From Geminicoccaceae bacterium (lineage in GTDB: Bacteria > Pseudomonadota > Alphaproteobacteria > Geminicoccales > Geminicoccaceae), in NCBI GenBank assembly GCA_025062095.1, contig JANXAZ010000028.1:1-42899 (forward strand): a DNA stretch of 42,899 bases, given 5' to 3'. This document shows positions 1 through 42,899 of the stretch, piece after piece. The translations under genes and the position numbers were made by a program. The notes below the pieces were generated by a model that did no database searches, was not told the DNA's origin, and worked only from the letters and a program-made list of their open reading frames with translations. Numbering within the stretch: position 1 is the stretch's first letter; the number at the start of each line of letters is the position of its first letter.

Positions 1-546
1 CTCGCGTTGCACATGGACGGGGCGCGCCTGATGAACGCGGTCGTGGCGACGGGGATCTCGGCGGCGCGTTTCTGCGCCCCCTTCGATTCCTGTTGGCTCG
101 ACTTCTCCAAAGGGCTCGGCGCCCCGGTGGGTGCGGTGCTCGCCGGCTCCCGCGCCTTCATCGAGGAAGCGTGGCGCTACAAGCAGATGCTGGGTGGCGC
201 GATGCGCCAGGCGGGGGTTCTCGCCGCGGCCTGCCGCTACGCGCTGCGCCATCACGTCGACCGGCTCGCCGAAGACCACGCGAACGCGCGCAGGCTCGCG
301 CGCGGGCTCGCCGAGCTCCCCGGGATCCGGCTCGACCCGCCGGAGGTGCAGACGAACATCGTGTTCTTCACCGTCGAGCGGCCGGGATGGGACGCCCAGC
401 GGCTCGTCGCCCGCCTCGCCGAAAAAGGTGTGCGGATGGGAGCGACGGGACCGCGGCGGGTGCGCGCCGTGACCCATCTCGGCGTCGACGCGGCGGCGAT
501 CGAGCGGGCGCTCGCCGCGCTGCGCACCGTGCTCGCGACGGATTGA
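1..546 (+). CDS. ltaE: Low-specificity L-threonine aldolase, C-terminal part (5' end outside window)
   Basis: PLP-dependent enzyme cleaving threonine or allo-threonine to glycine and acetaldehyde in the cytosol. The frame is open from base 1, so the gene starts upstream; 181 residues are visible. They begin with the LHMDGARL block that follows the cofactor-binding aspartate of this family, then the PLP-lysine motif DFSKGLGAPVGA, then the KQMLGGAMRQAG block, and end in the small C-terminal domain (QTNIVFF, RAVTHLGV). All are hallmarks of the beta-eliminating lyase / threonine aldolase family. The gene ends 3 bp before the convergent flavin reductase gene. A related beta-eliminating lyase cannot be fully excluded because the N-terminus is missing. 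Confidence 0.9.
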   Translation, partial: LALHMDGARLMNAVVATGISAARFCAPFDSCWLDFSKGLGAPVGAVLAGSRAFIEEAWRYKQMLGGAMRQAGVLAAACRYALRHHVDRLAEDHANARRLARGLAELPGIRLDPPEVQTNIVFFTVERPGWDAQRLVARLAEKGVRMGATGPRRVRAVTHLGVDAAAIERALAALRTVLATD

Positions 547-549
547 TCC

Positions 550-1047
550 TCAGAGCGGGAGCTGGGCGACGAGGCCGTATTCGCCCTCGTGATAGACGAG
601 CGGCTCGAGAGCGGGATCGGTGAGCACGGCCTCGACCGAGCCCAGAAAGATCGTGTGCGTGCCGGCTTCGAGGCTCTCGACGAGGATGCAGTCGAAGACC
701 GCGCGTGCGCCCTCGAGCACCGGCGCTCCCGTCACCAGGCGGACCCAGCGGCCCTCGGCGAAGCGCTCGGCCCCGCCGTGTCCCAGCCGGCCGGCGAACC
801 GATCGGCCAGCCGACGCTGGTGGGCGGCGAGGAGGTTGACACTGAAACAGCGGCTCGCACGGATGATCGGATTGGCCTCGGCCGCGCGGTGGACGCAGAC
901 CAGGAGCTGCGGAGGCTCCGCCGAGACCGAGCAGACCGCGGTGGCGGTGAGACCCGCGCGACGACCTTCGAACTCCGAGGCGACGACGGTGACACCCGCG
1001 GCGTGCAAGCGCATTCCGGCGATGAAGCGCTCGGGCGTGACGGGCAT
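550..1047 (-). CDS. Flavin reductase-like domain protein
   Basis: 165 residues with the FMN-binding split-barrel pattern of flavin reductases of two-component monooxygenases (HpaC-like): VTVVASEFEGRRAGLTATAV near residue 19, VSAEPPQLLVCV near 41, then CFSVNLLAAHQ near 67, and a GTHTIFLGSVEAV strand near 129. Such proteins reduce FMN or FAD with NAD(P)H and supply it to a partner oxygenase; some act as stand-alone flavoproteins. The ATG at 1047 is preceded by AGGTGG. It lies 68 bp downstream of the sugar transferase on the same strand, possibly cotranscribed, but functions look unrelated. No oxygenase partner is adjacent, so the physiological role is open. Confidence 0.85.
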   Translation of the reverse strand: MPVTPERFIAGMRLHAAGVTVVASEFEGRRAGLTATAVCSVSAEPPQLLVCVHRAAEANPIIRASRCFSVNLLAAHQRRLADRFAGRLGHGGAERFAEGRWVRLVTGAPVLEGARAVFDCILVESLEAGTHTIFLGSVEAVLTDPALEPLVYHEGEYGLVAQLPL

Positions 1048-1115
1048 GGCTCGCCACCTGGTCCGCTCGCGGCGCGAGACCGCCGAAGTCGAGCTGGAGC
1101 GCGACCGCGGCTCCG

Positions 1116-2591
1116 TCAATAGGCGCGCGGATCCCACAGGCCGTGAAGCACGGTGCGGATCAGGATCTCGAGGTCGAGCCGGAGCGACCAGCGCTGGATG
1201 TATTCCAGGTCGAGCTCGATCCGCCGCTGCATGTCGGCGAGCGAGCGGATCTCGCCGCGACAACCGCGGATCTGAGCGAGGCCGGTGATCCCCGGCTTGA
1301 CCCGATGGCGGGCGAGATAGCCGTCGACGAGCGCGGCGTAGCGATGGTCGTGCGCGACGGCGTGCGGACGCGGCCCCACGAGCGACATGTCGCCCTTGAG
1401 CACGTTGAAGAGCTGCGGGAGTTCGTCGAGGCTGGTGCGCCGCAAGAAACGACCGATCGCGGTCACCCGCGGATCCCGCGGGCGGGTATGACCCAACCCC
1501 GTCTCGGTTCCCCGGTCGCAAGCATCCGCGCGCATGGTCCGGAACTTGAGGACTTCGAACACCTCGCCGTTGAAGCCGCCCCGCTTTTGCCGATAGAACA
1601 CCGGCCCCGGCGAGCTCGCTTTGATCGCGAGCGCGATCAGGCCCATCAGGGGCGCGAGGATCAGGAGCAATAGAAACGCCAGGAGCCGGTCCTCGATCGC
1701 CTTCACCAGACGCGCGACCGGGCTCAGCGGCCGCTCGAACACGGTGAACATCGGCAGGCCGGCGAGCTCGACCAGGCCGCGGCTCGGGAGATGGAAGCCG
1801 ACGAGATCGCTCGCGAGCCGCACGTCGCACGGCAAGCCGCGCAATTTCTTCAAGCATTCGAGGATCCGCCCTTCCGCGCTCCAGGGCAGAGCGATCACGA
1901 TTTCGTCGACTCGATGGCGGCGGGCGAAGAGGAGGAGATCGTCGAGCGTCCCGAGGACGGGAAAGCCGCCCACGAATTGCGGGACGCGATCGCGGCGATC
2001 GTCGAACAGGCCGATCAGGCGGACCGAGGGATCGCGGCGGCGGACTTCGCGCACGAAGCGCTGGCCGAGCTCTCCCGCGCCCACGACGACGACGTTGCGC
2101 AAAAGACGGCCCTGGCGGCGCCAGCGGCGCTCGAGCGCCCCCAGGATCGCGCGAAAGACAAGAAGGCCCGTTGCCGCGGATGCACCCCAGGCGAGGAGCC
2201 AGGCGCCGGGGACGAGCTCCTCGCTGCCGGTGAGCCGAACCAGCGCGACCAGGGCGACGAGCGCCGTCGCCCAGCCCGAAAGCACGCGCACCGACCGGGC
2301 GCGCATCGAGAGGCGGAGCCCCTCGTCGTAGGCGCCGAACAGCTGCCAGAAGCAGAGCGCGAACAGAAGGCCGGTGAGCATCGCCCAAGCGAGGAGCGAG
2401 CGACCGAGCGGAGCGAAACCCCCGATCGCCGCGACGAGCGCCCCGCTCGCCAGGACGAGGAGGGCGTCACCCGCGCGCGCGACGCCGACGACGATCTCGG
2501 GGGCGAGCCAATCGCCGCCGCGAACGGCGACGGGCCGGTCGAGCTCCTCGCGCGCCGGGGGTCGCCGGATCTCGACTTCGCCGTCGTTCAT
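1116..2591 (-). CDS. Polyprenyl-phosphate sugar phosphotransferase (exopolysaccharide initiating enzyme, WcaJ/PssY type)
   Basis: 491 residues. It has about four N-terminal membrane helices (roughly residues 30-160), then a Rossmann-like domain starting with [15 protein letters not shown], a fifth helix ([15 protein letters not shown]), and the C-terminal catalytic domain of bacterial sugar transferases. The catalytic domain carries [41 protein letters not shown] and LVGPRPH. Family members move hexose-1-phosphate from a nucleotide sugar onto undecaprenyl phosphate to start exopolysaccharide or O-unit synthesis at the inner membrane. The sugar cannot be read from sequence. No other polysaccharide gene is nearby, so this is an orphan initiator here. 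ATG at 2591; a longer upstream reading frame exists but has no coding character. Confidence 0.92.
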
Positions 2592-2782
2592 CCGCTCACC
2601 CGCGTTCGCCGCACCGCCACGGCGTCTCCGGCCCGAGCGACCCGCGCGAAGATGGCGTGCACGCACAAGTCTTCTACCATTACGCGGGAAGACCGGCAAC
2701 CGCCGAGACCACCGGGAGGATTGTCTCGTCCGCCGGGCGCGGCTAGGTTTTGCTGCAACGCAGCATGGACCGAGGAGGCCCG

Positions 2783-3361
2783 ATGTTCGCACCGCTCCCC
2801 ACCCCGGCCGGAGTTTCCGAAATCGCGCGGTTGCTCGAGGTGCAACGCCGGATGATCGAGGCGTTGGGCCACGGCACGCGCATCCTCGCCGACGCGACGC
2901 GCGGCTGCGCCGAACATCAAACGGTGATCGCCCGGCTCGCACTGCTCGAGTTCGCCCTCCGCGTCCCGGCTCTCGGTGCGGTTTTTTGCTACGCCGACAT
3001 GCGCGAACGGACGGCCGAGCTCGGTTCGCTCGTCGCACGGCTCGGTCGCGAGGCCGCGGCATTGCAGCGCATCGTGAACGAAACCCAGCTCGCGCTTCTC
3101 GACGAGACCCGCCGCCTCTGGCTCGGGCCGCGGGCCGCTCCGCCGCAATCCCCGGCTTCCGAAGAGCCGGCACCGGGAGCGCATCCCGCCCCCGCGGAAC
3201 CGGAAGCGGCAGCAGCGGAAACGCCCGCGGTGCCGGTGGAGGCCGTTTCGCCCGAGATCGAGGCGACGTCCGCTCCGCCCGTCGAACCCGAGGTGCGCGA
3301 AGAGGAGACGGCCGGCTCGACCCGCGCCCGTCGCGGACGCAAGAGCTCTGCCGAGGCCTGA
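2783..3361 (+). CDS. Small helical protein with Pro/Ala/Glu-rich tail, phasin-like (uncertain)
   Basis: 192 residues in two parts. Residues 1-115 are predicted mostly helical and amphipathic (ARLLEVQRRMIEALGHGT, then RTAELGSLVARLGREAAALQ), as in phasin or phasin-like proteins of PHA granules. The remainder is low-complexity Pro/Ala/Glu-rich and ends in a basic RARRGRKSS patch. The start is set by GAGGAGG at 2772-2778 just before ATG 2783; an ATG at 2765 would place this Shine-Dalgarno inside the gene. No cysteine-based or catalytic motif is visible. A phasin role is only an analogy from length and helix pattern; no PHA gene is nearby. Monocistronic: the preceding gene is divergent and a terminator-like hairpin follows. 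Confidence 0.7.
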   Translation: MFAPLPTPAGVSEIARLLEVQRRMIEALGHGTRILADATRGCAEHQTVIARLALLEFALRVPALGAVFCYADMRERTAELGSLVARLGREAAALQRIVNETQLALLDETRRLWLGPRAAPPQSPASEEPAPGAHPAPAEPEAAAAETPAVPVEAVSPEIEATSAPPVEPEVREEETAGSTRARRGRKSSAEA

Positions 3362-3724
3362 GCGCGCCGAGCGTTCGGCTCGCGCGAGCGCGTCGAATGC
3401 GCCGCTGGGGTTCGGCTCCTTGCGCGCGCTCTCTTCCGCTCGGCCCGCCGCCACGACCCCGGCGGGCCGCTCGCTTTTCCGAGCGGGCCGAACCGAACGG
3501 CCCTCGTCCCCGGGTCGCGCGCGAAGCCGGAAGGACCACCGGCGGTGCGGGCGGCTTCGGCCGCTTCTCGAGGGCTCGGGCGCGCCGGTGGGAGGGAAGG
3601 CGGAAGCGGCCGGTGCGCGGGCGAGGATCGCCGGAAGAGCCACGGCCGCGCCTTCGGCGATCGGCCCGCGACCGTGCCGCGCCCCGAGATCGCGCCGCTC
3701 GAGCAGCGGTCGCATCGCACGTTC
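3362..3724. other. Intergenic region (363 bp) between convergent genes
   Basis: No convincing gene in either direction. Reading frames here are long only because the DNA is so GC-rich; their translations are Arg/Ala/Pro-rich and resemble no protein family. The one clear structure is the hairpin at 3441-3478. Confidence 0.6.
3441..3478 (+). terminator. Rho-independent-like terminator of the helical-protein gene
   Basis: Perfect 10-bp inverted repeat (CGGCCCGCCG at 3441-3450, CGGCGGGCCG at 3460-3469) with a 9-nt loop, followed by CTCGCTTTTC. The T-run is short and offset by 5 nt, so termination may be weak. It lies 80 bp downstream of the stop at 3361. Confidence 0.55.
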
Positions 3725-4738
3725 TCAACGGCCCAACACCGTGCACGGATCGCCCGCGCTGGCGATCTTCGCGCACAATTCGGCGGCCTCCGAACGCGAC
3801 TTCAACGGACCGGCGATGACGCGCCAGAAGGTCCCCTTGCCCGGGATCTCCACCTTTTGCGCCGGCTGCAGGGAAAGGGCGGCGAGTTGCGGATGGCGCG
3901 CGACGAGCCGGCGCCATTCTTGCTCGAGACGATCGGCGTCGCGGATCGATCCGAGATGGAGCCTGAAGGTTCCCGACGGCGCGGCACCCTCGGCCGCCGC
4001 CAGCGCCCCGCCTTCGGCAGCGGCGACGGGCGCGGTCCGCGAGCGCTCCGAGGCCCGTGCGGGCGCGCTCGGCGGAGGCGTCGCGGTGGACGGGGGAGCG
4101 GTCGTTTCCGCGCGGGCGACCGACCGCTCCCCGCGCAGCTCGGCGAGCGCGGTTTCGATCGCGCGCGCGGTGGGATCGCGAGGGCCGAGGCTCGCGCGGG
4201 CGATCCGCGCCGCGCGCTCGAGCCGTTCGCGGGCGGACGCGTGTTCGCCGCGTCGGAGCTCAAGCTGAGCGAGATTGACGAGGGCCCGCGCGACGTCCGG
4301 GTGATCGGCGCCGAGCGTGCGCTCGAGCAGCTCGAGGCTGCGGTTGAAAAGAGTCTCGGCCTCCGCGAGCCGTCCCTGGGAGAGACGGACGAGGCCGAGA
4401 TTGTTGAGGCTCACGGCGAGCGCGGGGCTGCGCCCTCCGGCCGCCTCGTCGAGCCGGATCGCGCGCTGCAAGAGCTGCGCCGCCTCGTCGAGGCGGCCCA
4501 GCCGGCGATAGACCTCGCCCAGATTGTTGAGATCGACCGCGAGACGGGGATCGTCGGGGCCCAGAGCGCGCTCGGCGAGCTCGAGCACGCGCTCGAAAGC
4601 GCGCGCGGCTTCGACGAGTTTGCCGGCTTCGAGCAGAGCCTGGCCGCGGCGGTACGCTTCCTCGGCTTCGTCCGCGCGCATCGGAGCGGCGCCCAGGACC
4701 AGCGCGAGGAAAACCAAGAGCACGCGCAATCGCGCCAT
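3725..4738 (-). CDS. Secreted TPR-repeat protein with C-terminal SPOR domain
   Basis: 337 residues. A signal peptide covers about residues 1-23 (MARLRVLLVFLALVLGAAPM). Tetratricopeptide repeats of the kinesin-light-chain type cover about 25-190, with repeated LNNLGEVYRRLGRLDEAAQL and VNLAQLELRRGEHASA units. An Ala/Pro/Ser linker follows, then a SPOR domain from about 258 to the end (TFRLHLGSIRDADRLEQEW, FWRVIAGPLKSRSEAAELC). SPOR domains bind denuded peptidoglycan glycans at division sites, and TPRs mediate protein contacts, so an envelope or septal scaffold role is likely. GGAGGG precedes ATG 4738. Two cysteines near the C-terminus (in AELCAKI and DPCTVLG) match the pair seen in many SPOR domains. 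Confidence 0.88.
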   Translation of the reverse strand: MARLRVLLVFLALVLGAAPMRADEAEEAYRRGQALLEAGKLVEAARAFERVLELAERALGPDDPRLAVDLNNLGEVYRRLGRLDEAAQLLQRAIRLDEAAGGRSPALAVSLNNLGLVRLSQGRLAEAETLFNRSLELLERTLGADHPDVARALVNLAQLELRRGEHASARERLERAARIARASLGPRDPTARAIETALAELRGERSVARAETTAPPSTATPPPSAPARASERSRTAPVAAAEGGALAAAEGAAPSGTFRLHLGSIRDADRLEQEWRRLVARHPQLAALSLQPAQKVEIPGKGTFWRVIAGPLKSRSEAAELCAKIASAGDPCTVLGR

Positions 4739-5205
4739 CGACGCCCTCCACGGATCTCGCGACGGGGAGGCGACATCCCCGCGCTGCCTCGTCGGGTCCT
4801 TCTCCCCGGACGAAGGCTCTGGCATAGCCGGGCGGTGGTCGGGCCGCATCCCGCCAACGAGCCGATGTTCGGGACCCGGCGCGCCACTCGAGGTAGAAGG
4901 TCCGTGACGTTCGGCACGCCCAGAAACTACCCCGCGTTCGGTAAACGATCCCCTAAAATCGCAGATGCCGGCCACCGTTTCGATCCCCCGGGAGCACGGG
5001 TCCGGTTGGCGACGCGCGGCTCTCGGATGCGTGCTCGGGACGCGGAAGCCACGAGAACCCCTCCCGCGCTCGGTCGAGCGATCGCGCCCTCGGCACGGCG
5101 GTCGCGCGCCGCTCGAGAAGCGAAAGAATCGCCCGCGGATGAACCGGGCGCAACGTGACGGAGTATAAGGTGAGTGCCGACCGCCCGGAGCAACGGAGGA
5201 ACGCC
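4739..5205. other. Intergenic region (467 bp) between divergent TPR-SPOR and folE genes
   Basis: No supported gene. It should contain the promoters of both flanking genes. A TATAAGG at 5164-5170 could be a -10 element for folE, but I see no convincing -35. Slightly AT-richer stretch around 4925-4965 (GTAAACG, CCTAAAATCG) could hold a promoter for the minus-strand gene. No repeat stands out. Confidence 0.45.
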
Positions 5206-5862
5206 GTGAGCCTCTCTCCCCTCGTTCGCGATCACACCGTCGGCGGTGCGGCGGAGCGCTCGGTCGCTTTCCGACGTCCCTCGCGGGCGGAAGCCGAAGA
5301 GGCGGTGCGCACCTTGCTCCGGTGGATCGGGGAAGATCCCGAACGCGAAGGGCTCAAGGAAACGCCGCACCGGGTCGTCGAAGCCTTCCGCGAGCACTTC
5401 CGAGGCTACGCGGTGGATCCGGCCGAGATCTTGCGCAAGACCTTCGAGGAGGTCGAAGGTTACGACGAGATGGTGGTGCTCAGGGACATCGCCTTCGAGA
5501 GCCACTGCGAACATCATCTCGCCCCGATCATCGGTCGCGCTCATGTCGCTTATCTGCCGGTTCGCCGCGTCGTCGGCATCTCCAAGCTCGCCCGACTCGT
5601 CGACGCCTACGCCAAGCGGCTGCAGATCCAGGAGCGGATGACGGCGCAGATCGCCGATACGATCCAAGAGGTGCTCCAGCCGCGCGGGGTCGGGGTGGTG
5701 ATCGAAGCGGTCCACCACTGCATGACCACCCGGGGCACCTACAAGCCGGGCTCGATCATGGTTACGAGCCGGCTGTTGGGCGAGTTCCGCACCAACCCCG
5801 AAACCCGCCGCGAGTTCCTCGCGATCGTCGGCAAGACGAACCTCGACCTGCTGCAGCGCTGA
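5206..5862 (+). CDS. folE: GTP cyclohydrolase I (FolE1)
   Basis: 218 residues; converts GTP to 7,8-dihydroneopterin triphosphate, first step of tetrahydrofolate synthesis. The zinc ligands are present: Cys101 and His104 in [10 protein letters not shown], and Cys172 in HHCMTTRG. The substrate-binding region [20 protein letters not shown] (residues 123-142) and the catalytic HCEHH motif are intact. The N-terminal arm ([20 protein letters not shown]) is canonical. Start chosen at GTG 5206 because GGAGG at 5195-5199 is well placed; in-frame GTGs at 5155 and 5170 have poorer sites. It stands next to formate-THF ligase, another folate gene, though transcribed convergently. Confidence 0.96.
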
Positions 5863-6067
5863 TCCCCGTCGAGGCAAATCCGCGGGCAGAAGCGCGCAAT
5901 TTCGTGCGCTCGCGCGTTCGGCGGCCGAAACTCGCCCGCGCGCGGCGCGGCGGCCCGTGGCGAGCTCTTTCGGCTTTCGCACCGACCCGATCCCGGCGGT
6001 GGTCGCCGAGGCGCGGGACAACGGGCGCGAGGAGCGGCGCTCGGCTCCGCGGAGCGGAAGCGGGCGC

Positions 6068-7786
6068 TCAGCGCAAACCCGAGACGCGTCCGCTCGGGTC
6101 GATCCGGAGATCGAGGGCCGCCGGTCGACGCGGCAGACCCGGCATGGTGGTGACGTCGCCGGCGAGAACCACGACGAACCCCGCTCCCGCGGCCAGACGC
6201 ACCTCGCGCACGGGCAAGAGGAAATCGCGCGGAGCACCGCGCAAACGCGGATCGGCCGACAGGCTCGCCGGTGTCTTGGCGATGCACACCGGAAGTCCGC
6301 CGAAGCCGCCGGCTTGCAAGCCGGCCAAGACCTCGGCTGCGCTTTTTTCGACGACGATGTCGGAAGCGCCGTAGATCTCGCGGGCCACGGTTCGGATCTT
6401 CTCGTCGAGAGGAAGTCGGTCTTCGTACAGAAGACGAGCTCCGCCATCGGGCGACGGAGGGGCGGAGGAGAAAACGCCTCGTCCGTCGCCTTCGAGGGTC
6501 GCGAGGAGAAGCTCGGCGAGCGCGAGCGCGCCCGCGCCCCCGTCGCGGTAATGCGAGCACGCGGCCGCCTGCACTCCGAAGCGGTCCCGGCAGGCTTCGG
6601 TGACGAGAGCGAGCTCCTCCGCGCCGTCGTGCTCGAAACGGTTGAGGGCGACCACGGTCGGCAATCCCAGCCGGGCGAGGATCGCGAGATGTCGCTCGAG
6701 ATTGGCGAGACCCCGGGCGACGGCGGCCGGATCCGGCCGCTCCAGCGCCTGGTGCTCCGCCCCGCCGTGGTACCGCAGCGCCCGAAGCGAGACGACGAGG
6801 ACCGCGGCATCGGGAAACAGGCCGGTCGCCCGGCTCTTGATGTCGACGAATTTCTCGGCACCGAGGTCGGCCCCGAAGCCCGCCTCGGTGATCACGACCT
6901 CGGCCAGCGCGAGCGCGGTCGCGGTCGCGATCGCGCTGTTGCAACCGTGCGCGATGTTCGCGAAGGGACCGCCGTGGACGAGAGCCGGTGTGCCTTCGAG
7001 GGTCTGCACGAGGTTGGGGGCCAAGGCCTCGCTCAAGAGCACGGTCATCGCCCGATGGGCTTCGAGCTCGGCGGCCGAGACGGGGCGACCCGTGCGATCG
7101 AAGCCGACGACGATCCGCCCGAGCCGATCTTCGAGCTCGGCGAGGTCGCGGGCGAGACAGAAGATCGCCATGACCTCGGAGGCCGCGGTGATGTCGAAGC
7201 CGCTTTCGCGCGGCACACCGTTTCCCGGCCCGCCCAGACCGAGGACGATCCTGCGCAAAGCCCGGTCGTCGAGATCGAGCACGCGGCGCCAGCACGGCCG
7301 ACGCGGATCGATGCCGAGCGCGTTGCCCCAGTGCAGGTGATTGTCGAGCAGCGCCGCGAGGAGATTGTGCGCCGCGCCGACGGCGTGGATGTCGCCCGTG
7401 AAGTGCAGATCGATGCGCTCGCTCGGGACGACCCGCGCTCGGCCTCCGCCGGTTCCGCCGCCTTTGGCGCCGAGCGCGGGTCCGAGAGAGGGCTCGCGCA
7501 GGCACACCACGGCTCTTCGACCGAGCCGGCGGAGCGCATCGGCGAGGCCGATCGCGGTCGTGGTCTTGCCCTCTCCGGCCGGGGTGGGGGTGATCGCGGT
7601 GACCAGTACGAGCCGGCCGCGCGGGCGCGAGACGAGCCCGCGCAGCCAATCGCGATCGATCTTCGCCGCGTCGCGGCCGTAAGGCACGAGCGCGGCCTCG
7701 GGGATGCCGAGATCGGACGCGACCTCGGCGATCGGGCGCGGCCCCTTTTCGATCCGGCTCGCCGCTTGCCCTGAGCTGGCGACCAT
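6068..7786 (-). CDS. fhs: Formate-tetrahydrofolate ligase
   Basis: 572 residues from ATG 7786 (an in-frame GTG lies at 7804). It makes 10-formyl-THF from formate, ATP and THF in the cytosol. The P-loop TPTPAGEGKTTT (about 66-77) and the second family signature VVSLRALRYHGGA are present. The first signature is altered: residues 106-116 read GAKGGGTGGGR where the family normally has G-x-KGGAAGGGY. The following SERIDLHFTGDIHAVGAAHN block is normal. The enzyme is therefore clearly of this family and probably active, but divergent. In the context of formate dehydrogenase and amine oxidation genes it would route formate into one-carbon biosynthesis. It is convergent with folE, 205 bp apart, with no clear terminator between. 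Confidence 0.95.
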   Translation of the reverse strand: MVASSGQAASRIEKGPRPIAEVASDLGIPEAALVPYGRDAAKIDRDWLRGLVSRPRGRLVLVTAITPTPAGEGKTTTAIGLADALRRLGRRAVVCLREPSLGPALGAKGGGTGGGRARVVPSERIDLHFTGDIHAVGAAHNLLAALLDNHLHWGNALGIDPRRPCWRRVLDLDDRALRRIVLGLGGPGNGVPRESGFDITAASEVMAIFCLARDLAELEDRLGRIVVGFDRTGRPVSAAELEAHRAMTVLLSEALAPNLVQTLEGTPALVHGGPFANIAHGCNSAIATATALALAEVVITEAGFGADLGAEKFVDIKSRATGLFPDAAVLVVSLRALRYHGGAEHQALERPDPAAVARGLANLERHLAILARLGLPTVVALNRFEHDGAEELALVTEACRDRFGVQAAACSHYRDGGAGALALAELLLATLEGDGRGVFSSAPPSPDGGARLLYEDRLPLDEKIRTVAREIYGASDIVVEKSAAEVLAGLQAGGFGGLPVCIAKTPASLSADPRLRGAPRDFLLPVREVRLAAGAGFVVVLAGDVTTMPGLPRRPAALDLRIDPSGRVSGLR

Positions 7787-7982
7787 CTGACCCGTCGACG
7801 ACACCGATCGCCGGCAGCCTAAGCCGGGTCGCGCGCGCTGAGGAGAGACGCCGTCCGCACTCGCCCCCGCCCCTCGGCGGACGACCGAGGCGCGCGCCGC
7901 GGGCTCGCCGCGAGCCGCGGAGGCGTTGACGAAGCCCGCTTCCTATCGCAGCCTGCCGAGAAAGCGCCGAGGAGGTCCGGTC

Positions 7983-8786
7983 ATGTTCCGAGCGGCGATG
8001 CACACGGGCTCGCTCGCGGTGATGCTGCTCTCGGGCACGGTCGCGACGAGCGGGGCGCAGGGCATCCCGGTCGATCTCGAGCTCGTGCTCGCGGTCGACG
8101 TCTCGCGCTCGATGGACGTCGACGAGCAAGAACTCCAGCGCCGAGGTTATCTCGAGGCGATCACCGCTCCCGAAGTGATCCAGGCGATCCGGGCGGGTGC
8201 CTACGGCCGGATCGCGGTGACCTATGTCGAATGGTCGGGCCCCGGCTACCAGCAGGTCGTGGTGCCCTGGCGGCTCATCGAGGACCGGGCGAGCGCCGAG
8301 GCCTTCGCGGCCGCGCTCGCCGAAGCACCGCTCGTGCGCGAAAGCTGGACCTCGATCTCCTCTGCCCTTCTCTTCGCCGCTCAGCTCTTCGAGAAGAGTC
8401 CCTACCGAGGGCTGCGGCGGGTCATCGACGTTTCGGGCGACGGTCCCAACAACGCCGGTCCTCTCATCGAGCCCGTGCGCGACTCGGTGCTCGAACGCGA
8501 CATCGTCATCAACGGTCTGCCGATCATGCTCAAAGAGGCGCATCCCGGCTTCGGGAGCATCCCCGACCTCGACGTCTATTACGAGGACTGCGTCATCGGC
8601 GGTCCCGGCTCTTTCGCCATCGCGGTGCGCGCGCGCGAGCAGTTCGTGCCCGCCATCCGCCAGAAGCTCGTGCTCGAAGTAGCCGGCCGCACCCCCGAGG
8701 TCGTCCTGGTCGCCGAGCGCGGAAAAGAGAAGCGGATCGACTGTCTGATCGGCGAGAAGATCCGCATGCAGTGGCTCGGACGGTGA
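7983..8786 (+). CDS. Secreted DUF1194 protein (von Willebrand A-like)
   Basis: 267 residues. A signal peptide (about 1-27, ending TSGAQG) is followed by a VWA-type fold. VDVSRSMD carries the DxSxS MIDAS metal-binding motif, TWTSISSAL-like SWTSISSALLFA supplies the conserved Thr/Ser region, and VIDVSGDGPNN the conserved Asp. The family is DUF1194, found mainly in alphaproteobacteria; function unknown, presumably periplasmic metal-dependent protein binding. AGGAGG at 7970-7975 sits 7 nt before ATG 7983. It is preceded by a divergent gene, so it has its own promoter. Confidence 0.9.
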   Translation: MFRAAMHTGSLAVMLLSGTVATSGAQGIPVDLELVLAVDVSRSMDVDEQELQRRGYLEAITAPEVIQAIRAGAYGRIAVTYVEWSGPGYQQVVVPWRLIEDRASAEAFAAALAEAPLVRESWTSISSALLFAAQLFEKSPYRGLRRVIDVSGDGPNNAGPLIEPVRDSVLERDIVINGLPIMLKEAHPGFGSIPDLDVYYEDCVIGGPGSFAIAVRAREQFVPAIRQKLVLEVAGRTPEVVLVAERGKEKRIDCLIGEKIRMQWLGR

Positions 8787-8949
8787 GCCGCCGCGAGAGG
8801 CGGCCGCGGCGCCGCTCGCGCACGGGCGACACCGCCCCCCGCCGTCCACGGGGTCCGAGGCCGCGCGAAAGAACGCGCTCGGGGCGCGCGGGAGGCGGTT
8901 GACCGCGCGCGGTTCGCGGCGCAGCCTGAAAACCGAGGAGAGCGTCGCG

Positions 8950-9834
8950 ATGCTGCGCAACCATCCGCCGCCTTCGGCCGATCTCGAGCGGTTGCGGGCC
9001 GTCGCGCACGCCATCCGTCGCACCTGCATCGAGCTCGCCACCGGCAAGGGCCAGGGCTATCTCGGCCAGGCGCTCGGCTTCGCCGACGTGATGGCGGCGG
9101 TCTATTTCCACGAGCTGCGGTGGGATCCGCGCGATCTCGACTGGCCCGAGCGCGACCGCTTCGTCCTCTCGACCGGGCATTACGCGATCGTGCTGTGGGC
9201 CACGCTCGCCGAAGCGGGGGCCATCCCGCGCGAGGAGCTCGCGACCTTCGCCACCGACGACAGCCGGTTGGACATGAGCACCCTCGATACCTCCCCGGGG
9301 GTCGAGGCGACGGGCGGTTCGTTGGGTCACGGGCTTCCGGTCGCGGTCGGGATGGCTCTGGGGCTCCGTCTTTCGGGATCGGACGCGCGCGTCTTTTGCG
9401 AGCTCTCGGACGGCGAGTGTCAGGAGGGCTCGACCTGGGAGGCGGCGCTGTCGGCCGCGACCTTCGGGCTCGATCGGTTGGTGGCGATCGTCGATGCCAA
9501 CGGCATCCAAGCCGACGGCGAAATCGTGGTCGCTCTCGAGCCCTTGGCCGAGAAATGGCGGGCCTTCGGCTTCGACACCCAGGAGATCGACGGCAACGAC
9601 ATGGCGGCGGTGGTCGCCGCGCTCGAGCGCGCCCGGGCCCGCGACGGTCGACCCAAGGCGATCGTCTGTCGCACCCTTCCCGGAAAAGGCGTGCCGCGGC
9701 TCGAGCGTCGCGAGAAGGCGCATTTCATCCGCGTCGAGGCGGACGAATGGGGGGCGATCCTGGCCGAACTCGAGGCCGAACGTGCCCGCGCATCGGGCAG
9801 AACCGCGCAGGAGGGCCGCGAAGGGGCGACGTAA
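8950..9834 (+). CDS. Transketolase, N-terminal (thiamine diphosphate-binding) subunit
   Basis: 294 residues equal to the PP domain of transketolase. Visible are VLSTGHYAIVLWATLAE, the GSLGHGLPVAVGMALG block, and the ThDP/Mg motif starting SDGECQEGSTWEAA and ending VDANGIQADG (GDG replaced by SDG). Split transketolases need a second subunit with the pyrimidine-binding and C-terminal domains; that subunit is encoded at 14435-15454, about 4.6 kb away, instead of directly downstream. ATG 8950 is preceded by GAGGAGAG. The sugar substrate is not evident. Split enzymes of this type act in several sugar catabolic routes as well as the pentose phosphate pathway. Confidence 0.92.
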   Translation: MLRNHPPPSADLERLRAVAHAIRRTCIELATGKGQGYLGQALGFADVMAAVYFHELRWDPRDLDWPERDRFVLSTGHYAIVLWATLAEAGAIPREELATFATDDSRLDMSTLDTSPGVEATGGSLGHGLPVAVGMALGLRLSGSDARVFCELSDGECQEGSTWEAALSAATFGLDRLVAIVDANGIQADGEIVVALEPLAEKWRAFGFDTQEIDGNDMAAVVAALERARARDGRPKAIVCRTLPGKGVPRLERREKAHFIRVEADEWGAILAELEAERARASGRTAQEGREGAT

Positions 9835-9848
9835 CAGCGGGATGTTAC
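9831..9848. repeat. Inverted repeat GTAACA-N6-TGTTAC, possible operator
   Basis: Perfect 6-bp arms with a 6-nt spacer. It overlaps the stop codon of the transketolase gene and ends 4 bp before the sigma-54 -24 element. The arm-N6-arm geometry resembles TyrR/PhhR-type operators (TGTAAA-N6-TTTACA), but the bases differ. No T-run follows, so it is not a terminator. Binding protein unknown. Confidence 0.4.
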
Positions 9849-9852
9849 CCGT

Positions 9853-9868
9853 TGGCACGCAGAATGCA
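9853..9868 (+). promoter_or_regulatory. Sigma-54 (RpoN) -24/-12 promoter of the amine dehydrogenase operon
   Basis: The 16 bases TGGCACGCAGAATGCA match the RpoN consensus TGGCAC-N5-TTGCW at every position except one (A for T just before TGC). The invariant GG and GC dinucleotides have correct spacing. Transcription would start near 9879, about 29 nt before the heavy-chain ATG, giving a short leader containing the Shine-Dalgarno. Sigma-54 promoters need an enhancer-binding ATPase; none is encoded in the window. Confidence 0.75.
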
Positions 9869-9907
9869 TAAAGTCGCGTCAGGGCGGGTCGAAGGAAGGG
9901 AGGTGCC

Positions 9908-11101
9908 ATGAGAGCGGCTGGCAACCGGATCGTGGCGACGGTCGCGGGTCTGTGGCTCGGAAGCACGGCTGCGATCGCCGCGGCGCAACAGGCCCCGGCG
10001 ATCCCCGCGCAGATGCCGCCGGCGGCGGCGCAACCGACCCAGGAGGACCATCCGACCGCGGTCCTACCCGAGCCGAGCCCGCGCTGGATCTACGTCCTGG
10101 AGCCGGTCTTCCCCTATCTCGTGGCCTCCAAGGTCTGGATCCTCGACGGCGACGATCTGTCGATCAAAGGCATGGTCAACGGCGGCTATCTACCCAATGC
10201 CGTATTGAGCCACGACAAGAGCCGGTTCTGGCTCGCCGAAACCTATTGGTCGCGCGGCTCGCGCGGGGTGCGCACCGACGTCGTGAGCGCCTGGGATACC
10301 AAGACGCTCGCCTTCGCCGGCGAAGTCGTGCTGCCGATGGGACGTTTCTTGGTCGTCCCCAAGAAACACAACGCCACGCTCACGAGCGACGGGCGCTATC
10401 TCCTCTCCTTCAACATGGACCCCGCCTTCTCCTTGAGCGTCGTCGACGTCAAGGAGATGAGGTATTTGGGCGAGCTCGACACGCAGGGGTGCTCGTTGGC
10501 GTTCCCCACCGGAAACAACAGCGTGGCCTCGATCTGCCCGGACGGCCGCTTCGTGCACCTGACCTTCGACGCCAACGGCCGGCTCTTGCGCACCGAACTC
10601 TCCGATCCCTGGTTCGATTCGCAGAACGATCCGGTGTTCGAGCACGCGGCCGTGCACCGACCGTCCAAGCGCGCTTTCTTCGTCTCCTACGAGGGCTGGG
10701 TCTATCCCGTGACCCTCGACGGCATGCCCAAAGTGGGCGAGCGTTGGAAGCTGCAGGGCCCGGGCGACGAGGAATGGCGGCCGGGCGGCTGGCAGCTCGC
10801 CGCCTTCCACGCCGCCTCCAACCGGCTTTTCGTGACCATGCACAAAGGCGGCAAATGGACCCACAAGCAGGCGGGCGACGAAGTCTGGGTTTACGACGTC
10901 GCGACGAAAAAGCGGATCCATCGTCTGCCGCTCGACCACCACAGCGCCACGATCGCGGTGAGCCAGGACGAAAAGCCGCTCCTGTTCGCGCTCACCGAGA
11001 CCGCCGTCTTGATGTCGTACGATACCACGACTTGGCAAAAGAAGGCCGAGCGCAGCGGCCTCGGTATCACGCCCTGGCTGCTTTATACCTTCGGCGAGTG
11101 A
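9908..11101 (+). CDS. mauB: TTQ amine dehydrogenase heavy (alpha) chain, MADH/AADH family
   Basis: 397 residues. A signal peptide covers about 1-26 (AGLWLGSTAAIAAA), then comes a seven-bladed propeller. Blocks such as HPTAVLPEP, YVLEPVFPYLV, GVRTDVVSAWD, THKQAGDEVWVYD and VSQDEKPLLFALTE match amine dehydrogenase heavy chains. Several of these (HPT-VL, YVL-PVF-LV, the NDPVFEHAAV-FVSYEGWVY region) look to me closer to the aromatic amine dehydrogenase chain (AauB) than to Paracoccus MauB, although SQDEKPLL is MADH-like. The heavy chain scaffolds the TTQ light chain in the periplasm. GGGAGG lies 5 nt before ATG 9908. First gene of a tightly packed five-gene operon. Substrate (methylamine versus arylalkylamine) cannot be decided by eye. 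Confidence 0.9.
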   Translation: MRAAGNRIVATVAGLWLGSTAAIAAAQQAPAIPAQMPPAAAQPTQEDHPTAVLPEPSPRWIYVLEPVFPYLVASKVWILDGDDLSIKGMVNGGYLPNAVLSHDKSRFWLAETYWSRGSRGVRTDVVSAWDTKTLAFAGEVVLPMGRFLVVPKKHNATLTSDGRYLLSFNMDPAFSLSVVDVKEMRYLGELDTQGCSLAFPTGNNSVASICPDGRFVHLTFDANGRLLRTELSDPWFDSQNDPVFEHAAVHRPSKRAFFVSYEGWVYPVTLDGMPKVGERWKLQGPGDEEWRPGGWQLAAFHAASNRLFVTMHKGGKWTHKQAGDEVWVYDVATKKRIHRLPLDHHSATIAVSQDEKPLLFALTETAVLMSYDTTTWQKKAERSGLGITPWLLYTFGE

Positions 11102-11110
11102 GGGGGCGCC

Positions 11111-11653
11111 TTGGATCTCCTTCACGCTCCCGCGCTTCATTGGGTGATCGCGCTCGTCCTCGCGGGGATCTTTCTGCCCGGCGCGTGGAGCAAGCTCAGG
11201 GCGATGGACGAAGTGATCGGCGTCGTCGCCGATTATCGGCTCCTGCCCGACCGTCTCGTCGAGCCGTTCGCGCGGGCCCTTCCCTGGGCCGAGATCGCGA
11301 CCGGCGTTTCGGTCCTGCTCCCGCCCTCGCGTCCCGCGGGTGCGGCGCTCGCGCTTGCGCTTCTGTGTCTTTTCGCGCTCGCCATGGCGATCAACCTCGC
11401 CCGCGGCCGGCGGGAGATCGACTGCGGCTGTTTCATCGGACGGCAGAAAGAGCGCATCGCCTGGTCGCTCGTGTTGCGCAACCTGCTCCTCGCCGCGGGC
11501 GCGGGCTTGCTGTTCTTCGAGCCCGAGAGCGTCGTCCCGCGGCTGCAGGACCTCGTCCCGATCGTTTTCGGCTCGATCGCGCTTCTTTCGCTTTATGCCG
11601 CCTTCAGCCGGCTCGCCGGGCTCGGGCCGCCTCGCACCGCGGCCGGGAGGTGA
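11111..11653 (+). CDS. mauE: MauE/AauE family membrane protein for amine dehydrogenase assembly
   Basis: 180 residues, about four membrane helices (near 8-25, 58-72, 78-97, 118-135 and possibly 143-165). It carries the family motif IDCGCFIG at about 103-110 between helices. MauE and MauD are required for correct disulfide formation and stability of the Cys-rich light chain; the CGC cysteines are plausible redox residues. The start is TTG 11111, 9 nt after the heavy-chain stop, with GAGGGGG upstream. An in-frame ATG further in would remove the first helix. Confidence 0.9.
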   Translation: MDLLHAPALHWVIALVLAGIFLPGAWSKLRAMDEVIGVVADYRLLPDRLVEPFARALPWAEIATGVSVLLPPSRPAGAALALALLCLFALAMAINLARGRREIDCGCFIGRQKERIAWSLVLRNLLLAAGAGLLFFEPESVVPRLQDLVPIVFGSIALLSLYAAFSRLAGLGPPRTAAGR

Positions 11654-11657
11654 GTCC

Positions 11658-12311
11658 GTGGATCCGCTCGTCGTCTCGGACGTCCTTCTGTGGCTCGTGG
11701 TGGCGGTCTTGAGCGTCACCGTGCTCGCACTCGCGCGGCAGGTGGGAGTGCTGCACGAGCGCGTGGCCCCGCTCGGGGCGATGGCCACCGCCACGGCGGT
11801 CGAGATCGGGGAGAAGGCCCCCGAGTTCGATCTCCTCGACCTCGAAGGCCGCAAGCTGCACGTGGGCGGGGTGCGCGCGGACGGCCGCAGTCAGCTGCTC
11901 CTGTTCGTCTCCCCGATCTGCCCCATGTGCAAGAAGCTCATGGGCGCGGTGCGGTCGTTCGCGCGCAGCGAGCGCAAAACGGTCGAGCTCGTGCTCATGG
12001 GCGACGGGGAGCGCGAGGCGCATCGAGCCATGGCTCGCGAGCACGGCGTGCAGGATCTGCCGTTCGCGATCTCGCCGATCGTGGGTATGCGCTTCGGGAT
12101 CGGAAAGCTGCCTTATGCCGTGCTCATCGACGCCGAAGGCGTGGTGCGCGCCAAGGGCATCGTGAACTCGCGCGAGCATCTCGAGAGCCTGCTCGTGGCT
12201 CAAGAGACCGGCTTCAGCTCGATCCAGGAGTATCTCGCGGGGACCGGGCGGGCGCGCCCGAACGGGGCCGCGGCCCGCTCTCCCGCCGCCGAAGGAGGGA
12301 CGAACCCGTGA
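11658..12311 (+). CDS. mauD: MauD/AauD thioredoxin-like protein for amine dehydrogenase maturation
   Basis: 217 residues. One N-terminal membrane anchor (VVSDVLLWLVVAVLSVTVLA) is followed by a periplasmic thioredoxin-fold domain. The redox motif is CPMC in FVSPICPMCKKLM, and the cis-Pro region reads IGKLPYAVLIDAEG. MauD is thought to act as a disulfide oxidase or isomerase for the many disulfides of the light chain. The start is GTG 11658, immediately after mauE with GGGAGG at the mauE end. Its TGA overlaps the light-chain GTG (GTGA), so translation is probably coupled. The C-terminus carries an extra Ala/Gly/Arg-rich tail. Confidence 0.92.
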   Translation: MDPLVVSDVLLWLVVAVLSVTVLALARQVGVLHERVAPLGAMATATAVEIGEKAPEFDLLDLEGRKLHVGGVRADGRSQLLLFVSPICPMCKKLMGAVRSFARSERKTVELVLMGDGEREAHRAMAREHGVQDLPFAISPIVGMRFGIGKLPYAVLIDAEGVVRAKGIVNSREHLESLLVAQETGFSSIQEYLAGTGRARPNGAAARSPAAEGGTNP

Positions 12312-12838
12312 CCATTCTCGACGCCTTCGACCGCATGATGGAGCACACCGCCCGGCGGATCGCCCAGCGCAGCTCGCGCCGGGGCATCCTCGCCCGCCTC
12401 GGCACGGTGCTCGTCGGCGGGGCCGTGCTGCCGCTCCTGCCCGTCGACAAGACCCGCGCCAAGCTCGCGCATGCGAGCGAATTCGCGAAAACGGCGCAGA
12501 CCACCGACCCCACCAAATGCAACTATTGGCGCCACTGTGCTTCCGACGGGTATCTCTGCTCGTGTTGCGGCGGTACGGTGAACGTCTGCCCGCCGGGTAC
12601 TTACGCCTCGCCCACGAGCTGGATCGGGACCTGCATCAATCCCGACGACGGTCAGGCCTATCTCATCGCCTATCAAGACTGCTGCGGCAAAGACAGCTGC
12701 GGTCTGTGCTTCTGCCTCGGCACCGAGGGCGAGATGCCGTCGTATCGGCCGGAGCTCAACAACGACATCGTGTGGTGCTTCGGCGCGCCTTCGATGGTCT
12801 ATCATTGCTCGAGCCAGGTGCTCATCGGCAGGGCGTGA
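12308..12838 (+). CDS. mauA: TTQ amine dehydrogenase light (beta) chain
   Basis: 176 residues. A twin-arginine-like export signal (SSRRGILARLGTVLVGGAV, about 22-40) precedes the compact Cys-rich catalytic domain from about residue 70. The tryptophan tryptophylquinone pair is Trp105 (in SWIGTC) and Trp156 (in NDIVWCF), 51 residues apart as in Paracoccus MADH (57/108). The catalytic Asp (MADH Asp76) is Asp124 in YQDCC. The residue matching MADH Thr122 is Ser168 in YHCSS. There are 14 cysteines, as I recall for AADH, against 12 in Paracoccus MADH; the additional ones are Cys87 and Cys131. The C-terminal half (TEGEMPSYRPE, WCFGA) is MADH-like, while CSCCGGT and CCGKDSCG are AADH-like. GGAGG precedes GTG 12308. 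Confidence 0.95.
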   Translation: MTILDAFDRMMEHTARRIAQRSSRRGILARLGTVLVGGAVLPLLPVDKTRAKLAHASEFAKTAQTTDPTKCNYWRHCASDGYLCSCCGGTVNVCPPGTYASPTSWIGTCINPDDGQAYLIAYQDCCGKDSCGLCFCLGTEGEMPSYRPELNNDIVWCFGAPSMVYHCSSQVLIGRA

Positions 12839-12843
12839 AGCCC

Positions 12844-13353
12844 GTGCGATATCTGCGCGGTAGCTTCCCGTTGCTCCCGTTCGCGCTCGCGTTGATTTCG
12901 GGGGCGGCGAGTGCGGTCGATTACGCCCCCGGCCGGCCGGTCGAGGTGCACGAGGGTGCGCGGCTCGACTACGCCTTGAAGTGCAAGGGGTGCCACGGCC
13001 TCTCCGGGCAGGGGACGCCGGGCCACGTGCCGCGCCTGGACGGCTTCGTGGGGCTGTTCACCCATCTGCCGGAGGGGCGCGAGTATCTGGTGCGCGTGCC
13101 CGGAGTCGCCCGCAGCGTTCTCGACGACGAGCGTCTGACGGCGGTGCTCAACTGGGTCCTCGCGACCTACGGACGCGACACCGTCGCACCGGGCTTCGCG
13201 CCCTACACGGTGGAAGAGGTCGCGGCCGCCCGCCGGCGTCCGCTCGAAGACCGCAAGGGCCTGCGCGAGCGCATGCTCGCGGAGCTGCGCACGCGGGGGT
13301 TGCTCGCGCCCGACGACGACGGCATCGGCGAGAGCCCCGAGCAGCGGGGATGA
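12844..13353 (+). CDS. Periplasmic monohaem cytochrome c, last gene of the amine dehydrogenase operon
   Basis: 169 residues. A signal peptide (about 1-24, ending SGAASA) precedes a single haem site CKGCH at Cys47, Cys50 and His51. The position matches the small monohaem cytochrome gene (orf-2) downstream of aauA in the Alcaligenes faecalis aromatic amine dehydrogenase cluster, as I remember it, and replaces the amicyanin gene mauC of mau clusters. It could therefore be the electron acceptor from TTQ. The only methionine in the mature protein is Met144, in a charged C-terminal helix, so the usual Met sixth ligand is not obvious; His61 and His74 are alternatives. GTG 12844 lies 5 nt after the light-chain stop; its Shine-Dalgarno is weak. 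Confidence 0.88.
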   Translation: MRYLRGSFPLLPFALALISGAASAVDYAPGRPVEVHEGARLDYALKCKGCHGLSGQGTPGHVPRLDGFVGLFTHLPEGREYLVRVPGVARSVLDDERLTAVLNWVLATYGRDTVAPGFAPYTVEEVAAARRRPLEDRKGLRERMLAELRTRGLLAPDDDGIGESPEQRG

Positions 13354-13366
13354 TCCCCTGTAGAGA

Positions 13367-14224
13367 CTAGAGGCGAGTGCGTTCGGACCGCCGGGCGAAC
13401 AGATCGGCCGTGGCGCGGGCGATGTTGCGGGCACGCTCTTCGGCCGGAAGGTGGGCATCCGCCTCCACCGGCGTCTCGACGGCGAGTGGCAAGCCTTCCG
13501 GCAGCCGGTCGAGGATCGCGTGCAACGGGACGACCCCGCGGCCGAGCGGGGCGCGCGCGTGCCGTGCTTCTCGGGGCAAGTCTTCGAGGGCGAGCGGGGC
13601 ACCGAAAGAATCGGCGAGCTGGGCGTAGAGCAAGCGCCCGCTCGGGATCGCCTCGAGATCCTCGGGTCGGCCGCCCGCGCGGTAAAAGTGGAGCAGATCG
13701 AGGATCACCCCGACGTTGGAGGCACCACAGGCTTCGACGAGAGCCAGAGCTTCGCGCCACGTGGGGACGTCGCGAAAGCGCATCGCTTCCACGCCGACGG
13801 CGAGGCCCAGGGGTGCGGCGAGCTCGGCCATGCGGGCCAAGAGTTCGACCTTGGGGCCGAACTCGGCCGACCGATCGTGCGCGGCCGGTCGATCGCCGAG
13901 GGTGAGCACGTAGCGCGCGCCCAAGGAGGCGGCGAGCTCGAAGGCCGGGCGGAGCGTGTCGATCCGGGTCGAAGGACCGAGGACGAACGCCTCGACGTCC
14001 AGCACCTCGAGGCCGGTTTCGGCGAGCGCGGCGCGCACGCGTCGCTCCGTTTCCGGACGGCCGAGGATCGGATGGTCGAGAGGCTTCTCGGTGGCGCTCG
14101 CCAGCGAAAGCCCGACCTTGCCGAAACCGGCGGCGGCCGCGGCGCGGATCAAGAGCTCCGGATCCGTGCGCTCGAGGCTGAGATCGGCGAGCGAAATCGC
14201 GGCGAGCGGAACGGCTCCGATCAC
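13367..14224 (-). CDS. Sugar-phosphate isomerase/epimerase-like TIM-barrel protein
   Basis: 285 residues of the xylose isomerase-like / AP endonuclease 2 superfamily. Likely metal ligands are Glu in VGVEAMRFRD, Asp in VGVILDLLHFY, and Glu in LAVETPVEAD near the C-terminus, with the order and spacing typical of the fold. Members isomerise or epimerise sugars, or act as dehydratases or hydrolases; the substrate cannot be told. It starts with GTG 14224 behind GAGGAG. It is convergent with the amine dehydrogenase operon (13 bp gap) and divergent from the transketolase C-terminal subunit, which suggests a sugar pathway shared with the split transketolase. Confidence 0.85.
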   Translation of the reverse strand: MIGAVPLAAISLADLSLERTDPELLIRAAAAAGFGKVGLSLASATEKPLDHPILGRPETERRVRAALAETGLEVLDVEAFVLGPSTRIDTLRPAFELAASLGARYVLTLGDRPAAHDRSAEFGPKVELLARMAELAAPLGLAVGVEAMRFRDVPTWREALALVEACGASNVGVILDLLHFYRAGGRPEDLEAIPSGRLLYAQLADSFGAPLALEDLPREARHARAPLGRGVVPLHAILDRLPEGLPLAVETPVEADAHLPAEERARNIARATADLFARRSERTRL

Positions 14225-14434
14225 GAGCCTTCTCCTCGATCGCGATCCGAGCGATCGCGTCGTGCAGAACTAACCGAGCGCGGCCTTCGCGCCCAGTCCG
14301 TCTTTACCTCTTTTCGCGCGAGGACCGGCGGGCGCCCGGCGACCTGCCGCGCCCCTTCGGATACGTCGCGGTCGACGAGGCGACGAGGACCGAGGATCCT
14401 GCTAAGAAGCGGACGAGCGCGGGGAGAGCATGCC

Positions 14435-15454
14435 GTGAGCCGAGCCGATCCGTTCGCCGCCGGGCCGCAGCCGGCTTACACCAAGGGGATGGGCGAGCTC
14501 GAGGAGATCCGGGACCGGCCGTTCGCGAAAGCACCTTTCGGGGAGGCGCTCGTCGCGGTGGCTCGGCGCGAGTCGCGGATCCTCGCCCTTAGCGCGGATC
14601 TCGCCAAATACACCGATCTCGGCCCCTTCGTGACGGCCTTTCCCGAGCGCTTCTTCAACGTCGGCATGGCCGAGCAAGCGCTTTTCGGTGTCGCCGCGGG
14701 GCTCGCCAAGACCGGCTTTCTTCCCTTCGCGACGACCTACGCGGTGTTCGCTACCCGTCGCGCCTACGACTTCATCGCGATCCAGATCGCGAAGAGCGCT
14801 CTGCCCGTGGCGATCGTGGCGGCGCTTCCCGGGCTGACCACCGGGTACGGGACCACGCACCAGGGCAACGAGGACCTCGCGCTCATGGCCGCGATCCCGG
14901 GCCTCACCGTCGTCGATCCGTGCGATGCCACCGAGATCGCGCAAGTGGTCGAGGCTTTCGCGGCCGAGCCGCGACCCCTTTATTTGCGCATCTTGCGCGG
15001 CAACGTTCCCGTCGTCCTCGATCCCGCATCCTATCGTTTCGCCTTCGGCCGGGCGCGGGTTCTGCGCGAGCCGGGCGAGATCGGGATCGTCGCGACCGGG
15101 CTCATGACCGAGCGCGCCCTCGATGCGGCGGAGGAGCTCGCGCGTCAGGGCCTCGCTGCGGGCGTGTTGCACGTTCCCTGCCTGGTGCCGTTCGACGCCC
15201 CGGCGGTCGTCGACTTCGCGCGCCGCGTCCAGGTGCTGGTTACGGCCGAGAACCATCAGGTCGAAGGCGGGCTCGGCACGCGGGTGGTAGAAGCGCTCTA
15301 TGCCGCCGGGCTTCACCGGCCCTTGCGGCGGGTGGGCATCCCGATGCGGTTCGTCGAATGCGGTACGGTGCCGACGCTTCAAGCCCGTTACGGCTTGACC
15401 GCGGGCGGGATCGTGGCCGCGGTGCGGGAGCTGTTGCGCGCCGGGACGCCCTGA
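14435..15454 (+). CDS. Transketolase, C-terminal (pyrimidine-binding) subunit
   Basis: 339 residues. The pyrimidine-binding domain has the catalytic Glu in NVGMAEQALFGVAAG, the FPFATTYAVF-like block and TTGYGTTHQGNEDLALM. The transketolase C-terminal domain follows (GIVATGLMTERALDAAEEL, VTAENHQVEGGLGTRVVE). It must pair with the N-terminal subunit at 8950-9834 for activity. Start taken at GTG 14435 with GGGGAGAG at 14421-14428; ATG 14489 is a possible alternative that would still keep the domain. Its 210-bp upstream region is shared with the divergent isomerase gene, so it has its own promoter. Confidence 0.92.
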   Translation: MSRADPFAAGPQPAYTKGMGELEEIRDRPFAKAPFGEALVAVARRESRILALSADLAKYTDLGPFVTAFPERFFNVGMAEQALFGVAAGLAKTGFLPFATTYAVFATRRAYDFIAIQIAKSALPVAIVAALPGLTTGYGTTHQGNEDLALMAAIPGLTVVDPCDATEIAQVVEAFAAEPRPLYLRILRGNVPVVLDPASYRFAFGRARVLREPGEIGIVATGLMTERALDAAEELARQGLAAGVLHVPCLVPFDAPAVVDFARRVQVLVTAENHQVEGGLGTRVVEALYAAGLHRPLRRVGIPMRFVECGTVPTLQARYGLTAGGIVAAVRELLRAGTP

Positions 15455-15629
15455 GGCCGGCCGCGGACCGCCGAAAATCCGCCAACCGAAGCCGTTCGCG
15501 GTTCACGATCGGCGTACCGATCACGCGGTACGACGATGCGATCCACGAATCGCTGTCCGGTTCGGGAAACGACCGCGAGCGCCTCGGATCGGCCTCGCGA
15601 GGACTCGCTCGACGTCGACTCGTCGAGAG

Positions 15630-16485
15630 CCGGTGGAAGATCTGTCGTCAGCGGGACGGCCACAGCGACACCGAAGATTGTCGACGCCGAGGCCAGCGCC
15701 GAGCTCGCGATCCCGCCCGTTGATCAGCGGCGGCTCGGTAACGGCGTTCCGCGATCAGACGAAGCCGGGAATCGAGCGAGACAAAACCGCCCTTCGGCTT
15801 CCGATCGTGGAGCGGCCCCGGCGCCTGCTGTGGCCGCCGGCCGAAAATACCATCCTGCCCGGCGAAGAGATGACTCTCTGCCGACGAGCCGCTGAAGCCG
15901 GAACTCGCGGCGACGGTCGAGGCCGTTACCGAGCGCGGCGGAGAAGTAGACTCGCTGCCAGATTTCCTGAGCAAGAAAGGCTCGATCGTACAAACTCCAT
16001 TTGTAGGTTCATCCGGGGGCAAAATAACAGTGCCCGGGTACGTCCATCTCGAGGAGAGCACTCTACCCGTACGCTCAAGGGAGCAAGCCTTCGTCGCGAC
16101 GGGGACCGATCGGTCGATGAACGAGGTCCACGACCGAGGGATCACTGCCGGTATCGAGGGGGGCCGGTGATCGACCCCCGCGTGTCGACCGCGAGGAGTA
16201 CGACGACCGCATCGTCGCCGAGATCCAATGCTCGCTCCTTCTCGCGGCGGACTTCACACACGGGTGAAACCGGCGCGCGTGGCCGCGTCGATTACGAGGC
16301 GGGCTTCGCGCCCGGTCTCGAGATTGCATTGATCGTCACCTGTCGCGCGGACGCGATCGACACGATTCATTTCGATACGCGTCGATACGATCACATCGTT
16401 TGGAAGAATCCCGAAGAATTGCGGGAAAGCCTCGACAACCGCATCCTCGCGACGATCGGCGAGGGGCCTGCGGCGAAGCGAAATC
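15630..16485 (+). pseudogene. Decayed gene resembling nucleoside-deoxyribosyltransferase/TIR-like fold proteins
   Basis: No intact gene covers this stretch, but four consecutive pieces in changing plus-strand frames read as one protein. Piece 1 (about 15633-15870) holds FRDQTKPGIER and AENTILPGEEM. Piece 2 (15874-16167) holds LSADEPLKPELAATVEAV, DFLSKKGSIVQTPFVGSSGG, KITVPGYVHLEE and AFVATGTDRSMNEVHDRGI. Piece 3 (16169-16264) holds RVDREEYDDRIVAEI and LLLAADFT. Piece 4 (about 16257-16482) holds VDYEAGFAPGLEIALIV, TCRADAIDTIHFDTRRYDHI and VWKNPEELRESLDNRI. The ADFT...YEAGFA...TCR...HFDTR-Y-HIVW order matches, from memory, a family with a nucleoside-deoxyribosyltransferase-like domain. Frame changes lie near 15870, 16168 and 16260; stops at 15871, 16168 and 16265 break it. 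Less GC-rich in places than neighbours, suggesting acquired DNA. Confidence 0.75.
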
Positions 16486-16492
16486 GGGGCGG

Positions 16493-17116
16493 CTACGGGG
16501 TCGCCGCCCGCGCCGCCAACCGCCCCGCCTCGGCGAGATCCTCGGGTGTGTTGACGTTGAAGAAAGGATCGAAGGGCTCGGTGGGCCAGTCGACCACCGC
16601 GAGGCGGTAGCGCGCCGTCCAGACGTCGATCTTCCGCAAGCCCTCCTCGAGAAGCGCGCGGCGCAGATCCGCGGCGAGTCGCATAGGCCAGAGGCCGAAG
16701 ACGGGATGCGCACGGCCCGCCGAGGCGGCGCAGGCGAGCTCCGCACCCTCCCGCTCGACCGCTGCGAGCAGGCGGGCGACGAGATCGACGGGGAAAAAGG
16801 GCGTGTCGGCGGCGAGGCTCGCGACCCAGGGAAGCGGCGGATCCGCGCGCATCGCCGCCTCCATCCCCGCGAGCACGCCCGCCAGCGGTCCCACGTAGCC
16901 GGGGACGGGATCGGGAACGACCTCGAGCCCGAAGCGCGCGAAGCGCGAAGCATCGCCGTTGGCGTTGAGCACGAGTGCGCTCACCTGACCGCGAGCGCGT
17001 TCGATCACCGCCTCGAGGAGCGTGCCGGAGCCGAGCGGAAGAAGGCATTTGTCCCCACCGCCCATGCGCCGGGCGAGCCCGCCCGCGAGGATCACCCCCA
17101 GAACCGGCGGGGTCAC
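16493..17116 (-). CDS. mobA: Molybdenum cofactor guanylyltransferase MobA
   Basis: 207 residues; transfers GMP from GTP to molybdopterin to form the guanine dinucleotide cofactor used by formate dehydrogenases of the DMSO reductase family. The nucleotide-binding loop [20 protein letters not shown] is at about 10-29, the conserved [12 protein letters not shown] follows near 76, and the metal-binding AADTPFF near 102. The C-terminal [18 protein letters not shown] block is typical. GTG 17116 is preceded by GGAGGAAGG. It lies downstream of fdhD on the same strand, 141 bp apart, so the two probably form a cofactor operon serving the formate dehydrogenase encoded about 11 kb away. Confidence 0.95.
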
Positions 17117-17257
17117 CCCTTCCTCCGCGCGACGAGCACGCCGTTTCGGGCCGTGCGATGCCAGGCGCGTTCTCGTCTCGGCGACGGAGCCGAGGACGAC
17201 CGCTCGGGTGCGGCGCCGGGAAGCCGGCGAAGGGGTTCGCGCGATGCGCGCGAGGGC

Positions 17258-18139
17258 TCAGAGATCCGGTTCATCGCGCGCTCCTTTGCGGCGGAAGCGG
17301 GGATCTTCCTCTTCGACGTGACGCGGGTCGGCGTCGAAGACGATGCGCTTTTCTCCGGAGAGCGCGAGGAAACGCTTGCCCCGGGCCCGTCCGATGAGGG
17401 TGAGGCCGGCGCGGCGGGCGAGCTCCACGCCCCAGGCGGTGAAACCCGAGCGCGAGATCAGGATCGGGATACCCATCTGCACGGTCTTGATGACCATCTC
17501 GGAGGTGAGCCTGCCCGTCGTGTAAAAGATCTTGTCGTGTGGCGGGATCCCGTGCTTCCACATGAAGCCCGCGATCTTGTCGACCGCGTTGTGGCGGCCG
17601 ACGTCTTCCATATACACGAGGATTTCGTCGCGCCGACACAGGACACAGCCGTGGATGGCTCCCGCCGCCAGATAAAGAGAAGGTGTGGTGTTGATCTTTT
17701 TGGTCAGAGCGTAGAGCCAAGAGGTCTTGAGGACGGCGTCTTCGGGCAGGCGGATCTCGTCGAATCTTTCCATGAGGTCGCCGAAGACCGTACCCTGAGC
17801 GCAGCCCGAGGTCTTGATCTTTTTCTGCAGCTTCTGTTCGAAGTCGGTTTCGCGTGCCGTGCGCACGACCACGACCTCGAGCTCGGGATCGTGTTCGACC
17901 GCGGTGACGACATCGTCCGGGCGCAACATGTTCTGGTTCAACAGATAGCCGATCGCGAGCTCTTCCGGATGGTCGCCGATCGTCATCACGGTGACGATCT
18001 CGCGGCCGTTGAGGAAAATCGTGAGCGGCCGCTCGTGCACGATGCGCGCTTCCACGCGCCGCCCCTCGTGGTCGATACCGACCACGGGCTGGGTGAGGGC
18101 GGGGTCGTCGGGATCGGGCAGAAGCAGCGGTCCGGCCAT
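17258..18139 (-). CDS. fdhD: Formate dehydrogenase accessory sulfurtransferase FdhD
   Basis: 293 residues. FdhD passes sulfur from a cysteine desulfurase to the Mo-bis-MGD cofactor, needed for formate dehydrogenase activity. Family blocks present: ERPLTIFLNGREIVTVM, PEELAIGYLLNQ, YMEDVGRHNAVDKIAG, TTGRLTSEMVIK and SRSGFTAWGVELA. The Escherichia coli CxxC motif (Cys121/Cys124) is not conserved at the expected place: the loop reads TSGCAQG with one Cys (Cys113). A CxxC appears later as Cys165/Cys168 in HGCVLC. This may mark an alphaproteobacterial subclass rather than a defect. ATG 18139. Divergent from the penicillin-binding protein gene. Confidence 0.95.
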   Translation of the reverse strand: MAGPLLLPDPDDPALTQPVVGIDHEGRRVEARIVHERPLTIFLNGREIVTVMTIGDHPEELAIGYLLNQNMLRPDDVVTAVEHDPELEVVVVRTARETDFEQKLQKKIKTSGCAQGTVFGDLMERFDEIRLPEDAVLKTSWLYALTKKINTTPSLYLAAGAIHGCVLCRRDEILVYMEDVGRHNAVDKIAGFMWKHGIPPHDKIFYTTGRLTSEMVIKTVQMGIPILISRSGFTAWGVELARRAGLTLIGRARGKRFLALSGEKRIVFDADPRHVEEEDPRFRRKGARDEPDL

Positions 18140-18219
18140 GGAGGTCGCTCGATTTGCGGCGCAGCCCCGGCCTAAGGTATGCGTGGCGGCGGGACCGACA
18201 AGCCGGCCGCCCCTCGCTC

Positions 18220-20118
18220 ATGGCCCGTTCTCGAAGCGAGCGACCGCCCGCGCTCTTGTGGCGCCTTCTGAGCGCTCTGCCGACGTTGCTTATCCTGCTT
18301 CTGCTCGCCTGGGCGGGGCTGTTTTTGGTGCTCGCGCCGGAACTACCCGACACCGACAGCTTGTTCGCCGACAGCGAGCAGCGCACGGTGACGATCCTCG
18401 CCGCCGACGACAGCGTACTCGCCACGCGCGGGGTCGAAGGTGCGCGCTTCGTGGGCCTGGACGAAATCGCGCCTCATCTCGTGCAGGCCGTGCTCGCGAT
18501 CGAGGACCATCGCTTTTACGCCCATTTCGGCATCGATCCGATCGGGCTGGTGCGTGCGCTGTGGTCGAACCTCGCGGCCGGCGAGGTCGTCGCCGGAGGC
18601 AGCACCCTGACCCAACAACTCGCAAAGAACTTGTTCTTGACACCCGAGCGGAGCCTCAAGCGCAAGTTGCAGGAGCTGGCTCTCGCGCTCTGGCTCGAGG
18701 CTCGTCTTTCCAAAGACGAAATTCTCGTGCTCTACCTCAACCGCGTCTATCTCGGCGCCGGTGCTTACGGCGTGGAGGCCGCGGCGCGACGCTATTTCGG
18801 CAAATCGGCCAAAGAGGTGACGCTTTCCGAAGCGGCCATGCTCGCCGGGCTTCTGAAAGCGCCCTCGGCCTTGGCGCCGACGCGCGATCTCGCGCGCGCC
18901 CGGGCCCGCGCCGAGGTGGTGCTGCGCCGCATGGTCGAACTCGGCATGATCACGCCCGAGCGTGCCGCCGCCGCGCGCGCCCGACCGGCCGCCTTGGCAC
19001 CCGAGACCAAGACCGATCTCGCGGGGCATTTCCTCGACTGGTTGCTCGACGATCTCACGGATCGGCTGGGCAAGCACGGCCGCGACCTCGTCGTGCGCAC
19101 CACCCTCGACCGGCAAATCCAGCTCGCGGCGGAAGACGCCCTGCGCGCCGCGCTCGCGGGCGAAGGCCGCAAGCGCGGCGTGGAGGAAGGGGCGATCGTC
19201 GTGCTCGATGCGCAAGGAGCGGTGCGCGCGATGGTCGGGGGTGCGAGCTACCGCACGAACCGGTTCAACCGTGCCACCGATGCGCGCCGGCAGGCGGGTT
19301 CGGCCTTCAAGCCGTTTCTTTATCTCGCCGCTCTGCGCGCGGGCTGGGCACCGGAAAGCCCGATCGAGGACCGACCGATTGCGCTCGGGACCTGGCGGCC
19401 GGAAAACTTCGACGGCCGCTATCGCGGTCGCGTCACGCTCGAAGAAGCGTTCGCCCATTCCCTCAACGCTGCCGCCGCGCGACTGATCCAAAGCGTGGGA
19501 CCGGAAGCGGTGATCCGGGTGGCGCGCACGATGGGGATCGCCTCGTCGCTTCCGGCTGTCCCCGCACTCGCGCTCGGTGCGGCGGAAGTGAGCCCGCTCG
19601 AGCTCGCTGCCGCGTATCTCCCCTTCCTCGCGGAGGGGCTTCGGCGCCCCGTCTTCGCGGTGCGCGAGGTGCGGGACGACCGAGGCCGTCTGCTCTATCG
19701 CTTCGCGGGCGGCGCGCAGCGGGTGCTCGAGCCGGGGGAGCTTTCGGCCATGCGCCGGCTGTTGACGGCGGTCGTCGAGCGGGGCACGGGGCGCGCGGCG
19801 CGTCTCCCCGATCGGCCGGTGGCGGGAAAGACGGGAACGAGCCAAGACTTCCGCGACGCCTGGTTCGTGGGATTCTCGGGCGAGTTCCTGGTCGCGGTCT
19901 GGCTCGGCAACGACGACAACCGTCCGATGGACGGGGTCACCGGCGGAAGCCTGCCGGCGCGGATCGCGCGGGCCGTGCTCGAAGCCGCCCCGCCGAGCCG
20001 CCTCGCCCCCGAGGTGGCCGAAGGCTGGCGCGGTTCGCCCGCGCCACCGTCCGCGCGGGAGGAGAACGGCCTCGCCCTTCTCCTCGATTGGGTCCGACGC
20101 ACGTTCGGCGGGCCGTGA
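18220..20118 (+). CDS. Class A penicillin-binding protein (PBP1A-type glycosyltransferase/transpeptidase)
   Basis: 632 residues. A single membrane anchor lies at about 14-40. The GT51 glycosyltransferase domain has the catalytic Glu in AIEDHRFYAHFGID, GGSTLTQQLAKNLFL and YLNRVYLGAGAYGVEAA. The transpeptidase domain has SAFK (SxxK, in QAGSAFKPFLYL), SLN (SxN, in FAHSLNAAAAR) and KTGT (in VAGKTGTSQDFRDAW). It polymerises lipid II and crosslinks peptidoglycan in the periplasm. It is shorter than E. coli PBP1a and lacks an evident ODD domain. ATG 18220 is taken; in-frame starts upstream would only lengthen the cytoplasmic tail. Confidence 0.95.
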   Translation: MARSRSERPPALLWRLLSALPTLLILLLLAWAGLFLVLAPELPDTDSLFADSEQRTVTILAADDSVLATRGVEGARFVGLDEIAPHLVQAVLAIEDHRFYAHFGIDPIGLVRALWSNLAAGEVVAGGSTLTQQLAKNLFLTPERSLKRKLQELALALWLEARLSKDEILVLYLNRVYLGAGAYGVEAAARRYFGKSAKEVTLSEAAMLAGLLKAPSALAPTRDLARARARAEVVLRRMVELGMITPERAAAARARPAALAPETKTDLAGHFLDWLLDDLTDRLGKHGRDLVVRTTLDRQIQLAAEDALRAALAGEGRKRGVEEGAIVVLDAQGAVRAMVGGASYRTNRFNRATDARRQAGSAFKPFLYLAALRAGWAPESPIEDRPIALGTWRPENFDGRYRGRVTLEEAFAHSLNAAAARLIQSVGPEAVIRVARTMGIASSLPAVPALALGAAEVSPLELAAAYLPFLAEGLRRPVFAVREVRDDRGRLLYRFAGGAQRVLEPGELSAMRRLLTAVVERGTGRAARLPDRPVAGKTGTSQDFRDAWFVGFSGEFLVAVWLGNDDNRPMDGVTGGSLPARIARAVLEAAPPSRLAPEVAEGWRGSPAPPSAREENGLALLLDWVRRTFGGP

Positions 20119-20172
20119 TCGCGGACGACGTCCGCCGCGCGCTCGCCGATCGCGCTCGAGCGGCGGAAGGCT

Positions 20173-20436
20173 TCAGGGTTTCCGACGGATCGCGCGCCAG
20201 AGATAAATGACGAACCAGATCGGGACGACGACGACAGCCCCCAGAAGGAAATAGGTCACGGCACGGCTGGCGTAATAATGAATGTCCGCGAAGATCTCCG
20301 CGAGCCGCTCGGCGAGCCACCGCCAGAGCTGGATCGGCTGGACGTCGAGGTAGGCCATGGCGGCACCGACCAGGATCGAGGCGATCACCAACTTCAGAAG
20401 CGTGGCGAGCGTGATCCGGGGCATGGCCGCGCGCAT
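20173..20436 (-). CDS. DUF6460 small membrane protein
   Basis: 87 residues with two membrane helices, about 10-28 (LLKLVIASILVGAAMAYL) and 62-82 (FLLGAVVVVPIWFVIYLW). It matches the DUF6460 pattern of alphaproteobacteria: a first helix ending in an L-x-V/I-x-P turn, an RWL amphipathic segment, then LLGAVVVVPIW. Function unknown. Start at ATG 20436, or ATG 20424 (MPRITLATLL); neither has a good Shine-Dalgarno. Convergent with the penicillin-binding protein gene. Confidence 0.82.
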   Translation of the reverse strand: MRAAMPRITLATLLKLVIASILVGAAMAYLDVQPIQLWRWLAERLAEIFADIHYYASRAVTYFLLGAVVVVPIWFVIYLWRAIRRKP

Positions 20437-20502
20437 CGTGCAGAGCGTCGAGGCGGGCTATAGGAAGACGGGCCGCGGACGACAAGGCGGGAGAGCGGAA
20501 GG

Positions 20503-21534
20503 ATGCGCTGGGAGCGGTGCCTGATGTGCGTCGGTGTGCACGCCGAAGGCGAGATCGGTCGCATCGTCCTGGGCGGGCTCCCGGCCGTGCCCGGAGGCAC
20601 GATGGAAGAGCGCCTCCTTTGGCTCAACGAGAACGAGGAGGGCCGCCGACTGCGGCGCTTTTTGACCTCCGAGCCGCGCGGCTGGCCGGCGATGTCGACG
20701 AATCTCCTGCTCCCTCCTCTCGCGCCGGGAGCCGATGCCGCCTTCGTCGTCTTACAGCCTGATCAGGCGCACGCCATGTCGGGCTCGAACGCGATCTGCA
20801 CGGCGACCGCGCTCCTCGAGCTCGGCATGGTGCCGATGCGCGAACCGGAAACGACGATCGTCCTCGATACCGCGGCGGGCCTCGTGCGCGCTCGTGTTCG
20901 CTGCGCGGAGGGCCGTGCCCGCGAGGTGACCCTCGACATGCCCGCCTCGTTCGTCGAGGCGCGAGGGATCGAGCTGGACGTCGAGGGACTGGGGCGGATC
21001 GAGCTCGCGATCGCCTTCGGTGGGGTGTTCTACGCGCTCGTCGATCCGGCGCCGCTCGGCCTCGCGATCGAACCCGAGGCGGCGGGTGCGCTCTGCTCCC
21101 TCGGCGTGCGCATCCTCGAGGCAGCGCGCGCGCGCTTCACGCCCGTGCACCCCGAGCGTCCGACTATTCGCGGGCTCGCCTATCTCATGTGGTGCGGGGA
21201 GGGTGCGGAAGGGCCGCGCAACGCCACCGTGCTCATGCCCGGCCGCCTCGACCGCAGCCCGTGCGGGACCGGGAGCTCCGCCCGGCTCGCGCTCGAGTTC
21301 GGGCTCGGGCGCATCCGGCCGGGCGAAACGCGGGTCTTCCGCTCGGCGATCGGCACTCGCTTCGCGGCCGAGCTCGTCGGCACCACCGAGGTGGCCGGCC
21401 GGCCCGCCGTCCTGCCGCGGATCTCGGGTCGCGCCTGGCTCTATTCCTTCGAGCAGCTCGGTCTCGACCCGGAGGATCCCTTCCCGCGGGGTCTGCGCCT
21501 GTCGGACCTCTGGAGCGGGCTCGCCGAACCGTGA
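20503..21534 (+). CDS. Proline racemase-family protein with Ser/Cys catalytic pair
   Basis: 343 residues. The family uses two catalytic positions. The second is a normal cysteine, Cys254 in SPCGTGSSARLA. The first, normally Cys in MCGHG, is Ser93 in AMSGSNAICTATALLE. Racemases and 4-hydroxyproline 2-epimerases need Cys/Cys, and trans-3-hydroxy-L-proline dehydratases have Thr/Ser plus Cys, so this protein is more likely a dehydratase or epimerase variant than a proline racemase. The SGSN loop belongs to a recognisable subgroup whose substrate I cannot name. ATG 20503 is preceded by GCGGAAGG. Its stop overlaps the start of the M28 peptidase (GTGA), suggesting joint amino-acid or peptide catabolism. 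Confidence 0.9.
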   Translation: MRWERCLMCVGVHAEGEIGRIVLGGLPAVPGGTMEERLLWLNENEEGRRLRRFLTSEPRGWPAMSTNLLLPPLAPGADAAFVVLQPDQAHAMSGSNAICTATALLELGMVPMREPETTIVLDTAAGLVRARVRCAEGRAREVTLDMPASFVEARGIELDVEGLGRIELAIAFGGVFYALVDPAPLGLAIEPEAAGALCSLGVRILEAARARFTPVHPERPTIRGLAYLMWCGEGAEGPRNATVLMPGRLDRSPCGTGSSARLALEFGLGRIRPGETRVFRSAIGTRFAAELVGTTEVAGRPAVLPRISGRAWLYSFEQLGLDPEDPFPRGLRLSDLWSGLAEP

Positions 21535-22418
21535 GCGGGGAGAGCACGCGCGAGCGAGCGCGCACCGAGGAGCGATTGCGCCGGCACGTCGAGGTCCTCG
21601 CGGGCGAGATCGGACCGCGAGTGCTCGGTGCCGGTGATGCCCTGTCGCGCGCGGAAGCCTATTTGCGCGACGAGCTCGAAGCCGCGGGCCTGCGCGTCGA
21701 GCGGCGGGCTTATCGCTTTTTCGGACGCGAGGTGGCCAATCTCGTGGGCGTGCCACCGGCGAGCCGAGAGGCCCGGCGCTGGTATCTCGTGGGTGCGCAT
21801 TACGACACCGTGGCGGACACTCCCGGGGCCGACGACAACGCCTCGGCGGTGGCGGTGATGCTCGAGCTCGCGCGCAGACTGGCTCGTGCGTCGCTGCCGC
21901 TGCGCTTCGTCGCTTTCACCCTCGAGGAGCCACCGGCCTTCGCCACGCCCTGGCAAGGAAGCCGGCGCTTTTGTCGGGACACGCGCAGACGCGGAGAAGA
22001 GGTTCTGGGAGCGATCGTGCTCGAAATGGTGGGGTTCACCGCCGCGCATCAGCCGTATCCGGCGGTGCTCGCCCGTCGCGGTTATCCGGAGACGGGCGAT
22101 TTCATCGGCGTGATCGGTGATCGGCGGTCGCGCGCGTTCACGCAGCGGCTCGTCGCGGGCATGAAGGCCGCCGGCACGGTCCCGGTGGAGAGCCTGATCG
22201 TGGGACTGCGGGGCTGGCTGTTGCCGATCAGCCGGCTTTCGGACCACGCCTCGTTCTGGGACCGCGGATGGCCGGCGGTCATGGTGACCGACACGGCGTT
22301 CTTGCGGAACCCGAACTACCACCGACCGAGCGATACGCCCGAAACGCTCGATTACCGCTTCATGGCGGGAGTCGCCGAGGCTCTCGAGGTCGCGATCCGC
22401 GGCCTTCCCGCGGCCTGA
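21531..22418 (+). CDS. M28-family zinc peptidase (aminopeptidase-like)
   Basis: 295 residues. The M28 metal-binding series is visible: His and Asp in GAHYDTVADTPGADDNASA, Glu-Glu in TLEEPPAF, Asp/Glu region in GAIVLEMVGF, and final His in NPNYHRPSDTPETLDY. The domain begins near residue 10 and no signal peptide is evident, so it may be cytosolic. Translationally coupled to the proline-racemase-family gene by a 4-base GTGA overlap, which fits release and processing of proline- or hydroxyproline-containing peptides, though that is inference. Confidence 0.9.
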   Translation: MSGESTRERARTEERLRRHVEVLAGEIGPRVLGAGDALSRAEAYLRDELEAAGLRVERRAYRFFGREVANLVGVPPASREARRWYLVGAHYDTVADTPGADDNASAVAVMLELARRLARASLPLRFVAFTLEEPPAFATPWQGSRRFCRDTRRRGEEVLGAIVLEMVGFTAAHQPYPAVLARRGYPETGDFIGVIGDRRSRAFTQRLVAGMKAAGTVPVESLIVGLRGWLLPISRLSDHASFWDRGWPAVMVTDTAFLRNPNYHRPSDTPETLDYRFMAGVAEALEVAIRGLPAA

Positions 22419-22433
22419 TCCGCGCTCCGCTTC

Positions 22434-22886
22434 TCAGCGCGGCGCTTCGATGAGCTCGAGGATGATGCCGTCTTGCGAGCGCGTATAGACGGCGCGTCGT
22501 CCTTTGTTGGGGCCCGCCGGGACCACAATGACCTCGCCCATGCGGCGGAAGCCGTGCGCCTCGACCTCCGCGAGCATGCGGTCGAAGGCGGTGACGTCGA
22601 GGGCGATGTGCGCCGCCCCGGCATCGCACGGCCGATAGCGGGCCGCTGTGCGATCGGCGGGGGTGCGGTATTCGATCAGCTCGAGGGTGTGACCGTAGCC
22701 GTCGAGATAGGCGATCTCGACATCGGCGTCCCCGAGCCCGGTCACGGCCCCGATGAGCCGCGGATCGCGACGGCTGCGGTCGCGCAAGGAGAAGCCGAGC
22801 ACCTCGACGAAAAAGCGCAAGCTCGCATCCAGATCGGCGACCGTGAAGCTCGTGTGGTTGAAGCGCACAATCTCGGGCCGGCTCAC
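22434..22886 (-). CDS. VOC (glyoxalase/dioxygenase) superfamily protein
   Basis: 150 residues with two beta-alpha-beta-beta-beta modules. N-terminal VRFNHTSFTVADLDASLRFF and HTLELIEY provide potential metal ligands His11 and Glu72; the second module has AAHIALDV (His93) and DGIILELIEAP (Glu144 in ELIE). The His/Glu/His/Glu set is typical of metal-binding VOC enzymes such as lyases, epimerases and dioxygenases. Substrate unknown. GTG 22886 overlaps the stop of the upstream cupin gene (GTGA), so they are translated together, probably on one small-molecule substrate. Confidence 0.85.
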   Translation of the reverse strand: MSRPEIVRFNHTSFTVADLDASLRFFVEVLGFSLRDRSRRDPRLIGAVTGLGDADVEIAYLDGYGHTLELIEYRTPADRTAARYRPCDAGAAHIALDVTAFDRMLAEVEAHGFRRMGEVIVVPAGPNKGRRAVYTRSQDGIILELIEAPR

Positions 22887-23272
22887 TCGTCGGTCTCCCG
22901 GTCGAGGAAGCGGTTGGGCTTCAGGAAGAAGGCCAAGAGCACGCAGCCTTCCTCCGACCAGGCCTCGTGACGACTGCCCGCCGGCCGCCACACGTAATCG
23001 CCTGCGCGACAGATGCCCTGCTCGTCTCGGAACGAGCCCTCGAGCACGAAGCTCTGCTCGATCTCGACGTGTTCGTGCAAGGGCAGGCGCGCACCCGGGG
23101 CCCAGCGGAAAAGCGCGGTGAGAAGGCCCCGTTCCTGGTCTTCCAACAAGACCTTGATCTCGATGCCGGGAAAACGCGTCGGTTGCCAGGGGATCTCGTC
23201 GACGCGGACGTAGCGCGAGGCGAGCGGCGCGAGGCCCTCGTGGCCCCGGTAGCCGGGCGTGACCGCAGCCAT
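22883..23272 (-). CDS. Cupin-domain protein (ChrR-like)
   Basis: 129 residues, a single cupin barrel. First motif LPLHEHVEIEQSFVLEG (His66, His68 and Glu72 as likely metal ligands), second motif GDYVWRPAGSRHEAWSEEG (His102). The sequence pattern resembles the stand-alone cupin of the ChrR anti-sigma type, but the zinc-binding anti-sigma domain is missing, so it is not an anti-sigma factor. Likely a metal-dependent small-molecule enzyme working with the coupled VOC protein. ATG 23272. It lies 53 bp downstream of the hydroxyacid oxidase gene on the same strand. Confidence 0.85.
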   Translation of the reverse strand: MAAVTPGYRGHEGLAPLASRYVRVDEIPWQPTRFPGIEIKVLLEDQERGLLTALFRWAPGARLPLHEHVEIEQSFVLEGSFRDEQGICRAGDYVWRPAGSRHEAWSEEGCVLLAFFLKPNRFLDRETDE

Positions 23273-23325
23273 CGTGTTTCTCCCTCCCCGATCGCCCGTC
23301 CACCTTCCGTAGCCTTCGGCCGCGG

Positions 23326-24405
23326 TCAATAGCCCTCGGCGACGAGCGGGAACGCGGACCAGAAACCGGGCGGGCGGACGGGTTCGGCACGGGCGAGATG
23401 GGCCCGGCCCAACTCTTCGAGACGCGTGACGCCCGCAAGACCCATGGCGATCGTGATCTCGTCCTCGAGCAGCTCGAGCATTTTCACGACCCCTTCCGGA
23501 CCGCCCGCGGCCATCCCGATCGCCGTCATCCGCCCGAGACCCACGGCCCGGGCACCGAGCGCGATCGCTTTGAGCACGTCGGTGCCGCGGTAGAATCCGC
23601 CGTCGACCAGGACCGTCGCACGGCCGGCCACGGCGTCGAGGATCTCGGGCAGGACGTCGAGAGTGCCGAGGGTGTGATCGAGCTGGCGGCCGCCGTGATT
23701 GGAGATGACGATCCCTTCCGCCCCCAGCGCGCAGGCGATCTCGGCGTCTTCTCGGGTCATGATGCCTTTGAGGATCAGGGGAATCCGATGGCGTGCCTTG
23801 AAGCGTTCGACCGCTTTCCAATCGAAGGCGCGCTGGATCGCGATCCCGCCCACGTTCTGCCGCCACGGCTTCTCGAATCGGTTCAAGAGATCGCGTTCGC
23901 GTCGCGAATACCAGGCCGTGTCCACGGTGATCGCGAAAGCGCAATAACCGTGGGCTTCGGCGCGCGCGACCATGTCCGCGATCCACGCGTCGTCGCCGCG
24001 CACATAGAGCTGGAAGACGCGCACGGCCTCGGGCGCCGCCTCGGCGACCGCCTCCAGCCCGGGGGCGCAGACACTGCTGAGCATCAAAGGCACCCCGAAG
24101 CCGGCGGCGGCTCGCGCGGCTCCCGCTCCTCCGGAGGGGTGGAAGGTCTCGAGCGAGCCGATGGGCGCGAGAAACACCGGCAAGCGGATGCGTCGGCCGA
24201 AAAGTTCGGTCGACGGGTCCACCCGCCGCACATCGACGCACACCCGCGGCCGCAGGGCCCAGCGCTCGATCGCGAGCCGATTGCGCGCGAGCGACGTCTC
24301 GGTCTCGCTCCCGCCCAAGAGATAATCGAAAGCGCCTCGGGAAAGACGTTTTCGCGCGAGAAGGACCAGTTCGTGGAGCGTGCTCGCTTCGTCGAGGGCG
24401 GCCAT
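23326..24405 (-). CDS. FMN-dependent alpha-hydroxyacid oxidase/dehydrogenase (LldD/glycolate oxidase family)
   Basis: 359 residues forming an FMN TIM barrel. Motifs: FDYLLGGSETETSLARN at the N-terminus, FLAPIGS, VFQLYVRGD, ITVDTAW, ILKGIMTREDA (flavin-contacting Lys), the active-site SNHGGRQLD with the catalytic His and substrate-binding Arg, then DGGFYRGTDVLKAIALGA. Family enzymes oxidise L-lactate, glycolate, mandelate or other 2-hydroxyacids. The usual Y-Y substrate pair at the N-terminus reads FDYL, so the substrate may not be L-lactate. ATG 24405. First gene of a likely operon with the cupin and VOC genes. Confidence 0.92.
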   Translation of the reverse strand: MAALDEASTLHELVLLARKRLSRGAFDYLLGGSETETSLARNRLAIERWALRPRVCVDVRRVDPSTELFGRRIRLPVFLAPIGSLETFHPSGGAGAARAAAGFGVPLMLSSVCAPGLEAVAEAAPEAVRVFQLYVRGDDAWIADMVARAEAHGYCAFAITVDTAWYSRRERDLLNRFEKPWRQNVGGIAIQRAFDWKAVERFKARHRIPLILKGIMTREDAEIACALGAEGIVISNHGGRQLDHTLGTLDVLPEILDAVAGRATVLVDGGFYRGTDVLKAIALGARAVGLGRMTAIGMAAGGPEGVVKMLELLEDEITIAMGLAGVTRLEELGRAHLARAEPVRPPGFWSAFPLVAEGY

Positions 24406-24556
24406 GGCCTCGGCCTTCGCACGGTGTCGGCGGTCGCTGTGGGGGATGGACCGGCACCGCGCGCTCCGCAAGCACCCGCCCGGAAAGGCCGTATCGCGGC
24501 GAGCGCGAGCGTCCCGAGCTCTTCTCCGAGAGCGGAAGAGGCTTAGATGGGAGTCG

Positions 24557-25711
24557 ATGTCGCGCGCTCCGCTGGCTCTTTACGTCCATTGGCCGTTTTG
24601 CACGGCCAAGTGCCCTTATTGCGATTTCAACAGTCACGTGCGGGAGGGCGTCGATCAGGCCCGCTGGCGGCGGGCGCTCCTGACCGAACTCGAGCATTGG
24701 GCCGCGCGGCTCGGAGAACGCGCCCTCGTCTCGGTCTTTTTCGGCGGCGGGACGCCTTCGCTCATGGAACCCGAGACCGTCGCCACGGTGCTCGCGCGCG
24801 CCGTCTCGCTCTGGCCGCCCGTCGAGGATCTCGAAGTCACGCTCGAAGCCAACCCGAGCTCGGTGGAGGCCGGTCGTTTCGCCGCTTATCGCGAGGCCGG
24901 GGTGAACCGGATCTCGATCGGTATCCAGGCTCTCGACGATGCGGCTCTGCGGTTCCTCGGTCGACGGCACACGGTAGCGGAGGCGCTCGCCGCGCTCGCG
25001 CTCGCGATGAAGACCTTCCCGCGCGTGTCCTTCGACCTCATCTATGCCCGTCCCGGGCAGACGGCCGCGGCTTGGGAAGAAGAGCTCCGTCGGGCGCTCG
25101 GTCTGGGTACGCGCCATCTTTCGCTGTACCAGCTGACGATCGAGCCGGGCACGCGTTTTTACGCGCGAGCCCGCGCCGGGCTTCTCGCGCCCCCGGACGA
25201 AGACGCGCAAGCGGAACTCTTCGAGCGGACCCAGGAGTTGACCGCCGCGGCCGGCCTGCCCGCTTACGAGATCTCGAACCACGCCCGTCCCGGCGAGGAA
25301 TGCCGCCACAATCTCGTGTATTGGCGCTACGGAGAATACGTCGGCATCGGACCCGGGGCACACGGCCGCATCGTCCGATCGGGCCGAAGGTTCGCCACGC
25401 GCGCCCTGAGGCAGCCGGAAGCGTGGCTCGCGGCGGTCGAACGCCGCGGGCACGGGCTCGAGGCGGAAGAGGAGCTGTCGCCTCGGGAGCAGCTCGTCGA
25501 GGCGTTGATGATGGGCCTCCGCCTCGCCGAAGGCGTCCCCGTCGCCCGATTGGAGCGGCTCGCGGGAGCGGCCTGGCGCGAGGCTCTGAACGTCGAGGCC
25601 CTCGATCGGGCTCGTGCGGAGGGGCTCCTCGAGAACCGCGAGGATCGTCTGGTCGCCACCGCCGCCGGGCGCGAGCGCCTCGATGCGCTCTTGCGCGCCA
25701 TCCTTCGGTGA
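24557..25711 (+). CDS. hemW: Radical SAM haem chaperone HemW (coproporphyrinogen III oxidase-like)
   Basis: 384 residues. The radical SAM cluster motif is Cys15, Cys19 and Cys22 in PFCTAKCPYCDFNSH. SAM-binding FFGGGTPSL and the family blocks NRISIGIQALDDAALRFLGR and SFDLIYARPGQT are present; the C-terminal HemN domain follows (YGEYVGIGPGAHGR, VEALMMGLRLAEGV). HemW delivers haem and is not a true oxygen-independent CPO; the CxxxCxxC followed by DF rather than a fourth Cys-type N-terminus fits HemW. GGGAG precedes ATG 24557. Divergent from the hydroxyacid oxidase gene. In the wider setting it stands beside cytochrome-rich respiratory genes. Confidence 0.95.
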   Translation: MSRAPLALYVHWPFCTAKCPYCDFNSHVREGVDQARWRRALLTELEHWAARLGERALVSVFFGGGTPSLMEPETVATVLARAVSLWPPVEDLEVTLEANPSSVEAGRFAAYREAGVNRISIGIQALDDAALRFLGRRHTVAEALAALALAMKTFPRVSFDLIYARPGQTAAAWEEELRRALGLGTRHLSLYQLTIEPGTRFYARARAGLLAPPDEDAQAELFERTQELTAAAGLPAYEISNHARPGEECRHNLVYWRYGEYVGIGPGAHGRIVRSGRRFATRALRQPEAWLAAVERRGHGLEAEEELSPREQLVEALMMGLRLAEGVPVARLERLAGAAWREALNVEALDRARAEGLLENREDRLVATAAGRERLDALLRAILR

Positions 25712-25742
25712 CGGTGGCTCGGAAATGGGGCGGCGCGGCGCT

Positions 25743-25901
25743 TCAGAGACCCCGCCGCGCGGTCGCGCCCGGGTCCAAACGCACGCTTTCCGGCGCGGCG
25801 AAGCGCGAGGCTGAGCTCCAATCCAACCGGGTGGTCAGAACCCAATGGGCACCGAAGGCGAGCAGCACGCTGACGGCCACCGCAGCCAGAAAGGCCTTCA
25901 T
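25743..25901 (-). CDS. 52-residue single-pass membrane protein, last gene of the formate dehydrogenase operon
   Basis: Starts MKAFLAAVAVSVLLAFGAH and ends in a short polar tail (SVRLDPGATARRGL). One membrane helix at about 3-22 or an uncleaved signal anchor. It starts at ATG 25901, which overlaps the TGA of the WD40-cytochrome gene (ATGA), and GGGAGG lies at about 25902-25907 upstream on the minus strand. The coupling and Shine-Dalgarno argue that it is a real gene despite its size. No family recognised. A role with the cytochrome or the dehydrogenase complex is inferred from position only. Confidence 0.65.
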   Translation of the reverse strand: MKAFLAAVAVSVLLAFGAHWVLTTRLDWSSASRFAAPESVRLDPGATARRGL

Positions 25902-27241
25902 CCTCCCGTCCCCCTCTCGACCTCCGCGGGCATGGTCACGCGCTTGAGGTAGTCGATCAGGGCGGCCCTGTCACGCGCATCGGGCAGTCGTTGCAACGGC
26001 ATCTTCGAGCCGGGGGTGAAGGTCTCGGGACCGAGGGCGAACAACTTTTCGATCGTCTCTTCGGTCCACACGATCCCGCTCGTCGCCAGGGCCTCGGAAT
26101 AGGGATAACCCGGCACTGCGCCGGCGGGTCTGCCGAACAATCGGAACAGCGTGGGACCCGCGCGATTGCCGCCGTCGGCGGTGACGGTGTGACAGGCGAC
26201 ACAAGCGCGGAAGAGCCGCTCCCCGCGATCCTCGCTTTCGGCGATCGGGCTCCGCCGCGCCGCCGGCGGGCTCGCTGGAGAGCTCTCCGCCGGACGCGGC
26301 GGCGGGTCTCCTTCGCGCCAGCGTCGGACGATCGAATCGTTGCCCGCCGACCACAGCGTCGCCGGTGGTCCGGTGAAGGCGAGGTCCCAGACCGGTCCGC
26401 GGTGAGGTTCGAGGACCCGCTCCGGGCGGCGTTCGGGCAGCGACCAGACGATGACGCGCCCCTTGATGTCCCCGCTCGCCAGCCGGGTTCCGTCGGGATG
26501 GAGCGCGAGCGCGGTGATCGGCGCCTCGTGCCCGGGGAGTTCGCCCAGGAGCCGGAGATCGGCGGGATGGCGCAGGCGCAGGACTCCGTCGATCCCGCCC
26601 GTGACGAGGAGCCCGTCCGCGAGTTCGAGAAGCTCGGTGACGGCGAAGCCGGAAGTCGGCAGCCGCTCGCTCCCCGTACCGTCGCGGGGATCGATGGCCC
26701 AAAGCGCTCCCTCGTGGGTGCCGACCCAGAGGACCGTCCCTTGTTCCGCGAAGAGGAGGGCGGTGGGACGCGCTCCGCCCAGGTCTGTCTCGGCGCGGAC
26801 GGTTCCGTCAGCGAGCCCGAACACGCGGACGCGGCCGTCCGCCGTTCCGACCGCGGCCGAGCCGCCCTCCGGCGCGATCGCCAGAGCGAGAACCTTCGCG
26901 CCGAGCTCGGCCCGCCAGCGGGGCGCGCCTTCCTCGACCGACCAAGCGAGGAGAAGACCGTCCTCGCCGCCCGAAAGCGCCAACTGCGTCTCGGGTGCGA
27001 GAGCCACCGCGTGGACCGCCCCGGCGTGCCCGAGCAGCCGGCGCAGCGGGCGCTCTTCCGCGGGCCGCCAGAGGATCAGGCTGGTATCGAAGGAGCCCGA
27101 CAGGAGAAGGCCACCGTCGCGCGAGGCAGAGAGGGACCGCACCGCCCCGCCGTGCCCGACGAGCTCGGCGGCTGCGACCGGCGCGAGCGCCCCGAACGCG
27201 AGGGTCACTCCGATGCTCGCGAGCCGAAAGAGAGCCTGCAC
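25898..27241 (-). CDS. Periplasmic WD40-repeat protein fused to a C-terminal cytochrome c
   Basis: 447 residues. A signal peptide (about 1-25, ending APVAAA) leads to seven WD40-type blades at about 27-310, with repeated LVGHGGAVRSLSASRDG, LLGHAGAVHAVALAPE and LPGHEAPITALALHPDG units. A Pro/Ser/Arg linker (about 311-335) follows, then a class I cytochrome c: haem motif CVACH at Cys347/Cys350/His351 and sixth ligand Met414 in PGSKMPLQ. GTG 27241 lies 6 nt after the stop of the gamma subunit, so it belongs to the same transcript. It may take electrons from the formate dehydrogenase or dock it to a partner; this is inferred from gene order. No strong Shine-Dalgarno. Confidence 0.88.
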   Translation of the reverse strand: MQALFRLASIGVTLAFGALAPVAAAELVGHGGAVRSLSASRDGGLLLSGSFDTSLILWRPAEERPLRRLLGHAGAVHAVALAPETQLALSGGEDGLLLAWSVEEGAPRWRAELGAKVLALAIAPEGGSAAVGTADGRVRVFGLADGTVRAETDLGGARPTALLFAEQGTVLWVGTHEGALWAIDPRDGTGSERLPTSGFAVTELLELADGLLVTGGIDGVLRLRHPADLRLLGELPGHEAPITALALHPDGTRLASGDIKGRVIVWSLPERRPERVLEPHRGPVWDLAFTGPPATLWSAGNDSIVRRWREGDPPPRPAESSPASPPAARRSPIAESEDRGERLFRACVACHTVTADGGNRAGPTLFRLFGRPAGAVPGYPYSEALATSGIVWTEETIEKLFALGPETFTPGSKMPLQRLPDARDRAALIDYLKRVTMPAEVERGTGG

Positions 27242-27246
27242 GACCG

Positions 27247-28320
27247 CTACTCGGCGGGAACGACGCCCCGCTTTTCGAGCTCCGCCACCCAGAGATCGTG
27301 GTGTTGCTTCGCCCAATTGTAATCCACCCTCCCCGAGCCCATGGCCGCGAACGCGCCTTCCATGCCCAACGAGCCGATGTAGATGTGCCCGATGATGATG
27401 GCGATGAGGATCACGGCGACGAAACCGTGCCAGAGCGTGGCGAGCTGTTGCTCGGCGATCGGCGACAGCCCGGTGGGCAGCTGCGTCCCGAACCAGGCGT
27501 TGAGCGTCGCGAAGGTCGGATCGAAGAAAGAAAAGGTGAAGGGGAACAGAAGCTGCAGCCCCGACAGGCTGAGGCTGCCACCCAGCAGGATGACCGACCA
27601 GAAGACGAACTTCTGGCCGGCGTTGAAGCGCTTCGAAGGCGGATGGGCGCGCCCGACGAGTCCGCCCCCTTTGAGGATCCAGATCACATCGTAGCGGTTG
27701 GGAACGTTGAAGCGGACCCAGAGAACGAACATCAACACGATGCCGAGCATGAAGCCGAAGGCCAGATAATTGTGCAAGAGCTTGCCCCATTGGGTGAGCA
27801 CGGCGAAGACGTCTTTGCCGACGAGAGGCAAGAGGAGCGTGCGGCCGAACATCAAATTCAGGCCGGTGAGGGCGAGGAGGATGAAGGTGGTGGCGGTGAG
27901 CCAGTGGGCGAACCGCTCGAGCCCGTTGAAGCGCTCGATCGTCCGCCCCGAGGGTCCTCCCTCGAGCGGTACCCGACCGCGCAACGCGAAGAACAGAGCG
28001 ACGAGGCCGAACGCGCCGAGAAGGATCCAGGCCGACCACTGCTTGTAGGCACCCAGGCGAATCTGCCGCCACACCTCGCCTTCGGATTGGATCAACTGGC
28101 CACCCAACATGTTCGGTGCGGCGACATAGCCCTGCTCGCCGCGCCGCACGGCCCGCCACACATCCGCCCGGCTCGCTTCCGGGAGCAAGGTCGCCGGCGG
28201 GCTCGCCTCCACGCCCGGCACCGCCTGCGCGCGCAGCTCGCCACCAAAAGCTCCGAGGAAAAGGAGGGGGAGAAGGGCGATCAGGATCCCTCGCGTCCAA
28301 CGGCAAAGGCCTCGGCTCAT
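27247..28320 (-). CDS. Formate dehydrogenase gamma subunit (membrane cytochrome b556)
   Basis: 357 residues of the FdnI/FdoI family. An N-terminal export segment precedes a long periplasmic section (GVEASPPATLLPEASRADVW, VAAPNMLGGQLIQ), as in alphaproteobacterial relatives. The core has five or so membrane helices. Candidate haem b ligands are the His in LERFAHWLTA, KLLHNYLAF, ATLWHGFVAV and IIGHIYIG. It would anchor the catalytic subunits and pass electrons from formate to quinone. ATG 28320 overlaps the stop of the upstream 69-aa gene by one base (TGATG). AGGATGAGG upstream. Confidence 0.94.
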   Translation of the reverse strand: MSRGLCRWTRGILIALLPLLFLGAFGGELRAQAVPGVEASPPATLLPEASRADVWRAVRRGEQGYVAAPNMLGGQLIQSEGEVWRQIRLGAYKQWSAWILLGAFGLVALFFALRGRVPLEGGPSGRTIERFNGLERFAHWLTATTFILLALTGLNLMFGRTLLLPLVGKDVFAVLTQWGKLLHNYLAFGFMLGIVLMFVLWVRFNVPNRYDVIWILKGGGLVGRAHPPSKRFNAGQKFVFWSVILLGGSLSLSGLQLLFPFTFSFFDPTFATLNAWFGTQLPTGLSPIAEQQLATLWHGFVAVILIAIIIGHIYIGSLGMEGAFAAMGSGRVDYNWAKQHHDLWVAELEKRGVVPAE

Positions 28321-28529
28321 CAGAACCTCATCCTGTTCGCGCGTTGATCCAACTCTTCCTTGCGCTCGGGCGGAAGCGGAGTGTCCGGTGCCCCGCGATA
28401 GGCACCCTTGGCCGGAACTTCCACGGTGGAAGGCGGCGGAGCCAGCCGCCCTTGGCTCCAGGCTTGATAGATCCACCACGCGCCGCCGAGCACCACGGCC
28501 ACGGCGAGCAACCTCAGGACGACGATCAT
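28320..28529 (-). CDS. 69-residue membrane protein in the formate dehydrogenase operon
   Basis: One N-terminal helix (MIVVLRLLAVAVVLGGAWWI), then a Pro-rich polar tail ending EELDQRANRMRF. It sits between the beta and gamma subunit genes and is joined to gamma by a TGATG overlap. Similar short proteins occur in alphaproteobacterial formate dehydrogenase loci, as I recall, but I know no assigned function. Possibly an assembly or anchoring factor. Confidence 0.75.
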   Translation of the reverse strand: MIVVLRLLAVAVVLGGAWWIYQAWSQGRLAPPPSTVEVPAKGAYRGAPDTPLPPERKEELDQRANRMRF

Positions 28530-28562
28530 CCTCGTTTCGTCCGACGATCAGGCCACACAGAC

Positions 28563-28590
28563 GGACGGCCGGGAGTGACCCCGGCCGTCC
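28563..28590. repeat. Strong hairpin between formate dehydrogenase beta and the 69-aa gene
   Basis: Perfect 11-bp inverted repeat (GGACGGCCGGG at 28563-28573, CCCGGCCGTCC at 28580-28590) with a 6-nt loop. The T-run CTTTT is on the plus-strand side, where no gene ends. On the minus-strand transcript no U-tract follows, so it is more likely an mRNA-processing or stability element that separates alpha/beta from gamma expression. Confidence 0.55.
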
Positions 28591-28614
28591 CTTTTCCCGT
28601 TCTCGCCCGAAGTC

Positions 28615-29211
28615 TCAGGCGCCGCCCTTTTGCTGATAGGCGGTACCCCAGCCCCAGGCGCCGGCGCCGAAGCCGCGTTGGACGACGCGCTCGCGGTAGA
28701 TGTTGGCGATGACGTCGCCGTCTCCCGCCAGCAGTGCCTTGGTCGAGCACATCTCGGCGCAGATCGGCAGCTTGCCCTCGGCGAGGCGGTTCCGCCCGTA
28801 CTTGCGGAACTCGGCGTCCGAGTGGTCCTCCTCGGGCCCGCCGGCGCAGAAGGTGCACTTGTCCATCTTGCCGCGCGAGCCGAAGTTGCCGGCCTGCGGG
28901 AACTGCGGAGCCCCGAAGGGACAGGCGTAGAAACAGTAACCGCAGCCGATGCACAGGTCTTTGCTGTGCAGGACGACCCCTTCCTCGGTCTGGTAGAAGC
29001 AGTCGACCGGGCAGACCGCCATGCACGGCGCATCCGAGCAATGCATGCAGGCCACCGAGATCGACCGCTCGCCCGGCTTGCCGTCGTTGAGGGTGACGAC
29101 CCGCCGGCGGTTGATGCCCCAGGGCACCTCGTGCTCGTTCTTGCACGCGGTCACGCAAGCGTTGCACTCGATGCACCGCTCGCTGTCGCAGAGGAACTTC
29201 ATCCGTGCCAT
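28615..29211 (-). CDS. fdhB: Formate dehydrogenase beta subunit (4 x [4Fe-4S])
   Basis: 198 residues. Cysteine groups for four clusters are visible: CIECNACVTACKN (Cys13-Cys23), CMHCSDAPCMAVCP, CIGCGYCFYACPF and the interleaved CTFCAGG/ICAEMC set; Cys8 is an extra. It relays electrons from the Mo site to the gamma haems on the periplasmic side, carried out with the alpha subunit by the Tat system. It is shorter than E. coli FdnH and lacks the C-terminal membrane helix, as in the FDH3 type. ATG 29211 is preceded by GGGAGG. It starts 17 bp after the alpha-subunit stop. Confidence 0.95.
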   Translation of the reverse strand: MARMKFLCDSERCIECNACVTACKNEHEVPWGINRRRVVTLNDGKPGERSISVACMHCSDAPCMAVCPVDCFYQTEEGVVLHSKDLCIGCGYCFYACPFGAPQFPQAGNFGSRGKMDKCTFCAGGPEEDHSDAEFRKYGRNRLAEGKLPICAEMCSTKALLAGDGDVIANIYRERVVQRGFGAGAWGWGTAYQQKGGA

Positions 29212-29228
29212 GGTCGAAGCCTCCCGCC

Positions 29229-32126
29229 TCAGGCCGGCCAGATCCGGCACAGCGTCGTCTTGGTCTCCTGGATCTGGGTCACGGAGTCGTAGCCGTAGGT
29301 CTGCGCCGTGTTGGTCGACTCGCCCAACACGTACGGATCATTGCCGGTCGGGTACTTCGCGCGGAGATCCTTGCCCTGGAACCAGCCGCCGAAGTGGAAC
29401 GGCATGAAGGCCACGCCGCGGCCGACGCGCTCGGTCACCATCGCCCTGACCTTCACGCGCCCCTTCTCCGGACCTTCGACCCAGACCCAGGCGCCGTCGC
29501 GCACGCCCAGGCTGTTCGCGTCGTACGGATTGATCTCGACGAACATGTGCTGCTGCAGCTCGGCGAGCCACGGATTCGAGCGCGTCTCGTCGCCGCCGCC
29601 CTCGTACTCGACGAGCCGGCCGGAGGTCAGAATGATCGGATACTCCTTCGAGAAGTCCTTGTCCTGGATCGACTTGTAGAGCACCGGGAGGCGGTGCATC
29701 TTGCGATCCGCGTAGGTCGGATACTTCGCCACGAGCTCGCGATCCGGCGCGTACAAGGGCTCGCGGTGCAGCGGGATCGGATCGGGGAAGTTCCACACCA
29801 CCGCCCGCGCCTTGGCGTTCCCGAACGGCATGCACCCGTGCTTGATGGCGACGCGGATGATGCCGCCCGAGATGTCGGTCCGCCAGGTCGCCTTCGGTCC
29901 GCCCACCTGCTCGATGACGGCGCGCTCGGCCTCGGTCAGGTCTTTGTCCCAACCGAGCTTCATGAGCATTTCCATGGTGAACTCGGGATAGCCGTCCTGG
30001 ATCTCCGAGCCCTTGGGCCAGCTGCCCTCGGCGAGCAGCGACTGGCCGTCGCGCTCGACCCCGAACGCCGCGCGGAAGCACCCGCCGCCCTCGGCCACCG
30101 GCAAGGACGTGTCGTAGAGGTTGGCGGTGCCCGGATGCTTCATCTCCGGGGTGCCCCAACACGGCCACGGCAGACCGTAGTAGTCGCCGTGGCACGGGCC
30201 GCCGACCGCGCGCAGCGTCACCTTGTCGAAGGTGTGCTGGTACTGCATGTGCAGCTTCAAGCGCTCGGGCGACTGGCCGGTGTAGCCGATCGACCAGGCA
30301 CCGCGATTGATCTCGCGGAGGACGTCCTCGACGACCGGCTCGTTCCCCTCGACCTTGATGTTCTTGAACATCTGATCCGCGAAGCCGAATTTCTTCGCGA
30401 ACAGATAGATGATCTCGTGATCCGTCTTGGCCTCGAAGAACGGCCCGAAGACCTTCTCCCGCCACTGCAACGACCGGTTCGAGGCCGTCACCGAGCCGCG
30501 CGTTTCGAATTGCGTCGCCGCCGGCAAGAGATAGACCCCGTCGCGCCGATCGTGGAGCACGGCGCTCACCGTCGGATAGGGGTCGATGATCACGAGCAGG
30601 TCGAGCTTCTCCATCGCCCGCTTCATGTCGGGCAGACGGGTCTGCGAGTTCGGCGCGTGGCCCCAGAAGATCATCGCCCGCACGTTATCCGGCTGGTCGA
30701 TGTTCTGCTTGGCCTCGAGCACGCCGTCGAACCAGCGCGAGACCGGGATGCCGGCCTTCTCCATGAGCTCCTTGCGGAGCTTGTCGTCGGCGTTCTTGGG
30801 CCCGAAGCGGCTCAGCAAGTAATTGTAATCGACGCCCCAGACGCGCGCCCAGTGCCGCCACGCGCCCTCCGACAGACCGTAATAGGCCGGCAGGCTGTCG
30901 ACGGTGACGCCCATGTCCGTGGCGCCCTGGACGTTGTCGTGGCCGCGGAAGATGTTCGTCCCGCCGCCCGAGACGCCCATGTTGCCGAGCGCGAGTTGCA
31001 GGATGCTGTAGGCGCGCACGTTGTTGTTGCCGATCGTGTGCTGCGTGCCGCCCATGCACCAGATCACCGTGCCCGGGCGATTGTTCGCCATCAGCATCGC
31101 CACGCGGCGCAGCTGGCTACCGGGCACGCCGGTGACCCGCTCGACCTCCTCGGGCGTCCACCGCTTCACATGCTCGCGGATCTGGTCCATGCCCCAGACC
31201 CGCTTGCGGATGAACTCCTTGTCCTCCCAGCCGTTTTCGAAGATGTGCCAGAGAATGCCCCAGATCAGCGCCACGTCGGTGCCCGGACGGAAGCGGATGT
31301 ACTCGTCGGCGTGCGCCGCCGTCCGAGTGAAACGAGGATCGGCGACGATCAAGGGCGCGTTGTTCTTCTCCTTGGCGCGGAGGAGGAACACCAGCGAAAC
31401 CGGATGCGCTTCTGCCGGATTTCCCCCGATGAGGAAGATCAGCTTCGAGTTCTGGATATCGTTGTAGGAATTGGTCATCGCGCCGTAGCCCCAGGTGTTG
31501 GCTACGCCCGCGACGGTCGAGGAATGGCAGATACGCGCCTGGTGATCGACGTTGTTCGTACCCCAGAACGCGGCGAACTTGCGGAAGAGATAGGCCTGCT
31601 CGTTGCTGTGCTTGGCCGAGCCGAGCCAATAGACGCTGTCCGGGCCCGACTTCTCGCGGATCTCAAGCAGCTTGTCGCCGATCTCGTTGATCGCCTGATC
31701 CCAGGAGATGCGCGTCCAACGCCCGTCCACGAGCTTCATCGGGTACTTCAGACGCCGGTCGCCGTGCGCGAGCCAGCGCACCGAAGCGCCCTTCGCGCAG
31801 TGGCCGCCCAGGTTGAACGGCCCGTCGAACGCCGGCTCCTGGCCGATCCACACCCCGTTCTGCACCTCGGCGATCACCGTGCAGCCCACCGAGCAGTGGG
31901 TGCACACGGATTTCACCTGCTTGATCGGCGCCTTGGCGGCCTGCACTTGCGCCTCCGCCCGGCCGACCATCCCGCTCGAGAGCGTGGCGGCCGCTGCGAG
32001 CCCTCCCGCCGCCAGACCGGAGCGACGCAAGAAGCCGCGCCGATCGATCGTACCACCGGTCAAGGCCGCCTGCAGCTGGCCGAACGCGCTCGCCGCCGAC
32101 GACCCGTTGCTCTTCTTCTTCAGCAT
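29229..32126 (-). CDS. fdhA: Formate dehydrogenase alpha subunit (Mo/W-bis-MGD, Tat-exported)
   Basis: 965 residues, DMSO-reductase superfamily. Tat signal DRRGFLRRSGLAAGG at 28-42. The N-terminal [4Fe-4S] site is Cys75, Cys78, Cys82 and Cys110 (CTHCSVGC, GGHCAKG). The metal ligand is Cys200, followed by catalytic His201, in QARICHSSTVAGVANTWGYG; selenocysteine enzymes have Sec there, so no SECIS is needed. The molydopterin domains follow (FLIGGNPAEAHPVS, GNMGVSGGGTNIFRGHDN), and the C-terminal barrel ends near 960 (AFMPFHFGGWFQG, TNTAQTYGYDSVTQ). It oxidises formate to CO2 in the periplasm. Coding for the cofactor needs MobA and FdhD, both in the window. Preceded by the small Tat peptide gene. 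Confidence 0.97.
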   Translation of the reverse strand: MLKKKSNGSSAASAFGQLQAALTGGTIDRRGFLRRSGLAAGGLAAAATLSSGMVGRAEAQVQAAKAPIKQVKSVCTHCSVGCTVIAEVQNGVWIGQEPAFDGPFNLGGHCAKGASVRWLAHGDRRLKYPMKLVDGRWTRISWDQAINEIGDKLLEIREKSGPDSVYWLGSAKHSNEQAYLFRKFAAFWGTNNVDHQARICHSSTVAGVANTWGYGAMTNSYNDIQNSKLIFLIGGNPAEAHPVSLVFLLRAKEKNNAPLIVADPRFTRTAAHADEYIRFRPGTDVALIWGILWHIFENGWEDKEFIRKRVWGMDQIREHVKRWTPEEVERVTGVPGSQLRRVAMLMANNRPGTVIWCMGGTQHTIGNNNVRAYSILQLALGNMGVSGGGTNIFRGHDNVQGATDMGVTVDSLPAYYGLSEGAWRHWARVWGVDYNYLLSRFGPKNADDKLRKELMEKAGIPVSRWFDGVLEAKQNIDQPDNVRAMIFWGHAPNSQTRLPDMKRAMEKLDLLVIIDPYPTVSAVLHDRRDGVYLLPAATQFETRGSVTASNRSLQWREKVFGPFFEAKTDHEIIYLFAKKFGFADQMFKNIKVEGNEPVVEDVLREINRGAWSIGYTGQSPERLKLHMQYQHTFDKVTLRAVGGPCHGDYYGLPWPCWGTPEMKHPGTANLYDTSLPVAEGGGCFRAAFGVERDGQSLLAEGSWPKGSEIQDGYPEFTMEMLMKLGWDKDLTEAERAVIEQVGGPKATWRTDISGGIIRVAIKHGCMPFGNAKARAVVWNFPDPIPLHREPLYAPDRELVAKYPTYADRKMHRLPVLYKSIQDKDFSKEYPIILTSGRLVEYEGGGDETRSNPWLAELQQHMFVEINPYDANSLGVRDGAWVWVEGPEKGRVKVRAMVTERVGRGVAFMPFHFGGWFQGKDLRAKYPTGNDPYVLGESTNTAQTYGYDSVTQIQETKTTLCRIWPA

Positions 32127-32166
32127 CCTGCTGGCCTCCTCGCCCGGGTCTCGCTCGCGGCCCGGC

Positions 32167-32361
32167 TCAGAAACGGGCCGTTTCGTAATAGGTCTTCACG
32201 TGCTCCGTCTCGCGGTAGCCGCCACCGCGAGGCGCGGGCTCGGCGGCGCGCGCCTCCCCCCGGCCGACGACGGTCGCGGCGGCCGCCGCCACGCTCCCGA
32301 GGCTCGCGAGCTTGAGGACGTCCCGCCGCCCGTGTCCTTTCTCTTTCCTCTGCTCGCTCAT
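32167..32361 (-). CDS. Formate dehydrogenase-associated small Tat-signal protein
   Basis: 64 residues. A twin-arginine motif and hydrophobic core (GRRDVLKLASLGSVAAAAA) are followed by a short tail (GYRETEHVKTYYETARF). This is the 'formate dehydrogenase region TAT target' family, almost always just upstream of an alpha subunit gene in proteobacteria. Function unknown. ATG 32361; 40 bp upstream of the alpha subunit. Confidence 0.88.
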   Translation of the reverse strand: MSEQRKEKGHGRRDVLKLASLGSVAAAAATVVGRGEARAAEPAPRGGGYRETEHVKTYYETARF

Positions 32362-32412
32362 CGTCCGCCACCCTTCCGCTGTCGTTGAACTCCTCGAGGC
32401 CCCGGCTCGCGG

Positions 32413-33039
32413 CTAGCGCAGGAGCGCGAAGCCCGCCTCTTCGATCTCGACGAACAACCGCCCCACGGTGCCCAGGGGCTGGTAGAGCCGCGCCGCGCGC
32501 GCCGCCTCGAGATCACCGAAGAAACGCGCCGCCCAAGGTGCCAGGTGCCGATGGAAAAACCGTTGCTGGAGCGCGAGATCCCCCTCGCCGAAACGCCCTT
32601 CGGCGAGCCCCGCCATCACCTCGCACAGAGCCGCGATGTGGTCTTCGGGCTCGGGATTGCCCGGCGCCCGCGCGATCCCGAGCTCGGCGAGGTCGTCGCG
32701 GAGCTCGGCGAGGGGTTTCTCGTTGAGGAAACCCGTCCGGTAAAAAGACGCGTAAGGTACGAGCTCGCCCCGCCCGACGCCGATGAACAGATCGTGATAT
32801 TCGAGGGCCGCCTGTTCGGGTGTCGTCGCCCGCGCGACCCGCGCGAAGACCGCCAACGCCCGCCCGAACTCGCTCGCATCGTCGCCCAGTCCGCGGGCCA
32901 CCTCGAGCGCGGCGGTATCGGGAGGCGCCGCGAGGAACCGCGCCAGGAGGCGATAGGTCGCGGCACGCAGCGCATCGACCTCGTCGACCGCGCCCGCCGC
33001 GATCCCGCCCTCGTCGAGAGTCGGCGCCGACAGCGACAC
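32413..33039 (-). CDS. TorD/DmsD-family molybdoenzyme chaperone
   Basis: 208 residues, all-helical. The family blocks ALRAATYRLLARFLAAPPD, EYHDLFIGVGRGELVPYASFY and PEPEDHIAALCEVMAGLAEG are present; the EYxxLF and PEDH-type motifs are typical. These chaperones hold the Tat precursor and cofactor-loading state of the catalytic subunit. GTG 33039 with GGGAGG is preferred; an ATG at 33099 would overlap the upstream gene. Directly upstream of the Tat peptide and alpha subunit genes. Confidence 0.88.
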   Translation of the reverse strand: MSLSAPTLDEGGIAAGAVDEVDALRAATYRLLARFLAAPPDTAALEVARGLGDDASEFGRALAVFARVARATTPEQAALEYHDLFIGVGRGELVPYASFYRTGFLNEKPLAELRDDLAELGIARAPGNPEPEDHIAALCEVMAGLAEGRFGEGDLALQQRFFHRHLAPWAARFFGDLEAARAARLYQPLGTVGRLFVEIEEAGFALLR

Positions 33040-33073
33040 CTCGCCTCCCTTTCGCCCTATGATAAAGGAGTGT

Positions 33074-33766
33074 CTAAACCCCTTTCGGCTCAGTGACAAG
33101 AGGCCGCACGCGCGTCGCGGGCTCGGGTTCCGCCCCTCGCGCCTCCCCCTGTGCGGTCCCGGCGCATTCCTCGACTTCGCTCGGCGGCGGTGGTGGCACC
33201 CGGGCCGGATCTTCTTCCCCCGCGCTCCCCGGAGACCCGATCTCCGCGGCGACGAGGCTGCTCTCCCGTTCCCGCGCGGTCTCTTCTTCCGCGGACTCGG
33301 ATGCCGCGACCATCCCCCGCCCCACCCGATAAAGGGTCTTCAGGTCGGCGACCACCGTGCTCGCATCCGAGAAATCGTTGACGATGTAATAATCGTCGAT
33401 ACCGCTCGGCGTAGAAATGATCGGATCGATTTTCCACAGGCGTCGCAGAGCCCGACGCTGCAGTTCGACCGGCACGCCGGGGCGCATGAACACGCTGAAA
33501 TCGCTCGAGAGGTCGAGCGTGTCGGGGTCCGGTAGATCAGCGAGATCGAACTCCGCGACCTCGCCCGCGCGCGCTTCTGCCGCCGCGGGCGCCGGCGATC
33601 TCCGCGCAGAAGACGTATCTTCCGCCGCTCGCGGGGCCTCGCGCTGCGCGGCTTCCTCTCGCCCGGGCGCCTCTTCCGGCTCCGGCCGCCCGCGCCTCGC
33701 CGCCGCCTTGCGCCGCGACCAGCGGATCAGAAACGACCCGACCTCGTCCTCCAAGCCGCGGCTCAC
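33074..33766 (-). CDS. DUF3306 protein, formate dehydrogenase locus
   Basis: 230 residues. An N-terminal FLIRWSRRKAAARRG segment and a low-complexity Glu/Ala/Arg linker precede the conserved core, which includes LADLPDPDTLDLSSDFSVFM, RPGVPVELQRRALRRLWKI and GIDDYYIVNDFSD. This is DUF3306, which I know as a companion of DUF3305 in formate dehydrogenase loci. Biochemical role unknown. The tail from about 165 is Pro/Glu-rich. The GTG 33766 overlaps the DUF3305 stop (GTGA), so the two are coupled. Confidence 0.85.
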   Translation of the reverse strand: MSRGLEDEVGSFLIRWSRRKAAARRGRPEPEEAPGREEAAQREAPRAAEDTSSARRSPAPAAAEARAGEVAEFDLADLPDPDTLDLSSDFSVFMRPGVPVELQRRALRRLWKIDPIISTPSGIDDYYIVNDFSDASTVVADLKTLYRVGRGMVAASESAEEETARERESSLVAAEIGSPGSAGEEDPARVPPPPPSEVEECAGTAQGEARGAEPEPATRVRPLVTEPKGV

Positions 33767-34290
33767 CGCTCCTCCTCCGCACCGCCGAGAGAGACGAACT
33801 CGCTTTGCGCATCGGGCGGGGCATCCGCGCGCTTGCGCCGACGCTTCAAGAACGGCACGTCCTTGTGGTGCCGGTCGACGAACTCCTGCACGAAGGCCAC
33901 GACCGGCTCCGGCATGGGCACCGCCTCCACGATGGCGTCGCCCGGCTCGGCGTAGACCTGCGCCTCGAACGGGGACGCGGTCAAGAGAAAGGGCTTCCAG
34001 GGAAATTCGGGATCGTCCTCGTTCGCGCGCAGCACCACGTAGAGCTGCGGCGGCTCGGCGGACAACGCCACCCGATAATCCGCCGTCTCCGCGCGGTGCA
34101 AGACGAGCGGCAAGGTGCCGGCGAGCCAGCGGACCCATCCGTCGCCCTCGACGAGCCGGCGCCAGGTTCGCGAAGCGGGCACGCCCGGGACCACCTCCAC
34201 CGGCCGCCAGATCCATTCCGCCCAGCGTGTCGATCCCTTCCGTCGTTCGACGACGATGCCGAGTTCCAGAACCGCGCGCGCCGCGTCCAT
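33763..34290 (-). CDS. DUF3305 protein, formate dehydrogenase locus
   Basis: 175 residues. Blocks GIVVERRKGSTRWAEWIWRP, LVLHRAETADYRVALS and PQLYVVLRANEDD define DUF3305. A C-terminal Lys/Arg-rich stretch follows (FLKRRRKRAD). First gene of the minus-strand formate dehydrogenase series. Its 101-bp upstream gap to the divergent ferredoxin-like gene must hold the promoters for both, but I could not find a convincing consensus in it. Confidence 0.85.
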   Translation of the reverse strand: MDAARAVLELGIVVERRKGSTRWAEWIWRPVEVVPGVPASRTWRRLVEGDGWVRWLAGTLPLVLHRAETADYRVALSAEPPQLYVVLRANEDDPEFPWKPFLLTASPFEAQVYAEPGDAIVEAVPMPEPVVAFVQEFVDRHHKDVPFLKRRRKRADAPPDAQSEFVSLGGAEEER

Positions 34291-34391
34291 GCCTTCGCGC
34301 CTCCGCGCCCCTCGCGCGCAACGATCCTAGCCGGGCCGCAGGGCCTTCTGGTAGACCCGATGCGCGGCTTCGCCGCCGCGAGAGGACCGCC

Positions 34392-36440
34392 ATGAGGTTC
34401 GCCGGCCGACGCTGTCTTCTGTGCAACTGCGAGGGCAGCACGACCCTCGAAGTCGAGGCGCTCGCCCGGGCTCTCGGGGCTTCCGATGCGGAACGCCCCT
34501 TCGAGCACCTGTGCAGGGCCGAGCTCGAGCGCTTTCGCGCCCTCGCCGGCTCGGGCGAACCGCTGCTCGTCGCCTGCACCCAAGAAGCGCCGTTGTTCTC
34601 GGAAACCGCCGGGGAGGCCGCGGAGCGCATCGTCTTCGCGAACATCCGCGAGCGCGCCGGCTGGTCCGTCGAGGGCCGGTCGGCAGGGCCCAAGATCGCG
34701 GCGCTTCTCGCCGAAGCGGCGGTCGCGGTTCCGCCCGCTCCGGCGCTCGAGTTGCGCTCCGAAGGCCGCATCCTCGTCTACGGCGCCGGCGAGCCGGCGC
34801 TCGCCGCGGCCGAGCGGCTGGCGGGTCGGCTGGCCCCGACCGTGCTCTTGTCCGAGGTCGCCGACGCGGCGCCTCCTTCGGTGGTCCGCTTTCCGATCCT
34901 GAAGGGCCGCATCCTCCGTCTGCAGGGACATTTGGGCGCCTTCGTCGCCACGGTCGAGAACGCCGCGGTCGTGGCACCGTCTTCGCGCGACCGGCTGCGC
35001 TTCGGGCCGGCGAGCCCGAAAACCGAGCTCGAAGCCGATCTCGTGCTCGATTTGTCGGGCGGTGCGCCGCTGCTCACCGCTGCCGAGAAACGCGACGGAT
35101 ATCGTCGGGTCGATCCGCGCGACGCGCTCGCGATCGAGCGGGCGTTGTTCGACCTCGTGGCCCTCGTCGGCACCTTCGAAAAACCCCGTTACGTCACCTT
35201 CCGGGCCGAGTTGTGCGCCCATTCGCGCTCGCGACGGGTGGGGTGCACGCGCTGTCTCGACCATTGCCCGACCGGGGCGATCACGCCCGCGGGCGATCAC
35301 GTCGCCATCGACCCTTACGTGTGCGCCGGCTGCGGCTCCTGCGCCGGCCTCTGTCCGACGGGTGCCGCGACCTACGCCGCCCCGCCGCCGACGAGCCTGC
35401 TCGAACGGTTGCGGACGCTCTTGCGCACCTACCATCGCGCCGGCGGCCGCGACGCTCAGCTCCTGGTCTACGAGTTTCGACACGGCGAAGAGCTCGTCTC
35501 GGCGATCGCCCGGTTCGGGCGCGGGCTGCCGGCGCGCGTCCTGCCCTTCGCGGTGACCGAGCTCGGTCAATTGGGGCTCGAGCTGCTCGCCGCGCCCTTC
35601 GCGCTCGGTGCGAGCCGTACGGTCCTCCTCCTGCCCCCGCGCAAGGAACCCGAGCTCGCGAGCTTGCGCGCCAGCCTCGCGCAACTCGGGGCCCTGCTCG
35701 AGGGTCTGGGCTACGGTGCCGACCGCCTCGCGGTGCTCGCCACCGACGATCCGGACGAGCTCGAAGAAGCGCTGTGGCGACCGACGCTCGTCGCGCAACT
35801 CCCGAGCCGCGACCTCCTCGCGATGGGCGGCAAGCGCAGCCTTTTGCGGCTGGTCCTCGAGCGACTGCACGAGCAGGCTCCCGCTCCCGTGGCGGTCGTG
35901 CCCCTGCCGGCGGGCGCGCCTTTGGGCCGGATCCTCGTCGACGTCGAGGGCTGCACCCTTTGTCACGCCTGTGTGGGCGCTTGTCCGACCGGGGCGCTCG
36001 CCGCCGATCCCGACCGGCCGATGCTGCGCTTCAAAGAGGAGGCCTGCGTGCAGTGCGGGCTGTGCGAGAACACCTGCCCCGAGAAGGTCATCCGCCTCGA
36101 GCCTCGGGCTTCCTTCGAGCCGGCGGTGCGCGAGTTCGTCACCCTCAAGGAAGAGGAACCCGCGCGCTGCGTGCGTTGCGGCAAGGTCTTCGGAACCAAG
36201 AGCTCGATCGAGCGGATCGTCCAGAAGCTCGCCGGCACCCATTGGATGTTCCAAACCCCCGAGCAGATCGAGCGCATCCGGATGTGCGAGGACTGCCGGG
36301 TGATCGTGGAGTTCGAGCGGGGCGAGCGCCCCTTCGCCTACGGAGAGCCGCGGCGGCCGCGGACCACCGAAGATTATCTGCGCGAGCGCGAGGAAGCCCG
36401 AGCGCGACAAGCCGAAGGGGAAGGATCCGAGGCGAGCTGA
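34392..36440 (+). CDS. Multi-cluster 4Fe-4S ferredoxin-like protein of the formate dehydrogenase locus
   Basis: 682 residues. An N-terminal region (LLCNCEGS) leads to a middle domain with GRILVYGAGEPALAAAERLA. Four ferredoxin-type motifs follow: GCTRCLDHCPTGAI, CAGCGSCAGLCPTG, CTLCHACVGACPTG and CVQCGLCENTCPEK, two pairs separated by about 200 residues. Further cysteine pairs lie near the end (CVRCGKVF, CEDCRV). Such proteins recur next to DUF3305/DUF3306 and Fdh genes in alphaproteobacteria, and are thought to assist formate dehydrogenase, perhaps as an electron-transfer or maturation factor. No signal peptide, so cytosolic. ATG 34392. Divergent from the main operon. Confidence 0.88.
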   Translation: MRFAGRRCLLCNCEGSTTLEVEALARALGASDAERPFEHLCRAELERFRALAGSGEPLLVACTQEAPLFSETAGEAAERIVFANIRERAGWSVEGRSAGPKIAALLAEAAVAVPPAPALELRSEGRILVYGAGEPALAAAERLAGRLAPTVLLSEVADAAPPSVVRFPILKGRILRLQGHLGAFVATVENAAVVAPSSRDRLRFGPASPKTELEADLVLDLSGGAPLLTAAEKRDGYRRVDPRDALAIERALFDLVALVGTFEKPRYVTFRAELCAHSRSRRVGCTRCLDHCPTGAITPAGDHVAIDPYVCAGCGSCAGLCPTGAATYAAPPPTSLLERLRTLLRTYHRAGGRDAQLLVYEFRHGEELVSAIARFGRGLPARVLPFAVTELGQLGLELLAAPFALGASRTVLLLPPRKEPELASLRASLAQLGALLEGLGYGADRLAVLATDDPDELEEALWRPTLVAQLPSRDLLAMGGKRSLLRLVLERLHEQAPAPVAVVPLPAGAPLGRILVDVEGCTLCHACVGACPTGALAADPDRPMLRFKEEACVQCGLCENTCPEKVIRLEPRASFEPAVREFVTLKEEEPARCVRCGKVFGTKSSIERIVQKLAGTHWMFQTPEQIERIRMCEDCRVIVEFERGERPFAYGEPRRPRTTEDYLREREEARARQAEGEGSEAS

Positions 36441-36461
36441 CCCGGCCGCCCGGCCCGGCGG

Positions 36462-37136
36462 CTACCAGGGCAGTTCGCGGCCGTCGTGGGCGAAGAACCG
36501 ACCGTTGGCAGACGGCCGCAGCCGATCGATCAGTCGGAACAAGTGTTCGGCACTTTCGGCCACGCTCAGCGTCGCGCCGGGTCCCCCCATGTCGGTGCGC
36601 ACCCAGCCCGGGTGGACGACGACGACCGTGAACCCCTCGGCCGCGAGCTCCGCGGCGATCGACCGCATCGCCATGTTCACCGCCGCTTTGGAGGTGCGGT
36701 AGAGGAGTCCGCCCGGGCTCGTCGCGAGCGCGATCGACCCCATGATCGAGGACAAGGTGACGACGGTCTTCCGCTCGCCGGCGCGCAGATTGGCAAGAAG
36801 CGCTTCGGTCAGGCGGACGGGCCCGAGGGTGTTGGTCTCGAGCACCGCGCGAAAAGCATCGTAGTCGATCGCACCGAGCCGGGTCTCGCGGGGGCCGTAG
36901 ACGCCGGCGTTGTTGATCAGCACGTCGAGCGGACGACCCGAGAGCGCTCGCGCGAGCCGGGCGACGGATTCCGGATCGGTGACGTCGAGAGCGAAACGCT
37001 CGATTCCCGATCCTTCGAGGTCGATCGCTCCGGGCTCCCGCGCGCACGCGAGAACCGTCCAACCCGCGCGCGCGAAGCGCGCCACCAGACCCCGACCGAT
37101 CCCGCGCGAGGCCCCGCTCACGAGTACGCTCGGCAT
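36462..37136 (-). CDS. Short-chain dehydrogenase/reductase (C-factor-like)
   Basis: 224 residues. The NAD(P)-binding glycine motif is GASRGIG at 8-14. The NNAG motif is at 75-78. The catalytic Ser lies in TLSSIMGS (129/130), and YRTSK gives Tyr146 and Lys150. The PGWVRTDMGG loop is typical of SDRs. Overall length and pattern resemble the C-factor/sniffer subgroup. Substrate unknown. ATG 37136. It lies between the ferredoxin-like gene and the DUF6494 group, with no evident functional link to formate dehydrogenase. Confidence 0.9.
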   Translation of the reverse strand: MPSVLVSGASRGIGRGLVARFARAGWTVLACAREPGAIDLEGSGIERFALDVTDPESVARLARALSGRPLDVLINNAGVYGPRETRLGAIDYDAFRAVLETNTLGPVRLTEALLANLRAGERKTVVTLSSIMGSIALATSPGGLLYRTSKAAVNMAMRSIAAELAAEGFTVVVVHPGWVRTDMGGPGATLSVAESAEHLFRLIDRLRPSANGRFFAHDGRELPW

Positions 37137-37175
37137 CGCCGCCCCCTCGTCTCCGTACCGAACCCGTCCCGCGGC

Positions 37176-37487
37176 TTACGGGCACGCGCGCGCTTCGATC
37201 TGCCGGATGCGCATCCGCCGCTCGGCGTCGAGCTCGCCTTGGGCCCGGATCGCCGCGATTTCGGCCTCTTTCTGAGCGAGGCAGGCCTCGCGCGCGGAAG
37301 GCGCGGGAGAAGGTTGCACGAACGTGGCGCGCTTTTCCCCGACCGACGACGGGACCGGGCTCGGGGGTTCGGATCGCTCGCGAGCCGACCAGGCGATCGC
37401 CCCGAAGCAGCCCGCGGCGAGGAGGAGCGCGACCACCCGCCCGAGCCGCTCGGCCGCGCTCGCCCGTTTGGGTGTGGTGGTTCTCAT
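37176..37487 (-). CDS. Hypothetical membrane-anchored protein (103 residues)
   Basis: A basic N-terminus and a membrane helix at about 16-33 (RVVALLLAAGCFGAIAW) are followed by a Pro/Ser-rich linker and a C-terminal charged coiled-coil-like segment (CLAQKEAEIAAIRAQGEL, RRMRIRQIEARAC). Two cysteines near the end (Cys69, Cys102) could form a disulfide. ATG 37487 overlaps the stop of the DUF6494 gene (ATGA), which supports it as a real gene. No family recognised. Confidence 0.7.
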   Translation of the reverse strand: MRTTTPKRASAAERLGRVVALLLAAGCFGAIAWSARERSEPPSPVPSSVGEKRATFVQPSPAPSAREACLAQKEAEIAAIRAQGELDAERRMRIRQIEARACP

Positions 37488-37690
37488 TTCAATTCGATCG
37501 CACCGTCGATCACCACGTCGAGACCGACTTGCGGGATTTCGAGGTGCACTTTGGCACCGATCGTCTCGTCGCCCTTGAGACGTCCTTCTTCGATCGCCTT
37601 GCGCACCGCTTGCTCGATCTCGCGCTGGCCGGTCACCCCGACCCTCTTGAGAAACTTGCGCAGGCTCATGTTGAAAACCTCTTCGTCCAC
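37484..37690 (-). CDS. DUF6494 protein
   Basis: 68 residues. The whole protein follows the DUF6494 pattern: EEVFNMSLRKFLKRVGVTGQ, then REIEQAVRKAIEEGRLKGDE, then a small beta segment (AKVHLEIPQVGLDVVIDGAI). Function unknown; often found beside formate dehydrogenase accessory genes. The GTG 37690 is preceded by GGAGGAGG. Lies 24 bp after the DUF6352 gene and overlaps the next gene by 4 bases. Confidence 0.85.
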   Translation of the reverse strand: MDEEVFNMSLRKFLKRVGVTGQREIEQAVRKAIEEGRLKGDETIGAKVHLEIPQVGLDVVIDGAIELK

Positions 37691-37714
37691 GGCGGACCTC
37701 CTCCCGATCGCTCC

Positions 37715-38731
37715 TCAACCCGCTTCGGCGAGCGGCAGATTGACGAGCAGGTTCTGCGGTTTCAAGCGTACCCGGCCGCGGGCGTCGCGGGCCAGGGCGA
37801 GATAGACCGGCTTGCCGCGCAGCGCCGGCAAGACCACGCTCGGGTCGCGAAACTCGAGCCGGAACAGCGCCAACAGCTGCGACAGGCGGTCTTCCTCGAC
37901 CTCTCGACCTTCCCACAGATCGTTGAGGATCGCGGTGGCCTCGGCATCGAGGCCGACGTGCCAGGACCAGCGCTCGTCGCGGATGCGCTGAACGGGCTGG
38001 ATCCGGGTGGCCACCCCGAGCATGTGTCCGATCCAGGCCTCCAGCACGCGGCACAGCGCGTCCAATCCCTCCCGCCCGAAGGTGAGGTCCAAGACGGTAT
38101 CGAACCGATCGCTGCGCGCCCAGTATCCTTGCGCGTTTTCGGCGGTCAGGACGTCGAGCTCGACCGCCCGCATCGGCGCTCCCGCCTCGCGCAGCAACGC
38201 CCCGAGGCCTCCGAAGCCCCCGGTTCGGGCGTGGAATTCGATCGTCTCGGCATCGGCCAAGAGCACCGCGCCCTCGCGGATCGTCACCCGCTGCTCGCGG
38301 AAGAGGCACTCCGCCGCGCGCACGCGGAACGGGTCCTCGGTGCCGTCGAGGATGCCGCGCAAAAGCGCGTGGACGATCTGATCGAGGAAAAGAGCCGGGA
38401 AACGCACCTCGCCGAGGAACAAAGCGAGATAGGCGTCTTCGAGGGTGGGGTGCGCGAGCAAGTGATCGCGAAAGGCAGCGAAGACTTCCCAGTTTTCGCG
38501 CGCATCCGGGTCTCGAATGGCGACGAGAGCCACGGGCGTGACCGGGCGCCGCGGTTGCTCGAGAAGAGCGCGATGCAGCGCCCGCTCCGCCGGACAGGCG
38601 TCTTCGGGCGGGACGAGCTCGGGCCGATGCAGCCAGGCAGCGAGAAAAGCGTCGGTGATGTGGTGCCGGCCCGCATCGTCGCGAGCGAGCAACTTCCAGC
38701 CCGAGGTTCGCCAGAAATCCGGTGCCGTCAC
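37715..38731 (-). CDS. DUF6352 protein
   Basis: 338 residues. Typical features of DUF6352: an N-terminal DFWRTSGWKLLARDDAGRH, then ITDAFLAAWLHRPELVPPED and ENWEVFAAFRDHLLAHPTLE. The protein is cytosolic by appearance, with no signal or cofactor motif. Function unknown; linked by gene neighbourhood to formate dehydrogenase loci. GTG 38731 is chosen because GGGAGG is 6 nt upstream; ATG 38761 has no such site. Confidence 0.85.
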   Translation of the reverse strand: MTAPDFWRTSGWKLLARDDAGRHHITDAFLAAWLHRPELVPPEDACPAERALHRALLEQPRRPVTPVALVAIRDPDARENWEVFAAFRDHLLAHPTLEDAYLALFLGEVRFPALFLDQIVHALLRGILDGTEDPFRVRAAECLFREQRVTIREGAVLLADAETIEFHARTGGFGGLGALLREAGAPMRAVELDVLTAENAQGYWARSDRFDTVLDLTFGREGLDALCRVLEAWIGHMLGVATRIQPVQRIRDERWSWHVGLDAEATAILNDLWEGREVEEDRLSQLLALFRLEFRDPSVVLPALRGKPVYLALARDARGRVRLKPQNLLVNLPLAEAG

Positions 38732-38932
38732 CGACCACCTCCCGACGCACCGCGAGGCCACCGCGCCCTTCGGGTTCTCTTCGCGTGCGCGATCGGCGAC
38801 GAAGGCGCGACCGGGGGCGCGGGCCGGCCGAGCGATCCGCGCGCTCGTCTCCGCGACGAATCCCGCTGCGCCCGGGGATCGATGCTCGGCCGGTCGACCC
38901 CGCCTCGCGCCGAGGACGGAGGTCGAGCGCGC

Positions 38933-39634
38933 TCACTTGAGCTCAGCCAGCGCGTGTTCGAGCGGGACGCGGGCTTCACCGACGCGGAAATCTCCTCGCT
39001 CGTCGATGCCGTGCACCGTGCCGACGTACTCGCGCTCGCGCAACAGGAGAGCGGCTCGTCGGCCGCGATCGTGACAGCGAGCGTTCCAGGCGCTGCGGAC
39101 CGCTCCGAAGCCCTCGCGCTCGAGCCGATCGAGCCAGGTCAGGAAGTGCCGGCTCCAGGCCTCGGCGAGGGAGGTGACCGTGAGATCCACCGCGCCGAGC
39201 TCGGCGAGCCCGGCCTCGTGCGGGCGCTCGCCCGGTTCACCGGGACCGCCCGAAAGATCGAGCTCGACCCCGAGCACGAGCCAGGCGGGGATCGGTCCGT
39301 TCTCGGCGAGTGCGAGGCGCAGCCGACCGATGCGCGCACCGTCCACGAGAACGGTCCCCGGCCACCTTAAGCTCACCGAAAGAAGAGGCGGCAGATGGGC
39401 CGCGAGCGCATCGCCCACGGCATTGGCGTGGGCGTAATAGACGAGCAGGCTCGCTGCGCGCTCGCGATCGGGCTCGAGCAAAAGCGCGAGCACCAGACGA
39501 TCGGGTCGATCGGCGAGGACGACGAGCCCGTCCTCGATGCGCTCGAGCGCTTGTGCGCGTGCGCGGGCGAAGGGATCGCGCTCGGCTCCGATCATCACCA
39601 GAGAATAGACGCTCGGCAGAAGCGGTGGTGTCAT
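38933..39634 (-). CDS. Biotin/lipoate protein ligase-like protein (DUF4444)
   Basis: 233 residues. The fold resembles BirA/LplA: RLVLALLLEPDRERAASLLV, then LSVSLRWPGTVLVDGARIGRL matching the ligase strand that normally reads KWPND-x-LV-x-GKK. The catalytic Lys of KWPND is Arg here and the GRGRxGR nucleotide loop is not recognisable, so ligase activity is doubtful. The C-terminal part (YVGTVHGIDERGDFRVGEAR) resembles the C-terminal domain of biotin ligases. It is the upstream member of a minus-strand set with DUF6352 and DUF6494, all near formate dehydrogenase. ATG 39634. Confidence 0.82.
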   Translation of the reverse strand: MTPPLLPSVYSLVMIGAERDPFARARAQALERIEDGLVVLADRPDRLVLALLLEPDRERAASLLVYYAHANAVGDALAAHLPPLLSVSLRWPGTVLVDGARIGRLRLALAENGPIPAWLVLGVELDLSGGPGEPGERPHEAGLAELGAVDLTVTSLAEAWSRHFLTWLDRLEREGFGAVRSAWNARCHDRGRRAALLLREREYVGTVHGIDERGDFRVGEARVPLEHALAELK

Positions 39635-40061
39635 CCTCGGCCTCGTGCAGGCCTCCGTGCCGCGCCGCGACCGCTCGTCTCTCCGCCGCCGCGCGGTGGG
39701 CGCCCTCCTATCGGGCGCGCGTCCGGACGCGGGGGCCCCGCCGGGCCGAGCGCGCGCTATCGTGCGCCACGAGGGTCGAGCGGGCTCGGTCAGGACGCCT
39801 TCTTAACCGTTGCAAGGCGAAGACGGGAAGGGTGGATGGCCGGAGCGGAGCCTCGAGCGCCGAGCGTACGCCCGCGGTCGCCCATGGGCTCTTCTTAGGA
39901 TCGGCGCCGTGCCGGTTCGCGGGTCCGAGGGTGATCGCGAAGGAAGGCGGGCAGCGGGGACACGCGGTCGCACCGGCTCGGCTGCACCGGAGAAGAGGCG
40001 GCTCGCAGAGGGCGCGGCCCGAGCGTCGCGGTGTAGCCCGCACCGAACGGATCGCGCGCGC
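39635..40061. other. Intergenic region (427 bp)
   Basis: No supported gene. Longer reading frames here are GC-driven and translate to Arg/Pro-rich text. It should contain the promoter of the DUF4444-DUF6352-DUF6494 set, but I found no clear consensus. Slightly AT-richer spot near 39800 (CTTCTTAACCGTTGC). Confidence 0.4.
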
Positions 40062-40382
40062 TCAGGCGGGCGGGTCGGAAGAGGGGATCGGCAAGATCTC
40101 CCAGCCCTTTCCGACCGCGAGTACGCAGCCGGTACCGTCGGGTGCCACGCTCAGGATCGTCCAGCTGCCGGTCTTCGGGGAGGCGAAGACTTGCAGGAGG
40201 TGGCCGTTGTTCTGCAGACCGAACGAAACCGGCACTTCTTCGTAGCGGCTGCCGAGCTGGCGCACGAGCTCCTTGTAATCGTGGCAAAGAACGCGCACCG
40301 GAGGAGCCGCGGGTTGCGCCTGCAGCGGCGGGCTCGCGAACAGGCAAATGACAAGGCTCGTCCAAGCGACGTATCGGGCCAT
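40062..40382 (-). CDS. Small secreted protein of unknown function
   Basis: 106 residues. Signal peptide about 1-22 (MARYVAWTSLVICLFASPPL, then QAQ). The mature part holds two cysteines (Cys33 in VLCHDYKEL, Cys86 in GTGCVLAVGKGW), probably disulfide-linked, and short beta-rich stretches (GSWTILSVAPDGTGCVLAVG). Conserved-looking but no family recognised. ATG 40382 is preceded by GGGGAGAGG, and a strong hairpin lies just upstream in the leader. Confidence 0.75.
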   Translation of the reverse strand: MARYVAWTSLVICLFASPPLQAQPAAPPVRVLCHDYKELVRQLGSRYEEVPVSFGLQNNGHLLQVFASPKTGSWTILSVAPDGTGCVLAVGKGWEILPIPSSDPPA

Positions 40383-40722
40383 GTTGGCCTCTCCCCGGGA
40401 GCGGGCCGGCCGGTCCGGCCCGCGCGATATTTCACCATCCAGGTCTTGAACGATCGTTAACGCCGTTCGCCCTCGGCCCCGCGTTCCACCCGCCCCCGGT
40501 GCGACCGCCGTGAGCCCGACGGCCCGTCGAGCGATGCCCCGGAACCGAGACCCGCGCCTGCGGGCCGTCTCGTGCTCCCTTCGCGCGCGAGCGCGGTCCG
40601 CGACCCCCGCCACCGGTCGAGTCGCGGGGAAGGTGACTCGCGCGTGCGTCCTCGTGTAGCTCGTGCGCGAGGCTCGGCCGGAGGCGGGTCGGGGACGGAA
40701 ACGGTTTCGCACGAGAGGGGCC
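40383..40722. other. Intergenic region (340 bp) between divergent genes
   Basis: Holds the hairpin at 40401-40423 and a 10-bp palindrome AACGATCGTT at 40449-40458 that could be an operator. No gene is supported. It should contain promoters for the secreted protein and the dehydroshikimate dehydratase gene. Confidence 0.45.
40401..40423. repeat. Hairpin in the leader of the small secreted-protein gene
   Basis: Perfect 9-bp inverted repeat (GCGGGCCGG at 40401-40409, CCGGCCCGC at 40415-40423) with a 5-nt loop, 18 nt upstream of the minus-strand ATG at 40382. No T-run on either side, so it is not a terminator. It could limit ribosome access or stabilise the leader. Confidence 0.45.
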
Positions 40723-42594
40723 ATGCGACGCGCGATCGCCACCGTCTCGATGGGTGGAAGTCTCGTCGAAAAGCTCGAAGCGGCGGCATCGGTGGGGTTC
40801 GACGGGATCGAGTTGTTCGAGGCCGATCTCACCTATTTCCCCGGCAAGCCCGAAGAGATCGCGGCGCGTGCTCGGGACCTCGGGCTGGTGATCGTGGCGC
40901 TGCAGCCCTTCCGCGACGCCGAAGGGCTGAGCGAGAGCGAGCGCGCGCGCATGCTCGATCGATTGGAGCGCAAACTCGACCTCCTCGGGCGGCTCGGGAC
41001 GGGTCTCTTGCTCGTGTGCTCTCAGACCCGTCCCGATACCACCGGCGATCCGGAGCGCCTGGTCGAGGATCTGCGCCTCGTCGCCGATCGCGCTGCCGCG
41101 CGCGGAGCGCGCGTGGGTTACGAAGCCCTGGCCTGGGGCCGGCACGTGAACGACTGGCGCCTGGCCTGGGACATCGTCCGCCGTGCCGACCATCCCGCTC
41201 TCGGGCTCGTCCTCGACACCTTTCACATGCTCGTCAAAGGCTCTCCGAGCGCGCCGTTGCGCGACGTGCCGGCAGAGAAGATCTTCCTCGTTCAGACCGC
41301 CGATGCGCCTGCGATCTCCATGGACCCGTTGTTCTGGAGCCGGCATTACCGATGCTTTCCGGGTCAGGGAGAACTCGACGTCGAATCGATATTGCGCGAG
41401 CTGCTCGCGATCGGCTGGGACGGTTGGCTGAGCCACGAGATCTTCTCGGACGATTTCCGGTCGACATCCGCTCGGCAAGCTGCGATCGACGGGATGCGCT
41501 CGTTCTTTTTTCTCGAAGAGCGGCTTGGTCGACCGTCGCTGCCCCCGCGACCCGCGGTCGGCGGGATCGGCTTCGTCGAATTCGTCGAAGCCTCGGAACG
41601 CGCCGAAGCGTTCCGCGCCAGCCTGCGGGCGCTCGGTCTGCCGCGGACCCACCGTCATCGCTCCAAGCGCGTCGAACTCTACCGCGCGGGCGGGGTCGCC
41701 GTCGTCTTGAACCTGGAGGAAGAGGGATTTCCCCACGCCTTCCAGTTGCTCCACGGTCTGTCGGTCGCGGCTCTCGCGCTCGAGACGGACGGTGCGGAAA
41801 AGGCCAGGCTCCGTGCCGCGGCGCTGGGAGCGACACCTTTCGTTTCGCCGGTGGGCGCGGGCGAGCTCGTCATCCCGGCGGTACGCGGGGTCGCGGGCAG
41901 CCTCTTGTTCTTCCTGGATCCTCCACGGCCCGGCGCGACGTTCCACGAGATCGATTTCGTCCCCGACCCGGACCCTTCTCCCGCCCCCGACCTCGGGCTC
42001 GTGGCGGTCGATCACGTCGCCCAGGTCGTACCGCCGGCGGAACTGCCGAGCTGGGTGCTCTTCTACCGAACGCTTTTCGGCCTCGAGCCGGCGCAGCGGA
42101 CCGATCTCGTCGATCCGCGCGGGCCCATCGTCAGCCGTGCGCTCGAATCCGCCGACGGGGCGGTGCGGATCGTGCTCAACAGCTCGCCCGCGCAAACCTC
42201 GGCCGCCGGCCGCTTCCTCGCGCGCACGGCGGGCGCCGGCGCGCAACACGTGGCGATCGCCTGCCGCGATCTCTTGGCCGCCGCGGCACGGATCCCGCCC
42301 GAACTGAAACTACCGATCCCCGAGAACTATTACGCCGATCTCGAGGCTCGCTTCGGGCTCGAGCGGGATTTTCTGGATGCTCTGCGCGCGGCCGGTGCGC
42401 TCTACGACCGCATCGGGCCGGGCGAGTTCTTGCACCTGTACACGCGTTCCATGAACGGCTTTTTCTTCGAGCTGGTCGAACGTCGGGGCGGCTACGACCG
42501 CTACGGCGAAACGAATACGCCGGTGCGCTTGGCCGCCCAGGCCGAGCTCGACCGCAGCCCGGCCGAGGAACTCACGCTCATGCGCGCCGTCTAG
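40723..42594 (+). CDS. quiC: 3-Dehydroshikimate dehydratase fused to HPPD-like dioxygenase domain (QuiC-type)
   Basis: 623 residues. Residues 1-270 are a TIM barrel of the sugar-isomerase type with likely metal ligands Glu in VGYEALAWGRH, Asp in LVLDTFHML, Gln in FLVQTADAP and Glu in LSHEIFSDDF. Residues from about 285 form two VOC modules of 4-hydroxyphenylpyruvate dioxygenase type (VAVDHVAQVVPPAELPSWVL, GAQHVAIACRDL, FLHLYTRSMNGFFFELVERR). Fused proteins of this layout convert 3-dehydroshikimate to protocatechuate in quinate/shikimate catabolism; the HPPD-like half is usually not an active HPPD. The His/His/Glu set of the second half is largely kept (DHV, QHVAI, FFELVE). GAGAGGGG precedes ATG 40723. 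It stands alone, not in a visible pca/qui cluster. Confidence 0.93.
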   Translation: MRRAIATVSMGGSLVEKLEAAASVGFDGIELFEADLTYFPGKPEEIAARARDLGLVIVALQPFRDAEGLSESERARMLDRLERKLDLLGRLGTGLLLVCSQTRPDTTGDPERLVEDLRLVADRAAARGARVGYEALAWGRHVNDWRLAWDIVRRADHPALGLVLDTFHMLVKGSPSAPLRDVPAEKIFLVQTADAPAISMDPLFWSRHYRCFPGQGELDVESILRELLAIGWDGWLSHEIFSDDFRSTSARQAAIDGMRSFFFLEERLGRPSLPPRPAVGGIGFVEFVEASERAEAFRASLRALGLPRTHRHRSKRVELYRAGGVAVVLNLEEEGFPHAFQLLHGLSVAALALETDGAEKARLRAAALGATPFVSPVGAGELVIPAVRGVAGSLLFFLDPPRPGATFHEIDFVPDPDPSPAPDLGLVAVDHVAQVVPPAELPSWVLFYRTLFGLEPAQRTDLVDPRGPIVSRALESADGAVRIVLNSSPAQTSAAGRFLARTAGAGAQHVAIACRDLLAAAARIPPELKLPIPENYYADLEARFGLERDFLDALRAAGALYDRIGPGEFLHLYTRSMNGFFFELVERRGGYDRYGETNTPVRLAAQAELDRSPAEELTLMRAV

Positions 42595-42899
42595 CGACCG
42601 CCTTCGGCTTCGCCGAACACGATCGCATAGGGCCCTTGGAGCGGCTCGCGCCCGGCCCGCTCGATCGGCCCGCGGACCGAGACATCCGGATCGAAGGCGG
42701 CGGTCGCGAAGCTCGCTTCGTCCGGCCCTCTCAGGGCTGGGCGGTTCAGCCCTTCGCCTTCGGGTCGCTCCGCGCGCTCTTCGGGGGTCGGATCGACGAC
42801 GGTCGGGAAGGTCCCCCCGGCTCTGTGCACGGCGCGCAGCTGCGCGAAAGGGCCGGGGAAGGATCGCGTCGCGGGGCACTGCCGCGACAGAGCTTCGAG
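42591..42899 (-). CDS. Unknown protein, C-terminal part (5' end outside window)
   Basis: The frame is open on the minus strand from the window edge to a TAG at 42591, which shares the bases CTAG with the stop of the convergent quiC gene. About 102 residues are visible, with RSFPGPFAQLRAVHRAGGTF, then DPTPEERAERPEGEG and GPYAIVFGEAEGGR at the end. Composition is protein-like and less Arg-skewed than shadow frames, but I recognise no family. A spurious GC-driven frame cannot be excluded. Confidence 0.4.
   Translation of the reverse strand, partial: LEALSRQCPATRSFPGPFAQLRAVHRAGGTFPTVVDPTPEERAERPEGEGLNRPALRGPDEASFATAAFDPDVSVRGPIERAGREPLQGPYAIVFGEAEGGR

What the first reader, a model, noticed from the sequence alone, without database searches (positions are those of the whole stretch)
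15630..16485. Hidden, multiply frameshifted gene in an apparently empty kilobase
Four adjacent plus-strand segments in changing frames join into one coherent protein whose end carries ADFT, YEAGFA, TCRADAID, HFDTRRYDHIVW and NPEELRESL in the order I recall from proteins with a nucleoside-deoxyribosyltransferase/TIR-like domain. At least three frameshifts are needed (near 15870, 16168, 16260). Such genes are often in accessory or defence-like settings, so this is probably an acquired gene now decaying. An automated annotation would leave it blank or call a false frame.
Basis: partly seen in the sequence, partly recalled or inferred. Interest (0 to 1): 0.75.

Follow-up and report, generated by a model that had tools for sequence, protein, structure and literature searches.

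The report
Decayed phage-type enzyme gene remnant
The apparently empty kilobase holds the shattered remains of a gene of a family that is often carried by phages and resembles enzymes that cut nucleotides; most related species compared lack any gene there, so it looks like an acquired gene that has died, which is ordinary though well documented.

Summary
Confirmed. Window 15536-16481 (+) is a pseudogene in five pieces whose frame changes four times. The relative L010 aligns collinearly with all five: chain score 231.7, against at most 62.7 in 500 dinucleotide shuffles.

It is decay rather than a few read errors: 37 of 48 residues invariant in nine relatives survive (77%; each relative, left out in turn, keeps 87-100%), and 9 of 13 invariant in a set of 24.

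L010 has a predicted C-terminal nucleoside-deoxyribosyltransferase/TIR-type fold. Relatives occur in 38 IMG/VR contigs and, in bacteria, next to core genes in five of six loci scanned.

The flanking transketolase and mobA genes are 19-91 bases apart in four of six genomes of the genus, 1044 here and 1222 in a sister species, which holds an unrelated DUF3800 gene broken by a stop. That coincidence is not significant against local insertion rates. An anti-phage role for intact copies is inference.

The parts
15536..15760 (+). Piece A (frame 2): remnant of the N-terminal zinc-ribbon-like part, including the probable old start codon
   Evidence: tblastn with L010 residues 11-86, 38% identity, 45.8 bits; also matched by L013, L016, L026 and L117
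15795..15875 (+). Piece B (frame 0): remnant of the helical middle part; the weakest piece
   Evidence: tblastn with L010 residues 98-134, match 15795-15905, 20 bits
15874..16155 (+). Piece C (frame 1): middle part and first strand of the C-terminal domain, conserved MWF lost
   Evidence: tblastn with L010 (37.7 bits) and L015 (50.4 bits); profile A1 match 15889-16158, E 2e-7
16157..16261 (+). Piece D (frame 2): C-terminal domain up to ADFT, four codons missing
   Evidence: tblastn with L010 residues 215-252, 53% identity; 7 of 11 invariant columns kept
16263..16481 (+). Piece E (frame 0): end of the C-terminal domain with the conserved glutamate; no stop where the relatives end
   Evidence: tblastn with L014 68% identity, 103 bits; phrog_16139 E 5.5e-19; frame stays open to 16610
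15455..16492 (.). Whole stretch between transketolase and mobA; only 19-91 bases (between protein matches) in four of the five other genomes of the genus
14413..15454 (+). Flanking gene: transketolase C-terminal half (start approximate)
   Evidence: PF02779 6.2e-27, PF02780 4.4e-24 for 14600-15451; aligned block with G005
16493..17116 (-). Flanking gene: mobA (MobA-like NTP transferase)
   Evidence: PF12804 1.5e-38

Best explanation
The stretch is the dead remnant of a single acquired gene. The intact protein had a zinc-ribbon-like N-terminus, a helical middle and a C-terminal nucleoside-deoxyribosyltransferase/TIR-type domain. In intact relatives that domain most likely splits an N-glycosidic bond (of a nucleotide, NAD or DNA), and the protein most likely acts as a lone phage-borne or anti-phage effector. 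A copy landed between the convergent genes for transketolase and mobA in this species' lineage, was not kept by selection and broke up by small insertions or deletions and substitutions; it no longer makes the protein. Shown here: homology, collinearity, breakage, loss of conserved residues, near-empty sites in four sister species, predicted fold of an intact relative. Inferred: direction of transfer, glycosidase chemistry, anti-phage role.
For: Five collinear matches to L010, none of 500 shuffles near the chain score. 37 of 48 columns invariant in nine relatives are kept (77%); each relative left out in turn keeps 87-100% (46 of 46 for L014 down to 48 of 55 for L018 and L019). Of 13 columns invariant in the 24 sequences of A2, 4 are changed (M183, F185, Y250, V263; read off the alignment). 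Only copy in its own genome; no match in the five other genomes of the genus, full-length matches in 2 of 31 genomes of the family, G012 and G018. Convergent flanking genes 19, 26, 60 and 91 bases apart in four sister species. Fold of L010: mean pLDDT 90.8; best VIA Z 15.1, rmsd 2.3, 123 aligned (DNPH1), and 14.2, rmsd 2.8, 135 aligned (TIR-APAZ). Relatives in 38 IMG/VR contigs; copy L118 beside a phage-integrase-like protein.
Against: No reads were available, so some of the frame changes could be errors. Pooled GC3 of the pieces (220 of 304, 0.72) is lower than the 0.82-0.86 of four nearby genes but not strongly foreign, so transfer rests mainly on the near-empty sites and patchy distribution. 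No integrase family was searched for in the window as a whole; no tRNA or flanking repeat marks how it arrived. The conserved glutamate and 21 of 24 invariant columns of piece E survive, and identity to L010 in pieces A, B and C is within the range of the other relatives, so decay is visible mainly at the invariant columns and in the frames. A late, partly constrained fragment cannot be excluded.
Confidence: 0.92

Rival explanations
1. The gene is alive and the frame changes are sequencing or assembly errors.
For: Piece E keeps 21 of 24 invariant columns and its best relative is 68% identical. No reads could be checked.
Against: Eleven of 48 invariant residues are replaced and four codons are missing, which a few base-level errors would not give. 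The nearby genes scanned mostly give normal Pfam matches in single frames, and the assembly is scored 99.57% complete.
Confidence: 0.04
2. Part of the gene, the C-terminal end alone (piece E, inside the open frame 15633-16610), is still expressed and useful as a short protein.
For: Piece E is the best kept of the larger pieces, and its frame is open for 325 codons.
Against: The end is also well conserved among the relatives, so this needs no special cause: over piece E the window is 59% identical to L010, against 59-78% for the eight other relatives. The first strand and helices of the fold lie in other frames. No promoter-like site was found at 15300-16700 (sigma-70 consensus only).
Confidence: 0.03
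3. The transketolase-mobA junction is a true hotspot that repeatedly takes up lone accessory genes, which then die there.
For: Two of six genomes of the genus carry unrelated inserts at this junction, and both inserts are broken: this one, and a DUF3800 gene with an in-frame stop in G005.
Against: Insert-sized gaps between the window and G005 are common on this contig: in 36.8 kb, 2 in the window and 7 in G005 at 700 bases or more, 2 and 6 at 1000 or more. A shared junction then has a chance of 0.25-0.49 for 45 to 25 assumed junctions. Only six genomes were compared; the adjacency was not seen in the 21 family loci outside the genus, whose flanks are 1.5 kb or less.
Confidence: 0.15

Closest known systems
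phrog_16139 (PHROGs family, unknown function)
   Same: Three relatives (L010, L080, L117) match it at 1e-43 to 1e-45; window piece E matches at 5.5e-19.
   Different: The window copy is broken; piece C matches only at 0.081, pieces A and D not at all; piece B was not scanned.
Nucleoside 2-deoxyribosyltransferases and DNPH1 (PF05014 fold)
   Same: C-terminal domain fold of L010: VIA Z up to 15.1, rmsd 2.3, 123 aligned; a conserved glutamate in the YEAGFA motif, which the window keeps (that this is the catalytic one is recalled, not tested).
   Different: Roughly 7-18% sequence identity in the VIA list, PF05014 below its gathering score in all six relatives scanned, extra N-terminal and middle parts.
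TIR domains of SPARTA (TIR-APAZ) and TIR-STING
   Same: Foldseek rank 1 is TIR-APAZ 8i87_C, E 4.1e-4, TMq 0.34 over 137 columns; SfSTING also listed. PADLOC TIR effector model 1.5e-7 and 2.6e-7 for two relatives.
   Different: The matches cover only the C-terminal domain; Pfam TIR and TIR_2 are below their cut-offs where they appear.
DUF3800 (PF12686) remnant at the same junction in G005
   Same: Same place, lone gene, broken.
   Different: Unrelated protein; one in-frame stop is the only break seen.

Membership tests
phrog_16139-like lone NDT/TIR-type proteins (relatives L010, L013-L019, L026, L117, L118) | Homology over the full length, in order | tested here: met
   Five collinear matches covering L010 residues 11-322
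phrog_16139-like lone NDT/TIR-type proteins (relatives L010, L013-L019, L026, L117, L118) | One open reading frame | tested here: not met
   Frame order 2, 0, 1, 2, 0; the window is a pseudogene of the family, not a working member
phrog_16139-like lone NDT/TIR-type proteins (relatives L010, L013-L019, L026, L117, L118) | Residues invariant in the 24 sequences of A2 | tested here: not met
   9 of 13 kept; M183, F185, Y250 and V263 changed
Nucleoside 2-deoxyribosyltransferase (PF05014) | Profile match at the gathering score | tested here: not met
   Six relatives 18.5-26.5 bits against 28.8; no match for the four window stretches scanned
Nucleoside 2-deoxyribosyltransferase (PF05014) | Fold | tested here: met
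   For the predicted model of L010 only: VIA Z 15.1, rmsd 2.3, 123 aligned residues
Nucleoside 2-deoxyribosyltransferase (PF05014) | Glycosidic bond cleavage | not testable with these tools
   Needs an assay on an intact relative
CBASS or other signal-activated TIR effector | Match to PADLOC effector model | tested here: inconclusive
   Two relatives match (1.5e-7, 2.6e-7); the two window pieces scanned do not
CBASS or other signal-activated TIR effector | Cyclase or sensor partner gene next door | not tested
   Window neighbours are transketolase and mobA; neighbours of relatives were read from mechanical ORFs and only ten in six loci were scanned

The most novel reading that the evidence does not exclude
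The convergent transketolase-mobA junction in this genus acts as a landing and burial site: lone phage-type accessory genes arrive without an integrase of their own, the NDT/TIR-type gene in one species and a DUF3800 gene in another, and decay in place because transcription from both sides converges on them.
Probability: 0.12. Interest if true: 0.45.

Novelty: new member of a known kind. Interest (0 to 1): 0.25.

Why it matters
It is a clean, checkable case of a short acquired gene that died, and that could be missed or mis-called (a 325-codon open frame runs through it). It also points to a family of unknown function in PHROGs with a confident fold prediction and a likely glycosidase domain, found on viral contigs and plasmids and beside core genes. 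The family, not this copy, would be worth an experiment.

Tried and rejected
Hotspot idea: tested against G005 along window 6060-42815 and found not significant. The number of junctions was assumed (25-45) and gaps are those between aligned blocks of at least 120 columns, not genes. An earlier run used 6 insert-sized gaps in G005; the recount at 700 bases gives 7. At a threshold of 500 bases, 2 of 11 gaps are large in both genomes, with chances of 0.41-0.65.

Mobile-element marks: one imperfect 16-base direct repeat pair, whose copies lie 370 bases apart inside the stretch, and five inverted pairs, none of them flanking the insert as a pair; no tRNA; no Rfam match at gathering score in the whole window; no promoter- or terminator-like site at 15300-16700.

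Second copy in the own genome: none at the thresholds used. DNA matches in sister genomes were short, 28-44 bases. Nothing in the PDB by sequence up to E 1. The N-terminal and middle parts were not folded or searched alone; the VIA list covers residues 174-316 only, so nothing is claimed about their fold.

Literature: I saw search listings only; the two motif strings were found in no paper. That is no proof that the family is undescribed: the library lacks most subscription papers. I read passages of PMC5635113, PMC3710099 and PMC11204291, no whole paper.

Rows dropped or mended: one search translated the wrong strand for L013, L017, L019, L021, L023 and L025; one search repeated these on the right strand and the rows for them are not used. 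L014 lies near a contig edge and lacks the N-terminal part, so it is a relative for pieces B to E only. L073 was dropped from the neighbour comparison because the ORF picker took an antisense frame there. L021-L025 and L011, more distant relatives, were left out of the nine-sequence alignment. Of 38 viral-contig loci, 22 entered alignment A2; the rest were left out as near-identical or because the matched stretch held a stop.

Full report
What is there. A relative, L010 (Rhodobiaceae MAG, found with the 59-residue end piece), aligns in five collinear blocks from 15533 to 16469. The chain score is 231.7; the best of 500 dinucleotide shuffles is 62.7. Four codons are missing in the fourth piece, and the frame of the last piece stays open past the usual end, to 16610.

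Why it is dead. In an alignment of nine relatives (L010, L013-L019 and L026; L014 lacks the N-terminal part), 48 columns are invariant, and all 48 are covered by a window piece; 37 are kept, 77%. When each relative is left out in turn it keeps 87-100% of the columns invariant in the rest: 46 of 46 for L014, 48 of 49 for L013 and L015, 48 of 51 for L026, 48 of 52 for L010, L016 and L017, 48 of 55 for L018 and L019. The window is below all nine. In the wider set of 24 sequences 13 columns are invariant, of which four are changed. By piece, invariant columns kept are A 3 of 4, B 0 of 0, C 6 of 9, D 7 of 11, E 21 of 24. Plain identity to L010 is less telling: in pieces D and E (57 and 59%) the window lies at the low end of the other relatives (56-83% and 59-78%), but in A, B and C (41, 41 and 29%) it is within their range (8-45, 13-44 and 25-37%). 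Codon-position GC still shows a coding rhythm in pieces B to E.

Where it sits. The neighbours are a transketolase C-terminal half ending at 15454 and mobA ending at 16493 on the other strand. In all six genomes of the genus that were searched, these two genes are neighbours and convergent. The gap between the protein matches is 60, 91, 26 and 19 bases in G001, G002, G003 and G004, 1044 here and 1222 in G005. In G005 the insert is unrelated: a DUF3800 gene (PF12686, 1.4e-6 and 1.4e-7 for its two halves, 3.2e-18 when the stop is read through by the search), interrupted by one in-frame TAG. The two inserts share no DNA match with E below 0.2 beyond the flanking genes. In the 21 family loci outside the genus, transketolase was not found in the held flank of mobA, 1.5 kb or less. 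The coincidence of two inserts at one junction is not strong: of 11 gaps between aligned blocks in window 6060-42815, 2 are at least 700 bases in the window, 7 in G005 and 1 in both, which gives a chance of 0.29-0.49 of sharing a junction for 45 to 25 assumed junctions.

What the family is. Full-length profile matches occur in 2 of 31 genomes of the family, G012 and G018, and partial ones in G009 and G316; none in the other five genomes of the genus. Of 289 genomes of the class, 13 have a match at E 1e-10, the own genome included. Of 72,556 plasmid records, 6 match. In IMG/VR, 38 of 78 candidate stretches are confirmed relatives; several rows are near-identical. Of 11 copies with usable neighbours, 8 have a lower GC3 than the next mechanical ORF on both sides (L010, L026, L072, L074, L075, L078, L117, L118); L011, L076 and L077 do not. 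Ten neighbours in six loci were scanned with Pfam: COX15 and MerR (L072), a dihydroxy-acid dehydratase end, GIY-YIG and acyl-CoA dehydrogenase (L074), release factor 3 and one protein without a match (L075), exonuclease VII small subunit (L078), gamma-glutamyltranspeptidase (L117) and a phage-integrase-like protein (L118). So five of these six loci have a core gene on at least one side.

What it did. AlphaFold2 on L010 with 24 rows gives mean pLDDT 90.8 and pTM 0.65. Foldseek ranks TIR-APAZ 8i87_C first (E 4.1e-4, TMq 0.34) and a Trypanosoma brucei deoxyribosyltransferase second (E 4.9e-4). VIA-align puts human DNPH1 on top (Z 15.1, rmsd 2.3, 123 aligned), with TIR-APAZ at 14.2 (rmsd 2.8, 135 aligned); rows within 1 are tied. 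One paper says that deoxyribosyltransferases, DNPH1 and a Thoeris TIR protein share an active site with a tyrosine bonded to the catalytic glutamate (PMC11204291, passage). Another proposes that deoxyribosyltransferase domains fused to abortive-infection N-terminal domains act on DNA and could cause cell suicide (PMC3710099, passages). From these, a glycosidase used in phage conflict is the best guess for intact copies; no call tests activity.

Comparison with what is known. Gene turnover between conserved neighbours, in many hotspots without recognisable mobile elements, is described (PMC5635113, abstract and passages). This locus is a small example with a dead gene. The family matches a PHROGs family of unknown function. 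I rate it a new member of a known kind.

Noticed in passing
window 8899-15454: The two halves of a transketolase (PF00456 at 8899-9834; PF02779/PF02780 at 14600-15451) are separated by a methylamine-dehydrogenase cluster (heavy chain PF06433 9908-11101, AhpC-TSA protein ending 12311, further small frames to about 13353; the MauE and light-chain labels are recalled)..
   Followed up: partly
window 13367-14224 (-): A xylose-isomerase-like TIM-barrel gene (PF01261) lies where G005 has only 95 bases between aligned blocks, so it may be another species-specific insert close by..
   Followed up: partly
L046 3118-3876 (G005): DUF3800 gene interrupted by one in-frame TAG at 3523-3525, at the same junction as the window's pseudogene..
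   Followed up: yes
L010, L011, L015-L018 and L024, N-termini: The N-terminal part looks like a zinc ribbon with two cysteine pairs in some relatives (L011, L017, L018, L024) and with most cysteines lost in others (L010, L015, L016, the window). Seen by eye.
   Followed up: no
L126, L131, L127 (G018, G019): Other DUF3800 matches in the family also carry stops or split frames (2 TAA in one; 11 stops in a weak 25-bit match), so broken DUF3800 copies may be common..
   Followed up: no
G005:C1:1692189-1697316 and 1712287-1716906: Insertions of about 5.1 and 4.6 kb in G005 relative to the window; content not examined..
   Followed up: no
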